A stretch of 64,000 nucleotides of DNA. Origin: Pseudopyrenochaeta lycopersici (Eukaryota; Ascomycota; Dothideomycetes; Pleosporales; Pseudopyrenochaetaceae). Position numbers and translations under genes: made by a program. Every line of letters begins with the position of its first letter. Within the stretch, counting starts at the first letter, position 1. Location of the stretch: positions 806,001 through 870,000 of the forward strand of contig NHZP01000012.1 of assembly GCA_003313425.1 (NCBI GenBank), written 5' to 3'. The notes under the pieces were generated by a model. It did not search any database. It had not been told where the DNA came from and saw only the letters and a list, made by a program, of their open reading frames with translations. Positions 1 through 64,000 of the stretch are shown here, in pieces.

Positions 1-1
1 A

Positions 2-163
2 GAGATGATCATCAATACTGTGTTCATGCTCATGATGTTTGATCTGGAGCTGTTGACGCCAAAAGGCTGGCGGCCTGCGAATGATTTCAGTCGCTACGGG
101 TTTGGGACACAGCAACCGAAGGAGAAAGTGCCATTTCGGGTACGAAGGCGGCAAGCGGCTTAG
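2..163 (+). CDS. Cytochrome P450, C-terminal end only (partial)
   Basis: The window opens inside an exon whose last 53 residues run to a TAG stop. They contain a GW-RP segment, then SRYGFGTQQP and PFRVRRR just before the stop. This matches the far C-terminus of many fungal microsomal P450s, after the haem-binding loop, where a Gly-Trp-Arg-Pro stretch leads to an S-R-Y-G-x-G segment and a final basic strand. P450s are haem monooxygenases of the ER. The haem cysteine and the I-helix lie outside the window, so the family and substrate cannot be stated. The call rests on the short tail alone. Confidence 0.55.
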   Translation, partial: EMIINTVFMLMMFDLELLTPKGWRPANDFSRYGFGTQQPKEKVPFRVRRRQAA

Positions 164-888
164 TTGGTAGCCCCAGAATGGCTACTAGATCGCATGTGAC
201 AATACAATGCAAAGAATGGCCAATTTTGCCGCCCTTGATCTCAAACTCTTACTTCTCTACTACTGGTTTATCCACACTATCACAAAATTAAACCGAGGTT
301 ACATGAGGGAATACTAGCTGATCTCTAGGTTAGATGCGCACTAAGTGGGCGGCTGCCTATCATAACATCCTTGTCTCTCCACATCCCGAGGACACGGAAT
401 CCCCATGTTCTCCCCACACATCCCCGCACAATCTCATAGTTGACCTTCGTATGCATCATCTTGGTTTTGGAATTTAAGAATCACAACTTTTTCGAGCGTC
501 TGATGAAACATATACTTTCGTTTATATCCATTGTCAATGCTCTCAAAATTTTCCGGGCTTTACATCATCAATGGACGTCAAAATTTCTTCATTTCATCAC
601 TATAACAAGTCCTCCGGTACTTCCATCTTCCACGGCTAATCATCGGCAGTCTTTAGCCAAAGCTTATTCTTCTACTATTCAAAGACCGCTACCGCTTTTC
701 AAAGGCCGACATATAAGTTAGAAAGCAGGATATTCCAATGATTAAGCATGTGGAGCCGATTGACGACCGCATGCTCATTTCGTTATCATTATTGTTGTGT
801 ATATAATGCCATCACTCAGGGATTTTACTGAACCCTTGCATCATTTGCTAAGACAGAGATTTGCCGATCACCAAAACGACCGTTCAGA
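164..888. other. Intergenic region between P450 tail and GH79 gene
   Basis: About 725 bp with no supportable gene; short open frames here lack ATG starts or any family resemblance. The right part is the likely promoter of the GH79 gene. Confidence 0.6.
798..807 (+). promoter_or_regulatory. TATA-like box of GH79 gene
   Basis: TGTATATAAT lies about 90 bp upstream of the ATG at 889, a plausible position for a fungal TATA element. Inferred from sequence only. Confidence 0.4.
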
Positions 889-2600
889 ATGACTTCAAAG
901 GCCCTACTTTTGTTTACTTTAGGGACTATTTGCGCCTCTTCCGAAACAGTGAAACTTACTGTACCTGATGCTCCGCCAGTAGGCACACAGACGCTTGATG
1001 GATCTTACCAAGGGTATTCAATGGAGGTAGCTTCCTTCGCCAACATTGCTGGAGATTTATCGTACGTTTAATTTAGCAATCATGTGAGCCAGCTGACGAT
1101 TTGCTTAAGGTCCCCCAATAAGCTTTCTTACCGGATGCTGCAAAATCTCAAGGACATTACCGGTTCCGCAGCTCATATTCGAGTTGGCGGTACAACGGCC
1201 AATCACGCAACCTGGGTTCCTGAACAGCGCGAAGCTATTATACAGAATTTTGCTACCCCAGGTGCTGACCAACCTGCAAATGTCACGCTAGGACCGAAAT
1301 ATATCGAGTCCTTCAAGACCTTTCCCAAAGGCACGAAGTACACCGTTGGTGTGACCTTTGACAGCGGTGCGAAGGGCGAGAACGCCACGGTCACGGAAGT
1401 AGCTGCCTTCTACAAAGGGCTCGGGGATGATTTGTTCGCTCTTGAGGTAGGAAATGAGTTTGATGGTGAGTAGCAGTCCCACTTTGTCAGATCTCTCATA
1501 ACAAGTGATCTAACGGCGGAACTATTAGCCTTTCCGGTCGATCGAAACACAACCACATGGTCGATCCAAAAGTTTGTACCAGAATGGTTGGACCGCACAG
1601 CCGCCATTGTGAGACGCGTGATCCCGAGAGGTAAATCACCCAAAATCTTCCAAGCAGGTAATTTCGTGGCCCCAGGGTCCGTCACCAGCGACTTGACTTG
1701 GACTGCACAAACGGCTATCGATCTTGGTATTGCATCAACTGGGGTTGCGAGAACATTTTGTACTCACCAGTACTTCGGAGCCGCCTGCCGCCCCGTAAAG
1801 CCGACTTTGGAAGGTAGTATAATGAATCGTACGGAGTTAAATAGGTGGATGAAGTACCACGAAGGCGCGGCCGCCTATTCTGTATCTAAGGGCCTTCCAT
1901 ATGTGATTGGCGAGACCAATTCTATCGCTGTAAGTGGCCTTACGTATAGTTTTCATGTCTGTTGTCTGTCTGCTAACGAGTTTGGTTTTTCTAGTGCCAA
2001 GGGCTCACTGGCGTATCCGACGTCTTCGGCGCATCACTTTGGTCCGTAGATTACGCTTTGTACGCCGCGGCCATCAATGTCTCTGGTATATATTGGCACA
2101 TGGGAACTGGGTACCGCTATGCGGCCTGGCAAGCTACCCAGAATGGTACTACAGCTCCTGGGCCTCGGCCTCTCTACTATGGCAACCTCTTCATCGCTAC
2201 CGCTCTTGGAGGCGCAAACAAGCAAGTCGTCACCATTGCTAACACGAAAACGTTCGCTGGATACGCCATCTACTCCAGTTCTCGGCCTCGTCAGCGTTCA
2301 CAGCTTCAGAGCATTGTCCTTGTGAATTTAGAAATCTTCAACTCTACAGCGACTTCCGGGAACAAGAGAACGAGCGTTGATTTTCAACTCCCGGACAACT
2401 GTGGGGGTAAGAACGCAAAGATTACTGTGCGACGCTTGACAGCTGCGGGTGCAGAGGTCAAGGATGGAATCTCCTTTTCAGGTCGTACTGTATCGCTTGA
2501 TGGGAATATTGATGGCAAGGAGGTAATTGAGCGAGTGAATGGAAATAAGGTTAGTGTAAAAGCCAGTGAGGCTGTACTTGTCTCATTTGGGGACCGATGA
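889..2600 (+). CDS. Secreted glycoside hydrolase family 79 (beta-glucuronidase/heparanase-like)
   Basis: Join 889-1061, 1110-1465, 1529-1929 and 1995-2600 gives 511 residues. The three introns have GTACGT, GTGAGT and GTAAGT donors and in-phase acceptors; the first has a GCTGAC branch site. A hydrophobic N-terminus (MTSKALLLFTLGTICASS) is a likely signal peptide. GNEFD (Glu174, probable acid/base) and GETNS (Glu305, probable nucleophile) fit the retaining GH79 TIM barrel. The last ~150 residues fit the beta-sandwich C-terminal domain of the family. The enzyme would release glucuronic acid or a 4-O-methyl derivative from extracellular glycans such as arabinogalactan. Several N-x-S/T sites agree with secretion. 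The exact substrate is not readable from sequence. Confidence 0.85.
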
Positions 2601-3059
2601 TGTGTTACTAAGTAAAGTAATGTCCTAATTTTAATACGCAACACTGAGGATGATACACTCTTGCTCATACATCCTCTGGTCTGTCCCAGGTGGTACGTTG
2701 CGATGATGTAATATTGAGGATGTTTCAACGTTCGTGTGAAAAACGGCCTCATTCAAAACTCTTTTCCACGCTGCCAAATTTTGAATGCACATCTTTTACG
2801 GTAAATCATTGATGAACTATCATCATCGTAACTCTAATATATCTTGATGAAACTCTTCTAGCTTGCTGTATTCCGATTTGATTGGCGATGCCGTCCGGTA
2901 CCAACCAAATTCTTACTTCACGATATACTATAGAAACGCGGAAGATATATAGTGTGAGATCTCTAACATGCAAGAGTTACCACGATAGAAACAGGAACTT
3001 AAGCGAGATATGCATAAAAGTGGGGTGTGTGCGACCAGAAAGAGTCAATATGTAACCGC
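2601..3059. other. Convergent 3' intergenic region
   Basis: About 460 bp of AT-leaning sequence between two genes that converge. It probably holds both 3' UTRs. No gene or repeat seen. Confidence 0.5.
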
Positions 3060-4784
3060 TCAATCCTTGCTTGAGCCCGCAAAGCCTTCGGGCTCATCTG
3101 GCGCATTGATTATGCGACGGAACATTGTCTTGTTCTGACCTTTTCGCTCTTTCCATTGCATATCCACCGTTCCCGGTTTAGTGACCTTCCAACAAGCGAT
3201 TCCACCGTTAAATTTGGTTTCCAACCTCAACCCAACCCTTTGAGCGAGCTGAGAGCGAAAGATGAATTGGTTGATGTAGCGAAGCTGGTCATGACTTGCG
3301 ATGCGGTGTTTGGGGGGCTGCCTGACTTTTAACTTGATGAGAATATCATGTGACGCAACATCGTCATCATCATCCTCTTCGCCCTCGTCGTCGTCTTTAG
3401 TGTCGTTTTGGTCGCTTTGCACAATAGAGAGGATGCGAATGCTCATAATACTAGCTTTAGAGAGAATACTGCCTGCCCATGTAGAAAACGTCTCGTCCAG
3501 GTCTGTCAAAATATCCAGCTCGTCAAACATGTCGGGATCGGTTGGTATGGCCAGGAAATCGAGGCTGACAACCGCAGTTGTTGGAGTGAGTTCCAGGTGG
3601 AATTCTGAGTTGGTTTGTTTATGTTGTAGAATTTCCAGAACCTCAACACCGTTGCGAGGAAGCACTGCGCCACAGCAAGTAGGTTCGATCCATGCGATCC
3701 TCTTTCCATCCAGGTCTGAATGGTGAAACGTAGCAATATATTCATTGAGAGTGGCAAAAGGAGTGCGTACTCGTCGCTCACGAAGTAGCCATGGTTTGAA
3801 TTCGTTGCGAACCTGTTGACAGCTCTGCGTGAAACCCCAGCAGGAGTGTGCGAAATTGGTCTTCGAGGCCACGCCGCGAACTGAGCGACGGGGAATGCCA
3901 TTGGGGTAGTGAATAACATTGACTGTCTTCTGCCCTTCATTCAACATTGCATACTCATAGATCTTGTTACGGACTTCGCCTGGTAGCTCTGACCACGGCG
4001 TGTTCTGAGTGCCTGCAACTGTCGGAGGGTAGTAGCGTGAATGGGAGCGTGGGCGATCGTTTTCAGTCTCGCTATCGCTTGAGCTCTCCACCCCATCGGA
4101 TGACCAGCCATGCCAGAGTTGCAGCTGTTGCACCTCAGCGAGCAACCTATTCTCAAAACATCGCTTCTTCGGGGAGGGAACCTTGGCGTTAGCCTTGGTG
4201 ATGGGTGCGCACTGAACGCGTAATTGGTCGCCCAAAGTGTTCGTTTTTCCAGTAGCCATAGAATTCCGGTAAGTGCACTCGTTTGTAATATGATAGTCGT
4301 AACCTTTCTTGTATTTGGCCATGTGCGTTCGTTGAGTGCCTGTATTTGGCTCTGGCGGCTTGTTAAAGTCTGCAAGATTGGCTAGCTCCGCGTACAACAT
4401 TTTTTGCATCTTTGAAATGGGAACCAATGAATTCAATGCTTGGTGGGTACGATTGGGAGCTTTCAAAGCGCCATCTAAGTCGCCAACGTTACTGCTAGGG
4501 GAAACGTGACTTTTCCTTCCAGCGCGATAGGGACGCCTGCTAGAATTTTGAGTTCGCAGAGGGGAGGTAGCCCTACGGGCCTGGATTCTGGGCGTGAAGG
4601 CTAGCTCATCACCAGAAGATTTCCCAGAGTCAATGAAGTTTGAATCGCGATCTACAGGCGCAAGAGGTGAAAAGAGCGTGACACCAGGAAAATCCCTGGG
4701 CGTTCTCGTGCGGGTCCGCTTGGATAGATAGTCATAGTCAGATTTAGAGCCGCGTTGGGATTCATGCTTGCGTTTGGGTGCCAT
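3060..4784 (-). CDS. 2EXR/F-box-like nuclear protein, 574 aa
   Basis: Single exon. The first true ATG is at 4784 (MAPKRKHESQRG); the frame is open further upstream but only with TTG. Residues 1-260 are polar, basic and probably disordered, with nuclear-localisation-like clusters (APKRKH, SKRTRTRT). Residues about 265-280 (SELPGEVRNKIYEYAM) are the E-x-R-N-x-I-Y start of the Dothideomycete 2EXR/F-box-like domain. CQQVRNEFKPWL, the second conserved block, follows. An acidic Asp/Glu run lies near residue 480. Such proteins are often presumed to be adaptors, but no function is established for this type. It is the longest of five relatives in the window and the only one with a long basic N-terminus. 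Confidence 0.7.
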   Translation of the reverse strand: MAPKRKHESQRGSKSDYDYLSKRTRTRTPRDFPGVTLFSPLAPVDRDSNFIDSGKSSGDELAFTPRIQARRATSPLRTQNSSRRPYRAGRKSHVSPSSNVGDLDGALKAPNRTHQALNSLVPISKMQKMLYAELANLADFNKPPEPNTGTQRTHMAKYKKGYDYHITNECTYRNSMATGKTNTLGDQLRVQCAPITKANAKVPSPKKRCFENRLLAEVQQLQLWHGWSSDGVESSSDSETENDRPRSHSRYYPPTVAGTQNTPWSELPGEVRNKIYEYAMLNEGQKTVNVIHYPNGIPRRSVRGVASKTNFAHSCWGFTQSCQQVRNEFKPWLLRERRVRTPFATLNEYIATFHHSDLDGKRIAWIEPTCCGAVLPRNGVEVLEILQHKQTNSEFHLELTPTTAVVSLDFLAIPTDPDMFDELDILTDLDETFSTWAGSILSKASIMSIRILSIVQSDQNDTKDDDEGEEDDDDDVASHDILIKLKVRQPPKHRIASHDQLRYINQFIFRSQLAQRVGLRLETKFNGGIACWKVTKPGTVDMQWKERKGQNKTMFRRIINAPDEPEGFAGSSKD

Positions 4785-6395
4785 GTTGATGGTAGTCAAG
4801 CCGATTAGGAGAGTAAAGCACTGGGGGTGAATGGGTAGAAGTTGTCGGAAGAACCTAGACAAATTTTGGGAAGTCCTGCCGTGGAGGGGAGTGTTTTGGA
4901 GACTTTTAGTGTTGTGGACCGCAGTGTTGAGCGCTTGATACCAGAGTTTTTTTGGTGAAGTGAAGTGAAGCGCTCGAGCCCAGCAACGTCAACTCTTTAC
5001 ACAAGGAAAAGTTCTGAACACCTATATCAGCGCAGCTTCCAAATGTAAACTAAATAATGGGCGAACCGAGATGGTGGAACGCGGTCGTTCGTGATTGCGG
5101 GCTGACACAGTCCGCAACACAGGGAGGGTCGACAGTTCAAGTGCTGTGGTACCAAGCAACTCAGCTGTAGGAACCACACAGGTGACTGCTAGTAAATTGT
5201 GGAAGATACTTGCAATAAAGTTGATTTGAGATAGTAGTCACGCATATACCGCTTTCCAAAGGTGTCCAGACTTGGAGAAGTTGCGCTGTTGGCCTCGAAA
5301 GGCGAGTGTCGCTGTTTCTTTCCATAGGATAAACCAATCACACTGTCTTTCTATTTTCGCATTAATTGAGCCTGCTCTTACCACCCGGTCACAGAATTCG
5401 CGAATTGCACAACGCAAGGCTCCGACTTTGGTACTCCCTGCATGGCTGACTTCGAGACCGTTCATAAGCCACCACAAAGGTGAAGGGACCCCATCTCATA
5501 TCCAAAACTATGATGCTGCCCAAAATGAGTTGCAACTGCTTGAACGTCTTAGCTTTGAGCTTTGTGTTGGCTTTCTAGCCTAGATGCTAGCGCTATCCCA
5601 TCATGGAGGTTGTTTTTGCATAGAGGATGTCGTGGTGACCGCTCTCACAAGATCTTTATGGCGCGAAAGGAAGCATCATTACACGCGAGAGACGCGAATT
5701 AACGGGTTGAGTAGACGTATGGAGCGCTCTGAGAAGTCAAAGTCAAAACCTTGATGCATGCAAGGGGACGAAGTTGAGGTCTGCATCGGCTCACCTGCCA
5801 CAATGATAGATGACGTCACGAGCCGGACTTACTGCCGTGGACATTGAAGCGACCCTTCATAGCTGACACATCTTCCCTTCTGTCGCGCACATTGTTGAAC
5901 GCATGGACGAATTGTTCGAGGACGTCGGGTCGTGACTGCAGGTTTTCATAGATATAAACAAGTCGGCATCCCACCTACCAATGGTTGATTCGGCTGCGCT
6001 CCGGCCTAGTTGATGCTGATTACTATACATTTGACCTGGGCCTCGGATCGCGCCCTTCTGGCTAACCCATCGAATCACAACCCGGCCTCCGCACCCTCGA
6101 ATGTCGCAATTTTTTGGGTTTAGTGATCTCTGCACGGCTGATAAAGCGAATTGACTCGGTTCTCGCAAGGCATGCCCTCTTGCTTGTGGTGAGGCTGGAT
6201 GTTTGTGCTAGCGAGGCTAGGGTAGTGGGTCGGGAATACCACCAATCTGCATACGCTTCAGTTCCCTCCATTTGGACTATAATAAAGGGGACTTAAGTGC
6301 GGCTTGGCTTCTACATAAGTCTGCTTTAACCCGTGCGTCCCTTTGTTCTTGTGTTGGTTCTGTCTTGCGTTCGATAGCCATACCTCTCCGCGATC
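4785..6395. other. Divergent intergenic region
   Basis: About 1.6 kb between two divergent genes. I see no supportable coding gene. A hairpin-forming stretch at about 5060-5160 looked tRNA-like but has no pairing acceptor stem. A TATA-like TATAATAAA at 6278-6286 is about 110 bp upstream of the MFS start. Confidence 0.5.
6278..6286 (+). promoter_or_regulatory. TATA-like element of MFS gene
   Basis: TATAATAAA about 110 bp upstream of the ATG at 6396; inferred by position. Confidence 0.35.
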
Positions 6396-8250
6396 ATGGC
6401 TAATCCTGAATACCACGCCCCGAATGAAGAGTACATAAGTGATATGGAGAAGGGTGATTTGTTCCAAGAAAAGGGAGTAGCAGAGTTTCCTCACGAAGAC
6501 CACTCTCAAGCCTCGACAATATCTTCGTCTGGACAAGAGCTCAACCATGGAGAGCAAGCCGATGGAGCTACAACGCCCAAACAAGAACCCAATTTGACGG
6601 ATTGGGACGGCCCCGACGATCCAGAGGATCCGCAAAATTGGTCCATGGGAGTGCGAGTGTATCATGCTTTGATACCTGCGCTCTTTGGTTTCGCAGTGTA
6701 AGTTTCCCGGTCTGGAATGCAATGCCCTCGCTCACAGACGGAATAGCACATTTGGCACCTCAGTCTACACTCCGGCACTTGCAGACGTCATGAAAGACTT
6801 CCAAATCTCGCGGACAGTTGCAATCCTTGGGCTCAGCATCTACACCATTGGCATCGGCTTTGGTCCCATTTTATCTGCGCCATTAAGCGAAGGTCACGGC
6901 CGTAAAATCGTGTATCTGGTCTCATCCCCCATCTTCATGCTTTTCACGCTCGGTGCAGGCTTCTCGAACAACTTCGCTGCTTTCTGTGTGTGTCGGTTTT
7001 TCGCTGGCTTTTCAGGAAGCCCGGCGCTCGCAGTGGGGGCGGGAACGAACGCGGATCTGTTCCCGCCGCGTCTACGGGCTATCTCTACTAGCATGGTTCT
7101 GATGGCGCCTTTCGCAGGGCCATCTGTCGGGTGAGTTGCAAGCTGCAATGTTTTTGGCGTTTCGCTAACGATATCAGCCCTATTGCTGGAGGTTTCATTG
7201 CACAATATAAGGGTTGGCGCTGGACGCAATGGTCCATGCTCTTCATCACACTGGCTGTGTTCTTGGCGGCCTTACCCATGAAGGAGACTTATAAGCCTGT
7301 AATTTTGCAGCAAAGAGCCAAGAAACTGGGTCTTTCAGTAAAGCCAGCTACCAATGGTACGGATATCAAACGCACAATCGTCCTGAAGTTCACTCGACCT
7401 ATGCACATGCTGTTTACAGAGGTGAGTTTGGATCCACCTAAGTTGTTCCTACCTCAGCTAAGCTAATTCCCTCCAGCCAGCAGTATTCTTTTTCTCCCTT
7501 TACGCATCATTCGCCTTTGGCGTCTTGTTCCTCTTCTTCGCCGCCTTCCCGTACATCTTTGCACGCCAGCCATACTCCTTTACGGCGTCCCAAGCTGGTC
7601 TCACATTCGTTTCTATTGGCATCGGTATCGTACTCGGCGGCATCACATGCGTCGTTGTGGATCGCTATCTTTACCAGAAGAAGCACCTTGAGGCCATGTC
7701 TGCAGGCAAACCGTACGCAGACCCAGAACATCGACTGTACTCTGCTATGATCGGTAGCTGGGGGATCCTGATTGGACTGTTTTGGTTCGGATGGTGTGCT
7801 GCCAAGGGCGTGCACTGGGCTCCAACATTGCTGGGCGCCATTCCTTTCGCATGGGGTAATCTGTGCCTCTTCGTAAGTCGATCCTGAACCATACAAGAGA
7901 CAAGACACTAACGATAAGAATAGACATCCTCAGCATTATACTTGGTGGACGTTTACGGTCCACTGAATGGCGCATCGGCCATGGCAGCAAATGGCGTTTC
8001 CAGATACTGCTTAGGCGCGGTTTTCCCGCTCTTTACAATCCAGAGTAAGTATCTATCCCACCCCTGCTCACGGTATTTTCAAAGCAAAGGCCTATACTTA
8101 CCAGATTGAACAGTGTACGACGCTCTGGGTGTGGGCTGGGCAACATCACTCCTTGGCTTCCTCTCCCTCGCCATGATTCCGATTCCGTACCTCTTCTTCA
8201 AATGGGGCCCCTCCATCCGAGCGAGAAGCAAGTATCCCGTTGCAAAATGA
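6396..8250 (+). CDS. MFS transporter, DHA1 drug:H+ antiporter type
   Basis: Join 6396-6697, 6747-7130, 7178-7421, 7477-7872, 7924-8044 and 8114-8250 gives 527 residues, the usual length for 12-TM DHA1 exporters. All five introns are 47-69 bp with GT...AG ends and keep frame. The polar N-terminus ends in a DGPDDPEDPQNWS stretch typical of fungal DHA1 proteins just before TM1. Motif A-like SEGHGRKIV follows TM2, and FAGFSGSPALAVG matches the TM4-5 region. It should act in the plasma membrane, exporting toxic organics, polyamines or secondary metabolites by proton antiport. The substrate is unknown. It converges with a second MFS gene about 0.8 kb away, but the two belong to different subgroups. 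Confidence 0.85.
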
Positions 8251-9067
8251 GACGATATTATGGCCTGGTCGGTGTACACAACGGAACATGGACACAACGA
8301 CATTGGCTAAAGACTTCTTAAATTATGTATATCTAGCAGGCGTTTGTTGAGCATTGCCTCACGGTATTCCTTAACTGTCGACATTTATCTTCCTGTTCAT
8401 GCGTTTGCAAACCGGACGTGTATTTCTGGACAAGCACCAACCGATGCTCACGCGCTGGCGCAGGCTCGATAAGGCGCGAGTTCGGCCGCGGAAATCCTGC
8501 ATCTACACAATAAATACGACAACGACGTTCTTATACTCTGAGCGCACCCAGCTTTCGCGAAATACGAGGTCGATTACACAAGCCGATGCGAGGATTTGGA
8601 TCTGAACAAGATTCCTCATCACAACGTTGTTAGGAGTTTATTACTGCATCGGATCTTGCTACTGGGCTTGTAGCGTCTTCACTGCGGAGTGTAGAGGACT
8701 GTAATCGACGGGCGAACTTTTCGGGATGACGATGAATTTGTGGACGAGAATGTTCGGACCGCATGCTAGGAAGGGCGAGTCCGGCATGGATGGTCAATAT
8801 GAATTGGGCATCGGCACAGACGCTGTGCTAAAAGGACAGAATGGAAAATGAATTGACCAAGGATCTACATATGTATATATATATGTGTGTGTGAAGTAAA
8901 TACAAGTAGATAATGCAATATATATGCCACCAGCGCCATGCTCGCTTATGCATTCCCAGAAACGCCCCTTTATCAGAACATGCAAGACCCAACCAGCGCT
9001 TTCCATGCTTTTCATGCCGAAACAAAGCATTTTGATAAAAGAAAAGCGAAGATGAGAATAAAACTCC
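8251..9067. other. Convergent intergenic region with TA/TG microsatellite
   Basis: About 800 bp between the 3' ends of two transporters. It contains an alternating TATATATATATGTGTGTG tract near 8876-8893. No gene seen. Confidence 0.5.
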
Positions 9068-10934
9068 TCATCCCATACCCTCAATCATACTCGTCCTCCA
9101 GCGCTCGCCCCATCGCCCCATGGCAAACAAGGCCGCACAGCCAGTAACAATGCTCCAAACGCCCAAGATGGTCATCAACCAGCCATTCCCAATGCCGTTG
9201 AGAATGGGCTCGGCGACCATGGCGCCGGTGAAGGAGAAGATGTTGCGCATGAAGTTGTTCAGCGCGATGGCAGAGGCAGCGCGGTGGGGCATGAATTCGG
9301 TGAGCATAGTGGAGATGAGGGCGAAGATGAGCATGGAACCTATTCCGAAGAAGACTGTGCAGGTGTTAGAATTTTCGTGTGGGGGTGGAAAAAGGGGGCG
9401 GAAAGGGGGGAGACGTACAGTTTGCTATCATAGGGGCGAGCCAGTGGACGCCGTATTCGGCAGTCCAGCCGTAAACGATGAGGGCTGAGGGCCAGAGGAT
9501 AGCAGCGAGCCAGGCATTCTCGCGCATGCGGTCTTCTGGGCGGAAGATGAGTTTGCCTCTGTCGTCGTACCGGCCTGCTTTTCGGGCTTCGCGGTGCATG
9601 ATGCTGTCGATCCAGCGGCCGCCGAAGACGCTGGCAAGGAGGTAGCCTGTAGAGTTGGGTATGTAGAGCAGGCCTATGATCAGGGTGGAAAAATTGTATG
9701 GCGCATGGCTGAATGTGGATTGGATGCTGATGTTGAGGATGTATAGGCAGCCGAATGTAATGCTGGCGTAGTATACAGTGAGGAGCACAGCTGGGAAGCG
9801 CAGCCATGTTACTATTATCAGAGGGTCGAGGAAGATCTGTCGAGCGTGTGAGAGGGCTGATTTGGTTTTCTGGGCAGTCGAAGCGCGGGTTGTCGTTCGG
9901 CGGAGAGGTACATCTTTAGAGTTATTGGCGTCTTGCTGCTCTACATCCCCCTGCTGCTCTGCTGGAGCAGCATTGACATTTCCAGTCCGATGCAGCGTTT
10001 CCGGTAAGGCGAAGATTATGAATATCAGAGTTATTCCACCGTAGATGACGAGAAACCACTGCGTGCTTCTCCATCCCAGCCCTGCACCCAGTGCTCCTCC
10101 AAAGATGGGCGCGAACAAGGGACCACACAATGGGCCAAGATAGAAGATACCCATAGCCTTCCCACGTTCTTTTGTCTCCCAAACATCAGCAATGCTTCCT
10201 GCACCCACAGCCTGCACCGACGCGGCCGCACCACCTGAGAGTGTGCGGAAGACGATCAACATGGCGATGTTCGTGCTTATCGCCGACAGCAGAGCAAAGA
10301 CAGCGAAGAGGGTGAAACTAGTAATATAAATCGTCCGTCTCCCCAGCCTTTCCGAGAAGCTGGACCACCACAGCGGGAATATAGACATGCTCAGCATGTA
10401 CACGGCAACACTCATATTCGTGATGGTGTGGGAAGCGTGGAAGACGTCAGAAATCTCCTGGAGAACCGGCATTACGATTGCGCTCCCCATGGGGCCGGCC
10501 ATGGCGCAGAAGGCGACGATGAAGGTCAGGAACCATTTCGTCTTCGGCGCGTAGTGTTCTGGGTTCTCGACTTCGGGGATCAGCGCGAAGCGGGCGAGAA
10601 GGCCACGGCGCTGGGAGCGAGGCACGACGACTGCGTCTGGGGTGATGGTGATTGTTCTTGCGAGAGCGACAGGGTTAGATTTAGCATCTGGCTGCGAAGC
10701 ATTGTGTTCGATATTCGAGCGTTCGGTTGCTGTTGAGGCACGTGAGGTTGATAGTGATATTGTATCTTCATCTTGATTCTTAGCCCGTGATTCGATTATA
10801 TCGTCCTTCTCTTCTGTGTCGACTTTCTCAATCGCAAGCTCCTTCTCCTTCGCGCCCGCCTCAACAGACTTCTCTAGTGCACTTCCAGTATTCTGCGGTC
10901 CTGATCCAGATGGCAGCTTCTCATGATCCGTCAT
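9068..10934 (-). CDS. MFS transporter, DHA1 (QDR/DTR1-like)
   Basis: Exon 1 is 10934-9419 and exon 2 is 9354-9068, giving 600 residues; the intron of 64 bp starts GTACGT. The frame continues upstream but the first ATG is at 10934 (MTDHEKLPSG). Residues 1-130 are a charged, Ser/Thr-rich cytoplasmic tail. The 12-TM core begins near KTKWFLTFIVAFCAMAGP. SERLGRRTIY is motif A, and the RTLSGGAAASVQAVGAG stretch is typical of TM4-5. The N-terminal tail and the loop between TM6 and TM7 are long, as in yeast Dtr1/Qdr proteins, which export dityrosine precursors or drugs. Plasma-membrane proton antiport is inferred; the substrate is unknown. Confidence 0.8.
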
Positions 10935-11958
10935 GATATGTAGTCCAGGGTAGAGGGAGCTGAGAAAGGGTCGAGCGAGCGGTGTATGTGTTTGAATTGC
11001 ACCGCAGCCATTGATCGACACTTTTCCGTGTTCGTGTTCCGTTTTCCGGTGCCTTTCTGTAGTGTTTCATGTGCCTCGGTATCCACAAAAAGCTCACGAG
11101 TTCGCAGTTTTTGGTCTTTCGAAAACGGCCAGGCGTGCCTCGTTCATCTGTGTACGGTTGCCCGAACGTCCGCAAGAAAGAGCGTAGACGAGGAAAGAGA
11201 AAAGGCCATCGGCATCGGAACTGACATGAATTGCGAAGTCTGGCTGAAGTGCAAAGTGTTTAGCCAATGAGACCAGCAACACTGGTGCCGCTATCCCGCG
11301 GCACTCTAGGTTTTCCTGCGGACTTAAAAGGCGCGCCATCCCTACCCCGCCTTATATCCGGAGGGGCACTGCACGCGACCAAAATCCACACGTTCTGAGG
11401 TTGTGTAAAAGAACAGGCCAGGGACTCCAACCCTTGCATCTGATATGTGTTAGTAATCTCGCCGTAAAGCTTCCTTCAGGTATTACCTACCGGGGACGCG
11501 GGGACCACGGGGACGGAATTTGCGCAAACGGACCCGGACGTTCGGAATCCCACGCCATAGAGGTCGCCGTTCCCGCTATCGCGCGCTTTCGGCGAGGCTC
11601 CAAGCTACCCCGCCAAAAAATACACTGGTCAAATCAAATCATGGGCGACGGAGGGGTTACGTACCTCCTCGCCGTCCTGTCTGCCCTACTCTTGTCCTTT
11701 ACGTATAACGTCGCCTAGACCTGGCTTTTTTTGAAGCGTCGTGTTGATTAGTATCTAGGATTGCCGTTGTAGATTTGATAAGCGACGTCGTACAGGAAAG
11801 CTTAAGCTTGGAGACCCCACACGTCAACACTTTGTTCACCGCATCATCTTGAGTATTTCTGCCATTGATCCCACATAGCGCCTCCAGAGTATAGCATACG
11901 TACATTTTCTGTCATCTACAAGAGCTGGCAGTTTGATTGCACCTCGATCCATTCGACA
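10935..11958. other. Divergent promoter region
   Basis: About 1 kb between an MFS gene and a methyltransferase gene. It is GC-richer than most spacers here, especially 11280-11660. It contains AGGGG-type motifs that could be stress elements, but this is weak. The open frames in it have no family resemblance. Confidence 0.45.
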
Positions 11959-13024
11959 ATGGCTACCCAAAACCAAGACAAGCTACGCGGGCACTTTTCT
12001 GCTCTCTCCGACAGCTCCCACTCTGGAGGATGGGATGCTCTCTGGAAAGATGCTACGTTCCTGCCCTGGGATAGAGGCTACGCAAACCCAGCTTTAATCG
12101 ACCTCCTCGCCAACCGCTCCGTCCCCAGCGCCTCCCCGGACCCAAACCCGACGCCGAGCGCACCTCCGCCAAATACGCTGAGCACGGGATATCGCTCGCT
12201 GGCACCTCCCATTACTGCTGACGGGAAGAGGAGGAAGGTTTTGGTGCCAGGATGTGGTAAGGGGTATGATATTGTGCTGTTTGCTGCGTGGGGCTATGAT
12301 GCGTATGGCCTGGAGATTAGTGAACACGCTGCTGAGGCTGCGAGGGCCTATATCGAAGGGGTGAAGGGGAAGAAAGTGGACAAGAAAGAGAGTGACGGGC
12401 CGTTGGAGGGAGAGTATCGCTCTGCGGAGGAGAGCCATAAGGGTGGCTATGGAGCGATGAAGATTGTGACGGGGGACTACTTTGATGACAGTTGGCTGGC
12501 ACAGGTTGAAGGGTGGAAGGAGGGAGAGGGATTTGATGTTATTTACGACAACACGGTATGTGTCTCGCGCTGTGCTCGTACGAGTTTTTGGGCGTGCTAA
12601 CTCGAGGGCATAGTTCCTATGCGCGCTGCCGCCATCCTTGCGTCCAAAATGGGCAGCTCGAACAGTCTCCCTCCTCCGCCACAGCCAGGCTAACGACAAG
12701 CCATCCGACCATAGCCAGGACGGCGTGCTCATCTGTCTCGAGTTCCCGACGCACAAGCCTGCAACCTCAGGTGGCCCACCGTGGTCTCTGCCTCCGACCG
12801 TCCATGCTGAACTCCTCAAGCGTCCTGGGGAAGACATCTCATACGATGACAAGGAGGTGGTGCAGAAGACAGATAGGCCAGAGGCTGAGAATGCGCTAGT
12901 TCGAATCGCACACTATACGCCAAGGCGGACCCACAATGTTGGTGTTATCAAGGATATCGTGAGGGATTGTGTGAGCATGTGGCGGCACAAGTCGGAGGTC
13001 TCGGAGGACGAAAAATGGCATTGA
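11959..13024 (+). CDS. TPMT-family thiol/halide S-adenosylmethionine methyltransferase
   Basis: Join 11959-12555 and 12614-13024 gives 335 residues; the intron is GTATGT...TAG, phase 0. LVPGCGKGYD (residues about 95-104) is SAM motif I, preceded by the family's W-x-x-LW...PWDRG block near residues 25-40. FDVIYDNT at the intron and FLCALPPSLRP after it match the conserved motif IV/post-IV region of fungal TPMT-like enzymes, and LICLEFP is the following strand. The reaction would be methyl transfer from SAM to thiols, sulphide or halide ions in the cytosol. A low-complexity Pro-rich insertion at residues 54-75 is unusual. The substrate is inferred from family only. Confidence 0.85.
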
Positions 13025-13090
13025 CTGCCAGTAGAAGGCGGTCTGACGCCTCGAGGCGGAAATGTCGACGAAGCGGGATGAAGTTAGCGT

Positions 13091-14077
13091 TCAAGTCAGT
13101 TTTCTCAGCGAATTGTAATGCTCGCCCAGGCCATGACTGTGCTTGTAGTATCCTAGCCAAATCTCCTTCCTCTCTTTGCCCCCTTCAGCCTCTTCCTCGG
13201 GCTCGATCGGATCCACGCGCCCATCACTGTGCAATACACATATCCTAATCCCGTATGATCTTGCCAGCGCCAGCAGCTCCAAATGTCCGCCCCACTCGCC
13301 TGTGTCTCTGACCTTGCGCACGTGCTCAGGCAGAGGATCCTCCATGAAGCCAGCAAAGTCGTCTGGGTGGGATTGGATCCAGTCGGCGGCCGCCAATCGT
13401 ACGCTCTTGTATGGCTGTGCTGGCTGTCCCGCCTCGTCGCCGTTGTGCGCTATTGTGACAGGTATTCTCGGCGCCAGTCCCAGCTCCCTCGTCACCAACT
13501 GGTCGGCGACGGCAGCATACAAGCAATGCCCATCCGCCCGTATCTCGTGCAGAGACAGCTTGTTCCGTTGCAGTTGGGTAGCCATGCGTTCGCGTTCCAT
13601 CTCGCGCGGGTTGGGTGCGTTTGCAGCCTCGCGCTCTGCGTCGGCGATGATTGCGCGTTGTTCGGCAGCGCGGCGGGCGAGTCGTTCCTTTGCGCGGTTG
13701 GGCTTCTTCTTCCTCGCATTTGCGCCTCCGTCTTGGTCTGCAGACCCAAGGGAGCTGCTGTCCTTGCCATCGGGCGGGTTGCCGTTGATTCTGAGATTCG
13801 CAACTTCTTCGTGGAGCCCACTCTCATCCTCCCCTCCTGCTTCTATCTCCTCATCCTCGGCGTCTGCGCCCTTCCCATGCAGCGCTGCAATTTCGGTCTC
13901 GTGCCTCTCCTTCTGCACTCTCTCCAGTCGCTCACACTCGTCATTTACGCTTTTCCGCGTCTTTTTGCTAGCTTGCTTCTTTTTCTGTGTAATGACGGAG
14001 ACAAGGTCGCGCTGTTCTTTGCGATGGCGCGATTGCAGCGCTTCGAGGGTTTCGGCAGTGGCTACGCTGTCGGCCAT
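13091..14077 (-). CDS. OTU-domain cysteine protease, OTUD6B/Otu2-like deubiquitinase
   Basis: 328 residues from ATG at 14077; the open frame runs 40 codons further upstream but that part looks non-conserved. Residues 10-175 are highly charged coiled-coil with Lys/Arg and Glu runs, as in the OTUD6/Otu2 subfamily. The OTU domain begins at IRADGHCLYAAVADQL: Asp182, Gly183, His184 and catalytic Cys185. The catalytic His is probably His320 in LGEHYNSLR at the C-terminus. Yeast Otu2 and human OTUD6B act on ubiquitin linked to ribosome or translation components. A similar cytosolic role is inferred. The gene converges closely with the methyltransferase (66 bp between stops). Confidence 0.88.
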   Translation of the reverse strand: MADSVATAETLEALQSRHRKEQRDLVSVITQKKKQASKKTRKSVNDECERLERVQKERHETEIAALHGKGADAEDEEIEAGGEDESGLHEEVANLRINGNPPDGKDSSSLGSADQDGGANARKKKPNRAKERLARRAAEQRAIIADAEREAANAPNPREMERERMATQLQRNKLSLHEIRADGHCLYAAVADQLVTRELGLAPRIPVTIAHNGDEAGQPAQPYKSVRLAAADWIQSHPDDFAGFMEDPLPEHVRKVRDTGEWGGHLELLALARSYGIRICVLHSDGRVDPIEPEEEAEGGKERKEIWLGYYKHSHGLGEHYNSLRKLT

Positions 14078-15358
14078 TACGAGTGCTTCCACCGAGGACG
14101 GCGGGTGGAAAGCCTGGGAAAGATCAGACCAGGTAATGACTGTGAACTTTTGTTTGCAACATGAGCTGAGCAAGGTGGGGTGGAGGGGCTGCGTCAAGAA
14201 TCTTTGCTGTCGGTGCCATGTTTCGCCGGCTTATTAAGTGCTGTTACTATATGTTCAGCTGCACATGGAACTGTACCATGCCCGACTGAAATGCCGCTCT
14301 ATACATTTAAGCCATGAGCTAGCGAGCGTAATATCCGACTCTGCGGGATTTCAGAGCCTCTTCGCGCCATCATTCACGTACATCGCTCGATGATCCCGAC
14401 CTATAGTACTACGCCGTTTCTTATTGGGAAGCCGAAACTGCCACAGTGCCGATTGATTGTGAAGCCGCTATTTTCAAGTCAAATCTACTCTTGGCATACA
14501 CTCAACTCGCCTAGTCGGTTTTGGCCCATTATATCAGCAAAATCTTACCCGGCTCAACCTCGGCTCAACGCTTCTCAGCCTGAATCACGCTTGCTCGGGC
14601 CTGCTTCGAGCTTGCTCATAACAATCATGGTGCCTCAAGCAGCTCATGCATGCGAAACCTCTTATACGATACTGTAATCCATTGACGGTAGTAGGCAGCT
14701 AAGATCGTAATTAGGTATTTCAGTTCAGGGAGTAACGTCTATAATCCTTAATTACTCGTAGACAAACATAGGTTATCAGAACTAAGTTTAGGAGGGTGAA
14801 GAGGGTAGGTAGATAGACTATATACGAAGCATTATTAGTGTAAAAGTTAAACTTCAGTTAACATGAAAAGGTAACTCTAAACTGATTTCCAGGCATACTC
14901 TCTAGAGTGACTTAAGGTCATAGGAACACTCTTACAAAAAAAACTATTCTCTGAGTAGGAGTGGGCTCCGCGAAGAACTGCTCCGGGGAGAAAAAAGCTC
15001 CCGGGAGGGCAACCCCTCCATAGGAGAAGACTTCTGAGGAGAAAGCCTCCAAGGGAGAAAAAAGCCGCCGAAATGAAATAGTTGTAATGTGGTGAAATGG
15101 AATTATGGTGATAGGCCGGCGTTGCACAACTTAGGTGGGATCTAAATTACTGTGTCGCAGTGGTTTTTGCCAAATGTACCGCACTACGTTACAGTTGTTA
15201 TGCGGAGTCGCCAAAATGAGCGTAAATGGGCTCGGTTCTCGTCAAGCCAGATCAGGTATCCTTAGTGACTCGCAGTGTACGAGTCACGACTACTTTCGGT
15301 GATCACCCCAATACTCCTGGAATTATGGATGCAGGCAGCTGTCCTACCAAAATGCCTA
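14078..15358. other. Intergenic region with decayed low-complexity repeats
   Basis: About 1.3 kb with no gene. A stretch at 14525-14600 is rich in GCTCAA/GCTTGCTC-type repeats, similar in flavour to 18430-18560. An AT-rich part at 14690-14880 follows. The segment 14930-15115 has repeated GGAGAAAAAAGC-type purine runs alternating with GC-rich blocks. These look like remnants of dispersed repeats rather than coding sequence. Confidence 0.4.
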
Positions 15359-16776
15359 TTAACTGTTCAGCCACTGATCTTGGAGTAGATTGAGCGCTGA
15401 AAATCTCCTCTCTGGCTCCCATTGCAGCATTTTGCGCATAAAAACCATAAAGTTCTCTTTGCTCTTGCCTTCGAGATATACCTCTACATCCTCCAGGGCG
15501 TATTTCGGAATACTCGCAAATCCCTTCCACTGGGCTAGTTGGGTTACATTAATGGCGGTCTCGGCTCAGTTGGGGCAAACTTACCATCGTCGTTCCAGTA
15601 CGCTAGAGTCTCGTCCGCTCGACGCAGGAAGTGGCTGGGAGGCAGACCGAGCAAGGCAATCATCTCCCCTAACATTCGGGCGTTGGATAGTTTTCTGTCA
15701 CTGCCGCAAGGGTGAAACATGTGCTCACCTTCGAAGAGGTCCCAGATCTTGGTGTTTGTTAGAATAGCGGTGAAATCCGGGTTTGCTCAACGCACCAAGA
15801 CTCCAACGTTCCAGATATCAGCCGCAGAGGTCCACGGCATGCAGAGCATGACTTCAGGGGCGCGATAAACTTCGGGCTGAATGAATCCCTCGTGCTGAAC
15901 TCCGATCCGAGCCATTCCCAGGTCTGTGATCATGCACCGTCCAATGCCTCTCATGTCCCGCCGTAGGTTAAATTCACGCGACTTATAGATGACACAGTTT
16001 CCGTCCACTTTGCGCGGAGCTGGTTCGTCAATCTCGAACTTCTCCCATGAATCAAAAACGGACGAGTCGGAGCAACTGAGCATGATGTTTTTGGCTTGGA
16101 GATCTGCCGCTTGCGTGAGTAACTCGAATAGTATAAGGGATTTAGAGCTGCTACCTGTATGCACAACTTTTGCTTTGCTGTGAAGATAATCAAGACCTGC
16201 AAACACCTGTTGGAGCGATGTCTTGAGCATATCCTCGGTGAGACTCTTCGGATTCAGGGTCTGCTGGAGGTCATGGAGGCTTGCCAGGAGCAGCTCCATG
16301 ACTAAGCACTGGTGCGTGCCTGCTCGTCCTCGAATTACAAAAGAGTCTAACAGGGTTCTCACAAAGTGAGCCCCAGCATGCGAGGCCTGGGTGACGGCAA
16401 GGTGTTTTAGCACCTTAAGCTCTCGGCTAGGTTTTGGCGACGAGATGCAGACCTTAAGGGCAACGTGTTGGTGTTCCCTATCCGATTTTAGCAACTGGTT
16501 ATCCATGGCAGGAAGGACCACTTCGCACTTCAAGTCACGGCAGAACCAGACGGTTGAATTAGAGCCGAACCCAAGCTTCCCAAGCACTTGGTAGCGGTCT
16601 TCAAAAACCTCCCCGATGAGGACTGGGTAAAAAACTGATGGGTCATAATGTGGCAATCGCTCCTCTTCGATTTTTGTCGCAGAATCAAGCGTTGTGAAGC
16701 CGGAGGTTGGAATACGATGAAGAGGCGATGGCGAGCGACGCCGAAAGGCAGAAATGTTCCTGAAGAAGGCTCTCAT
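15359..16776 (-). CDS. SRPK-like serine/threonine protein kinase
   Basis: Exons 16776-16155, 16103-15796, 15747-15585 and 15534-15359 give 422 residues with introns of 51, 48 and 50 bp. The first intron contains no stop, so an unspliced reading is possible, but removing it restores the catalytic HTD loop. ATP-binding LGKLGFGSNSTVWFCRD, catalytic VVHTDLQAKN, TDLGMAR (in place of DFG), PEVYRAPEV and the SAADIWNVG...IWDLFEG block are all in order. HTD and DLG are normal for SRPK-type kinases, which phosphorylate Arg/Ser-rich proteins. The C-terminus MRKMLQWEPERR plus ALNLLQDQWL is the expected last lobe. The kinase core is close to minimal, with no long spacer insert. Such genes are often multicopy in Dothideomycetes. 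Confidence 0.8.
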
Positions 16777-17200
16777 CAATTAAACTGTAATGATCACAAG
16801 TTGATTTCAAGATTGCTCTCAATAGTGATGCCTCACGCGTACGAATTGGGGTTGGAGAGTATACTTGTAGCGAGGTTGGATGTGGTTGGCTTGGGCTTGG
16901 GCTCCCTCCAGCCGCTTGGCAACTAAGTTAGCCGCCGGGGACTGCGAGCGCCATTCCCCAATGATACTTTAGATAGGAAACTTCCTTGGAATTTCAGGAG
17001 GCGCCGAAAGGTTTCGACCACCCCGCAATGTTAGATATTCCTCGCCCATGGCTGAGATTATTCGATTGATGTTTTTTGCGATGGGCGTTTAGGATTTCGA
17101 AGGGATCAGCTTTGGTGGCGCCACGACGTGTCGACTCGCTTCGTCCCTTTCCGGATGGCTGCTATCAAGATCCAGTTGCGGCGAGACTGGCGCTTCTGTC

Positions 17201-17318
17201 AGGGTTCAATCCTTTGAGGTTACTAGACGCAGGTGAAAGGGTTCAATCCTTCCAAGTTACTAGACGTAGGTAAAAGGTAATAATCCTGCTAAGTTACTAG
17301 ACGCAGGTGAAAGGTAAC
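17201..17318. repeat. Tandem array, about three units of 37 bp
   Basis: Units start at 17219, 17256 and 17293 with GTTACTAGACGCAGGTGAAA or a close variant. The third unit is truncated, and a partial unit (AGGGTTCAATCCTT) precedes the first. Units differ by a few substitutions. Confidence 0.8.
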
Positions 17319-17339
17319 TGTTACCTCTTACCTTTCACC
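17306..17339. repeat. Inverted repeat at end of tandem array
   Basis: GGTGAAAGGTAA at 17306-17317 is perfectly complementary to TTACCTTTCACC at 17328-17339, with a 10-nt spacer. It overlaps the last tandem unit. Confidence 0.75.
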
Positions 17340-17394
17340 TAGCTAGGCAACTAGATCGGGACTAGCCTGATCTAGGTCATGTATTTAGGCAGCA

Positions 17395-17416
17395 CCTCTC
17401 CCCCGAAGGGGAGAGG
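17395..17416. other. GC hairpin, 9-bp stem and CGAA loop
   Basis: CCTCTCCCC and GGGGAGAGG pair perfectly around a CGAA tetraloop. Its role is unknown; it lies about 320 bp upstream of the next gene. Confidence 0.6.
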
Positions 17417-17740
17417 CATCTGCTATTTTGTCTATTTCCTTTTAAATTGAGTTTCTTCAACTAAGACCGTCCCAACTGTGCGTGTTGACTGCCTTACAGC
17501 TTCAGTTCACCTGGTGCAATCAATGCAACCTTTAAAAACACTCGGATCTCTCCAGATTATCCCAATCAGTGTACAAGAGAGGCTCACTCTCCGACCTACA
17601 CACACTTAGCATATTGTTCCTTTCACTTCCCCAGTTCTTTGGCCATAGCAGTCTCCACATTACATCGCGTTGCATTCTCGTCACCATGAGTCTCATCTTC
17701 AAGCAATTTCTTACCTGGGTCGGCAAGGTCAAACCAGAAG

Positions 17741-18095
17741 ATGATGGACAGTGTCGTCAAAGTCGCTGAAGAACTAGAGGCTGCAGTATGAATACCCTTC
17801 ACTGACGTCCCGCTTGCATCCATTATTCTATAAGCTTTACTAACTCGCTCAAGAATCCAAACATCAAAAAAGCCAAGATCAAGTACGTTATGTGTTGCCG
17901 TCTCACCAGCACCATTGACACTTCCCGGCCTGTCCGCTAACGCCTCTTGCGTTGTTTAGGGGTGCATTGAAGCACAAATTGCATTCAGACCCAAACGACA
18001 CAGAGGACGTCATTTCGCTGACACTCATGAGCGAGGGAGGAACCAAGGTCATGTCCACACATGTCCATGAGGATGGCACATACAAGAGCAAGTAG
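17741..18095 (+). CDS. Small three-exon hypothetical protein, 69 aa
   Basis: Join 17741-17785, 17854-17882 and 17960-18095 gives 69 residues starting MMDSVVKVAEELEAA. The first intron is GTATGA...AAG with TACTAAC as branch site; the second is GTACGT...TTTAG with GCTAAC. Both keep frame and there is no stop until TAG at 18093. The product is small, soluble and rich in Lys, Asp and His, with no signal peptide and no recognised domain. The middle exon is only 29 nt. An upstream ATG at 17686 opens a short overlapping frame ending at 17769, which might reduce translation. The gene is inferred from splice logic only. Confidence 0.55.
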
Positions 18096-18669
18096 GAAAT
18101 AGCGCAGGCGTGCACCCGGCTGGATTCAGGATTGGAATGCCTTGTATTGCTGCAGCTAGACGGTTCTAGATAGACCTCAAGCCTGTATATGGTTTTATGG
18201 TTCTTGCGCACATTTGAGAAGTGCAGAGAAATGTAGATATTAGGTATTCAACCTGTAAGGCTTGTACAAGGACCTTTGGCAAAACCACTCGACTAAAGTA
18301 ATCGGGAAACGCCAGATTACGATAAGCCGCGTACAATTACCAAGTTTTCGCCCTCGCTTTGCACGCCCCTCACACCCCCTATCCCTACGAGCTGATTGAA
18401 GCCCAATTTCAGACCCGCTTCACGACGCTCAAGGAGGAAATTGGGTTCGATCACGTTAGCTCATGTTAGATCACAGCGAACTAAGGCATGAATTGGGTGC
18501 AATCACGAAAGCTCACGGCGAGCTCAGGCTTGCTCAGCCACAGCTCATATTGCTTACTTAATGCTCACGTTACACGCCTGTGTAACTCAAGGTCAAATCT
18601 GGAAAACACTTTTGTGGGAGAGTAGATTTCACTTAATTGTTTTCCGCTATTCTATTCATTGCCCCAAAC
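18096..18669. other. Intergenic region with direct repeats and a palindrome
   Basis: Two related segments near 18437 and 18490 (AATTGGGTTCGATCACG and AATTGGGTGCAATCACG, each followed a few bases later by AGCTCA) form a direct repeat about 53 bp apart. GTTACAC-GCCT-GTGTAAC at 18569-18586 is a perfect hairpin. No gene seen. Confidence 0.5.
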
Positions 18670-20410
18670 CTTGAAACGCGCTGCGCCAATTTCGGCCTTC
18701 ATAGAGCACATATGGAGGGGTTTTCTGGATAGACAGCACTTCTATTAACCAGTCGAACGAAGCCGAAAATCATCCCAGATCAAGCTAATGCGGGAAATAT
18801 ATCAAAAAGGGACCAAGGTATGGGTCTGGCTTAGCGAGGCAGACAGCAGCAGTCATGACACTTTCAGGAACTTGTCACGATTAGGCTACTGTGAAGAGGA
18901 GGAATGGTGCCATGCCTGTGTCACAAGTGACAGTACTTTCGTTTCTCTGCTGAGATGTAAGCTCAATTTCAGTCAAGTTTATCAAATTCAGCGTTGGAGA
19001 CATTGACTAACCTCCAACGTTTCAGATCAAAATACGCAGAAATTCTTCAAAAGAGCTTGGTTTAAGGGAACGTGGGTGATTCAGGAAGTACATTTGGCCA
19101 AAAACACCTGTAATGTGGATGTGTGGCTAGGAGATGAAAACATTAAGTGGTGTGGACTGTGCGGGCTGGCCACGTTTGCCACATCAACTGGAGCCAACCC
19201 CAATCGCTTTTCATGGCGCTGGGGACTTTTGGCTTTCTTTGGTGCCTCTGGGTCCTTTTAGAGCATTTAGGGGACCAAATGTGACCCAACCCAGTCTATC
19301 CGGCATGCAGGGCGGGGTTGCTCTTATCCATAGTAAAAGCTAAGCTATGCACCAACCCCAAGGACAAGATATTTGCTTTGCTCGGTAAATTCAGTGGATG
19401 AAATGCCACTACGCCAGATCCCGACTACAGCAAGTGTTTGGGGCAAATACTATGCGAAGCTACAGTGGCGGCAATTAAATCTGATCAATCCCTTGATTTG
19501 GTTCTAGCCGATGCTCCAAACGGACACCATAATACCAATCAGCCCTCCTGGGTGCCATAATGGAGTGGTCCGGGAACGAGTTCCCTAGAAGTGTTCAGGT
19601 ACTGCCCTAATTCATCAAGCATCATGACGCTGGATGGAGATGTCATGCAATCATCCAAAACGCGGACGCATCTTTTCGATGTAGCTTCTGAAAAATGTGC
19701 TGATAAAATTTGCAGTGACTATTCAGGCAAATTTGATGGAGAGCTCCCGGATCCAGACAAAGATCCACAGAACTCAGATGATGACTGGGAAGACTTCAAT
19801 GAAGATGTGGAGCACAATTCGATAGAGGCTGATCTCTAGCATAGGGCAGATGTTGCAGATATCATAAAGTCTATTGAGCAGGAGAGCAAAGTGTGGGCAG
19901 AAATTCGACAGTGGCACGATTTAGCTTTGGACAGTGCATCTGAGGACGTTGGACTAACCAACGAAGGTACACTGCCTCTGGACTTATCAGGTGTCTTTGC
20001 AGAGAGAAGGAAGCATTTCAAGGGGAACAGAACGAAGTAGAGTCGTACTTCTCACTCTGGTGGAACCTCTTAACCTGTGATGCAGACGAATTGGATCTTC
20101 GCTCCCAGCATGCCGGTTGGGACGACGGCATAAACACTCGTGGCGTTGATGAAATGCACAACGAAAACCTCGTTCGCTGGGTACTGCTCAATCTTCTTCG
20201 ATACTACTTTCACTACACCGTCATGTAAGAGTGTGCAGGGCGTTAGTTCTTCACTACAACGGACGGCAAGTTTGGCACGGCGAGCGGGAACCTCCAGCCT
20301 GGAGATCTCGTCGGCCATGTACAAGGCGCCGGCGAGCCGACAACAATTGGGGGAGTCGAAAATAGTTACGTTTTGCTGTCGGCTAATGCGTACGTCGCAG
20401 GAACTATGAA
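18670..20410 (+). pseudogene. Decayed HET-domain (heterokaryon incompatibility) gene
   Basis: Pieces of a HET protein occur in order on the plus strand but in changing frames. Near 18715 there is an FWIDSTSINQSNEAE block. At 18788 MREIYQKGTKVWVWLSEAD follows. Near 19040 comes FFKRAWFKGTWVIQEV, near 19350 a DKIFALLGKF block, near 19500 LVLADAPNGHHN. Near 20250-20410 there is a C-terminal GDLV...NAYVAGTMNGE region. The start of the HET domain (the ALSYVWG block) is missing and several frameshifts and stops separate the pieces. Intact HET proteins trigger cell death on non-self recognition; this copy cannot make a full protein. An antisense open frame at 20070-20504 appears to be a shadow. Confidence 0.8.
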
Positions 20411-21234
20411 CGGCGAGACCGGGCCGAGGAAGACAGCCTATTTGATGGATCTGCGACTGCTTTGAATTTTGCAGCGATGGGGAGTAGGTGAACTCCATCC
20501 TCATCTTTTTTCTCTCCTACGAGCTCATCACTTGTTTGTCGTCTCAGCGTAGTCTTGGGGAGAGCTTTTGCCGAACCATATTTCATATGCCTATGACATC
20601 ACTAGGATAGTCTCTTGTGCTAGGCTGTCCCTAGTTACGTCTATATTTTGTCGTCACTTGCATTCACGCCATATTAACATTCAGTTTCCCTCAAATACAA
20701 GCAGATTCTATACCACATGTTTACAAGGTAATACCTTGGCTTCCCTTCTCGTTTTCCAAACAGAAGGAGGGGCTCTTGCATTTGAGCATGGCTAACTACT
20801 CCATATTCTAGTCACGTTTTCGAGTACAAGGACCTCTTCATCAAGCAAAAATGATAGGTGCTGTAGGGAAAACACTCAATATGATCAGCATCATTCCATT
20901 TGTAGATTGCAGCTCAGATGAGCAGCTCTGCACCTTGATAAAATTGAAACCATTGAGATAATGCATATCATTCACCGATGTACAACTTCCTTCACTCGCA
21001 CAGATCCACTCCTTACAATTTCTATCCTTCTTTCTCGAGAATTTCCTTGGCAGTATGATTGCGGCTATGCAATTGTAAAGCTTTGATGTTGCATGGACAA
21101 TTCCCACTTTCCCTTCTCGCTCGCTACTTTCTTCTTTCGTCATCGCTCCAATGTCTACTTCTACCTCTTGCACCCACTGCTCACCATGCCCAATCTTTTA
21201 ACCAGAACGCCCATTTGATTTTCAACCACGATAT
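20411..21234. other. Intergenic region upstream of disordered-protein gene
   Basis: About 820 bp. The first ~100 bp may still be HET-gene remnant. The rest holds no gene I can support and probably includes the promoter of the gene at 21235. Confidence 0.4.
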
Positions 21235-22617
21235 ATGCTTCCATTCAATATGCCCTTTCATGACACAGCCTGGGAAGACCTACAACGTGACGGGGCTATC
21301 TTCCCTGCATACACCGATTACATTTATGGCCCTGATACACGTCCAGAAGTGATGGAAGAGCCAGGTCTCCACCCTTCGCTGTACCCACCTCAAACTGCAC
21401 CGGTACGGTACACTAACAGCCTGCCGTCACAATCATGGCCGTACAACACCGCCCACAACACCGCCCAGAGCGTTGCGCAACCCACAAATGCCAGTGTAGA
21501 CCTCCGCTCTCCCTTAGGAAGTCCTTTAGGTAAGCTCATACCGCCAGAGTCCGTGAACACACTCTATCCGTCTGAAATGGCAGGAGGAAGGGTGTCGAAT
21601 GCGTCTCAGAACCTCTCCCTTACTCCTGCCTTTGCTGCCCCAGACTCATCGCAACGCCGTCTGCAGAGTCCCCAACATCATACACAAGTGCAGGATGGGT
21701 CGATTTTATGCTCTACATCAACAAGTAGAGCTCCAAATCGGACGTTCCGGAGTTCATCATCTGCAACAGATGTAGATGAGCAGATTGCACATATGCAAAC
21801 AACAAGTTTTTCGGCGTACTCGCCCTCTGCTTCACCATCTCCGATAGCTCCATTCCCATACCACTCACATCAACCACAACCTGAAGTCCTATTGGGCCCG
21901 CCAACCCCAACGCCCGCGGCGGCCCAGTCCTTTCCCTACATCCCAGTGCCAATACCAGTTCTCCAGCCCGATGAACTCCTCACCAACTCCTACTATGCAT
22001 TCGTTGGCAAGAACAATCTTGAAAGAATCAATCGCGAAATTGTAGCGCGCTGGAACGTCGTGCACAAACATCCGCACCGAGATGCGCGCAAGAAAGCAAT
22101 AGTGGAGATTCGACAGATCACTACCATGCTGTACAAGCAGGGCAAGGCACTTGGACAAGGCCAAGATGAAACGGAGGTACAGAGGCAAATGCAATCAGAG
22201 CGCGACCAAGCTCACGCGCTACGAATTCGTGCCTCACGCCCTCCCAGCCTACCATCCTCCTTTCCATTCACTGAGCAGCAGCTTCACCTCATGCTTTCCC
22301 AATTATTTTCCCTACCACCGGACCCCTCTCTCCCCAATCTACCACTACCAGTCGAAAGCCCCGAACAACTCCGCGCAAACATACACTACCACCTCCCCCG
22401 ACTCTTGAAATGCCTTCAAGTCCTAGGCAGGGTTGACCCTCCATCGCCATCTTCCGAGGAGGCGGAGGAGGAGGAGTATTCGCAGTCGTGGCTTTCCATG
22501 TTCAGGACGAGCTTGCCTCATGAGGGGATACCATACTTGCACGAAGTTGTCACGCGCATGTTTCATGAGAGAGACAGTGGTGGAGGAGGGGATTCGCGAG
22601 AGGAAAGGAGTGAGTAG
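21235..22617 (+). CDS. Hypothetical protein, 460 aa, mostly disordered
   Basis: Single exon with ATG in MLPFNMPFHDTAWEDL. Residues 1-240 are rich in Pro, Ser, Gln and Ala and look disordered. Residues about 245-310 are the only dense, probably helical part, starting DELLTNSYYAFVGKNNLERI and including IVARWNVVHKHPHRDARKKA. A Pro/Leu-rich stretch and an acidic EEAEEEE patch follow. I recognise no family. The gene converges with the hydrolase gene with only 201 bp between stops, so it may have been carried along with that locus, but nothing in the protein links it to signalling. A nuclear or regulatory role is possible but unproven. Confidence 0.6.
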   Translation: MLPFNMPFHDTAWEDLQRDGAIFPAYTDYIYGPDTRPEVMEEPGLHPSLYPPQTAPVRYTNSLPSQSWPYNTAHNTAQSVAQPTNASVDLRSPLGSPLGKLIPPESVNTLYPSEMAGGRVSNASQNLSLTPAFAAPDSSQRRLQSPQHHTQVQDGSILCSTSTSRAPNRTFRSSSSATDVDEQIAHMQTTSFSAYSPSASPSPIAPFPYHSHQPQPEVLLGPPTPTPAAAQSFPYIPVPIPVLQPDELLTNSYYAFVGKNNLERINREIVARWNVVHKHPHRDARKKAIVEIRQITTMLYKQGKALGQGQDETEVQRQMQSERDQAHALRIRASRPPSLPSSFPFTEQQLHLMLSQLFSLPPDPSLPNLPLPVESPEQLRANIHYHLPRLLKCLQVLGRVDPPSPSSEEAEEEEYSQSWLSMFRTSLPHEGIPYLHEVVTRMFHERDSGGGGDSREERSE

Positions 22618-22818
22618 GAGTGGAACTGAACTTTGATCCTGTGTACAAGCATGGCTCGGAACATGTTGCTAGAGATACTGAGAACGGTGGCAGTGGGTGA
22701 GATGGTGTAGAAGACCTGTTTCCAGGAGTACGGTAACAATAGTTCTATATGCATCACAGTGGAATTAGCTACATGCAAATTTTCGATTCCTCAACGCCTC
22801 CTACACGCATCCCCTTTT

Positions 22819-24197
22819 TCAATTGAAGGTAAAGTTCATAGTGCCATGCGTGTTTTGGGGACTGGCTATGACAGTTCGACCTGAGATTGGGCCGTTAAAC
22901 ACAGCGCCACCGTATGAAGCCTGCAGCGGGGTAGTCTCGTCGTATTGTGGATGTTCTTGAGGCGTTGTGCTGTTGGTATGTGTGTGTTCTTGAGGAGTGC
23001 TACCCGTGTATTGACGTGCTTCAGGGCTACTACCAGTGTGTTGGCGTGCTTGAAAGCTGCTACCATTGGTGTATGGTCGGTTTTCATCAGTATCGCCACC
23101 GACGTATGGTTGCTCTTGCCGGCTATTACCACCAGCGTATCGACGCTCTTCCTGATTACCGCCACTCGCCATTGGCGTACTATCCAGTTCGCTGACGCTT
23201 GAGAGCCTATGTCCACTCTCTTCAATCCACCTTCGCAGCACGCCCCTCACCTGACCGTAGCCAGCATCCCCTCTTCCGGTAAATTTGGTCATTGTGCGGT
23301 GGTTTGCGTTGATGCTGCAGTTATCATATGCAGGCAAAATCGCAGACTCTCGCTCCACAATTTTCCCAATCGTGTCGTTCATCTTGACAGCCTCGTAGAA
23401 GCAGTATATCTTGAGGTTCACACTGCCTCGCCGCAACATCTGCTGGAAGTCTTCTTCAGTCCTTTGCAGGTCTGCAGAACCAGGCTGCAGGTTGCCTAGG
23501 ATGTCACGGTTTGTGCCGCGAAACACATTGACGTATTTGGCTACGGTGCCTCCCCAATTCGCCAACTGCGACCCTCCATGGGGAGTGCCCATGAATATTA
23601 TTCCAAATGTACTAGACACAATGCTCGCCAAGTCTTGTCTTTTGCTGCTGAGGTTCAAGGCTTCCTCACATACCAACCCTCCAAGGCTGTGAGCGACGAA
23701 TATGATTGGTCGTTGGCCAACATTCGCGCGCTGATCGAGGACAGCATACGCCAGCGACTTTCCGTGGTCGTCCAGTCGGTTTGAGCTTGCGATAGTCCAA
23801 AAACGAACCACATCAGCGTCGTATCCAAAAGTCATGATCCGTGCCTGAGGGCAGTCTTGCGAGAGCAGTGCACTCGGCCAGAAGGTTTGGTTCCTGTGAG
23901 TCCAGGTCTTCTCGCGGTTCCCCGTAAGTCCATGGACGAAGATCAGGCTTAAAAATTATGTTCAGTAACAAAAAAAAAATATTGCTGTTGGTGCATCCAT
24001 ACTCAACGGTCGCGTTGGGGGGATCAGCGACGACTCTGATTCCTGTCGGTCCATCCGTTGCGTACCTAGAGTGCCATCAGTATCGGCCCCCAAACCCACC
24101 GAGATACTTACAGCTCACTGTCAATGCCGGCGTCGAGCTCCGTTCTCGCGCCAGAACGAGTTCCCAGTGGGCGCACTAGATTTCGCAAGGAAGGCAT
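22819..24197 (-). CDS. SesB-like alpha/beta hydrolase with C-terminal amyloid-type motif
   Basis: Exons 24197-24112, 24065-24003 and 23947-22819 give 425 residues; introns are 46 and 55 bp with GTAAGT and GTATGG donors. Residues 50-275 are an alpha/beta hydrolase of the DUF676/PGAP1-like lipase type. DLIFVHGLTGNREKTW is the oxyanion strand, VAHSLGG carries nucleophile Ser137, MGTPHGG follows, and NANHRTM carries probable catalytic His266. Residues about 315-387 are a repetitive polar linker with Q-x-R-x-Y-x-G-G-like units of 10-12 residues. Residues 400-425 begin FNGPISGRTVIA and end MNFTFN at the stop. This resembles the N-terminus of the adjacent NLR and the position of amyloid motifs in fungal cell-death effectors. 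Lipid or ester hydrolysis after assembly is the inferred action. The substrate is unknown. Confidence 0.85.
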
Positions 24198-24423
24198 ACT
24201 GGAAATTTCAACGATGACGAAGCCCACGACCAGTATTTACGGTGACAGCCTGATCGAATGCGCTGACATGAGGAGCAGGCTATGTCAATTGCTGCTGACA
24301 TGTGGAGCAAGGCTATGTCAATTGCGGCTGACCTGCAGCCAAGCAAGCTCACATTGCACATGAGTTCTTGTCTTTCTGCCTTCATATCAGCGACACTACT
24401 GCACAGACAATGCGACGGTCAAG
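24198..24423. promoter_or_regulatory. Shared divergent promoter of hydrolase and NLR genes
   Basis: Only 226 bp separate the two ATGs. The region contains two imperfect direct copies of GAGCAGGCTATGTCAATTGC at 24273 and 24305. GCTGACATG or GCTGACCTG occurs three times near 24262, 24294 and 24327. No clear TATA box. Co-regulation of both genes is likely but inferred. Confidence 0.55.
24273..24337. repeat. Direct repeat, two copies of about 32 bp
   Basis: Copies start with GAGCAGGCTATGTC at 24273 and GAGCAAGGCTATGTC at 24305 and continue through CAATTGC and GGCTGAC-type sequence. One base insertion and a few substitutions separate them. Confidence 0.75.
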
Positions 24424-27049
24424 ATGAGTGAGTTCCACGCGCCGATCAACGGTCACATAGCGGTAGCGGGGACCACTACCGCCGCTGGTGGAGTAACCAA
24501 CTTCAACATCAGCTGCCCGCCAACCCAAGGTATGCGCAACATGCGTTCTTAGTTGCACGCTAAATTTCGAAGAGCGAACCATTCGCCCACCATTCTCAAC
24601 TGTTCCATTCGCGCCGGACCCAGACTTCGTCAATCGACCTGAAATCCTCGCATGGGTGCACAACAAGTGCGCGAGACCTGGGGCGCGCGCAGCCCTCGTT
24701 GGCCTTGGTGGCGTAGGGTAACTCAACTTCCACTCGTTGTTCTATGAGAATATGCTGACAGCGCGAAGCAAGTCGGAGCTCGCCATCCAGTACGCCCATA
24801 AGCTTCGCGAGGTTACTCCACGGCCATTTGTTTTCTGGGTTTATGCCAGCAATAAGGCCCGCTTTGAGCAAGCATACAAGGACCTCGCGGACAGGCTTGA
24901 GCTTCCGAAGCGCCTCGACCCAAAAGCTGATGTTCTACAGCTGGTCAAAGACTGGCTGTGCGATGAATCAAACGGAAAATGGACGATGATCTTGGACAAT
25001 GTCGACGATATGGAAACTTTCTTCGGGGCGCAGCAACGGGAGCAGGATGGGGCAACACTGGCTGCATACCTTCCTCAAAGCTGTCACGGATCAATCCTGA
25101 TTACTTCCCGAAATAAGGACGCAGCATCTAGGCTCGCAGGTGGCTACAGTCATGTCAAAGAAGTCTTCGCGCTGGACGAAAGCAACGGCCTGCAGCTTCT
25201 CCGCAACAAGCTCCCAAACATGGCCATTGAAGAGGGCGCGGCAATAGATTTGTTACATGAGCTTGGCTGCATGCCTCTTGCCATCAGTCAGGCCACAGCG
25301 TACATCAACCGGCGAGCGCGCATGACAATAGAGGGCTATTTAAGCGACTTTCGCGCGAGCGACAAGACGCGAGAAAGCTTGCTCAATTGGAGTACACCAG
25401 ACCTCCGCCGAGATGGGAGCGCGTCTGATTCAGTGGTTACAACATGGCAGATATCGTTCGAGCGTATTCGCAGCGAGCGACCGTCGGCTGCAGACCTGCT
25501 TTCCTTAATGAGCTGCTTCAACCCCCAAAGCATTCCAGAGTCGATACTTCGAACGCATGCCAGGGCATCGACAAGCCTGAGCTGTGAAGCTGACTCTGAT
25601 AACGAGTTCAACGAAGATCTTGACATACTACGCTCATACTCCCTTATAACCGCAATAGCTAATAGCGATCTGTGTGAGATGCACCCTCTAGTGCAATTTT
25701 GCACCCGAATTTGGCTATCGTCTATCGGCGCTACGGACCGGTGGCAATGCACATTTATTAGCCTGATGGCAAACGAGTTTCCAGATGGTGCATTTGAAAA
25801 TTGGGTGAAGTGCCAGCAGCTTCTTCCGCATACCGAGCCACTTTACGATACTGAACCGAGCACAGACGAGTCTTTAAAGGCATGGACACAAGTGCTTACA
25901 AAGGCTGCGCGGTACTTGACTATGAAAGGAAGTTATAAGAAGGCGCAAGACATAGTGGAAAAGGCCCTAACAGCCAGGGAGCGTGTATATGGGGTGGATG
26001 ACGAAAGAACACTGGCGACCATGGACATTCTTGGCATTGCGTTGTCATGTCAATGCAAGTATGATGAAGCGGAAAAACTCAATCGGCGAACGCTGGCAGG
26101 GTGTGAGCAGGTGTTCGGATTTGAGCATCCCACAACGTTGTGGAGTGCAAATAATCTAGCAAGTGTGCTGTGGAACCAGAGGAAGCTCGAAGAAGCGGAG
26201 GCACTGTTCCTGCAAACGCTGCATAGTGTTGAGCAGATGCGAGGATTAACGCACCAGCAAACACTAACTTGCGTGAACAACTTAGCGAATGTGCTGAATG
26301 ACCAAGGTAAATTTGGAGAAGCCGAGTCACTGTTCCTGCGAGTGCTCCACGTGTATGAGAAGGAGCCAGGGTTACAGCACCAAGATACGCTCTCATGCAT
26401 GGATAACTTAGCCATAGCGCTGCAGAATCAGTGGAAGTCGGAGGAAGCGGAAAGCCTGCAGCGGACATCGTTGCAAGGGAGGAAAAAGGTGCTAGGGCTT
26501 GAGCACCCGCACACATTAGCAAGCATGAACAATCTAGCGACCACACTGCTAGATCAAGGGAAGTATGCGGAAGCGGAAACCCTGTATCATCAAGCGCTAG
26601 AATTGAGAGAAAAGTTACTGGGGCCGCAACACAAAGATACGTTGTCATCTGTGTACTGCCTCGCTTTTCTTTCACTGAAACTGAAGCGGTACGACGAAGC
26701 AGAATCCCTGTTCCAACGAGCGTGCAGTGGCTTTGAACGTCTATTCGGCTCGCAGCACGCAATGGTCCTTGCGTGCCGCAACGACATGTCGACTTTACAG
26801 AGTGAAGTAGGGCGTGATCAAAGCCAGCGCCGAGTTGTAAACTGGGAAGGAATTGGACGACAGACCACCCTGACAGAAGATCGGTGGGCACCAACAAGCA
26901 ACAGCAACAAAGTAATTCCACAGTTCGAAGAATCTCTGGTTCATGTTTCTCATGCGAACCATGGATTTGCGTCAGCAAACAACAAGCAGAACGACAAGCG
27001 AAAGTCATTTTTCACGCGCATTAAGGGGAAGCTACGCAGAGAAACTTGA
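24424..27049 (+). CDS. NB-ARC/TPR NOD-like receptor with N-terminal amyloid-type motif
   Basis: Join 24424-24529, 24573-24717 and 24769-27049 gives 843 residues. Exon 1 alone encodes residues 1-35, including FHAPINGHIAVAG and GGVTNFNI, which resemble the hydrolase C-terminus. FAPDPDFVNRPEIL leads into the NB-ARC domain. GLGGVGKS (79-86) is the P-loop, with the second intron splitting Gly84. MILDNVDD (157-164) is Walker B, ITSR (195-198) is the sensor strand, GCMPLA (250-255) is the GLPLA motif and MHPLVQ (388-393) is the MHD-like motif. Residues about 455-760 are some seven 42-residue TPRs of kinesin-light-chain type with A-x-x-L...HP-TL signatures. On ligand binding it should oligomerise and template amyloid assembly of the effector. 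The ligand is unknown. Confidence 0.88.
25880..26790 (+). repeat. TPR-coding 126-bp repeats within NLR gene
   Basis: Successive 42-codon units share features such as GAAGCGGA(A/G) for the E-A-E core and a CAC-x-x-ACA-type H-x-x-T-L segment. Units are diverged at DNA level, so no very recent duplication is evident. Confidence 0.65.
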
Positions 27050-28003
27050 CAAGTATAGTAATCTATAGATCTTACTCTAAACTTGGTCTAAATTAAATCT
27101 TTACTGCATATCCAACTGCCATAATCATAATTGGTTGGCGCTACGTTCCGGGCTTGTTTTGCTACCCGTAGTTATCCTGTTCACGCACCTCAAATCTCTT
27201 TTAGATGAAGGGACAGGAAAACAATGTATTATCTGCTCATGCTGTGCATGTCTGTTGCATAAATGCTGTATTCAAGGGATGTCACGGGGGCCTATCGCCA
27301 CGACTCTGCTTTGGACGTCGTAAGGACCATTGATGTAGACACCGTTACGCTTGATTCTGTATTCGATGCCAATACAGGGTGGTATAGGTATTTGGGAATA
27401 CCCATAGCTTGATGTTATCAGTAAAAACTTCAACTCTCGTGTCAAACCAGAAGTATTTATGAGAATGCGAGTTCTAGATATAGGCTCAAATATATCTTGA
27501 TCGTTCACATCTCGTGCATGTGGTTTATTATAACACCCAACTTCGCTCTATCATATTTGGTCCCCAATTAGTATTGTAACATAGTGGATATAAGTGTACT
27601 CGATATTCGGAATCAGAGGAAATGTGCAAGTGATGCGCCAACTGGGTCTAACGAGCAACCGCGTCCAGGCAGAGCTAGATCGTTCAAGCAATACATGATG
27701 AGTTCTAGTGAGAAGGAAGGACCAACCACATGGCTCGGTCTAGCGAAATAGCGTATGTGTTCTCAATTCAAGCATGACTTGGTGTGGCTAACTGAGTTGA
27801 CGCGATGTCGCCTCCACGCGTCGCGGACAAACCGCTGAAAACATCGAGGGATTCAGGTTTCTAGGCCTCTCCGCAGGCACGTTGCAGCTGAATCTCCAAG
27901 ATACGCCCACTCCATTGAATACTATTTTTTACAATTTCTGTAGGAATACGAAACCCTGTTTACTAATTGTGCTGTGATAGTCTCGACAAAGCAGTTGATA
28001 ATT
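27050..28003. other. Intergenic region
   Basis: About 950 bp downstream of the NLR gene. No supportable gene. The last part (27920-28003) may be remnant 5' sequence of the pseudogene that follows. Confidence 0.4.
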
Positions 28004-28374
28004 ATGATCCGGACAGCGCCGCTTGCACCTAAGGTGTGCCAGCAAGTGTGAGCAGAGTTCCGCCGTATCTATGTGAGCGAGCCGGACAACACCGTATGGC
28101 TCAAGGATAACGAAGTCATATATCATCTCGATGTATTTCCCCCTGGACGGAATATTGCCAACATGGCAGGAAGGACTTTGCCGCGCATATCACCACTACG
28201 AGCTTAGATGCGTGGCTTGAGCGAGTCATCTCGCCCGCGGAGCTCATCAGATTCCTGATTGAAGCACCTGAAGTTCATATCAACATCATAGATGTAAATT
28301 GGGTAGTGGACGATGAGGCAATATATATATTCAAGCTATTTTTGATTGCCGAAGTTCCTGGGTCGAGTATCTGA
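28004..28374 (+). pseudogene. Broken 2EXR/F-box-like gene
   Basis: PKVCQQV, a stop, then AEFRRIYVSEPD matches the second conserved block of the family (CRQVRxEFLPIY). The arginine codon of that block appears to have become TGA. The frame then stays open to about 28170 and must shift by +1 to continue through SLDAWLERVISPAEL and FLIEAPEVHINIID to the TGA at 28372. The first E-x-R-N block is missing. One nonsense change and one frameshift are thus visible. It is the second of five relatives in the window. Confidence 0.65.
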
Positions 28375-28755
28375 ATCATGGTGTGGCACAGATTGCATTG
28401 GTGACTAGGAGACTAGACCGCGCCGACTATAGACTCGGGCGCTCAGAATTTTAAGTGATTCTTAGCGGGAACTCCTCCGCGTCTTGGGTCATGGATGCGA
28501 GGAGTGTTGATATTCCTACCGCGGTTACCTTTTACAAGAGCTAGGACTAGCTACACAAGAGCATAGTGGGATGTCATTCTAGTTAGGGGTGCGATCCAGC
28601 GTGAACAGTGGATCTGTGACGTGGCACGGGATAGAGGAGAACTGTTAGGCTGCTAAGGAAGTCTTCTGTCCGCGCCATGCTCTTTGATATGTTTTACAAT
28701 GCCAATCAGTAATGAGTGTTTTCGATTACACTCTAGGTGGTTATGTTTTCGTTAA
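28375..28755. other. Intergenic region
   Basis: About 380 bp between a pseudogene and the 3' end of an MFS gene. Nothing recognised. Confidence 0.4.
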
Positions 28756-30364
28756 TCACAGCGGCTCAGTAGTTGCTGTCGCTACTCCGGCGCCCTCCTC
28801 ATTCGCCTCTACTTCCACAGCCTTCTTCCTCGCATCCCGTTTCTGCATGAAAGCAATAGCCCCTGTAATGATACCCTGAGCAACGAACGCACACACCGTG
28901 AAGATGAATCCCTTCCGGAATTTGGGTGAGTCGACTTGTGGATACGTCAAGAGTGGTACCCAGGCGTTGAACGCATATCCCATGCTGTTCATAATACCGA
29001 TAACAATCGCCCTCTCTTCTGCATCTGCACCACAAATCTCGTTCGCCCAGGACATACTAAGAGGCCCATATGGAACTGAGGCACGCTGCAGGAAAAACGC
29101 AAACCACTTCAACCCCGTCGGGATGCTCCATATAGCAAGGCATAGCGCAGAGAAGAGACCAAGGACTGTGGATATGCTCATAATGCGCGCGCGATGCCGT
29201 ATAGCATCGCTTATAATGGCAAGGGATACGGTGAGGACTAATTGAATTGCCGATGCGCCGGTTGGGATGATGTTTATCTTTTCAACTGAAGTCCCTCGCG
29301 ATTTGAGCCACAGAGAAAATGGATTTACACTGCTGGATGGCCAAAGATTGATGAAAATGATATATAGAATCGTTAGAAGATAAACGTGCCATCGTCCAAA
29401 AATTCGCTTGAATGCTGAGCGCCCGAGGCGCGCTCGAGGTGCGCGACCGGCTTTGAGCATGCGATCTTTGGCTAATGCACGATCCTGCGAGTTTTAATCA
29501 GTTTTGTCATCAGCCAGAAGGATTGTTCAGTCGACTTACGTCTTCAGTAAGGTAGAACGCGCGAGTGTTTTCTGGAAGATCCGGGAGGAGGAAGAAGCCA
29601 GCGATGCAAATCGGTGCGCTGATGACACCATCCATGATCTTTCATGGTTAGTATATTCGCAACTGCCAAGATAGCAGAGCACTCACAAATAACCACTGCC
29701 ACCCTGCAAACCCATGGACCCCGTTGAGACCTTTGTATACCGCTGCTTGAAGGTACCCTGAAAACATGCTCGCAGCGGCCGAGCTAGCATGGAAGATACA
29801 TGCCCGTTTTCCAAGCTCAGATGGCTTATACCACGAGCCCAAGATGGTGTGTGCAGCTGGGTAGAAGATTGATTCCGCCAATCCAATGAAGAAGCGAATA
29901 GCAATGACATGATTGCTCGTTTTCGCCGCTGCAAGGCAGAACGTCAACATTGTCCAAACCAACTCACAACTTGGCACCCAAATACTGGGCCGCACTTTTG
30001 TGAGTACAATTTGACTTGGGATCTGGCCGATAACATAGCCGACTGTCCACGCGGTGTCGATGAGATTGATCTCGTTCTTGTTCATCTGAAGATCTTCCTT
30101 CATGCCGCTAACAAAGGCGTTGCTAATGTTCGTTTGGTCGAGATTCTTGATGAAATAACCGAGGGACAGCATTGTGATGAGATAAATGTCGAGCTTTTGG
30201 ATGAATTTGCGCTCCTCGTGCGTGCGATCGGGTTCGTAATCCCATACGTAAGCCCACCATGGTACGTTCTTTTTGACCGGCTCTGATAACAGCGAAGTAT
30301 TGGTCGGACTCGGTGATGACACTTCTGCCTCAAACTTCTTGTTTAAAGCTGTATCAGACGCCAT
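28756..30364 (-). CDS. MFS permease, anion:cation symporter (allantoate/pantothenate-type)
   Basis: Exons 30364-29687, 29638-29540 and 29484-28756 give 501 residues; introns of 48 and 55 bp are in phase. The ATG at 30364 (MASDTALNKKFEAE) is the first in frame. Residues 70-85 (RKFIQKLDIYLITMLS, then GYFIKNLDQTNISNAFVSG) are the hallmark start of Dal5/Fen2-type ACS transporters. GSWYKPSELGKRACIF follows TM5. SWANEICG, GIMNSMGYAFNAWVPLLTYP and SPKFRKGF mark the C-terminal half and are closest to Fen2/Liz1-like pantothenate carriers. It should import a small carboxylate such as pantothenate, allantoate or nicotinate by proton symport. The exact substrate is not resolved. Confidence 0.85.
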
Positions 30365-32472
30365 GATGAGTTCGAGCAGATGCAATAGCAACGATCGAGC
30401 ACCGAGAAAGAAGGTAACGCTATCATTCTCGAGCCATGTCGTGCCTTTGTATCTGACTTTGGGCGGCGGCAAAAGTTCGGGATGTCTCTATACATGCTTG
30501 GAATTGCGCGAGATTCTTCTTCAGGGGTTATATCCTATGCCCGTCGGCTGCGCTCAACCGTCTCCGTGTCAACGCGAGCGTTCGCCCATGCGATGCGCGC
30601 CTTTGCGCAGGACGTGGCTGTACGAAGCCTGACAAGGCTAGAAGCTTGGTATACATGTGGAGTGCTTGAATGTCTAAGTGGCCGTTGGAACAGAGTTGTG
30701 GGGTTCGCCGTCATCCCTGGCACGGATGAGGTGCTCGAAAATGCAGGGTTCAGACGGAAGCTTATCATTGGGCAAGCGCCATGGTCACAAAATTGGACGA
30801 CAATGATCTTTCTCGATCATCCTGAGTACAAAAAAAGTTTAAGAGATATTTTAATAGTCATATATACTGCTAACTGACAAGGTGAGCAGTGGGATAACAA
30901 GCGAGAAGATAGAGGCCCATCCTTTCACGTGCTGGCAACCAATCTCGATTCTGCGTTACATTCAACAGCTCAGCCCAATTCGCTCAAGAACTTCACAGGA
31001 TATGGAGATGATGAAACACAGCCTGCGCATTTTGGAAAGCGGCTTGTGAAATTGGTACATGATGGTTGCACAAAGGCGATGTCGAACAGGCGGCGACATA
31101 CTCAACATACAATACACCTTACCGACCGATAGCTCTCAGGATTTCTCTCGACTACCCCGGATTATACCTACTGTGTATGCAAAGCTAGTACACTGAGAAG
31201 ACAAGACTATGCAACGACCTGCCAGCGTCGAAGAGAGATCGGCACCCGATTCGCGAATTGATGCAGTTTGCCTGCTGTGCATTGCGGAGCGCCATCCACA
31301 TGCCATATAGTCGTGGGTAGAGAATAACTGAATTGGTATGATTGCATAGACACACAGAGCCATAACTAGAAAAAGAAAATTTGACCCCGCAGTCAGTCCT
31401 CCGCCTGAACATGACCAAGTTATCACTGATATTAGACAAGAGAGATCCATGGCGACTAAAACGGGAAGTATGAGCGCCATAAAAATAAATAGCACTTTCT
31501 TGCGCAGTTTTCGTGTTTTATCACAAGTGTGCAACCTTTCAGAGCGAAGTATCGTTTGTTGTATATACCGAACGCCGGAGTCTGCGTTATAATCCTCGAC
31601 TTGGCAGGCTCACTCGAATTATTCGCTGTTACCAAGCAGCTCCGCCTATGTTGATTTGCCTCGTTCAAATCCGTGAGTTCGCGCGCTGCAATTGAGATGA
31701 GCTCTGCAAGCGACGCCACGTGGACAAGCACGAACCCACGCTCCCCTCAAGTCTCCATATTCTTCTTATATACATCGACTCTTCATTGCCGCTTGTCTGC
31801 ATAAATTGCTCAATCTTTCGCAGCCAGTCTCAATTGTATTATCCTTGGCCTGCTTCCTGTATGGCAAAACGACCGACTAACATTCTAAACATCAGTTTCC
31901 AATGGCGTGCGGGAAATCAAGTGCTTTGAACTGGCTTTGTGCGTAAACTCATTTAATATATGTAATAAATGACATATAAAACTCGGTTATTCATGGTCGG
32001 TGAAGAAGGTAGTGGATGGCATTGTTTTACTTCTTTTGTTACGATGACTCTCGTTGACGGCATCACCAAGAACTTTCCAGTGGCGTCAACAACAAAAATA
32101 GAGTTCAGTCCGTCATTTTGGCTTATTTCCTTTTTTCTCCGGAGGTGCAAGATGGGAGGATATCGATCAAGACTGCGGCCAGTTCAATCGAGGCGAGATT
32201 GTACGCATGGTCTTTGCAAACAGGCCATTGATCGCAATGGGCCTCCGTAACAATATGCACAACTTAGATAGTCCAAGGATTTGAAGGACCGTTGTCGAGA
32301 TCACTCGTGTCTTAACACCACAGTAATGCAGAGGGAGTTCAGAACAACGGCAAATCGTGGAAGAGGCACAGGCCTCTTGCTTGGCGCGCTAGGCAACCAG
32401 CCTCCTAATTCCCTCCCACCTAAGTTGCCCGCTTTCGTATCAAAACGAATCTAAGCCGCACACCCCGCAGTA
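30365..32472. other. Long intergenic region
   Basis: About 2.1 kb without a gene I can defend. An open frame on the minus strand at 31136-31534 encodes two hydrophobic stretches (VLFIFMALILPVLVAMDL and FLFLVMALCVYAIIP), but it lacks an upstream ATG. A plus-strand frame at 30482-30877 resembles nothing known to me. Both could be gene fossils. Confidence 0.4.
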
Positions 32473-33274
32473 ATGCCGACTACTCATCGCGTGGCTAGTT
32501 CGGCTCCAGATCTATTTTTTTCGTTGTCGCCAGGTGCGTTTAGAACCTTCCCCCACTTGACTGTAATGTAACGTCGAGCTAGAGCTACGTAATCATGTTT
32601 ACTGCTACGTCCTCGATACCATCCAGGCTAGCTCTAACACTATCGAGTACTATGAAGTCACGACATCCAGGCGAGAAAGTTTCTCTGACCTTCTTGCTCT
32701 TCTGCGCGTCTCGCATCAAATACGTTGCGAGCTTCTGCCTCTCATAGTCAAGGGCCAAACCATCCGCATCCACCTTCGTCACATCCCTGCATTCATGGGA
32801 TCAACGCTCTCCCATAATGTATTTAACTCTGAAATCTCCGTTGAAATTCCTTTCACGATGGAAATCCCCCTGAACGGATTACCAGGTTCTCTTACGTCAA
32901 TGGACGCCGATATCACATCTTTTCTTAAGCTCGTGTTCGAACGACCCAATGTTCAAATCAATTTTACAGGATCCTGGGAGCCTACTTGGTTCAATGGTAT
33001 GAACCCTAGGCACTTGAGTGATAGACTTCAAGATTTGAACCGCATTTTCTCATTCGAGAATCGAGCAGCCTGGAAGGATGCGCTGAACAGTTCGATAGCT
33101 CGCGTTGAATTTTCGGAAACACTAAAACATGGCGTGTTCAAAGCAGAAATGGACATAATCTTACGAAAAGACGCCCAGAAACCTCTCCTTCAGGATCTCG
33201 GGTTTCATGAACGATGCTCGGACAATCCGCGACATCGAGAGTGGATTTTTGTTAACATCTCAACTGAATGGTGA
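32473..33274 (+). CDS. 2EXR/F-box-like protein, 250 aa
   Basis: Join 32473-32533 and 32583-33274; the 49-bp intron starts GTGCGT, has a TTGACT branch site and ends CTAG. It splits the Glu codon of SPELRNHVYCYVLD, the first conserved block. ALLRVSHQIRCELLPLI is the second block. The remainder (about 170 residues) has no other recognised motif and probably forms the variable C-terminal part of the family. No signal peptide. Without the short first exon the domain would be incomplete, which supports the intron. Function is unknown; a role as an adaptor is only guessed from the F-box-like start. Confidence 0.7.
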
Positions 33275-34950
33275 TACAAAGTGTCCTAGAGATGGAGGAT
33301 AGCACGCCTTCTTAGAGCTTGTCAATAATCACTGCCCGTAAATCAAGTATTAACAAGTTCTAAGATGCTAAACTTTTGAGTCAGTTATGCTCCTGACTGA
33401 TGCCTTTCAGTCCTGAATGAGCGCGATGTAATCTTTCTACTATGCGCTCTTCAAGTCAACAGTTGCCTTATACACTTTGTCCCATTTTGCTGGGGGAACT
33501 TTCCGTTGATCAACCGGTATGGAACGCTAACTTCCAGAACAAAGTCCCGGACACGAGTTCAACGTCGCGAACTATTCAGAGAGACGTATAGACTCACGTG
33601 ACTTCGGAATTCTTTTACAATACGAAACACCCAAATGCACCCTACCCGAGACTTCCATGGTATCAATAGAGCCTGTCCTGCGATCTGTAGAGGGCTGAAA
33701 ATTCACTGTAGGTATGGCAATGATTTTAATATAGTACAGTGGAAGCATTTAGCCACTTACTGATACAATTCGCTACTGGTAACTGGAAAGAAGCAGTGCC
33801 CAGACACATAAAGCAGCGCTAGTACTTATAATGAATGATAATCACGTAGTTTTCAAGCAATCATCGACTCATGGATTCATAGTCAGGCCAAGCGCTTTGA
33901 TAGCGGACAACATAGTTTTGATTCTCTAGGAACTTTAATGATGATAGCCCCAGTTATGCTTGGCTTGGCCGGTGCTAGGACTGTGGCCAAGAATGCAAAC
34001 GCGCACGTACTTGGTCATACCGGCCCTTGGTGCTTTCTATCTTACACGCCACAAGCATCGCTTTTTAAACCACTATAGCGCATTCATTAGTATAAGGCTC
34101 ATTATTGAGGCCGGCCATCAGCAAGGCCCGGTCGCAAAGGTCACTAATAGTGTGTATCATGAAAGCCAAGAAAGGAAGGCATGCCATGCGGTGCTAGGAT
34201 CCTGAACCTTGGATCATATGGAGGAGCAGAAAATATCCTTGAAGGCCGTATCACATTCTCCTAGCGTCGCATTAAGATGTGTCCATGCGAGAGACGACCT
34301 GGAGTGGATGACTTCGAGACCGAATTTCTTAGTCACCGAAATTGATGATCGTAGGTGTATTGAGAGTTGAGTTGATGCAGCAGTGTCTCCTCAATTCGTA
34401 ATAACGCTAGATAATTCTCAAATCTAACTTCGCGACACATGTATTATCCTTTGTGCTGAACAGGTATATCGGTTCCAGTTTGAGGTCCAGCACTCTTTAT
34501 CGGTGGTCGGAAAATATGGAACGCCACGGAGTTCGGCAGCTTAGTACACAGTAGTCGCATGTCACTCATTCGTGGTGGCGGAATGACGTGGTACTACAGT
34601 TCCGCTCGTTCCGCTCCGCCCCTGTCTGCACCAATCTTCGCTCGAGAAAGACTTAGTAAAGCCACATGGCTATAATAATGCTGCAATTTTTGTTACAAAA
34701 GACTCGGCCGACTAAGCATTGATTGGTAGCGCGCCTCAGCCATACGTGGCTGACGCGTGCCGTGACATCCACTTGAGCATTCCGACTTTATATGTGGCTG
34801 CACCCCCAACGTGAATGCCGTGCTAGGAGAGGTCTCACCCAAGTGGACGCTACAACTAAGCAGCGATTCTGAAATACACCTTTAAGATTTTCAAAAATAC
34901 CAATCATTATTAACGCAAACTTGTCCACAATACTGAGAAAAAACATCAAC
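33275..34950. other. Intergenic region
   Basis: About 1.7 kb. No gene supported. CAGCCA-TACG-TGGCTG at 34737-34752 is a small perfect hairpin within the probable promoter of the WW-domain gene. Confidence 0.4.
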
Positions 34951-35589
34951 ATGTCATCACGGCGACGAGATCTCGACGCAGTCATAGTACGCGCCGATAA
35001 CTTCATCACCAAGCAAATGCAAAAATTTGAGCAAAAGAGAGGACGATCGGACCAGTATGCACCAATGTCGGATGGCCCATCACCACCATACCAAAGCTAC
35101 GGTAGTCCATCTCATCAATATTACGGTGGCCCCCAATCTCAAGGGCCTCTAGCACCAAACGGCTGGGCACAAGAATTTGACCCGCAAAGTCAAAGGTGGT
35201 TCTACATCGACCAAGCTACTGGCCGTGCCCAGTGGGACTCTCCCTCAGCCTCGCCAGACCCGCGCACACAACGACTAAACCACAGCCACCGAGCAAGTAC
35301 AATGGGGGACGGACATTCAGCACAAAGATTGCGGGACGAAGACGACTCGCGCGCGAGGCGACGAAATAGAGCGACATCGCAACCACAGGAGCCAAACCAT
35401 AACGGGCAGTTCTTGGGCGTTGATCGACCGGACGTTAGAAATGGAGCAAGTGTTTCACCACATCCAAGTCCCCACGGCAGATTGCCGCCGGGCGCACACC
35501 TGGATATGAGGACGGGCCAGGTCGTGACAGATATGTTTCCACCGGATCAGAGACCTGCACAGTGGAATGATGAGATATCGAGGATATAG
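34951..35589 (+). CDS. WW-domain protein, 212 aa
   Basis: ATG at 34951 (MSSRRRDLDAVIVRADNF) is the first in frame. Residues 1-30 are a short charged helix. Residues 35-70 are Pro/Tyr/Gly-rich. The WW domain spans about residues 69-98: PNGWAQEFDPQSQRWFYID and then GRAQWDSP give Trp72, Trp83-Phe84-Tyr85, Trp95 and Pro98. WW domains bind Pro-rich ligands such as PPxY; the protein also contains its own SPPYQSY, which might allow self-association. The C-terminal half is polar and disordered and ends in QWNDEISRI. No catalytic domain. Partner and location unknown. Confidence 0.75.
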   Translation: MSSRRRDLDAVIVRADNFITKQMQKFEQKRGRSDQYAPMSDGPSPPYQSYGSPSHQYYGGPQSQGPLAPNGWAQEFDPQSQRWFYIDQATGRAQWDSPSASPDPRTQRLNHSHRASTMGDGHSAQRLRDEDDSRARRRNRATSQPQEPNHNGQFLGVDRPDVRNGASVSPHPSPHGRLPPGAHLDMRTGQVVTDMFPPDQRPAQWNDEISRI

Positions 35590-36064
35590 GAAAGGTACAT
35601 GCATGATGCACAGCGAGGCTGGCGCCATGACCAATGGTCCTTATGATATCCGGCCTTCGAGCTCTTAAGGCGAATCTCGTTTTACTTAATGAGCATAAAT
35701 AGACCTATTGTGTAACTATTCAGAGCTACTAGCCAAATAAATTTTCGTATGAGAGATTGCAACTTTGTAGTATATACAATATGTACCATGATGCGAGGTC
35801 ACAGACGGCTGAAGTGTTAGTGTCTCACCATAAATCGTTTGGTCCTCCATGGCGCTTCTTTGGGTCCTATGACCCTTGGCTTTGTGGAGGAGAAGCTTCT
35901 GGTACAGTATCATGGTCACCTGGTTGAAGCTTACCCAACACTTGTAGGTTTCGTCAAAATTCACTCTATGGCAAAGGATATATTCGTGGCTTTAGCCAAA
36001 GTTACTAATATATACATGAAAAATAGTAGTACTAATCAACCGCAGATATCTTAGCGCATTCAGT
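35590..36064. other. Convergent 3' intergenic region
   Basis: About 475 bp of AT-rich sequence between the WW gene and the lyase gene. Probably 3' UTRs. No other feature seen. Confidence 0.45.
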
Positions 36065-37823
36065 CTAGGCTGATACCAAGTCAATCGCATCAATACTGAT
36101 GCCGGGACTCAAGTATCCAGTTGCCGTCTTTCCGGAAATAACAGTAATCTTCAAAACCTGGTATTCCCTTGAACTCTTGATCCATGCGCTGGCCGGTACA
36201 GTGTACTCATAGATCCAGTTATTCCCACGGTATGTGCCAACGGTAAGGGAGCGCGTATCGCCCTGTCCTTTGTCTGACTGCAGCTGAGCGCTCCAAGTGT
36301 TCACTGCGATTGCCGGACGTCCACCAGCCTGGCCTTCCGTCACACCTAATCTGATTTTCGCACCCTTCGCTAGCTGTGCATCGGTCAGGCGGAAGTGTAC
36401 CAGGTGGTCATTGTTAACGTCTTTCCAGATGTATCCTGGGAATCCAGACACAGCGGTGGTGCCGACCACAAATGTACCAGCATCCCAGTTAGAGAGGCGT
36501 TTATCGGAGGGATGCATGTATGTGGGCTTCATAGGGGTATCGCCAAAGTTGAGGAAGCCCTTCGGTGTCCCGTCCCATTCACCTATGCGCCAGATCACGG
36601 CTGTGTCGGTAGGGTCAACGCAAGCGATGGCGTTCTTCGTTACAGTACCACCGGCTGTTATTGCAATAGCGCTAGTGTGAACCTCAAGTTCCTATATGGG
36701 TCCATTAGCATATTTCTGCCTATAGTTGGTATTGTTCGCCGCATCTCAATATACTTACCCCCTTATACACGGTGAGTGTGTAGCTTCCTGGAAGGACACC
36801 GCTGATTTTCCAGGCTCCAGCCGCGGTTGTCCAATACTGTGCTTCAGCGTTTTTTAGGCCGATAACATACTGATACCCAGACTTGACATTCGATAAGCCG
36901 TCACCAGTGACAGCGCCGCGGCCACTAGCTGGAACCCATCCATCAATCTCAAGTGTATCGAACCAACCATTGTCGGCCTTGCGAGCAAACAGATTCGCAT
37001 TCGGTCCCGCGCCATTGTCGGTGAAGTGAAGAATGGAGGGACCTTGGAGACCGAAACGCATAACATCGGTATGTCCTGTCTCGTGTTAGCACGAACGCAG
37101 AGCCATCAGGCTAGAGACAGATATACCCATGTTGTAGTGATAGATGTCATATAGATCCTGACCAGCTGCTCCACCACGCCTAACTAAGCTCCGGAAAAAG
37201 GGTCCACCAGATGCCTTCTCGTGATTTGAGCGGATCATGTACATGCCAACATTCGCATTTGTGTATCCGACCCAATCGTAATCTATGGTACGACCATACC
37301 TTTTGCCCGAGTAGTGCTTCGACCACGTTTGTCCATCGATTCCATTGATATCACCAGATTCAATCGCAGGTGCGCCGTCCGGGATCCAGTCTGTATCTTC
37401 ATTGACATTATTGGTGAAGATATTGGGCGGGACGCGCACAATGTAACGAGACACCGTGATGCTTGTATCTTTTTTGTTCATGAAGATGTATACATTCGCG
37501 TTACCGTAGCGGAAGATGAGCGTATGAATAAGCGTGCCGACCTTCATGGTGACCTTGATGATCCTGGCAGGAGTGGTATATTGCTTGATAGTGACGATTC
37601 CAGCGCCGAGACCGGACTCAACGTGGGAGTTCCTGCCATTCTGGCCGTTATACTCGACGCCTCGGTACTTAATGGAGGTCATGTCGCCATTGGTCTTACT
37701 GACCTTGACGATCAAATTCGCGTTAGTGTCAATCACATAGTTTTTGCCATCGTCAGTGTAACCCCATGCTGCGAAAGCAGCAGTTGGAAGAAGGAGCTTA
37801 GTCAATGTTGCGAAGAACCGCAT
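36065..37823 (-). CDS. Secreted rhamnogalacturonan lyase, polysaccharide lyase family 4
   Basis: Exons 37823-37127, 37075-36759 and 36691-36065 give 546 residues; introns of 51 and 67 bp keep frame. MRFFATLTKLLLPTAAFA is a clear signal peptide, cut before AWGYTDDG. Residues 20-280 form the beta-sandwich catalytic domain (SIKYRGVEYNGQ, then HVESGLG, then VSRYIVRVPPNIFT, PFFRSLVRRGG). A FnIII-like domain follows (ISGVLPGSYTLTVYKGELEV). The C-terminal CBM-like domain begins near AVIWRIGEWDGTPKGFLN. This is the three-domain layout of fungal RG-lyase A. It cleaves the rhamnose-galacturonate backbone of pectin RG-I by beta-elimination outside the cell, which suggests growth on plant tissue. Confidence 0.9.
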
Positions 37824-40800
37824 GTTGAACGAATGACTACCTCAAAGAGGTTGAGAGAAAGGAAAACAATCAGGCGCAAAAGTATATCTGAAAGCCCGCA
37901 GATGTAGGTCTGATAGCCCCGAAGAAAGGAATGACGAAAGAATCAAGAAACAGATACCTCATCTAGACGAAAAGATATCTCTCCTGATCTCCCACCACAG
38001 CTTGCACAGGCCTCCGGAGTATCGCGGGTCATTCGGTCTCGGCAGCCATCTCCAAAGGTAGTTTTCGGTCTTACCATAATGGAGAACACTCCGCTATTCT
38101 AGGCCGCCGCCCATGCTGTGTATATTAGTGCAAGGATATTGTGGCATGGTAAGCGAGGGACAATGGCCGGCTACCGCGTCCTCTAATTTCTTGATCAGAT
38201 TTTTATCTTGCGGAAGGAAGTCGAGATAGTCGTGCCATTGGTTGTCCTGACTCGTTTCGTTTCGAATCAGGTATGTGGAGATAACAGGGTCCCGAGAGAG
38301 CCCAGGGATACGTTTCATAGGCTCTATTTACGTGCTTAGATTTGGGTTCACGATTACCACCGATTTCGGAGGGCATGGAGAGTGATACATCTTCAAAGAG
38401 ACATACAGTAAATATTGATGGTATACGATATTGGAGCGACAAGAAAGATAGTGGAAAATGGCGCCATCGAAGATGCCCAGGTTGCGGGCCGAAGTAGCAC
38501 CTAACAATGGAGGATGTGCCATGCCGGACCCTGACAGCTCTTCCTGTCGACAGTTTTTGGAGCCAGCTCCCCATTTAAAACCGCCGCAGTTTTGCAGATT
38601 TAAAGAGAGAGAAAACAGGAAGTGCATCTAGGTAACGTGGTGGCATATTTACTGGGTTCTGGAGCGCATCGTGGAGCCGGAATTGCTGAGCGCCACAGCC
38701 TCAAGACCCTGGTCGATTCCTCGGCACACCCACCGTCGCATGCATGCTAACTAAATTAGGCGTTGCCCTTTCCTGGCCCGGAGATGTGGCAGACTGTGCC
38801 ATAGTCGGCAAGGTGACGCATAACTGCGCTTTCTTCAAGTAATGTAATATGGAACACTCGAAGACCCAAATTCTCCCGTAAGAATATAGCCATCAACATT
38901 GGCGAGCGGCAATAGCTCGCCCGCGTAAACAATCAAAGACGTAAGTAGTCTTTTTGGCGAGCATCTCCGCGCCCCTATTATACCGGTCGTTAGTATCGTT
39001 GCCGCATCGCATTGAGAATTATGTGGTACATGCGCCACTCCCATCGTGCTGCCAGACTCCGAAACGATAAGACTCAATCCGTCTTTCGATGCACCCTTGC
39101 TTCGTTGCACATCCAAACAAACCTAGTATTGGAACTACATCTTCCCAGCAAAACCACTGGGACTATTGCATCGCTAAGTATCTAGCATTCGGTATAAAGT
39201 ACGGATGACAGTGCACAGTCTCCCTTCAGATTCTCATCGACCACTTGTTCGTCAATCTAGTTCAAGAGCTGCACTGAACAATTTGTTAATGGCATAATAT
39301 AGCAATAAACATAGCACCGGGCTCAACGGTCAGTGTATTGAAAGCGGGGGATCTTCGAGGCACAACCTGAGAATGTGGGTCACTCACTTGAAGCAAAAGC
39401 GCAGTGGCCTGGCGCAGACGAGTTCGAACAAGAATAGAATAAGCTCGGTGGGTCTGCCAGGGAATTAACGTAAGCTGGTATCTGACAGTTGTACAGACCT
39501 ACCACCATAAGCGGATAAAAGTATTAGCGAAACCGTAGTTGACATTTCACGAGCGCTCTCCAGCTATCATTTCATAGAGGAAAGATTTATCCAGATACAG
39601 ATAATAGAACTATTTACTACCAGCATCCCGGTAGACAGAATGAAGCCACGATCAAGAGCGTAAACCTTCGGCATTCATTACCAATGCATGTAACTAAGCA
39701 CTCCCGTCCTATCATTAGCACTGAAAATTTTGTTCTATGAAATACGAAACAACCTTCCAGGGCCTTTCACCGGCTCAGAACGAACATAGATTCTGAAACA
39801 CTTCAACGGTTACACGGTCACTGTAATATAGTAGGAACGGCTCATTTAGCCTATAGATGAATGAATAACCATGCCCATAACAGTGTTAAATGCGCATCCA
39901 GGCGCCGCATGGTATAATCAGTACGGGTGATTGATTGTGGTGGACATCTTCTTCTCAGATTAGAGTTGAAACTCAACTATAATACACATACATGTAATCA
40001 AACGACTACAGCGGGGCCTTTCATATCAACACGGCTACTCAGACGACAATGAGATATTTCTTCCAAGCTTTGCGCGAGATTTCCAACTTCGGCTGTGTGG
40101 AGGAAAAACAAGGAGCTGGGCAATAGTAGCCTAGGTAATCTATTAGACAGACCACTGCCTACTCAGGAGGCTCGTAGGAGTTAGCTATACAGTTTAATTG
40201 AGCACAGCCCACCGCAGAGGCCAGTGCAAAGGCTGGAGGTTGAGCGTAGAAATCTGTTGCTGTACCCAGAGCGCGATCAGCGTGGTACAATAGGTCACTG
40301 CCCGTTGTCTGCAACAGCATGGCCCTCGGTCAGCTGTCCTACATTATATAGTTCTATTCACTCCTTATGTTCCCTTCAAGCTGTTCAGCTTGATCAAAAA
40401 GTTTATGATACATCGACATCTGCCCATGGCCTGCACAGTTTGTATTGACGCTTTCGGAGTACTGTAATTGTTGATGCATAAGACTACCTTAACTCAAATA
40501 AATCCGTATGTATTTACTCTATATACCGTGGAATGTTAGTGAAGTTTTATTGTTTTTTATTTTATTTTTTGAATCCGCCCTTATAGCTTTAATAATTCAT
40601 TTTGTAGTCACGATCCGGCATCAATGTAGAAATTGGTCAAGTTACAGCAATGCTCAAGTGTGACTTAATTTCTGCTGCCTTTATATATCCCTTTGCACAT
40701 TCATCTTATCCAATGTCCATCGTTACTTGTTGTTCGCAGCGGCCCGTCTACCTTTGCCCAGTCCGCTTCAAAATACTCTTTTAAAAGCCGCCCACAATTT

Positions 40801-41503
40801 ATAATAAGATTAGAACACACGTAAGCTCACTGACTAATTGATTTCAGCCAAAAACAAAAGGTATTGTAGAAAGGCGAATGCAATATCGCGAAGGTCGTTA
40901 ATATCCGGCGAAGACTGGCCTCCAGAGTCTGACGACCTCGGCTATACAGGCTGAATTTACTACGCTGGAAAATGCGCGTCGTAGAGAGGCATTGTGGAAG
41001 GAAGATTAATGCGAGATAATCAAGTATCTTGAATGCTGGAGCGAGAAGTCTCTCATGAATGGCATACGTAAGAAATGTCGGTGTAATGCAAGACTGAAGC
41101 AGGGTTACCGAGAGCGCCAGCCTTTGTCTATCCAAGGCAGTCACATGCCTAGATGTGTTGCTAATTTGGGAAGCGTGATGTACCTGCATGTCTTGATTTA
41201 GGTCCATACGATGTGCGAAAGTTCACCGCTAGGTGGAATCCAACCACTCTCACCGAATGACTGATCTGCCTTCCCAAAAACTTTATTCCCATATTAAGTT
41301 TCAGAGAGAGACTTTACTGATTTAAAATTATGGAATGCAATGGTATAAACGTTCGCTTCAACAAATCTTGCTATTAGCCTATCACATAGTGCGCGTTCGT
41401 GGCACGCTGACAGTAAAAGGCGTTTGAAAGCCACGGCTAGCCTAGCGTGCGGCTGCCTGTTGACGCTACTTCCTATTGACATCCGCAAACCGTGGACATA
41501 AGC
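37824..41503. other. Long gene-poor spacer
   Basis: About 3.7 kb. Several short open frames on both strands (for example 38203-38574, 38835-39116 and 40827-41207, all minus) show no family resemblance and I do not call them. A T-rich tract lies at about 40543-40571. The first 250 bp is probably the lyase promoter. No transposon ends seen. Confidence 0.4.
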
Positions 41504-42375
41504 ATGGTCAATACCCTCACATTATCCACTATGTGTCAGACTCGAGTCAAGCGATGCGCCGGATTTCTTGATTTGGCAGGAGGTAGGATACGCGCATGAT
41601 CGTACTTTCACCAAACACTGACCAGGCTGCAACAGAGATCCGTAATCAAATATACGAACTGGTCATGTCAAATGAGCAGAAAGATATCGATGTTATTAAA
41701 TATATTCACTGTCCACAACAGCTTTTTTTATCTCAAACGAGTGGGTACCGTGGCCTCACTCAGCTCTGCCGTCAGGTTCGCCAAGAGTTTCTGCCAATAT
41801 ACCAAAAGCGCACCGTATACGTCGAAATCGATATCCATGATACAGCTCGATTCGTGGAAACATTCTACAATCTTGATGATCTTCAGTCAGTTGTTCACTC
41901 CAGCGGGAGCATTGAGATCAGCTTTGACCGCAATGTCCACGAAGCCCACCTTGACACGTCAGACCAGGTTGATCTTCTCCCGCTTTTGCGGCTTCTCATC
42001 ATGGCACCACATATGCATGCGCGCCTTATAGCAACAACCTATATTTCGGATAAAGGAGTACCGCAATTTATTCACGACATTGGCACTTTACTTCGCATTC
42101 CGAAAGTTGAGAGGGTCGAGATGCGACAGCACCTGCTCCACTCCATGCAGCGGCTGTTACTTGCACCGTTGCCCTCACCTCTACGAGATACTTCACAGCC
42201 AAAGCTTGAATTGTGGTTGGCGTCAGAAGCAATGGGCCATGATTTTACGATGCGGAAGAGGCTGCTACATGACACTGGATTTGCTGGCTTGAAGGCGATA
42301 GAAATGTCTTTAAGATTCAGCCCTATGTATTACACTGAAACCTTGAGGCCCCCAAAATCCTTTTCTGCTGTTTAA
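41504..42375 (+). CDS. 2EXR/F-box-like protein, 272 aa
   Basis: Join 41504-41582 and 41636-42375; the 53-bp intron starts GTAGGA, has a CACTGAC branch site and ends ACAG. It splits the Glu codon of FLDLAGEIRNQIYELVM, the first block. LTQLCRQVRQEFLPIYQKRT is the second block. DTARFVETFYNLDDL and the later LLRLLIMAPHMHARL are typical of the family's helical C-terminal part. A shorter start at 41596 would lose the first block. The ATG at 41504 gives MVNTLTLSTMCQTRVK before the domain. Function unknown; it is closest in layout to the genes at 32473 and 47737. Confidence 0.7.
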
Positions 42376-43026
42376 GGCCTTTTGTAAACAAGACAGACGC
42401 CGTAATTATGCTGTACCATGGATATTTGGGTTCAACTGAGTCACAGGCGCGCTAGTTTTTGGGCTCTTCTCACTTGCATTTTAAACTCACAAGCAAACAA
42501 TACTATTGTAAGTAGGATCCAACATCAGTAACATCGAATACAATTGTCGTTCGCGGGAACAATTATAATCTCATTCATGGGCTTGTAAATTGAACGGCAG
42601 CCTTGTATACCGAGATAAGAGCCAAATTAGATGGCATTACGGTCCCAATTGAGATTTCCTCCCAGTACGCGCACTGCGAACAGTAAAGGGAACATTATCT
42701 CCTAATTAGTAAATGGGCTGTCCCAAGGTGTATCTATAAGATCGAGTCTAATGAAATTCAAGGTGAGTTACCTTAAAGTATAAAAGGCGCTAGCGTGCAA
42801 CCGCACTTCCTTGAGAAGGATCATCTGATGGACTTTTACTGTCACATGGTGCATGATTACATTTGCACCACAAAGGGCCTGTACAGCGCTTTCTCCAGTT
42901 GCGCTGACTCAGCCACGTGACCTTGATCAGCCTAATCTCAGCCTCGTTGCACTGTCCGTCAAAGTTCTGCCAGCGCTCACGTTTGCATTCTGAACGAACC
43001 GAACAAACCACAATAGGGTATTTTCC
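42376..43026. other. Intergenic region upstream of HET gene
   Basis: About 650 bp. Probable promoter of the HET-domain gene. GGCAGCCTTGTATA occurs at about 42596 and again downstream of the HET gene near 45053, perhaps by chance. Confidence 0.4.
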
Positions 43027-44991
43027 ATGCTTGAAAACTCCCATAGGCTTCCTGCATCTCTCTTAACCATGTCAAAATTCCAAGAAGAATTAAGAGAGCA
43101 GGCTAGCGCCATCTACACCCCGTGCCAGTTCGACAGCAGCTCGGACAATCAGCTCCGGCTAATCTCTTTGCGTCCACCTATATACGCCAACAGTCCTTTG
43201 ATAGGAGACTTAACAGTCAAGCATATAAATGACACTAGCACACGATATACAGCATTGTCCTACGTTTGGGGCGACGAAAACATACGGGAGCTGATAACGA
43301 TCAATGGTGTGGATACTACCATAACAAGGCAGCTTGCAGAAGCACTCCATCGCTTAAGATCAGAAGGAAAAGCTCAGAATTTGTGGGCCGATGCCATCTG
43401 TATAAACCAGTATGATGCAGGCGAGAAGAGCATTCATGTTGCCAAGATGGGCAAAATCTATTCCGGTGCGGAGCGTACCTATCTATGGCTTGGGGAGGAG
43501 GACGAGACCAGCAAGTTTGCAATGAAGCTTGTAGAAAATATTACAGAGGAAAAGGTTCGAAATTTCGACCCCCAAGCTGCCGAGTGGAGGGGTCTTTATG
43601 ACCTTCTTCGGAGGCCTTGGTGGTCTAGGCTTTGGATCATCCAAGAAGCTGTCCTCTCCCCACAGCCGATAATCAAATGTGGGGCACAAGAAGCGCATCT
43701 GAATCTTTTTGCTGATGCATGGTCATACTGGGATTTGTATGAATGGAAGGAAGGATATTTTGAAAAATTCCAGACATTGGACATTTTCCACCAAGTCCCA
43801 TTCATGATGCTCCTGTCGCGAGACACTTCCAAATGGGTTGGCGTCGGATTGAATCCATGGGTAGTTCGTTCGACCGATTTTGAATGCAAATACATGAGAG
43901 ACCGGGTGTACGGGATTCTGAGTCTAGCCGGACCATTCGCAAAGCAATCCATTCAAGTCACATACGACAGGGATCCGACCACGAATGAGTTTGTCAAATC
44001 TGATCACAGGGTTATGCAAGAAGCGGGTGTGGTAATATATCAAGAAGTCGGCGGGCTGATGCCGCTGCTTTTGGCCCAGGAAAGGCATACGCCGTCGCTC
44101 GAGCTTCCATCATGGTGCCCCGACTTTACTCGGGGCACCGAACTCATGAACATAGGAAATCCTATGAAGGGAGCATTTCCGCGGCAGCATTTTGGCGAAC
44201 AAAACTCGGTTATCCGTCCGTGGCATTTGCAGGCAGAGGATTATCAAGTCTCGAGCCTGCAGTCCATTGCACGCTATGCAGGCTGGCAGAGCCGGGCTGA
44301 CTCGGAAAATGACAAAGAAGTCTCAACTTCCTGGAGCAATGATTTCCTATTTAGCGAGGATTCAGAAGTCATGGCAGTCCGCGGCTTTGTTGTCGACAAA
44401 ATAGATTTTGCAGGTGTCACTCCATGGATCCAAGTTGGTCACACTCTAGAGGAGCGGGTCCGCTCTAAAGCAATGCGAGCAGATCTTACACTTGGCGCAA
44501 TTCGAGAATGGGAAAGTCATGTGAAAATGAATAAATTTACATCATATCCTCTTATTGGATGGAAAGAGGCATTCTGGAGAACTCTAATTACGGACCGAGG
44601 GTTGGACTTCGATAAGTCTGCATTGTCGACTGTAGACAGCAGTTGGGAACTATTATTTGATGCATGGTTGGGCAGGGGGAGCAATACAAGGGATGAAAAA
44701 TCAATACTGCAGTACAGGCGGCCCGCGGTAGCCCGGTGCGCCAAACGTGCATTTATTACCACTTCGAATGGGTACTTCGGCCTCGCTCCTGCTATACCAA
44801 CACAGGAAAAAACTCAGGAAGGGGATTTGGTGTGCATTCTGCGAGGTGCTATGTGGCCATGCATATTGCGGGTGGTACCTGAGACTAACTTTTACACCTT
44901 CATGGGGTTTGCTTATGTACACGGAATCATGGAAGGAGAGTTCTTAGAAAAAATAAATGTCGAAGAACTCCGAGAGTTCTGGCTCAAGTAG
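43027..44991 (+). CDS. HET-domain protein (heterokaryon incompatibility), 654 aa
   Basis: Single exon. The first ATG gives MLENSHRLPASLLT; a second at 43069 (MSKFQEEL) has better sequence context and may be the real start. The three HET blocks are intact: YTALSYVWGDEN, then LWADAICINQYDAGEK with VAKMGKIYSGAERTYLWLGE, then RRPWWSRLWIIQEAV. YMRDRVYGILSLAG is the usual downstream element. The C-terminal half ends with DLVCILRGAMWPCILR and GFAYVHGIMEGEF, the typical C-terminal tail of long HET proteins. HET domains are TIR-like cell-death modules used in vegetative incompatibility. No partner gene is adjacent. The decayed HET gene at 18670-20410 is a relative but not a close copy. Confidence 0.88.
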   Translation: MLENSHRLPASLLTMSKFQEELREQASAIYTPCQFDSSSDNQLRLISLRPPIYANSPLIGDLTVKHINDTSTRYTALSYVWGDENIRELITINGVDTTITRQLAEALHRLRSEGKAQNLWADAICINQYDAGEKSIHVAKMGKIYSGAERTYLWLGEEDETSKFAMKLVENITEEKVRNFDPQAAEWRGLYDLLRRPWWSRLWIIQEAVLSPQPIIKCGAQEAHLNLFADAWSYWDLYEWKEGYFEKFQTLDIFHQVPFMMLLSRDTSKWVGVGLNPWVVRSTDFECKYMRDRVYGILSLAGPFAKQSIQVTYDRDPTTNEFVKSDHRVMQEAGVVIYQEVGGLMPLLLAQERHTPSLELPSWCPDFTRGTELMNIGNPMKGAFPRQHFGEQNSVIRPWHLQAEDYQVSSLQSIARYAGWQSRADSENDKEVSTSWSNDFLFSEDSEVMAVRGFVVDKIDFAGVTPWIQVGHTLEERVRSKAMRADLTLGAIREWESHVKMNKFTSYPLIGWKEAFWRTLITDRGLDFDKSALSTVDSSWELLFDAWLGRGSNTRDEKSILQYRRPAVARCAKRAFITTSNGYFGLAPAIPTQEKTQEGDLVCILRGAMWPCILRVVPETNFYTFMGFAYVHGIMEGEFLEKINVEELREFWLK

Positions 44992-45581
44992 ATGCCTGTC
45001 ACAGACGATAAGGAGCTAGGTTACGCACTATCCTGTGCACTATCTTTTGCGAGGCAGCCTTGTATAGTAGACAGCTATCCTAATGCTCCTAAAATCGGAA
45101 CCAGACAAACAAATTTTTAGGTAGGATTGAAACAGCAAGATAATTCGTTACACAATAAAGGCGGTGTGGAATGTGTTGAAAGACGAAAAGTGGATCAAGC
45201 AAGGAGGTAACCAGCCGCATCAATGTGCTTCCTGCCACCTTTGTATAAGCGCTATTAGCTGCTAATTTGCTTATAGTCCTTCAATCAATCAACTAAATAA
45301 CTCAACTCCTAATTCCTAGCACATTTTATTCGGCTAACGTTATAGAAGAATGAATGATGGTTGCCTAATCGCTCGTCTGATTAGGCTGCCCAAACCAAAA
45401 CGGGCGGTTCATCAGTCGCTGCAATTCCATGCTTTTCGTACCACATCAATTTTGAAGGCGACATTAAACACTAGAAGATAGCAAGCCTGAGGTTTGGGAA
45501 CTGAATGACGAAGCCTGGTCATCATGCGTTTGCGCAAAACGGGCCAGAAGCGACTCGCTTTGAGCGACTTAAGAACAACTA
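44992..45581. other. Intergenic region left of the pogo-like element
   Basis: About 590 bp. The part from about 45400 to the TA at 45580-45581 is probably the original upstream region of the gene now at 47737, separated from it by the transposon. Confidence 0.45.
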
Positions 45582-45626
45582 CCGAGGTGGACGGCGTAAC
45601 GAGCCAGACGGCGTAACGAGCCACCC
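45582..45626 (+). repeat. Left TIR of pogo-like element
   Basis: 45 bp, complementary to 47664-47708. It contains two adjacent copies of GACGGCGTAACGAGCCA, a possible transposase-binding repeat. Confidence 0.9.
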
Positions 45627-45671
45627 CTCCTCAACAACAACAAAACTTCAACAAGCGATACCTTCACCAAT

Positions 45672-47420
45672 ATGAGCTCAATCGAGGCTGCAATTGCAGC
45701 TATAGAATCGCTGAAGCCTGGAGAAAAATTTAGTTATTAAGAAATTACAAAAAAGTATTGCTGTAACCGTACAACGCTCGCGCGGAGACACTAAGGAGTA
45801 TCAGGCTCACGCAACACCAAGGCAGAAAATTAACAAGCTCTCTACCCCTATTAAGAGCAGGAGCTCTTACACTACATTAAACACCTTACAGAGCAAGGCT
45901 TACCCCCTACTAAGCCTATAATATAACGCTTTAGCTTACAGATTATAAAAAAAGAGCTTAGTATACACTAGGTTGATCGCTATATCAAGAATCACACAGT
46001 TAAGCTTATCTTAAATTAGGTAACTAGGATTGATTAATCGCGCCACTAAGCTAATTTAGGGGTAAAGTACACCCTCTACTTTAATCTCCTGCGTGATAAG
46101 ATTAGCTAATATAATATTAAGTCTCGTAATATATACAATATAGATAAGAAAGGCTTTATGCTAGGAGTAGTTACTAGGTTAAAGAGGGTGTTTAGTAGGA
46201 GGCTATATAAGAAGCGCAAGATTAAGGCTTATATCTAGGATAGTAGTTGAGAGTAGATAACGCTGCTAGCCTGCGTATGCGCTAATAGATCTGCCCTTAA
46301 GCCTGCCCTTATATATTAATCAGCCTTAAGCTTAATTTAAGACTCGTGGTTACAGGCCTGCAATCCTAAGTCTTATTAAGTCTTTTTTAGCTCCTTAACC
46401 TTAGGATAGACTAACAATAATATAGGCCTAGTATAGCTTAAACAGGTGTTTAATCGCAGGATAAAGGTAAAGGCGCACTCCTCTTATAGGCTCCTTATCC
46501 TTAATAGCCACGGATCTTACCTTATAATAGATTTTATTAAGTACTGCAATTAAAACAAGATCCTCCTTGCAGTGTATCCTTCTTACTTAACTTACACGCT
46601 TTAACTACTAGATGTTGTTATGTTTAAGCCTCTCTTAACAGCTTACTTAAATTAGATCTCAGCCTTTATAGAGAGGTGCTAAGGGCTTACTTTAATAAGT
46701 AAAAGAGACTTTTTTCTACTGTTTATAGCAGCCTAGGAGGACTCCTTTAAGGAATTAACTATCCTTAAGGCGTTTAAAGCTACTAACCTATTACCTTTTA
46801 ATCCTTAGGTAATACTTAAGAGATTTAGCCTCATTAAGGCTCCTAAGGTAATTTTAAGTGATAGTAACTCCTTAGCTTTAAGCGCCTTAAACTAGAGGAA
46901 AACTAAGGGCCTACTACGCCAGGTTGTTAAGGATAGACAAGATCCACGAGCTTAAAAGCTGAGCTAGGCCTTCCACTCAATCTTAGTTTAGAAAACGCTG
47001 CTTAAATATAAGGCTTAAGGCCTTAGAGAGGCTCTTATTAATAAGAGGCGACGTAGGAAGCGAGGTAAGGTCCTACTATTAGAGCAGCCTAAAGAGTACT
47101 ATAGTAGTGCTGTATTCTAGTCTCTAAGGAAGGTAAAGGAAGCACGTAACTGTCTATAGCAGCAGGAGCTTAAGGAAGAGCAAAAACGACTCTAAAAAAT
47201 TAAAGCAACTAAGCTCTGTAAGGTAAGGAAGCAGGCTAAAGCTAAGGTAAAGGAGATTAGGCGTACTGCGAGGGTTGCAGCTAAGTTATTAAGAGAGAAG
47301 GAGAGAGCTTAAAAGGCTAAGGATTAAGCCTCTCAAGCAGCTGCTCGTAGGACTTAAAAACGACTTCAAAACGCTCTTAAAATTACCTAAAAGGGGAACA
47401 AGATAAGGTTTAAGGCTGCT
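45672..47420 (+). pseudogene. RIP-inactivated pogo/Fot1 transposase
   Basis: Begins at ATG 45672 with MSSIEAAIAAIESLKPGEKF, the usual N-terminus of Fot1-like transposases. A Psq/CENP-B-like helix-turn-helix region follows (KYCCNRTTLARRH). EQELLHYIKHLTEQGLPP is a well-conserved segment before the DDE_1 catalytic domain. The frame is cut by many TAA/TAG codons, most explained by C-to-T changes at CpA. The DDE domain is present only as mutated remnants up to about 47400. No functional product is expected. Confidence 0.85.
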
Positions 47421-47663
47421 ACTTAAGCAATCTTAAAAAATAGAGAGGTTACGCAGCCTGGAGATAGTGGAGGGTCTGCACAAGGCGCAGAGGGCGCTCT
47501 ACCTGCTCGCTCACGACGCAGCAGGGAAATCAACCCTCCAATTAGATTTGAGTAGCTATATATATTTGCACAGGCCCCTAGGCCCCAACACCAAAAAATA
47601 TCGCGTTAATAGCTATTTTGTGAGGCTCAATAGCCTCAAGTTGTGGTGTTGATTTTGGTGGTT

Positions 47664-47708
47664 GGGTGGCTCGTTACGCCGTCTGGCTCGTTACGCCGTC
47701 CACCTCGG
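47664..47708 (-). repeat. Right TIR of pogo-like element
   Basis: Reverse complement of 45582-45626, followed by the second TA at 47709-47710. Confidence 0.9.
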
Positions 47709-47736
47709 TAAGCGAGCGAGAATTGCAACAGCAGCA

Positions 47737-48545
47737 ATGGCGCAACCTGGAGTTTTTCCGCTCATGGAGCTTCCTGGAGGTAAGCCCGCATTTTGAACAA
47801 ACGATTGGTATCGCAGTAATTAATACGTATTCCAGAGCTTCGCAATGCCATATACAACTATTGTCGCACCGACAGTCAAGAGATCTTAGTCTATAACCGC
47901 CATGGTAGCCACCTGAAGAACCGAAACTGTCGAAACAGATCGTTTTACGCGCTAGCACTTGCCAGTCGACAAGTGCGTAAAGAATTTCTCCCAATCTACG
48001 CTCAGGGTTTTTCTCATCGCGTACGGTGCTCTGATGTTGCCGAGTACATACGCACCTTTCTTGCACAGGAGAAGCTTCTGACAGGGACAATCGCCATCGA
48101 CTTGGCGGACTCGGCTGAGTTGAACACAAATCCAGTCAATGTCGCACCACTAATTCGACTCTGTAAGAAGAACCGTGCTCTAAACCTAGTCGTTACGCGC
48201 GTAGGCGTGCATGGAGATGGGGTTCCTGTTCATGGAGGTGGGGTGCAATCCTTGCTGGAATACTGCATCACCGCACCCACAACTGTCGAAGGCATGAAGT
48301 GGTCGCGATATTTTGACAAAGCGGTCGCAGAGCTCTGGGTCAACCCTATAATGACGTCGATGCCTTCCAGATCGTATTGTCGAGTTCAGGTAGTTGTCAA
48401 GTCAGCTTATAGTGAGTGGTGGATGGGATTACCGCACCAAGAATCAACGTGCCCGGCACACCATAATGTTGTAACCTGGGCGAAAAAGACAGGTTATCAT
48501 TCTTCGTGGAGGCTGGGAAGGCTGCAAGTGCGCAATATGAGATAG
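47737..48545 (+). CDS. 2EXR/F-box-like protein, 250 aa
   Basis: Join 47737-47779 and 47836-48545; the 56-bp intron (GTAAGC...CCAG) splits the Glu codon of MELPGELRNAIYNYC, the first block. LASRQVRKEFLPIYAQ is the second block. VAEYIRTFLAQEKLL parallels the DTARFVETFYN segment of the gene at 41504. LIRLCKKNRALNLVV is the conserved helical part after it. The gene is intact despite a transposon ending 28 bp before its ATG, so its promoter may now lie in the element or be lost. Function unknown. Confidence 0.7.
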
Positions 48546-48664
48546 ATTTTGTAGATTGCTGCGGCTAAGTCGTATTGGACCCGAGTACAGTACGAGAATA
48601 TATTTCATTGAGTCTGGTATCGTACAAATATTTGAATGGCACAACAAGTTCATACCACGAAACT

Positions 48665-49777
48665 CTAGCCCTGCTGCCAAAATTTAGTAGTATGTCCTTC
48701 AAAACTCACGCCATCTATCTCACTGATCTCACTGTTACTCAACCGCCACCCAAGCGCTTCGCAGTTACTCTGCGCTTGTTCCACCTTTCTAACGCCCACC
48801 ACTGGCGTAATTCCCTTGCACATGTTGTAATTGAGCGCTACCGCGCTGATGCTGACGCCCCTCTTATCACCAATCTTCTTTAATAACGCGTTGATCGGCT
48901 CAATATCCGCCATGTTATAGCTCGAAAACCGATATTCCTTTGGTGGTGGATTGTCTTTTGTGTACTTGCCCGTCAGTCTCCCCTGTGCAAGAGACGAGTA
49001 GGATTGCAAGACGATGCTGCGCTCTTTACACGCTTGTAACAACCCAGAAATTTCCGGCAACCGTCGCAGCACCGAGAACTCGACTTGATTGATTGCTAGC
49101 GGGACACCGTATCTCGCCAATTCTTCTTCCATCTTTACCATGTCTTCGAGACTGTAATTTGCTACGCCAACAACCTTGGCAAGACCCTTATTAACACATT
49201 CAGCCATGCCCTGGGCGATCATGGAGATGCTTTGCGCGTGGATGGGGCCATGGACGAGATATATGTCCACATAATCTAGCCCAAAATTTTTGAGGCTCGT
49301 CTGGAGTTTCTTGAGCGGTGCGTCAACAGGGTGCAATATGTCTTTCATTTGTGGGACGACATAGTATTTGGTTTGCATGACGAAACTCTCCCTCGGCAGC
49401 CCCTTCACTAGACGTCCACAAATTGACTCGCTTTCGCCTGTGCCATAGACTTGTGCTGTGTCAATAAAGTTTACACCTTTCTCAAGACAGTGTTTCCAGG
49501 CTTCAATGACAGCCGGCTCTTCACTCGGATCCCAATGCCAGGTTGCCTTGTCGCCCCAGGACCATGCGCCAATGCAGAGAGGCGGCGCTTGAACATCGCC
49601 ATTCTTGCCTTTATAGGTCACTTTAGTAGAGGCACTAGGGACCCAGTCCTCTGGCATGACACTAGCGAGGCCATCAAAGGAAGGGTCCACGGGGTTTGGT
49701 TTGGTATGTGAGCCGGAGTGGATGCCGCTCACAGCCGACATGCCCGACGACAAGCCAGCTTGAAGGACGTGTTGCAT
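48665..49777 (-). CDS. Aldo/keto reductase, 370 aa
   Basis: Single exon from ATG at 49777. Residues 1-50 are an N-terminal extension without clear signal. The (beta/alpha)8 barrel follows, with the catalytic tetrad visible: Asp106 (FIDTA), Tyr111 (VYGTGESE), Lys137 (QTKYY) and His176 (YLVHGP). GVANYS and LPLAINQVEFS-like VPLAINQVEFS are later AKR motifs. VALNYNMCKGITPVVGVR is the cofactor-binding end. The enzyme would reduce aldehydes or ketones with NADPH in the cytosol. Its sequence is closer to the AKR group of plant and fungal pyridoxal-reductase-like proteins than to xylose reductases. Substrate unknown. It ends 119 bp from the stop of the convergent gene at 48545. Confidence 0.85.
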   Translation of the reverse strand: MQHVLQAGLSSGMSAVSGIHSGSHTKPNPVDPSFDGLASVMPEDWVPSASTKVTYKGKNGDVQAPPLCIGAWSWGDKATWHWDPSEEPAVIEAWKHCLEKGVNFIDTAQVYGTGESESICGRLVKGLPRESFVMQTKYYVVPQMKDILHPVDAPLKKLQTSLKNFGLDYVDIYLVHGPIHAQSISMIAQGMAECVNKGLAKVVGVANYSLEDMVKMEEELARYGVPLAINQVEFSVLRRLPEISGLLQACKERSIVLQSYSSLAQGRLTGKYTKDNPPPKEYRFSSYNMADIEPINALLKKIGDKRGVSISAVALNYNMCKGITPVVGVRKVEQAQSNCEALGWRLSNSEISEIDGVSFEGHTTKFWQQG

Positions 49778-50412
49778 CGTTGGAGCTTCGTAAATCTAGT
49801 TTGAATAATGCGAAAAAAAATCAAATTAGGAGTAAAGCCACGATGATTGAACGGAGCAGGATGCTCCATTTAAGAAAGCTTGATTGTGTCCACCTGCCAC
49901 TTGGTAGTAAGCCAATGTCACAAGAGAACTTTGTGTATGATGTATTAATGATCCGTATATGGCTGCCCCATCGCACGCATACCCGTCATTTCTACATACA
50001 ATAGATATTAATTCAAGGGGTTCGAGGGGCAAGACAGTTCATTTGTAGTGTTGTTGTAGGAATGAACGAAAGGTGATGTCATCCCACAAAAATAGCTCAT
50101 GTATTATTTGACTACCGAAGGTCAGATGCCTTGAGACAGGTCAAATTCCGAATTAAATATCCAATTTCCCTAAATCCACAGAGAAGTACTTCTGCTCTGG
50201 TCAACTACAGCAGTGTGTGAATCCCCGTCATAAGCCATGCTAGTGTCGTGCAAATAGTTCCATCTTGGCCTTCAATGTCAGGAAAATAATTGTTATTCTT
50301 GCTTAAAAACCCAAACTCGATGACCAGAAATGACAATTCAAACAGGTGGAATAAAACAAAAACTGGGTATTGAAGTTAAAACAGGTTATCGTACAAACTA
50401 CTCCAGTCCTCA
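49778..50412. other. Intergenic region
   Basis: About 635 bp between the reductase start and the 3' end of a permease gene. Probable reductase promoter; nothing else recognised. Confidence 0.45.
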
Positions 50413-52053
50413 CTACAACACGCTATTATCAGCACAAGTAAATGCCCCATTCACCGACTGATTAGGATCCGCAAAGACAGCCAGCAGCGCATCAATACTC
50501 GCATACATGCCTGGAATCATCATAAACCACACCAATATCATGATAAACACGTTGAATGCCGCAGTGGCCAGTTTTTTGCCACTGGAGCGCCACTTCCCGT
50601 GCCAATTCAGATGAAACCAGAACAACACTGTAACGCCCCAAGTGAACCAGGAGAGAAGCAGTGAAGATGATATGTTGAGCAGCGAGTTGAAGACGGGGAT
50701 GGCGTTGGCGAGGATCCATACTACGACCCAGAAGAGCGTGACGGAGAAGAGCCACACAGCTCTTTCAGTCGTTTTGCTAGTCTGGGGGAGCGTGAGAGAA
50801 GAGCGGCGACCCCGCGACGGGTCAGATACAATAGAACGTCTGCGTACGTTACTGCTATTATCGGTCTTATTTCGCCTCATGATGTGAATGTGTCGCATGA
50901 AGAAGACGTGAAGATAGCGTGCGGATGTCATTCCAAAGATCAAGCCAGTGCCGAGCAATCCGATGAAGGAGACTGCGTAAGACACTTTCGCCATAGTATC
51001 TTGCAGAGACCCGATTGCAGGAGATGCAACTTGCTCGCCGGATAATGCGTACACAGTTGTCGCCACAATAACGTAGATTGTAGTTGTGATACACTTCTCG
51101 ATAGTAACGGCACGAGGAAAGTCTCGGGAGGGGTTCTCCATCTCTACCAGGATTGTTGGGAACGCCTGATTGCCAGTATAAGCGAAGGCGATATTGAGAA
51201 ATGCAGAAACAGCTTGAGTAAATGATGGGCTGCCGATGGCCTTCAGGTTCAGTGGTAATTCTGGGTTTCTTGGGCCTTGGACCCCTAGTCCGATCATGAC
51301 GATGAGCACGGTTGCAATGATGGAGGCGGTGCATGGCCAGGAGGCCCAGGAGACGAACCGCATGCTGTGAGGTACGCACATAGCCCACATTGCAAGCGCA
51401 GAGACGACTGTGAACACGACTGTGCAGGTGGCATGCCCACTGACGGTGTTGAGTCCGATGGTGAGGGTGATAAGTGCCGATGCACTAATGAGCGCCATAT
51501 TGATAAGAAAACCAATAGCGAAGATACCTTCGACCCACGGTCCGCCGAGAACCCGGCCGTAGTCGACGATGTTGAGCATGTATGGATACTTGCGCCAGTA
51601 CTGAACAAGATTGTAGGCAGTGTACAAACTCAGCATACCCATGACTACGATGCATAGGATACCAGGAAAGAAACCAAGAGTATTGAGCGCCGCTGGTAAC
51701 GACAACATTCCTATACCAACCTCGTTGGTTACGAAGATTATGACGGCTTGGGTGGTGTTGAGTTTCTTTCTGGTGGGTGGTTCTGCGTTTGGTCGTTTAC
51801 TGGCATTTTGGACGTTTGCTATGTCGCCAATATACGAATCGCTATCGGAATTTGAATCGTACTTTTCGCTTTCAGCAGCTTGGGCGTTGTGTAAAGGGTC
51901 TTCAGGATCGTGTGTCGCATCTGCTGCAAAGGGTAGCATGGGACGGTCTGCGGAGATGGGCTTGTCGTTGGGGGCTTTGGGCTTGTCGCTGAGGTTGTTC
52001 TGGTGTCGCTGTGGAAAATCGCCATGGGTCGCAACGGTATCATGTTTGTCCAT
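50413..52053 (-). CDS. Amino-acid permease, AAAP (Aa_trans) family, 546 aa
   Basis: Single exon; first ATG at 52053 (MDKHDTVATHGDFPQ). Residues 1-110 are a polar cytoplasmic tail. TM1 is AVIIFVTNEVGIGMLSLP, with the conserved G-x-G-x-L-x-L-P of the family. About eleven hydrophobic segments follow, including NIVDYGRVLGG after TM2 and NIAFAYTGNQAFPTILVEM in the middle, which fits the F-A-Y-x-G-x-Q motif. The pattern is that of fungal neutral amino-acid permeases like Neurospora mtr. Plasma-membrane proton-coupled uptake of neutral amino acids is inferred. A Ser/Arg-rich cytoplasmic loop (RRRSIVSDPSRGRRSS) could be phosphorylated. Confidence 0.85.
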   Translation of the reverse strand: MDKHDTVATHGDFPQRHQNNLSDKPKAPNDKPISADRPMLPFAADATHDPEDPLHNAQAAESEKYDSNSDSDSYIGDIANVQNASKRPNAEPPTRKKLNTTQAVIIFVTNEVGIGMLSLPAALNTLGFFPGILCIVVMGMLSLYTAYNLVQYWRKYPYMLNIVDYGRVLGGPWVEGIFAIGFLINMALISASALITLTIGLNTVSGHATCTVVFTVVSALAMWAMCVPHSMRFVSWASWPCTASIIATVLIVMIGLGVQGPRNPELPLNLKAIGSPSFTQAVSAFLNIAFAYTGNQAFPTILVEMENPSRDFPRAVTIEKCITTTIYVIVATTVYALSGEQVASPAIGSLQDTMAKVSYAVSFIGLLGTGLIFGMTSARYLHVFFMRHIHIMRRNKTDNSSNVRRRSIVSDPSRGRRSSLTLPQTSKTTERAVWLFSVTLFWVVVWILANAIPVFNSLLNISSSLLLSWFTWGVTVLFWFHLNWHGKWRSSGKKLATAAFNVFIMILVWFMMIPGMYASIDALLAVFADPNQSVNGAFTCADNSVL

Positions 52054-52842
52054 TTTCAACACGTTAAAGACCTACGTTTTGTGTGCACTGATGGATTTAT
52101 CTCAACCGGGGAGGGCGAGTGAGGGAGTGGTGGATAGTGCTTGGGTCTGGAGTGGACCCTGATTGTGGAGGGAGGGTTTATGTAAAGAGGATGTGGGAGA
52201 TAGGTAGCTGTGTATTGAAAGAACTAAGAAGGGAATTTGAGGGGTGAAAAGGGTCTTTGAAACTTTACGTACAATCTGCGCCTGGCCGGTTCCAAGAGCA
52301 GTAGCGTAACGAAGCAACCCATCGGAATCTGACGTAGTTGTACAGAGAATAGCCAAGGAGAGAAATTGCAACGGCCTCTGACTTATGTGGAGCAAGACAG
52401 TGTTGTGGGTCAGCCAAGGCGCCTTATGTTCGTACGAAGGTTTTAAGTGCGTTGTGGTTCTCAAGAGTGAAGTCGGCCTCGAAACGGATTCGACGTTTGT
52501 GAAGACCACTCACATGTTTATCTCTCCCAAGATGCAGGTCCATTAGGTTCCCAAGGTTCAACATTGGAATGAAATAACCAGGTGATGTCGCTGTGTACTA
52601 GTAGACCGGCGTCGGGAGTGGCCGCTAATGGGAGCCGCATCTGCCCTTGCGTACGCCAAGCGTGGCGAACACTACACACAACATCCCCCTTGAGTATCCG
52701 AAGGACAAATCGTTGTTTATCCTTTGCGGACATTTTCTAGTTTCCCCCCACTCGCGCTAAGTATTCTTTACTATAGAGGAAGAAAATGCCTCTATTAGGT
52801 ATAAATATCCGGCCCCGGGTTACATTTGTGGGTAAAGTATAT
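52054..52842. other. Intergenic region left of copia element
   Basis: About 790 bp. It is the promoter side of the permease gene and was once joined to 58331-58484 before the retrotransposon inserted. It ends with the TATAT target duplication at 52838-52842. Confidence 0.5.
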
Positions 52843-53028
52843 TGTCGCAGGCCAAGGCATCATCTCAGGGAACCTGAGGAAGAACTGCATTAGTAATCTT
52901 GCCATATAATCTCAAGACGTGCGGGGTCAGGTTCACCAGACTAAGACAACAACACACACACAATACAACTCTGCTGTTCATTATTAATTATTTTGACTTC
53001 TCATCATTTTAGCACGTCTAGTGCGACA
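52843..53028 (+). repeat. Left LTR, 186 bp
   Basis: Differs from the right LTR at only four positions by my reading, all C/T or G/A type. Contains an ACAACAACACACACACA tract. Confidence 0.9.
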
Positions 53029-53269
53029 GTTATAAGCCTGGTAGCCCCTTCCTCTGCTACACAGTATTGTTAGTAATAAAATTCGTCGCAGTTACACATT
53101 TCTTATAAAAATAATTCTCCTTATAGAGCTGACACGACTTTCAGCTAATTATGCGGAAAAGAGGGGTTACGAAAAAGTAATATAATAACCCTGTAACGCA
53201 TTTAAAAATAAAGACTTAGAAATTAGCTAAGTTTACACCTTTTTAATAAAAGAAGACGTTATAATAATT

Positions 53270-56200
53270 TTTTAAGATGTTAATTAAGGATTATAATCTT
53301 CCAATACTTAACTTACGCAACGACTGGACTGACTAGATTAACTTAATTAAGGACCTTACTGTATAAAATAATGTCTAGAACTACTGCGACCTTAAAGGTA
53401 TTAAAAACTTAGTCTTTACTATTACTAAACTACTAGACTTAGTAAGCAAAGATATAATCTAGAAGTACTACAGCCTTTAAGCTATCTATAATAGTAAGAG
53501 GAAGAAGTATAATAAGGTCTCTAAGCGTATTAACATTACTGTCTACTAGGAGTTTAAATAACACTACCTTAGCATCTACACTGTCTGAGGCAAACTTATT
53601 ACGCTAGCTAAGAGTATTCAGCCGACTGTAAAAGACTAGAAACAGAACGTTAGAGCCGAGTTTAAGAAGCTTAAGAAGGGTTATAGTAATATTAGTCTTA
53701 ACAAGTAGCTTAGTTAATAGCCTACTCTCGTTAACAACGCGAAGCAGTATAAGATTAAGAATCTAAGCAAGTTATAGATATGCGATGCCTTTATTAAAGC
53801 CTCTCGCGACATTAATCCTCTATTCTATAACTACATAAAGTCTAAAGAAGTATAAGTTAAAAGTAATATATTACTTATTAAAGAGACCGCAGAGGCAATA
53901 GTAATAATCTCTAGGGTATTCATTACTACTCTTAATAAGATTAATCTAAACTATTCTAGCACTAGATCTGTAGCAATTAATAACCTAAGTAATTCTAGCT
54001 TAGATAAGACTGGTGATAATGCTAATATTATAATTATACAGAAGGTATAGAATAAAATTAACAAGACCCTCCAGTCCTACTGTAGGCTAAATCTAACTCT
54101 TTCTAATAAGAGAATTATAATAAGCTTCTATATTAAGTAGTTTAGGACTATAGCACTGCTAAGCGAAAAGACTGCGAGAGGGTAAGCTGTATACGCTACC
54201 CTTTAAGGTAGAAAGTATAGTTATGATTTAGACTCTTTGGACGATAGAGATTTACAGCTAAAGTAGAAAAGGCAAAGGGACGACTCTACTCTAATAGTAA
54301 CTAATTTACCTATAACTCTTTGCGACTGCGTTTGTAGGTTACCTTATAAGTACGCAGACTGTTAATATCTTAATCTATTATGTGTACTATTAGCCTAGAT
54401 ACTAATTATTTAAGTCTAGTCTAAAGTTATTAGGGTAATTAAAGGAAGTAAGCGTCTCTAAATAAAGATTAAGAGGAACTTCCTTAGAAATAGGATTGCC
54501 TTACTAAAGTTCTAGCTAGCTAATACCTCTAAAAATTAACCTAAAAAGGAAATAGGGGAAAACGTCACCTTAACCTTAACCTCTGCAATAACTAGGTTAA
54601 GGGTATCATTTGCTACATTAAGGTTTGCGTACAGCACAGCCGCAAAAGACGAGTATAATAACTATTTCCGACTTAATAATTGTGCAGATACATATATCTG
54701 TAATAACCTATCTCGTTTTGCTGTGTATAAACTATTACACGATAAAACTATACGGTTTAGTAACACAGACACGCATATTAAAGGGATAGGAAATGTTACA
54801 GTCTACGTCGACACTCTGTCAGGCCCTAGTCTTATTTAACTTAAGAATGTAGCCTATGTACCTAGTTTCTATTAGAATCTTATTAATATAGATTCTCTTA
54901 AGAAGTAAGGGCTTTTCTTTAACACGAGAACATACTAGATAGAGTACTCAGACAGGTCGAATGTATTTAAAGCAACAAAACACAGCGCATTTTAAGTAGT
55001 TAAACTACATATTAAACATGCTGTCTTTAAAGTAAAGACTTATATAGAAGCAGTAAAAGCTTTTACTACAGTAAGGAGGTCACAGACGCCTTAGATTGCT
55101 GTAGCATTTATAGATATCTAGCATGCGAGATTAGGACATATTAGGAAGGAGGCTCTTAAGCACGTGCTGTAAGTAGTTAAAGGAGTTATACTTAGCACTC
55201 GCGACTTTTAACAGACCTTAGATCTCTGTCCTAAATACTAACTTAGATAAGCTTATTAACAGATTTCACGAATTCTGATATAGAGAGGAACTTATCTATT
55301 TAAGAAAGTTTATCTAGACCTTATTTATATAGAGGAAGCATTTAATCTTAATGTATAGGTTGTCTACTTCTACTGTAACTACTTAGTATACTATATTTCC
55401 TTTAATATCCTAAATAAAACTTAAGAAGAACTAGTTTCTATAACGTAGGAGTTCCTTGCGCTTATAAATAACAGCTAGGGCTTTACTACACGATATATCT
55501 AATTAGATAGTAAGAGAGGCCTAGGCTAAACGTGGAAGGACCTCATAATTATAAAGGGCATTACGTTTAACCTATCTCTACTAGACACTCTAGATTAGAA
55601 CAGTCCTGCTAAACGTTCTAGGGGGGTAATTATAGCTATCGCGCGTAAACTTCGTATACAGAGCAGACTACCTCACAAACTCTAGCTGTACCTCGTTGCG
55701 CACGCTACTTAACTTCTTAATTACATTCTAGTACAGAGGAAACGATAGTAAACGCCTTTTAAGATAGTCTATGGCCGTAAACTAAATCTTGTGTATCTTA
55801 AAATTATTAGATCTCTAGCGTACGTCCTTATTAAGAATAAAAGGGACTGTCCTGCGAGAGCTAAGCTACAAGAGAAAGCTATTAAAGGCTAGCTTATTAG
55901 GCTAGACGCAACTAATATCTATAAAGCCTGGATCCTACACTTAGATTATGTTATTAGATCTTAGGATATGTAAATAGATAAGAAAGTTATATATAATCTA
56001 CAGCTTATTATAAGCCTCCCTAAGTCCGTATACACGCTCTTAATTATTATTAACGAGATTAATTTAGACAAGACTAATGCAGAACTACTTCTAATTATGT
56101 AAGACGTAACAGTTTCTAATCCTAATTTAGTCTAATATAAAGTACTGTTATAGTTCCTTCCTATAATATAATCTCTATCTACATAAATAATTTCTAATAG

Positions 56201-58090
56201 GACACAAAGTTACGCAGATAGGCTATAACTACAGCTATACCTAACTCTAATGTTACTTAAATCGCGTTAGCCTAGCACAATAACACAAGCCTTTCTAAGA
56301 ATAGGGATAGGCTACCATATAGTAAACTTAGTTTAGTCACACCTTACTGCACGTTAGGTGCAGAAGTAGGCACGTTGTTAAGCCTATGCCTTACGACTTG
56401 AACGTGTAAAGCTAGGACAACAAATAGCCTACGCCTTCGCATTAGCACGGTTAATCCATACTTACTGAAGAGACTTAGTACTACTGCTAGACTTTTAGCA
56501 TCAGCTAAAGCAGTATCTAGAGAAAGAAGAGTTTAGACGTACTACAGACGCTAAGATTAAGTTACTTAAAGAGAAGAAAACTTTTAAACTAGTTAATTAC
56601 CTAGAGTATAAACAAGTGCTGCTACTTAAATAGGTTTTTACTTATAAACTTAATAACGCTAGATACCTTATTTGTTATAAAGCACGAATATATGTAAGAG
56701 GCGATCTCTAACACAACATTACTAATAACATCTATACAGCTACTAGCGCATATCGTAGTTTCCGCATCCTTATAGCACTCGTCTGTACGTTTAGGCTTCT
56801 CTGTTATTAAATTAACTTTAAGAACGCCTTCGTTAACGCAGATATAGACGACGAGATCTATACTACTTATCTACTAGGGTATAGAACGCCAGGAAGGGTT
56901 TAGAAACTGCTTAAAGCGCTGTATAGGCTGCGTAAATTACTAAAGCTATAGTTTAATAAACTTATATTATTCCTTAAGAGTCTAGGATTTAATTATTACC
57001 TAGATAAGCTATACATACTTATTAATAACGAAACAGAACTCATCTTATTTCTCTATATAGATAATCTTCTTATTATTGCACGATAAGAATATATTTACTA
57101 GATTAACTAATTTAAGACAGTAGTAAATAAAAAGTACAGGATTAAGGATTTAAGCAAAGTAATCTTATTCCTTAATATTAGGATTCTAAGAGATACTAGA
57201 GCTAAAAAGCTTTAGATTTGTTAAGATAGATATATTAATAAAATCTGTACTAAATTTAGAACAGATTAGTTATTAAGAATAGCTACTACGCCTCTTATCT
57301 TATTATGTTGTCCTTAACCTTTTAAAGGTTAGGCTACGATCTAACAGATTACAGAGATGCAGGAAAAGGTAGGCTTAATACTGTATGTAGTAGTAGTATT
57401 AAGACTAGATATCTCCTTTACAGCTAGCTAGTTAAGTTAGTTCGCTATAAACCCTTTACTAGAGCATTTGCGGTGCGTAAATTAAGTACTCTTATATCTC
57501 TAGGCTATAAAGTACTATGCTATTAAGTTCTTAGGCTCTGTAAACTACTCTACAGAAGTAGAGACAGGCGATAATAAAGTACTACAGTTATTAAGCGACG
57601 CATCGTTCGCGGATGATCTAGAGACTTAAAAATCTACCTAAGGCTATCTTATAAAGTTATTTAGTAGACCTATTATATAGCAGTCATCTAAATAAAAGAC
57701 TATAACTACCTTAATAACTAAAGCAGAGCTCTTATTACTATTACATACAGCGAGGGAGATAATAGGTCTATACAGACTGTTTAAGCAGATAGAGTTTAAC
57801 CCTAAAAACTAACCTCGCATTCTCTGTAATAATTAATAAATAGTAGGCCTAATCTAGAAAGAGAGACTATAGCTAATATTAAAACTTAAATACGTTAATA
57901 TCTATAACTTCTAGCTTAGACAGATTTACAGAGATAGTAAAGTTGCAGTCTAGTAGGTTCCAACTATAGATATGCCTTTAGATGGCTTTATAAAACCCCT
58001 CTTAACAGAGAAACATATTTACTTTGTACGCTAATTAGGCCTGGTTAATATCTCATCGCGGATTAACCTAGGATATGCATTAGAAGAGGA
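53270..58090 (+). pseudogene. RIP-inactivated copia gag-pol
   Basis: Reading across stops, remnants appear in copia order. A gag-like segment lies at about 53290-54200 and a Cys-rich segment near 54330. The GAG-pre-integrase block HARLGHIRKEAL is near 55120, followed by integrase-like sequence (YGRKLNLVYLK near 55780). The reverse transcriptase occupies about 56600-57250, with LFLYIDNLLIIA in place of the usual YVDD. An RNase H region lies at about 57560-57960. Nearly every Gln and Trp position that could become a stop by CpA-to-TpA change has done so. No product expected. Confidence 0.85.
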
Positions 58091-58144
58091 TAGTCCCTAA
58101 GCTATTTAGATCTTATCTGAAACAGAGTGAAATCTGGGGGGGTG

Positions 58145-58330
58145 TGTCGCAGGCCAAGGCATTATCTCAGGGAACCTGAGGAAGAACTGCATTAGTAATC
58201 TTACCATATAATCTCAAGACGTGCGGGGTCAGGTTCACCAGACTAAGACAACAACACACACACAATACAACTCTGCTGTTCATTATCAATTATTTTGACT
58301 TCTCATCATTTTAGCACGTCCAGTGCGACA
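58145..58330 (+). repeat. Right LTR, 186 bp
   Basis: Pairs with the left LTR; followed by TATAT at 58331-58335. Confidence 0.9.
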
Positions 58331-58484
58331 TATATAATTGTTATCGGAATCGGCTTCTAACCAATCACACTTCCTTAAACGGTACAGGTAATATTCGGCC
58401 GTTGGGGCTCAGCCACTGCCCCACTTTTATCCTAAACTCGCTGCTGAAAGTTTGCATGTCACTTACAAGCTATACTACTTAGCA

Positions 58485-60809
58485 ATGCCGCTGCTTTCTC
58501 TAGCGAATGAGCTAATCTGTTCCATATCGGAGACCCTGACATCAGAGAGGGATATAAACGCCTTTGCGCAAACCAACCATCGCCTTTACCGTCTGCTAAA
58601 CGACTATCTCTACCGTCACAACATACAAGAGTCTGGAAGCTCCGCGTTATTGTGGGCTGCGCAATGTGGGCAAGAGGCAACAGCTGAAAAGTTGCTAGGA
58701 AATAGAAAAATTAAACAAGCTATAGGGGGCTACTACTGGGCACCGCTCTGTGTGGCGGCAAAGACGGGGCAAGAAGGGATAGTTAGGCTGCTGCTGGCGA
58801 TAGGCGCCGACGCCAATGCGCAGTCTCAATGGGAGGACTCAATTGATGCGGCTTTGGCTGAAGGCCACGGGCAGTTTGTGAAGCTGATGCTCGCGCACCG
58901 TGGAAATTACACCACCGCACTCCAGGCAGCATTAGCAGAAGGTCAGGAACAGATAGTGGAATTGTTGCTAGAAAAGGGCGACGAAATCAGGCTGCCAGAT
59001 GGAGAGTTTGGCGACGCGCTCCAAAACGCTTCAGCTAGAGGTCATGAGCAGACCGTGAAACTGTTACTGTACAGTAGTACTGGAGTCAACGCCCAGCGCG
59101 AAGAACTTAGCAAAGCTCTCTGGGCAGCTTCAGTTGGGCGTCATGCGCGGATTGTAAAGCTGCTGTTAGACAAGGGCGCTGATGCCAACGCTCGCGTTGG
59201 TTGGTCCGATAGCGCGCTCCAGGCGGCTTCAAGGAAGGGCGACGAACAGATTGTAAAGATGCTATTGGACAATGGTGCTGAGGTCAACAATTGGCCTGGA
59301 GAAGGCTCTGACGCACTCCAGTCGGCTTCAGGTGGAGGCAATGAGGAAGTTGTGAAACTGCTGCTAGATAATGGCGCCGATATTAACGCTCGGTGCGGAG
59401 GCAGCAACGCGCTTGGGGCGGCTTCAATGGCTGGCCACGAACAAATAGTAAAGCTCCTCCTAGATAGGGGTGCCAGTGTAATCACTGTGAGTGAATCTTG
59501 GTATGGATCGCACAGCAGGCCCCTTCAGTCAGCATCAGGCCAGGGCTTCGAAGAGATTGTAAAGCTATTGCTAGATAAGGGCGCCGACGTTAATGCTCCG
59601 GGTGGATCTCAGGGTACCGCACTCCAGAGGGCTGTATGTGGAGGCTCAGATCAGTTGATAAAGCTGTTGCTTGATAGGGGCGCTGATGTTAACGCTGAGG
59701 GTGGGGCTGAGAGTGGGATTGGGGGTGAGGAAGAAGGCAACGCACTTTGCAGAGCATCAAAGAGGGGCCGTGAGCAGGTTGTGAAGCTGCTGCTAGATAG
59801 GGGCGCTGACATTAACGCCCCGGATAGCGTGAATGGCAGCGCACTTTATGCGGCCTTAGATGGCGAGCATGCGCAAGTTGTGAAGCTGCTTCTCGAAAAA
59901 GGTATCGACGTTAACATTCAGGGCGGATATTACGGCAATGCACTTCAGATGGCTTTGATTATTGGCGATAAGCAGACTGCGAAGCTACTGCTAGAAATGG
60001 GTGTCGATGTTAACGCACAGGGGGGATATTACGGCAATGCACTTCAGACGGCCGCAGCTTTCGGCCACGAGCAGATTGTGAAGCTGCTGCTAGAGAAGGG
60101 TGCAAACATTGACGCTCAGGGAGGTTATTATGGCAACGCGCTTCAGGCGGCTTCATCAAATCACAAGCGGAGTGCGGAGGTGCTGCTGAACCATGGCGCA
60201 GATGTCCACGCCCAGGGTGGAGTCTACGGCAGCGCGCTGCAGGCGGCTTCAGCTGGAGGACAAGAGCACGTTGTCAAGCTACTGCTGGCAAAGGGTGTCG
60301 ATGTCAATGCTCAGGGCGGAGAGAAGGAAAATGCTCTAATTGCAGCGTCAATGGGTGACGACGTGCGGATTGTAAAGCTCCTACTTGACAGCGGCGCCGG
60401 GCTCGACGCGCAAGGTACCTTGCAGAGAGCATTGTACGCGGCTTGCACTTATGGGGGGAGAGAAATTGTAGAGCTCCTACTGAAGAGCGGCGCCGATGTC
60501 AACGCACAAGGTGGATCATCCGCCGACGCACTCGAGCGGGCCGCATTGTGCGGCGACGAGCAGATTGTAAAAATGCTGCTCGACAATGGCGCTGATGTCA
60601 ATGGTTCAGACGAACAGTCTTATAACGCACTTTACGCAGCTGCAAATGAAGGCTTTGAGCACATTGTGAAGTTGCTGCTCGATAGGGGCGCTAAAGTGGA
60701 CCCTCGGAGTGAAGAGTATCGTCGGACAATCCGTAATACCGTTCATATGGAGATCTTGAAGCTGCTACTCGACAAGAATATACACCTGTCTACACAAGAA
60801 GTAGAATAG
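58485..60809 (+). CDS. F-box-like/ankyrin-repeat protein, 774 aa
   Basis: ATG at 58485 (MPLLSLANELICSISETL) is the first in frame. Residues 1-45 resemble an F-box (LANELI, then INAFAQTNHRLYRLLNDYLYRHN). From about residue 50 to the end there are roughly 20 ankyrin repeats, each near 33-35 residues, with A-x-x-x-G-x-x-x-x-V-K-L-L-L-D-x-G-A-D-V-N-A signatures. Several consecutive units near residues 480-590 share GGYYGNAL and look recently duplicated. Proteins of this layout may recruit targets to SCF ubiquitin ligases, or act in recognition; neither is shown here. The copia LTR ends 154 bp before the ATG. Codon use looks like the flanking host genes, not the element. Confidence 0.82.
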   Translation: MPLLSLANELICSISETLTSERDINAFAQTNHRLYRLLNDYLYRHNIQESGSSALLWAAQCGQEATAEKLLGNRKIKQAIGGYYWAPLCVAAKTGQEGIVRLLLAIGADANAQSQWEDSIDAALAEGHGQFVKLMLAHRGNYTTALQAALAEGQEQIVELLLEKGDEIRLPDGEFGDALQNASARGHEQTVKLLLYSSTGVNAQREELSKALWAASVGRHARIVKLLLDKGADANARVGWSDSALQAASRKGDEQIVKMLLDNGAEVNNWPGEGSDALQSASGGGNEEVVKLLLDNGADINARCGGSNALGAASMAGHEQIVKLLLDRGASVITVSESWYGSHSRPLQSASGQGFEEIVKLLLDKGADVNAPGGSQGTALQRAVCGGSDQLIKLLLDRGADVNAEGGAESGIGGEEEGNALCRASKRGREQVVKLLLDRGADINAPDSVNGSALYAALDGEHAQVVKLLLEKGIDVNIQGGYYGNALQMALIIGDKQTAKLLLEMGVDVNAQGGYYGNALQTAAAFGHEQIVKLLLEKGANIDAQGGYYGNALQAASSNHKRSAEVLLNHGADVHAQGGVYGSALQAASAGGQEHVVKLLLAKGVDVNAQGGEKENALIAASMGDDVRIVKLLLDSGAGLDAQGTLQRALYAACTYGGREIVELLLKSGADVNAQGGSSADALERAALCGDEQIVKMLLDNGADVNGSDEQSYNALYAAANEGFEHIVKLLLDRGAKVDPRSEEYRRTIRNTVHMEILKLLLDKNIHLSTQEVE

Positions 60810-62084
60810 TATGTTCAAAACTGGTCTAACGCACCATTGAGGGTAGAGTGGATGGCGCTGTTAGGCGAGGCTCTGGCTATCCTGTAAGAGCTGAAACACA
60901 TACGTAGACACTACATAAGCAAGCGCAATACACGCTTCATTCTGCAATCTGCATGCATGATGCGATGGAAATGGGTGATGGGATTCCGGTATTCACTCAA
61001 GCCTCAATAAAAGAAACGTCTTTGCCGTTCGGTTAATGCTATCGAGATTATTTTTGGGTCGGCGTCTGACACCTTGGCTGAGACGATGTTCCTATTTCGA
61101 GTCCCGGGCATGGAAGCAGGAGGGCGGTGTCTCTGATTATATTGTTTGAAGTCTATGGGCCGGTGAGGTCGCGTGTCAGTGGTAGGAATGGATGAGAGTA
61201 AGGGTCTTCAGCCTCACTTCCTCACAGCGTTCTTTACACAGACGGCTGTTGTGGGTAGCTGCACTAGGGTTTGATTGGACTGTTGATTGTCACTGGTAGT
61301 CGTACTCGCACGGGACAGGTGCTCATTCTTTGCCAACATAGCCGGCGATGAGGCCAAATGAGCGAGCATCGTAATGTTGGACGCACGGTGCGACGAGATG
61401 AAAGACAAGCCAGATGTATGGAGATTCACCCCCTTTCAAGGACAAATTGCATTGTGCGAGTTCGGACGAGAGATGACGCGGCAGCCCTGAATCATGGAGA
61501 TTGTAAGTCGCGCTGTCCCGTCTGGTGCGTGACTTGTCCCCACGGAGGGAAGGTGCAATTGTGGCACAAGAAAGACCCCCCAAGGCTCACCCACGGCCCA
61601 GTCTACAAGAGGAGACACGACGTGCATTTGTTTAGATGGGCTTCAAAAGGAGCATCAAGATGGCACACGACTGTGGCGGTGCGCGCGTATTCGGCACACT
61701 AGGGGCCGTTCGAACCGAGCGAGACGGGGGCGGCGAAGCGCTAAGTGGCTGGGCTGACGACAACCATCACCAATCTCAAACCAAACCGCTGGTCAAGCCG
61801 TAGACGCTGATCTTGGCAGCCGACGACGCGCATGTCTTACCTGGCAGACGGGCTTTGCTGAAACCGGGCCTCGATGTTGATGCTCCACTTTATCCTCGAC
61901 ATCAACACTGGAGGTTGACTCTTCTCAGCGCCACTCTTCTGCATCGTTTGTTTGCGAGCGTGCGTTTTTGTCCTTTTTGCTTCTCAGTGCGTCAAGGCGG
62001 TCTCGCACGCTCCTTTCTTGGTAGACACTTCTTTATTCACGACGGTCCCTTCCTGTACGCCTGCGCCCTTCGACCACATTCGCA
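60810..62084. other. Intergenic region
   Basis: About 1.3 kb. Overlapping open frames at 61200-61700 on both strands show no family resemblance. The last ~150 bp is pyrimidine-rich and probably promoter of the esterase gene. Confidence 0.4.
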
Positions 62085-63036
62085 ATGATACCCCGGGCCA
62101 CCTTCTCAGCCCTCCTTTACGCAGCAACCGCCCTGGCTGTCTGCACAAAACTCGAAAACTGCCCGCAGTTCGAACACCTCAAAACCAGCGATTGCCAAAC
62201 ATACCACCACTTTCTCGCAAGAGGTTCCACATCACCATATCCCGGTCACGTAATCGAGACGGTCGGCAAGGTCTGCAATGCGCTGAACACGAACGAAACC
62301 CCTAATGCGTGCGGGTATGAGGACGTCGAGTACTGGGCTATGAACGGTGGAGACAGGTGGTGCATCTCGTCGCATGAAGGTGCAGTAAACGGTGCTGCAC
62401 AGATGAGAAACTACACGGCAAGGTGTCCAGACAGCCATCTGATCCTCATGGGATTCAGCCAGGGCGGAAGCGTTATGCTGGACGTGCTGGGAGGCGGTGG
62501 TGGCGAGCTTTGGGGATGCGAGCAGGAACAGAACCCAAAGATGAACAGCACTTCGGCACCAGGCTCGAAAGGTATGGCTACAGCAATCTTGTCATCCTTC
62601 ACTGTCGCTCAAGGGGCATACTGACATTTCTTTAGTTGCTGCAGCCCTCGCCTTCGGACCGACACGGCGCTCTGCCAACCAGACTTGGACAAAGGGCGGT
62701 GGCGAGGCATACCGCGGTGCCCGTCCCCGAACAGCAGAGCAGCTCACTGGCCTGCAGCCCTACGCCGATGCCGGTGTTCTCCGCGAGTACTGCCAGCCTG
62801 GCGATCCCATCTGTGCACCAGAATCGGAAAACACGGACATGTCTAAGCACTTGGATTACTTCGACAAATGGGGCGATGAGGCCGCGGCCTGGGTTATCGA
62901 TTTGGCAAGAAAGGCTGAAGGCGGCAACACTACATCACCGGATCAGACTTCGGGAGCGGGCGACGTGTTGAGGAAGACCATTGAGCACCCTATTGCGAAC
63001 GTCTTCATCTTGCTTTTTGTGCTGTTTGGCTTATAG
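62085..63036 (+). CDS. Cutinase/acetylxylan-esterase family (CE5) protein, probably GPI-anchored
   Basis: Join 62085-62571 and 62636-63036 gives 295 residues; the 64-bp intron is GTATGG...TTTAG. MIPRATFSALLYAATALA is a signal peptide. GFSQGG carries nucleophile Ser125. The catalytic Asp is probably in CQPGDPICAP and the His in SKHLDYF, the usual CE5 order. Paired Cys residues fit the disulphides of the family. After the domain comes a Ser/Thr/Gly-rich linker (GGNTTSPDQTSGAGDV) and a hydrophobic end (NVFILLFVLFGL), which looks like a GPI-attachment signal. CE5 enzymes hydrolyse cutin or acetylated xylan outside the cell. An anchored form would act at the cell surface. Confidence 0.85.
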
Positions 63037-64000
63037 TAAGTCGCTTTTCGCATACCTGCATCCTACCATAGACGCATATACCAGGATAGACCGGAGTCGG
63101 AGAATTACAGTTCAAATGGAGACTTATACCCCACAGTTTCGTTATCCGCAAATTCGCCTCTTGGAAGGCTTCATCCGCTCGTCTATCATCGTATACGCCC
63201 GTCAACACTAGCGACACCGTGTGAGCGGCTGTGCCCGAAGCCATCGCGTAGTGGCGGGGGACAAGACTCGTATTGACCATTGTCTTGGATAGGCTTGGCA
63301 GCGTTTGAAGTGGCGATAGCCTATCCCGGTTCTAAGGCGAGGAAGCAGAAGGATCATGCTGGGATGATAACCGAATTGACCTTGCGTTGTCGCACTGTCG
63401 ACCGCCGAAGGAACTGAGAAGACCGCGGATGGATGTGGGAAGAGACAAGTTTATATCATTGTCGCAACTATTAAGATACCCTTCAGCGCATTGTACCATA
63501 TTATACATATACAGCATTTAGTACTAGCCGACTGGTCGGTAAATAGACTTCATATCTTTACATGAGCGTTTGGTGTAAATTTGTAAATCCACCCCACTAA
63601 AGCCCGCGGCAGGGCGATCGTGTCACTGCACATAGATTGGCGATTAAGTAGAGTGGTTGTGAATCCTTAGGCCAACGACCTCATCGCTTCACACTACAGG
63701 CAGAGTAATCATACGCGACATCACCGTGGTCAATTCTTCTACTCCCTTGATCATTCCATCACCAATACCTCTCCTGAAAACATCACCCATTTCTCACGCT
63801 TCAGACGGTCCGCCCCATTTGTGCACTTATCTTGCGTTTCCTTTCGACAATATAGTGTCATGCAGACCCGCTAGCCACACCCTGCATATCCACCTTCCCA
63901 TCTCGATCAGCCCTACACATTCCCATCCTCGGCGCAGATCAGATGTAGACAGCCAAAATTTGTCCGACACGCCCCATCTCACAGCCAAAAGTGCTCTTCC
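63037..64000. other. Right-hand end, no gene recognised
   Basis: About 960 bp after the esterase gene. Short open frames only. The final ~250 bp is CT-rich and could be the promoter or 5' UTR of a gene beyond the window. Confidence 0.4.

Follow-up and report, generated by a model that had tools for sequence, protein, structure and literature searches.

The window analysed here, a 64,000-nucleotide stretch of a Pseudopyrenochaeta lycopersici contig, contains two neighbouring genes that are divergently transcribed. A SesB-type alpha/beta-hydrolase of 425 aa is encoded on the minus strand at 22819..24197 (exons 24197-24112, 24065-24003 and 23947-22819; stop codon at 22819-22821), and an NB-ARC/TPR NLR of 843 aa on the plus strand at 24424..27049 (exons 24424-24529, 24573-24717 and 24769-27049). 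Both structures are splice predictions made from the sequence, with no transcript seen; in the predicted hydrolase model the introns are bounded by GT..AG and the spliced exons form one open frame. The NLR gene directly adjoins the gene of its candidate effector. By measured distance the two start codons are 226 bp apart, and this stretch (24198..24423, no strand assigned) is presumably a shared divergent promoter. An earlier sequence-only reading had placed both genes at these positions, with one motif at the C-terminus of the enzyme and another at the N-terminus of the neighbouring NLR, and the same layout was recovered here.

The hydrolase matches the Pfam family DUF676 above the cut-off (5.6e-06). 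Its presumed Ser/Glu/His triad is present in 77, 78 and 78 of 78 aligned rows, respectively, and the top solved Foldseek matches are lipases. The protein is predicted to be a lipase-like, lipid-attacking and cell-killing enzyme. In the AlphaFold model an ordered enzyme core is followed by a disordered linker (approximately 22900..23172, minus strand; block mean pLDDT <60), which leads to the C-terminal motif FNGPISGRTVIASPQNTHGTMNFTFN at 22822..22899 on the minus strand. Among 32 hydrolases, conservation is 0.80 in the core, falls to 0.12 in the linker and returns to 0.80 in the motif, so that the motif columns are as conserved as the catalytic core. At one motif position 0.97 of the 32 rows agree on a single residue, which is Gly in the hydrolase tails printed; the window hydrolase departs from them with a Ser.

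The NLR showed Pfam matches to NB-ARC (2.3e-08), DUF7779 (1e-09) and TPR_10 (8.5e-69), which bears out the earlier assignment as an NB-ARC/TPR receptor. The AlphaFold model of the NLR P0005 is ordered overall, with residues 1-41 mostly at pLDDT <50. The N-terminal motif of the window NLR, FHAPINGHIAVAGTTTAAGGVTNFNI, occupies aa 4-29 (24433..24510, plus strand).

Alignment of FNGPISGRTVIASPQNTHGTMNFTFN with FHAPINGHIAVAGTTTAAGGVTNFNI reproduced the single gap and the 8 identities (F, P, I, G, A, G, N, F) that had been counted by eye. For the window pair alone this similarity is weak and only marginal: shuffling one motif, within limits chosen by eye, reached the score in 171 of 20000 cases, and shuffling the complete tail and head did so in 408 of 5000. 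Taken by themselves these values leave room for a chance likeness of two low-complexity termini. Profiles built from relatives gave a different result. A hydrolase-tail profile matched the window NLR motif (14.2 bits for the stretch) and an NLR-head profile matched the hydrolase motif (23.1 bits). When both window sequences were excluded, the hydrolase-tail profile scored the window NLR head at 20.1 bits, compared with 9.2 for the best of 5000 shuffles (4251 of which gave a score). The NLR-head profile scored the window hydrolase tail at 29.0 bits, compared with 11.7 for the best of 5000 shuffles (4576 giving a score).

Across the two families, the hydrolase-tail profile matched 38 of 121 NLRs, 35 of them at aa 4-9, and neither the 121 reversed nor the 2420 shuffled NLRs gave a match. 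The count was again 38/121 NLRs (35 at aa 1-9) when the profile was built from 30 hydrolase tails taken without selection. The linker preceding the motif, used as a profile in the same way, matched none of the 121, and none of 200 column-shuffled profiles matched. Profile-profile comparison of hydrolase tails with NLR heads by hhalign gave a probability of 98.9-99.1. These tests place one short motif at both the NLR N-terminus and the effector C-terminus. The shared similarity is real, yet its proof lies in the relatives and not in the two window sequences by themselves. Chance is contradicted by the reversed, shuffled and column-shuffled controls and is extremely improbable as an explanation. 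The sequence-only reading was to be dropped if the motifs proved no more similar than shuffled controls; the profile controls are clean, and only the lone window pair is marginal.

The motif has a consensus of about 26 residues, F-x-G-x-I-x-G-x-x-V-I-x-G-x(4,6)-G-G-T-x-N-F-N-F. At the cut-off used it is carried by 42/121 NLRs and 50/121 hydrolases, and the NLRs that carry it come from five Pezizomycotina classes. The motif is missing from 18 of the 59 NLRs whose N-terminus is short; seven of the 18 are fragments and five have PP-like heads. The two families recur together on five further contigs, matched by identical length (shifted-length control, 0.02), and one of these pairs has the consecutive locus tags GP486_003180/003181. 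Both motifs are present in three of the five same-contig pairs; in the others, one NLR model is without its N-terminus and one hydrolase model ends differently. The loss of the motif from related pairs, named earlier as evidence against the proposal, was not borne out. In four pairs, the window pair among them, the two partners resembled each other no more closely than motifs taken from different pairs, as 12 of 24 permutations gave at least the observed score.

Single chains with the same kinds of module were also found. P0095 reads hydrolase, PP motif, NB-ARC, TPR, and P0087 reads PNP_UDP, window-type motif, NB-ARC, TPR, the NB-ARC scores in both lying under the Pfam cut-off. In the P. lycopersici genome, a hydrolase of the window type on contig C78 continues within a single open frame into a P-loop, as judged by eye. 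DUF676 hydrolases are an effector type known from fungal NLRs, and a hydrolase domain occurs in these NLR-like single chains. Such fusions would also be expected if the motif were a leftover from the fission of an ancestral hydrolase-NLR gene, now without a signalling role. That origin is very unlikely, as the motif is conserved like the catalytic core while the adjoining linker is not, and NLRs bearing it are spread over the five classes. The last 42 residues of P0142, used as a query for other effector types, returned nothing beyond the query itself.

Four motif queries of the genome pointed to three sites, namely the window hydrolase, the window NLR and a second NLR on contig C24. Only the best candidates were scored, and one query missed the C24 NLR, which further searches found. 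A second motif near this NLR was not found within C24:629000-636897 (loci L066 and L077). PP motifs are present in the same genome at C15 and C96.

The motif was compared with those of known systems. The sequence-only reading had left the family open between sigma-like and a divergent type. In a known-motif search of the window proteins and 32 motif members no Pfam motif model was matched (for the window NLR, among the best 25 of 29 families), and a search of the PDB with the motif profile gave no match. Pattern counts were made over 92 motifs, comprising 42 NLR heads and 50 hydrolase tails.

In the PP system (PNT1/HELLP/SBP), a SesB-type lipase or HeLo-like effector with a C-terminal motif adjoins an NLR with an N-terminal copy, and NB-ARC/TPR receptors occur, both as in the window pair. 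The Pfam model PF17046, named "Ses_B", represents this PP motif and is misnamed according to PMC12261475. The PP core NxGxQxGxN is present in 5/5 in-genome PP motifs and in 0/92 window-type motifs. A relaxed PP-like GxQ pattern was found in 6/50 hydrolase tail segments and 0/42 NLR heads, and hhalign of the window-type motif against a 12-sequence PP-like set gave a probability of 1.1. With PF17046 likewise unmatched, membership of the PP family was rejected.

The HET-S/NWD2 (HRAM) pair of P. anserina has a similar layout, with divergent effector and NLR genes and the NLR motif at residues 3-23. Its effector is a HeLo protein, whereas that of the window is a hydrolase. HET-s was absent from the Pfam matches of the 32 motif members, the window hydrolase and the window NLR (best 25 of 29 families). 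Membership was rejected on this comparison with Pfam models. PUASM and GDQN systems have a motif common to NLR head and effector tail, as does the window pair. The PUASM pattern FxGxGxQxxGxGxF was found in 0/92 motifs and GDQN in 1/92. PUASM adjoins PNP_UDP, while the effector here is a hydrolase, and PUASM was rejected as well.

The effector of the sigma system (HET-eN/SESA/SESB of Nectria haematococca; NACHT_sigma, PF17106) is a sesB-type hydrolase, as in the window, and in PMC3321046 sesB homologs adjoin STAND genes with which they have terminal motifs in common. Submotif B of sigma is given there as GGTQNINT, and its likeness GGTxN occurs in 28/42 NLR heads and 30/50 hydrolase tails (58/92). 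The window-type motif might therefore be a short divergent sigma, with a second half derived from submotif B and a first half drifted from submotif A. Nevertheless, submotif A (GxGxQF) was found in 0/42 heads and 0/50 tails, and so was strict GGTQN. None of the 32 motif members matched NACHT_sigma at E 10, a search in which HMMER filters drop weak matches, and no match over the cut-off exists in this genome. Sigma is described as three units (submotifs A, GxGxQFNxx, and B) in about 40 aa, whereas the window-type motif shows one B-like unit in about 26 aa. The within-cluster motif similarity reported there for sigma is also missing from the four pairs analysed here. A sigma origin is unlikely; the sigma-like part of the earlier assignment stands for the GGTxN half alone.

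NLR34 is an unassigned motif of 28 residues from 29 ascomycete NLRs, with no effector partner reported in the accessible part of PMC9815663. The motif strings were not found in a text search of papers, from which figures and most subscription papers lay outside, nor was the family found in the available parts of PMC9815663, PMC12261475, PMC5485727, PMC8086366, PMC12881547, PMC12258605, PMC4986451 and PMC3321046. On balance, we lean towards a further amyloid-motif family, unmatched in Pfam, not found in the literature examined and widespread in Pezizomycotina. It would form its own channel beside PP, in which the C12 and C24 NB-ARC/TPR receptors signal to one SesB lipase.

The layout and the conserved shared motif support part of the earlier reading as an amyloid-signalling pair. 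The divergent genes probably form a system in which the receptor templates the tail of the enzyme into amyloid through the motif and so switches on a cell-killing enzyme. The steps from receptor to enzyme are proposed by analogy with HET-S/NWD2, PP and sigma systems, as are amyloid formation, templating and cell death in this pair. The TPR part of the NLR would bind a ligand, and oligomerization of NB-ARC would bring the N-terminal motifs together. The gathered motifs may then form an amyloid nucleus of beta-arch type, which would template the C-terminal tail of the hydrolase; clustering would activate the enzyme at membranes and lead to lipid attack. The second motif-bearing NLR, on C24, may feed the same hydrolase in trans.

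The motifs could instead dock homotypically, either by ordinary pairing of beta-strands or as a small ordered assembly, acting by induced proximity with no self-propagating fold. Such docking predicts all of the sequence evidence equally well, including the profile cross-matches and the conservation, and the AlphaFold models of hydrolase and NLR showed no confident beta-arch or other amyloid-like fold for either motif. It is nevertheless unlikely, somewhat more so than a sigma origin, since the architecture and effector class match motif families whose prion or amyloid behaviour is reported in PMC9815663 and PMC3321046.

Only a few motif families are known in fungal amyloid signalling, and an extra, well-conserved family such as the one favoured here would add peptides for structural and cross-seeding work. 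If NLR34 (PMC9815663) is the window-type motif, its receptor half has already been listed, without a partner. The GGTxN half held in common with sigma may show how motifs arise from each other. As PP-type loci occur in the same genome, a direct test of the insulation between parallel amyloid channels would be possible.

The window lies at C12:806001–870000 of the 62.7 Mb Pseudopyrenochaeta lycopersici genome. The hydrolase gene (minus strand, 22819..24197) is predicted to encode 425 residues with a DUF676 α/β-hydrolase core, and the NLR gene (plus strand, 24424..27049) 843 residues with NB-ARC, DUF7779 and TPRs (Pfam); two short introns in each come from a splice-model prediction. The start codons of the divergent genes are 226 bp apart. 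The hydrolase ends with the motif FNGPISGRTVIASPQNTHGTMNFTFN, and residues 4–29 of the NLR read FHAPINGHIAVAGTTTAAGGVTNFNI. Named relatives from protein searches are filamentous ascomycetes. A 16-bp exact intergenic repeat (AGGCTATGTCAATTGC, 24277–24325; copies at 24277 and 24310) sits, by eye, within a ~33-bp near-duplicate between the start codons, perhaps a duplicated regulatory site. About 16 kb from the pair lies a gene with a HET (heterokaryon incompatibility) domain (42994–44991).

The eight identities between hydrolase tail and NLR head reported by the sequence-only reading were reproduced. Taken alone, the window pair is marginal, its score being reached by 171/20000 motif shuffles and 408/5000 whole-terminus shuffles; the verdict on chance therefore rests on relatives. 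Both sets (n = 121) comprised the window protein and the 120 listed relatives, of 1665 NLRs and 804 hydrolases found. The motif was detected by at least one profile (E 0.01) in 42 NLRs and 50 hydrolases. A profile of hydrolase tails only matched 38 of the 121 full-length NLRs, 35 starting at residues 4–9 and the others at 25, 54 and 362, and matched none of 121 reversed or 2420 shuffled controls. The NLR-head profile matched 45 of the 121 hydrolases, 42 at most 10 residues from the end, and none of 121 reversed sequences or 2420 shuffled tails; its lone control match was one of 2420 shuffled NLR heads (8.6 bits). Because the seeds of these profiles had been picked by pattern, the run was repeated with a profile of the 30 C-terminal residues from each of the 30 best hydrolases, taken without selection. 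It too matched 38 of 121 NLRs, 35 at residues 1–9, with zero control matches. No NLR of the 121 was matched by a profile of the linker directly before the motif, nor any by 200 column-shuffled profiles. The hhalign probability was 98.9–99.1 for tails against heads, with the alignment spanning the entire motif, versus 0.1 for the linker. By way of the relatives' profiles, the likeness thus exceeds shuffled controls, and the divergent pair with matching termini is a real feature.

NLRs and hydrolases of both families occur together on five other contigs, matched by identical length (a shifted-length control averaged 0.02 coincidences). These NLR and hydrolase relatives are from Zopfia (P0005/P0129), Trichoglossum (P0043/P0137), Tricladium (P0003 and P0094 with P0188), Delitschia (P0001/P0160) and a JGI contig (P0117/P0144). 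Pairing here means the same contig, closeness being indicated for Trichoglossum alone, by consecutive locus tags. Both motifs are legible in three of the five; the remaining two include an NLR model without its N-terminus and a hydrolase model with a different end. Pair-specific co-evolution is unsupported, since the motifs of four pairs were no more alike within than between pairs (12/24 permutations reach the observed score). Motif-bearing NLRs from five species checked belong to Dothideomycetes, Geoglossomycetes, Leotiomycetes, Sordariomycetes and Eurotiomycetes.

The most frequent residue of a column accounts, on average across 32 aligned hydrolases, for a share of 0.80 in both enzyme core and motif, against 0.12 in the linker between them. 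The presumed catalytic residues Ser137, Glu235 and His266 (90, 188 and 219 in exon-3 numbering) are conserved in 77, 78 and 78 of 78 rows; Glu235 is the putative acid because it is invariant. AlphaFold gave a confident core, a disordered linker and a low-confidence motif. In the relative NLR P0005, NB-ARC and TPR were well modelled and residues 1–41 mostly had pLDDT <50. The best solved-structure matches of the hydrolase in Foldseek were lipases (TM-scores ~0.4–0.5). The text of PMC4986451 links sesB-like domains to SERAC1, a phospholipid-modifying protein. By eye, the window linker (22900–23172) contains loose repeats; the protein exceeds 117 of the 120 listed relatives in length, fragments being common among these.

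A search against known motif families was run. The Pfam HET-s, PP and sigma models matched none of 32 motif members at E 10, where HMMER filters discard weak matches; the sole Pfam family listed was DUF5122 (two members), and no PDB chain matched the motif. PP (PF17046) was rejected, its core NxGxQxGxN being present in 5/5 in-genome PP motifs and 0/92 pair-type motifs; a relaxed PP pattern was found in 6/50 hydrolase and 0/42 NLR segments. PUASM was likewise rejected (printed pattern in 0/92), and the GDQN pattern occurred in 1/92. According to PMC3321046, the sigma motif has three units made up of submotifs A (GxGxQFNxx) and B (GGTQNINT). Submotif A and strict GGTQN were each found in 0/92 segments, whereas relaxed GGTxN was found in 58/92. 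Likeness to sigma is therefore confined to the second half, which resembles B, the first half (FxGxIxGxxVIxG) being unlike A. Of the proposal that the motif is sigma-like or divergent, the sigma part holds for the GGTxN half and fails for submotif A and strict GGTQN. Effector-paired motifs reported in the text of PMC9815663 are HRAM, PP, sigma, PUASM and one small PNP_UDP motif; NLR34, a motif left unassigned there, may overlap with the present one. Literature text searches, with logos and supplements outside their reach, returned no published description; within that reach, the conserved motif in a pair of SesB hydrolase and NB-ARC/TPR NLR is undescribed, the kind of system being already known.

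Four motif queries of the genome gave three sites: the two window termini (hydrolase tail and NLR head) and the N-terminus of a second NB-ARC/TPR-type NLR on contig C24 (FYGPIDAHIAIPAPQCGPGGTMNFNF, C24:633858–633968; loci L066 and L077). This tally is the union of queries, none recovering all three, and additional copies could escape detection; cross-matches in two of the queries were weak (E 0.08 and 0.07). No hydrolase relative on C24 was among the matches listed. PP exceeded the cut-off at five places (C15, two; C96, three); these RHIM-like motifs (C15:246581–247762; C96:20860–22457) sit on the N-termini of NLRs and the C-termini of a different type of protein. On C15, the NLR and the protein with the PP tail are encoded divergently, like the window pair. 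NACHT_sigma gave 15 genomic matches at E 10, none above the cut-off.

At the level of sequence, the two genes and their coupling by the motif are established. Their layout and shared motif fit amyloid signalling, a class guessed well by the sequence-only reading, the steps of which we infer by analogy with NWD2/HET-S. Ligand recognition would fall to the TPR part and oligomerization to NB-ARC, which would cluster the N-terminal motifs. Clustered motifs may nucleate a cross-β fold that templates the hydrolase tail, and hydrolase clustering would render the enzyme active on membranes, leading to cell death. The motif might instead be a non-amyloid docking segment coupling the two proteins, which we consider rather unlikely.

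By eye, the same hydrolase family has other terminal variants (QG types, GDQN-like and LQG types; P0163–P0175, P0166/P0176, P0179/P0187 and P0201/P0213/P0215), as if the tail module had been swapped or diversified inside one enzyme family. Among the 121 NLRs, the nucleotide-binding domain (regular-expression anchor) starts within 100 residues in 59, of which 41 have the motif. Inspection of the heads of the 18 without it showed seven fragments beginning at or just ahead of the domain, five PP-like heads (P0010, P0067, P0104, P0113 and P0115) and six of other types. The anchor lies further in for 26 NLRs, one with the motif (P0087), and several long NLRs bear HET or PNP_UDP (Pfam annotation). 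Single chains join PNP_UDP, motif (362–386), NB-ARC and TPR in P0087, and hydrolase, PP, NB-ARC and TPR in P0095, with NB-ARC under the Pfam cut-off in both. Within the genome, by eye, a SesB-type hydrolase on C78 shares an uninterrupted open frame with a P-loop that follows it, and the nearest NLR relative, on C25, has a HET-type head fused onto the same receptor kind. Because head types vary (motif, PP-like, HET, PNP_UDP) on the same kind of receptor, the NLR head looks like an exchangeable signalling module.
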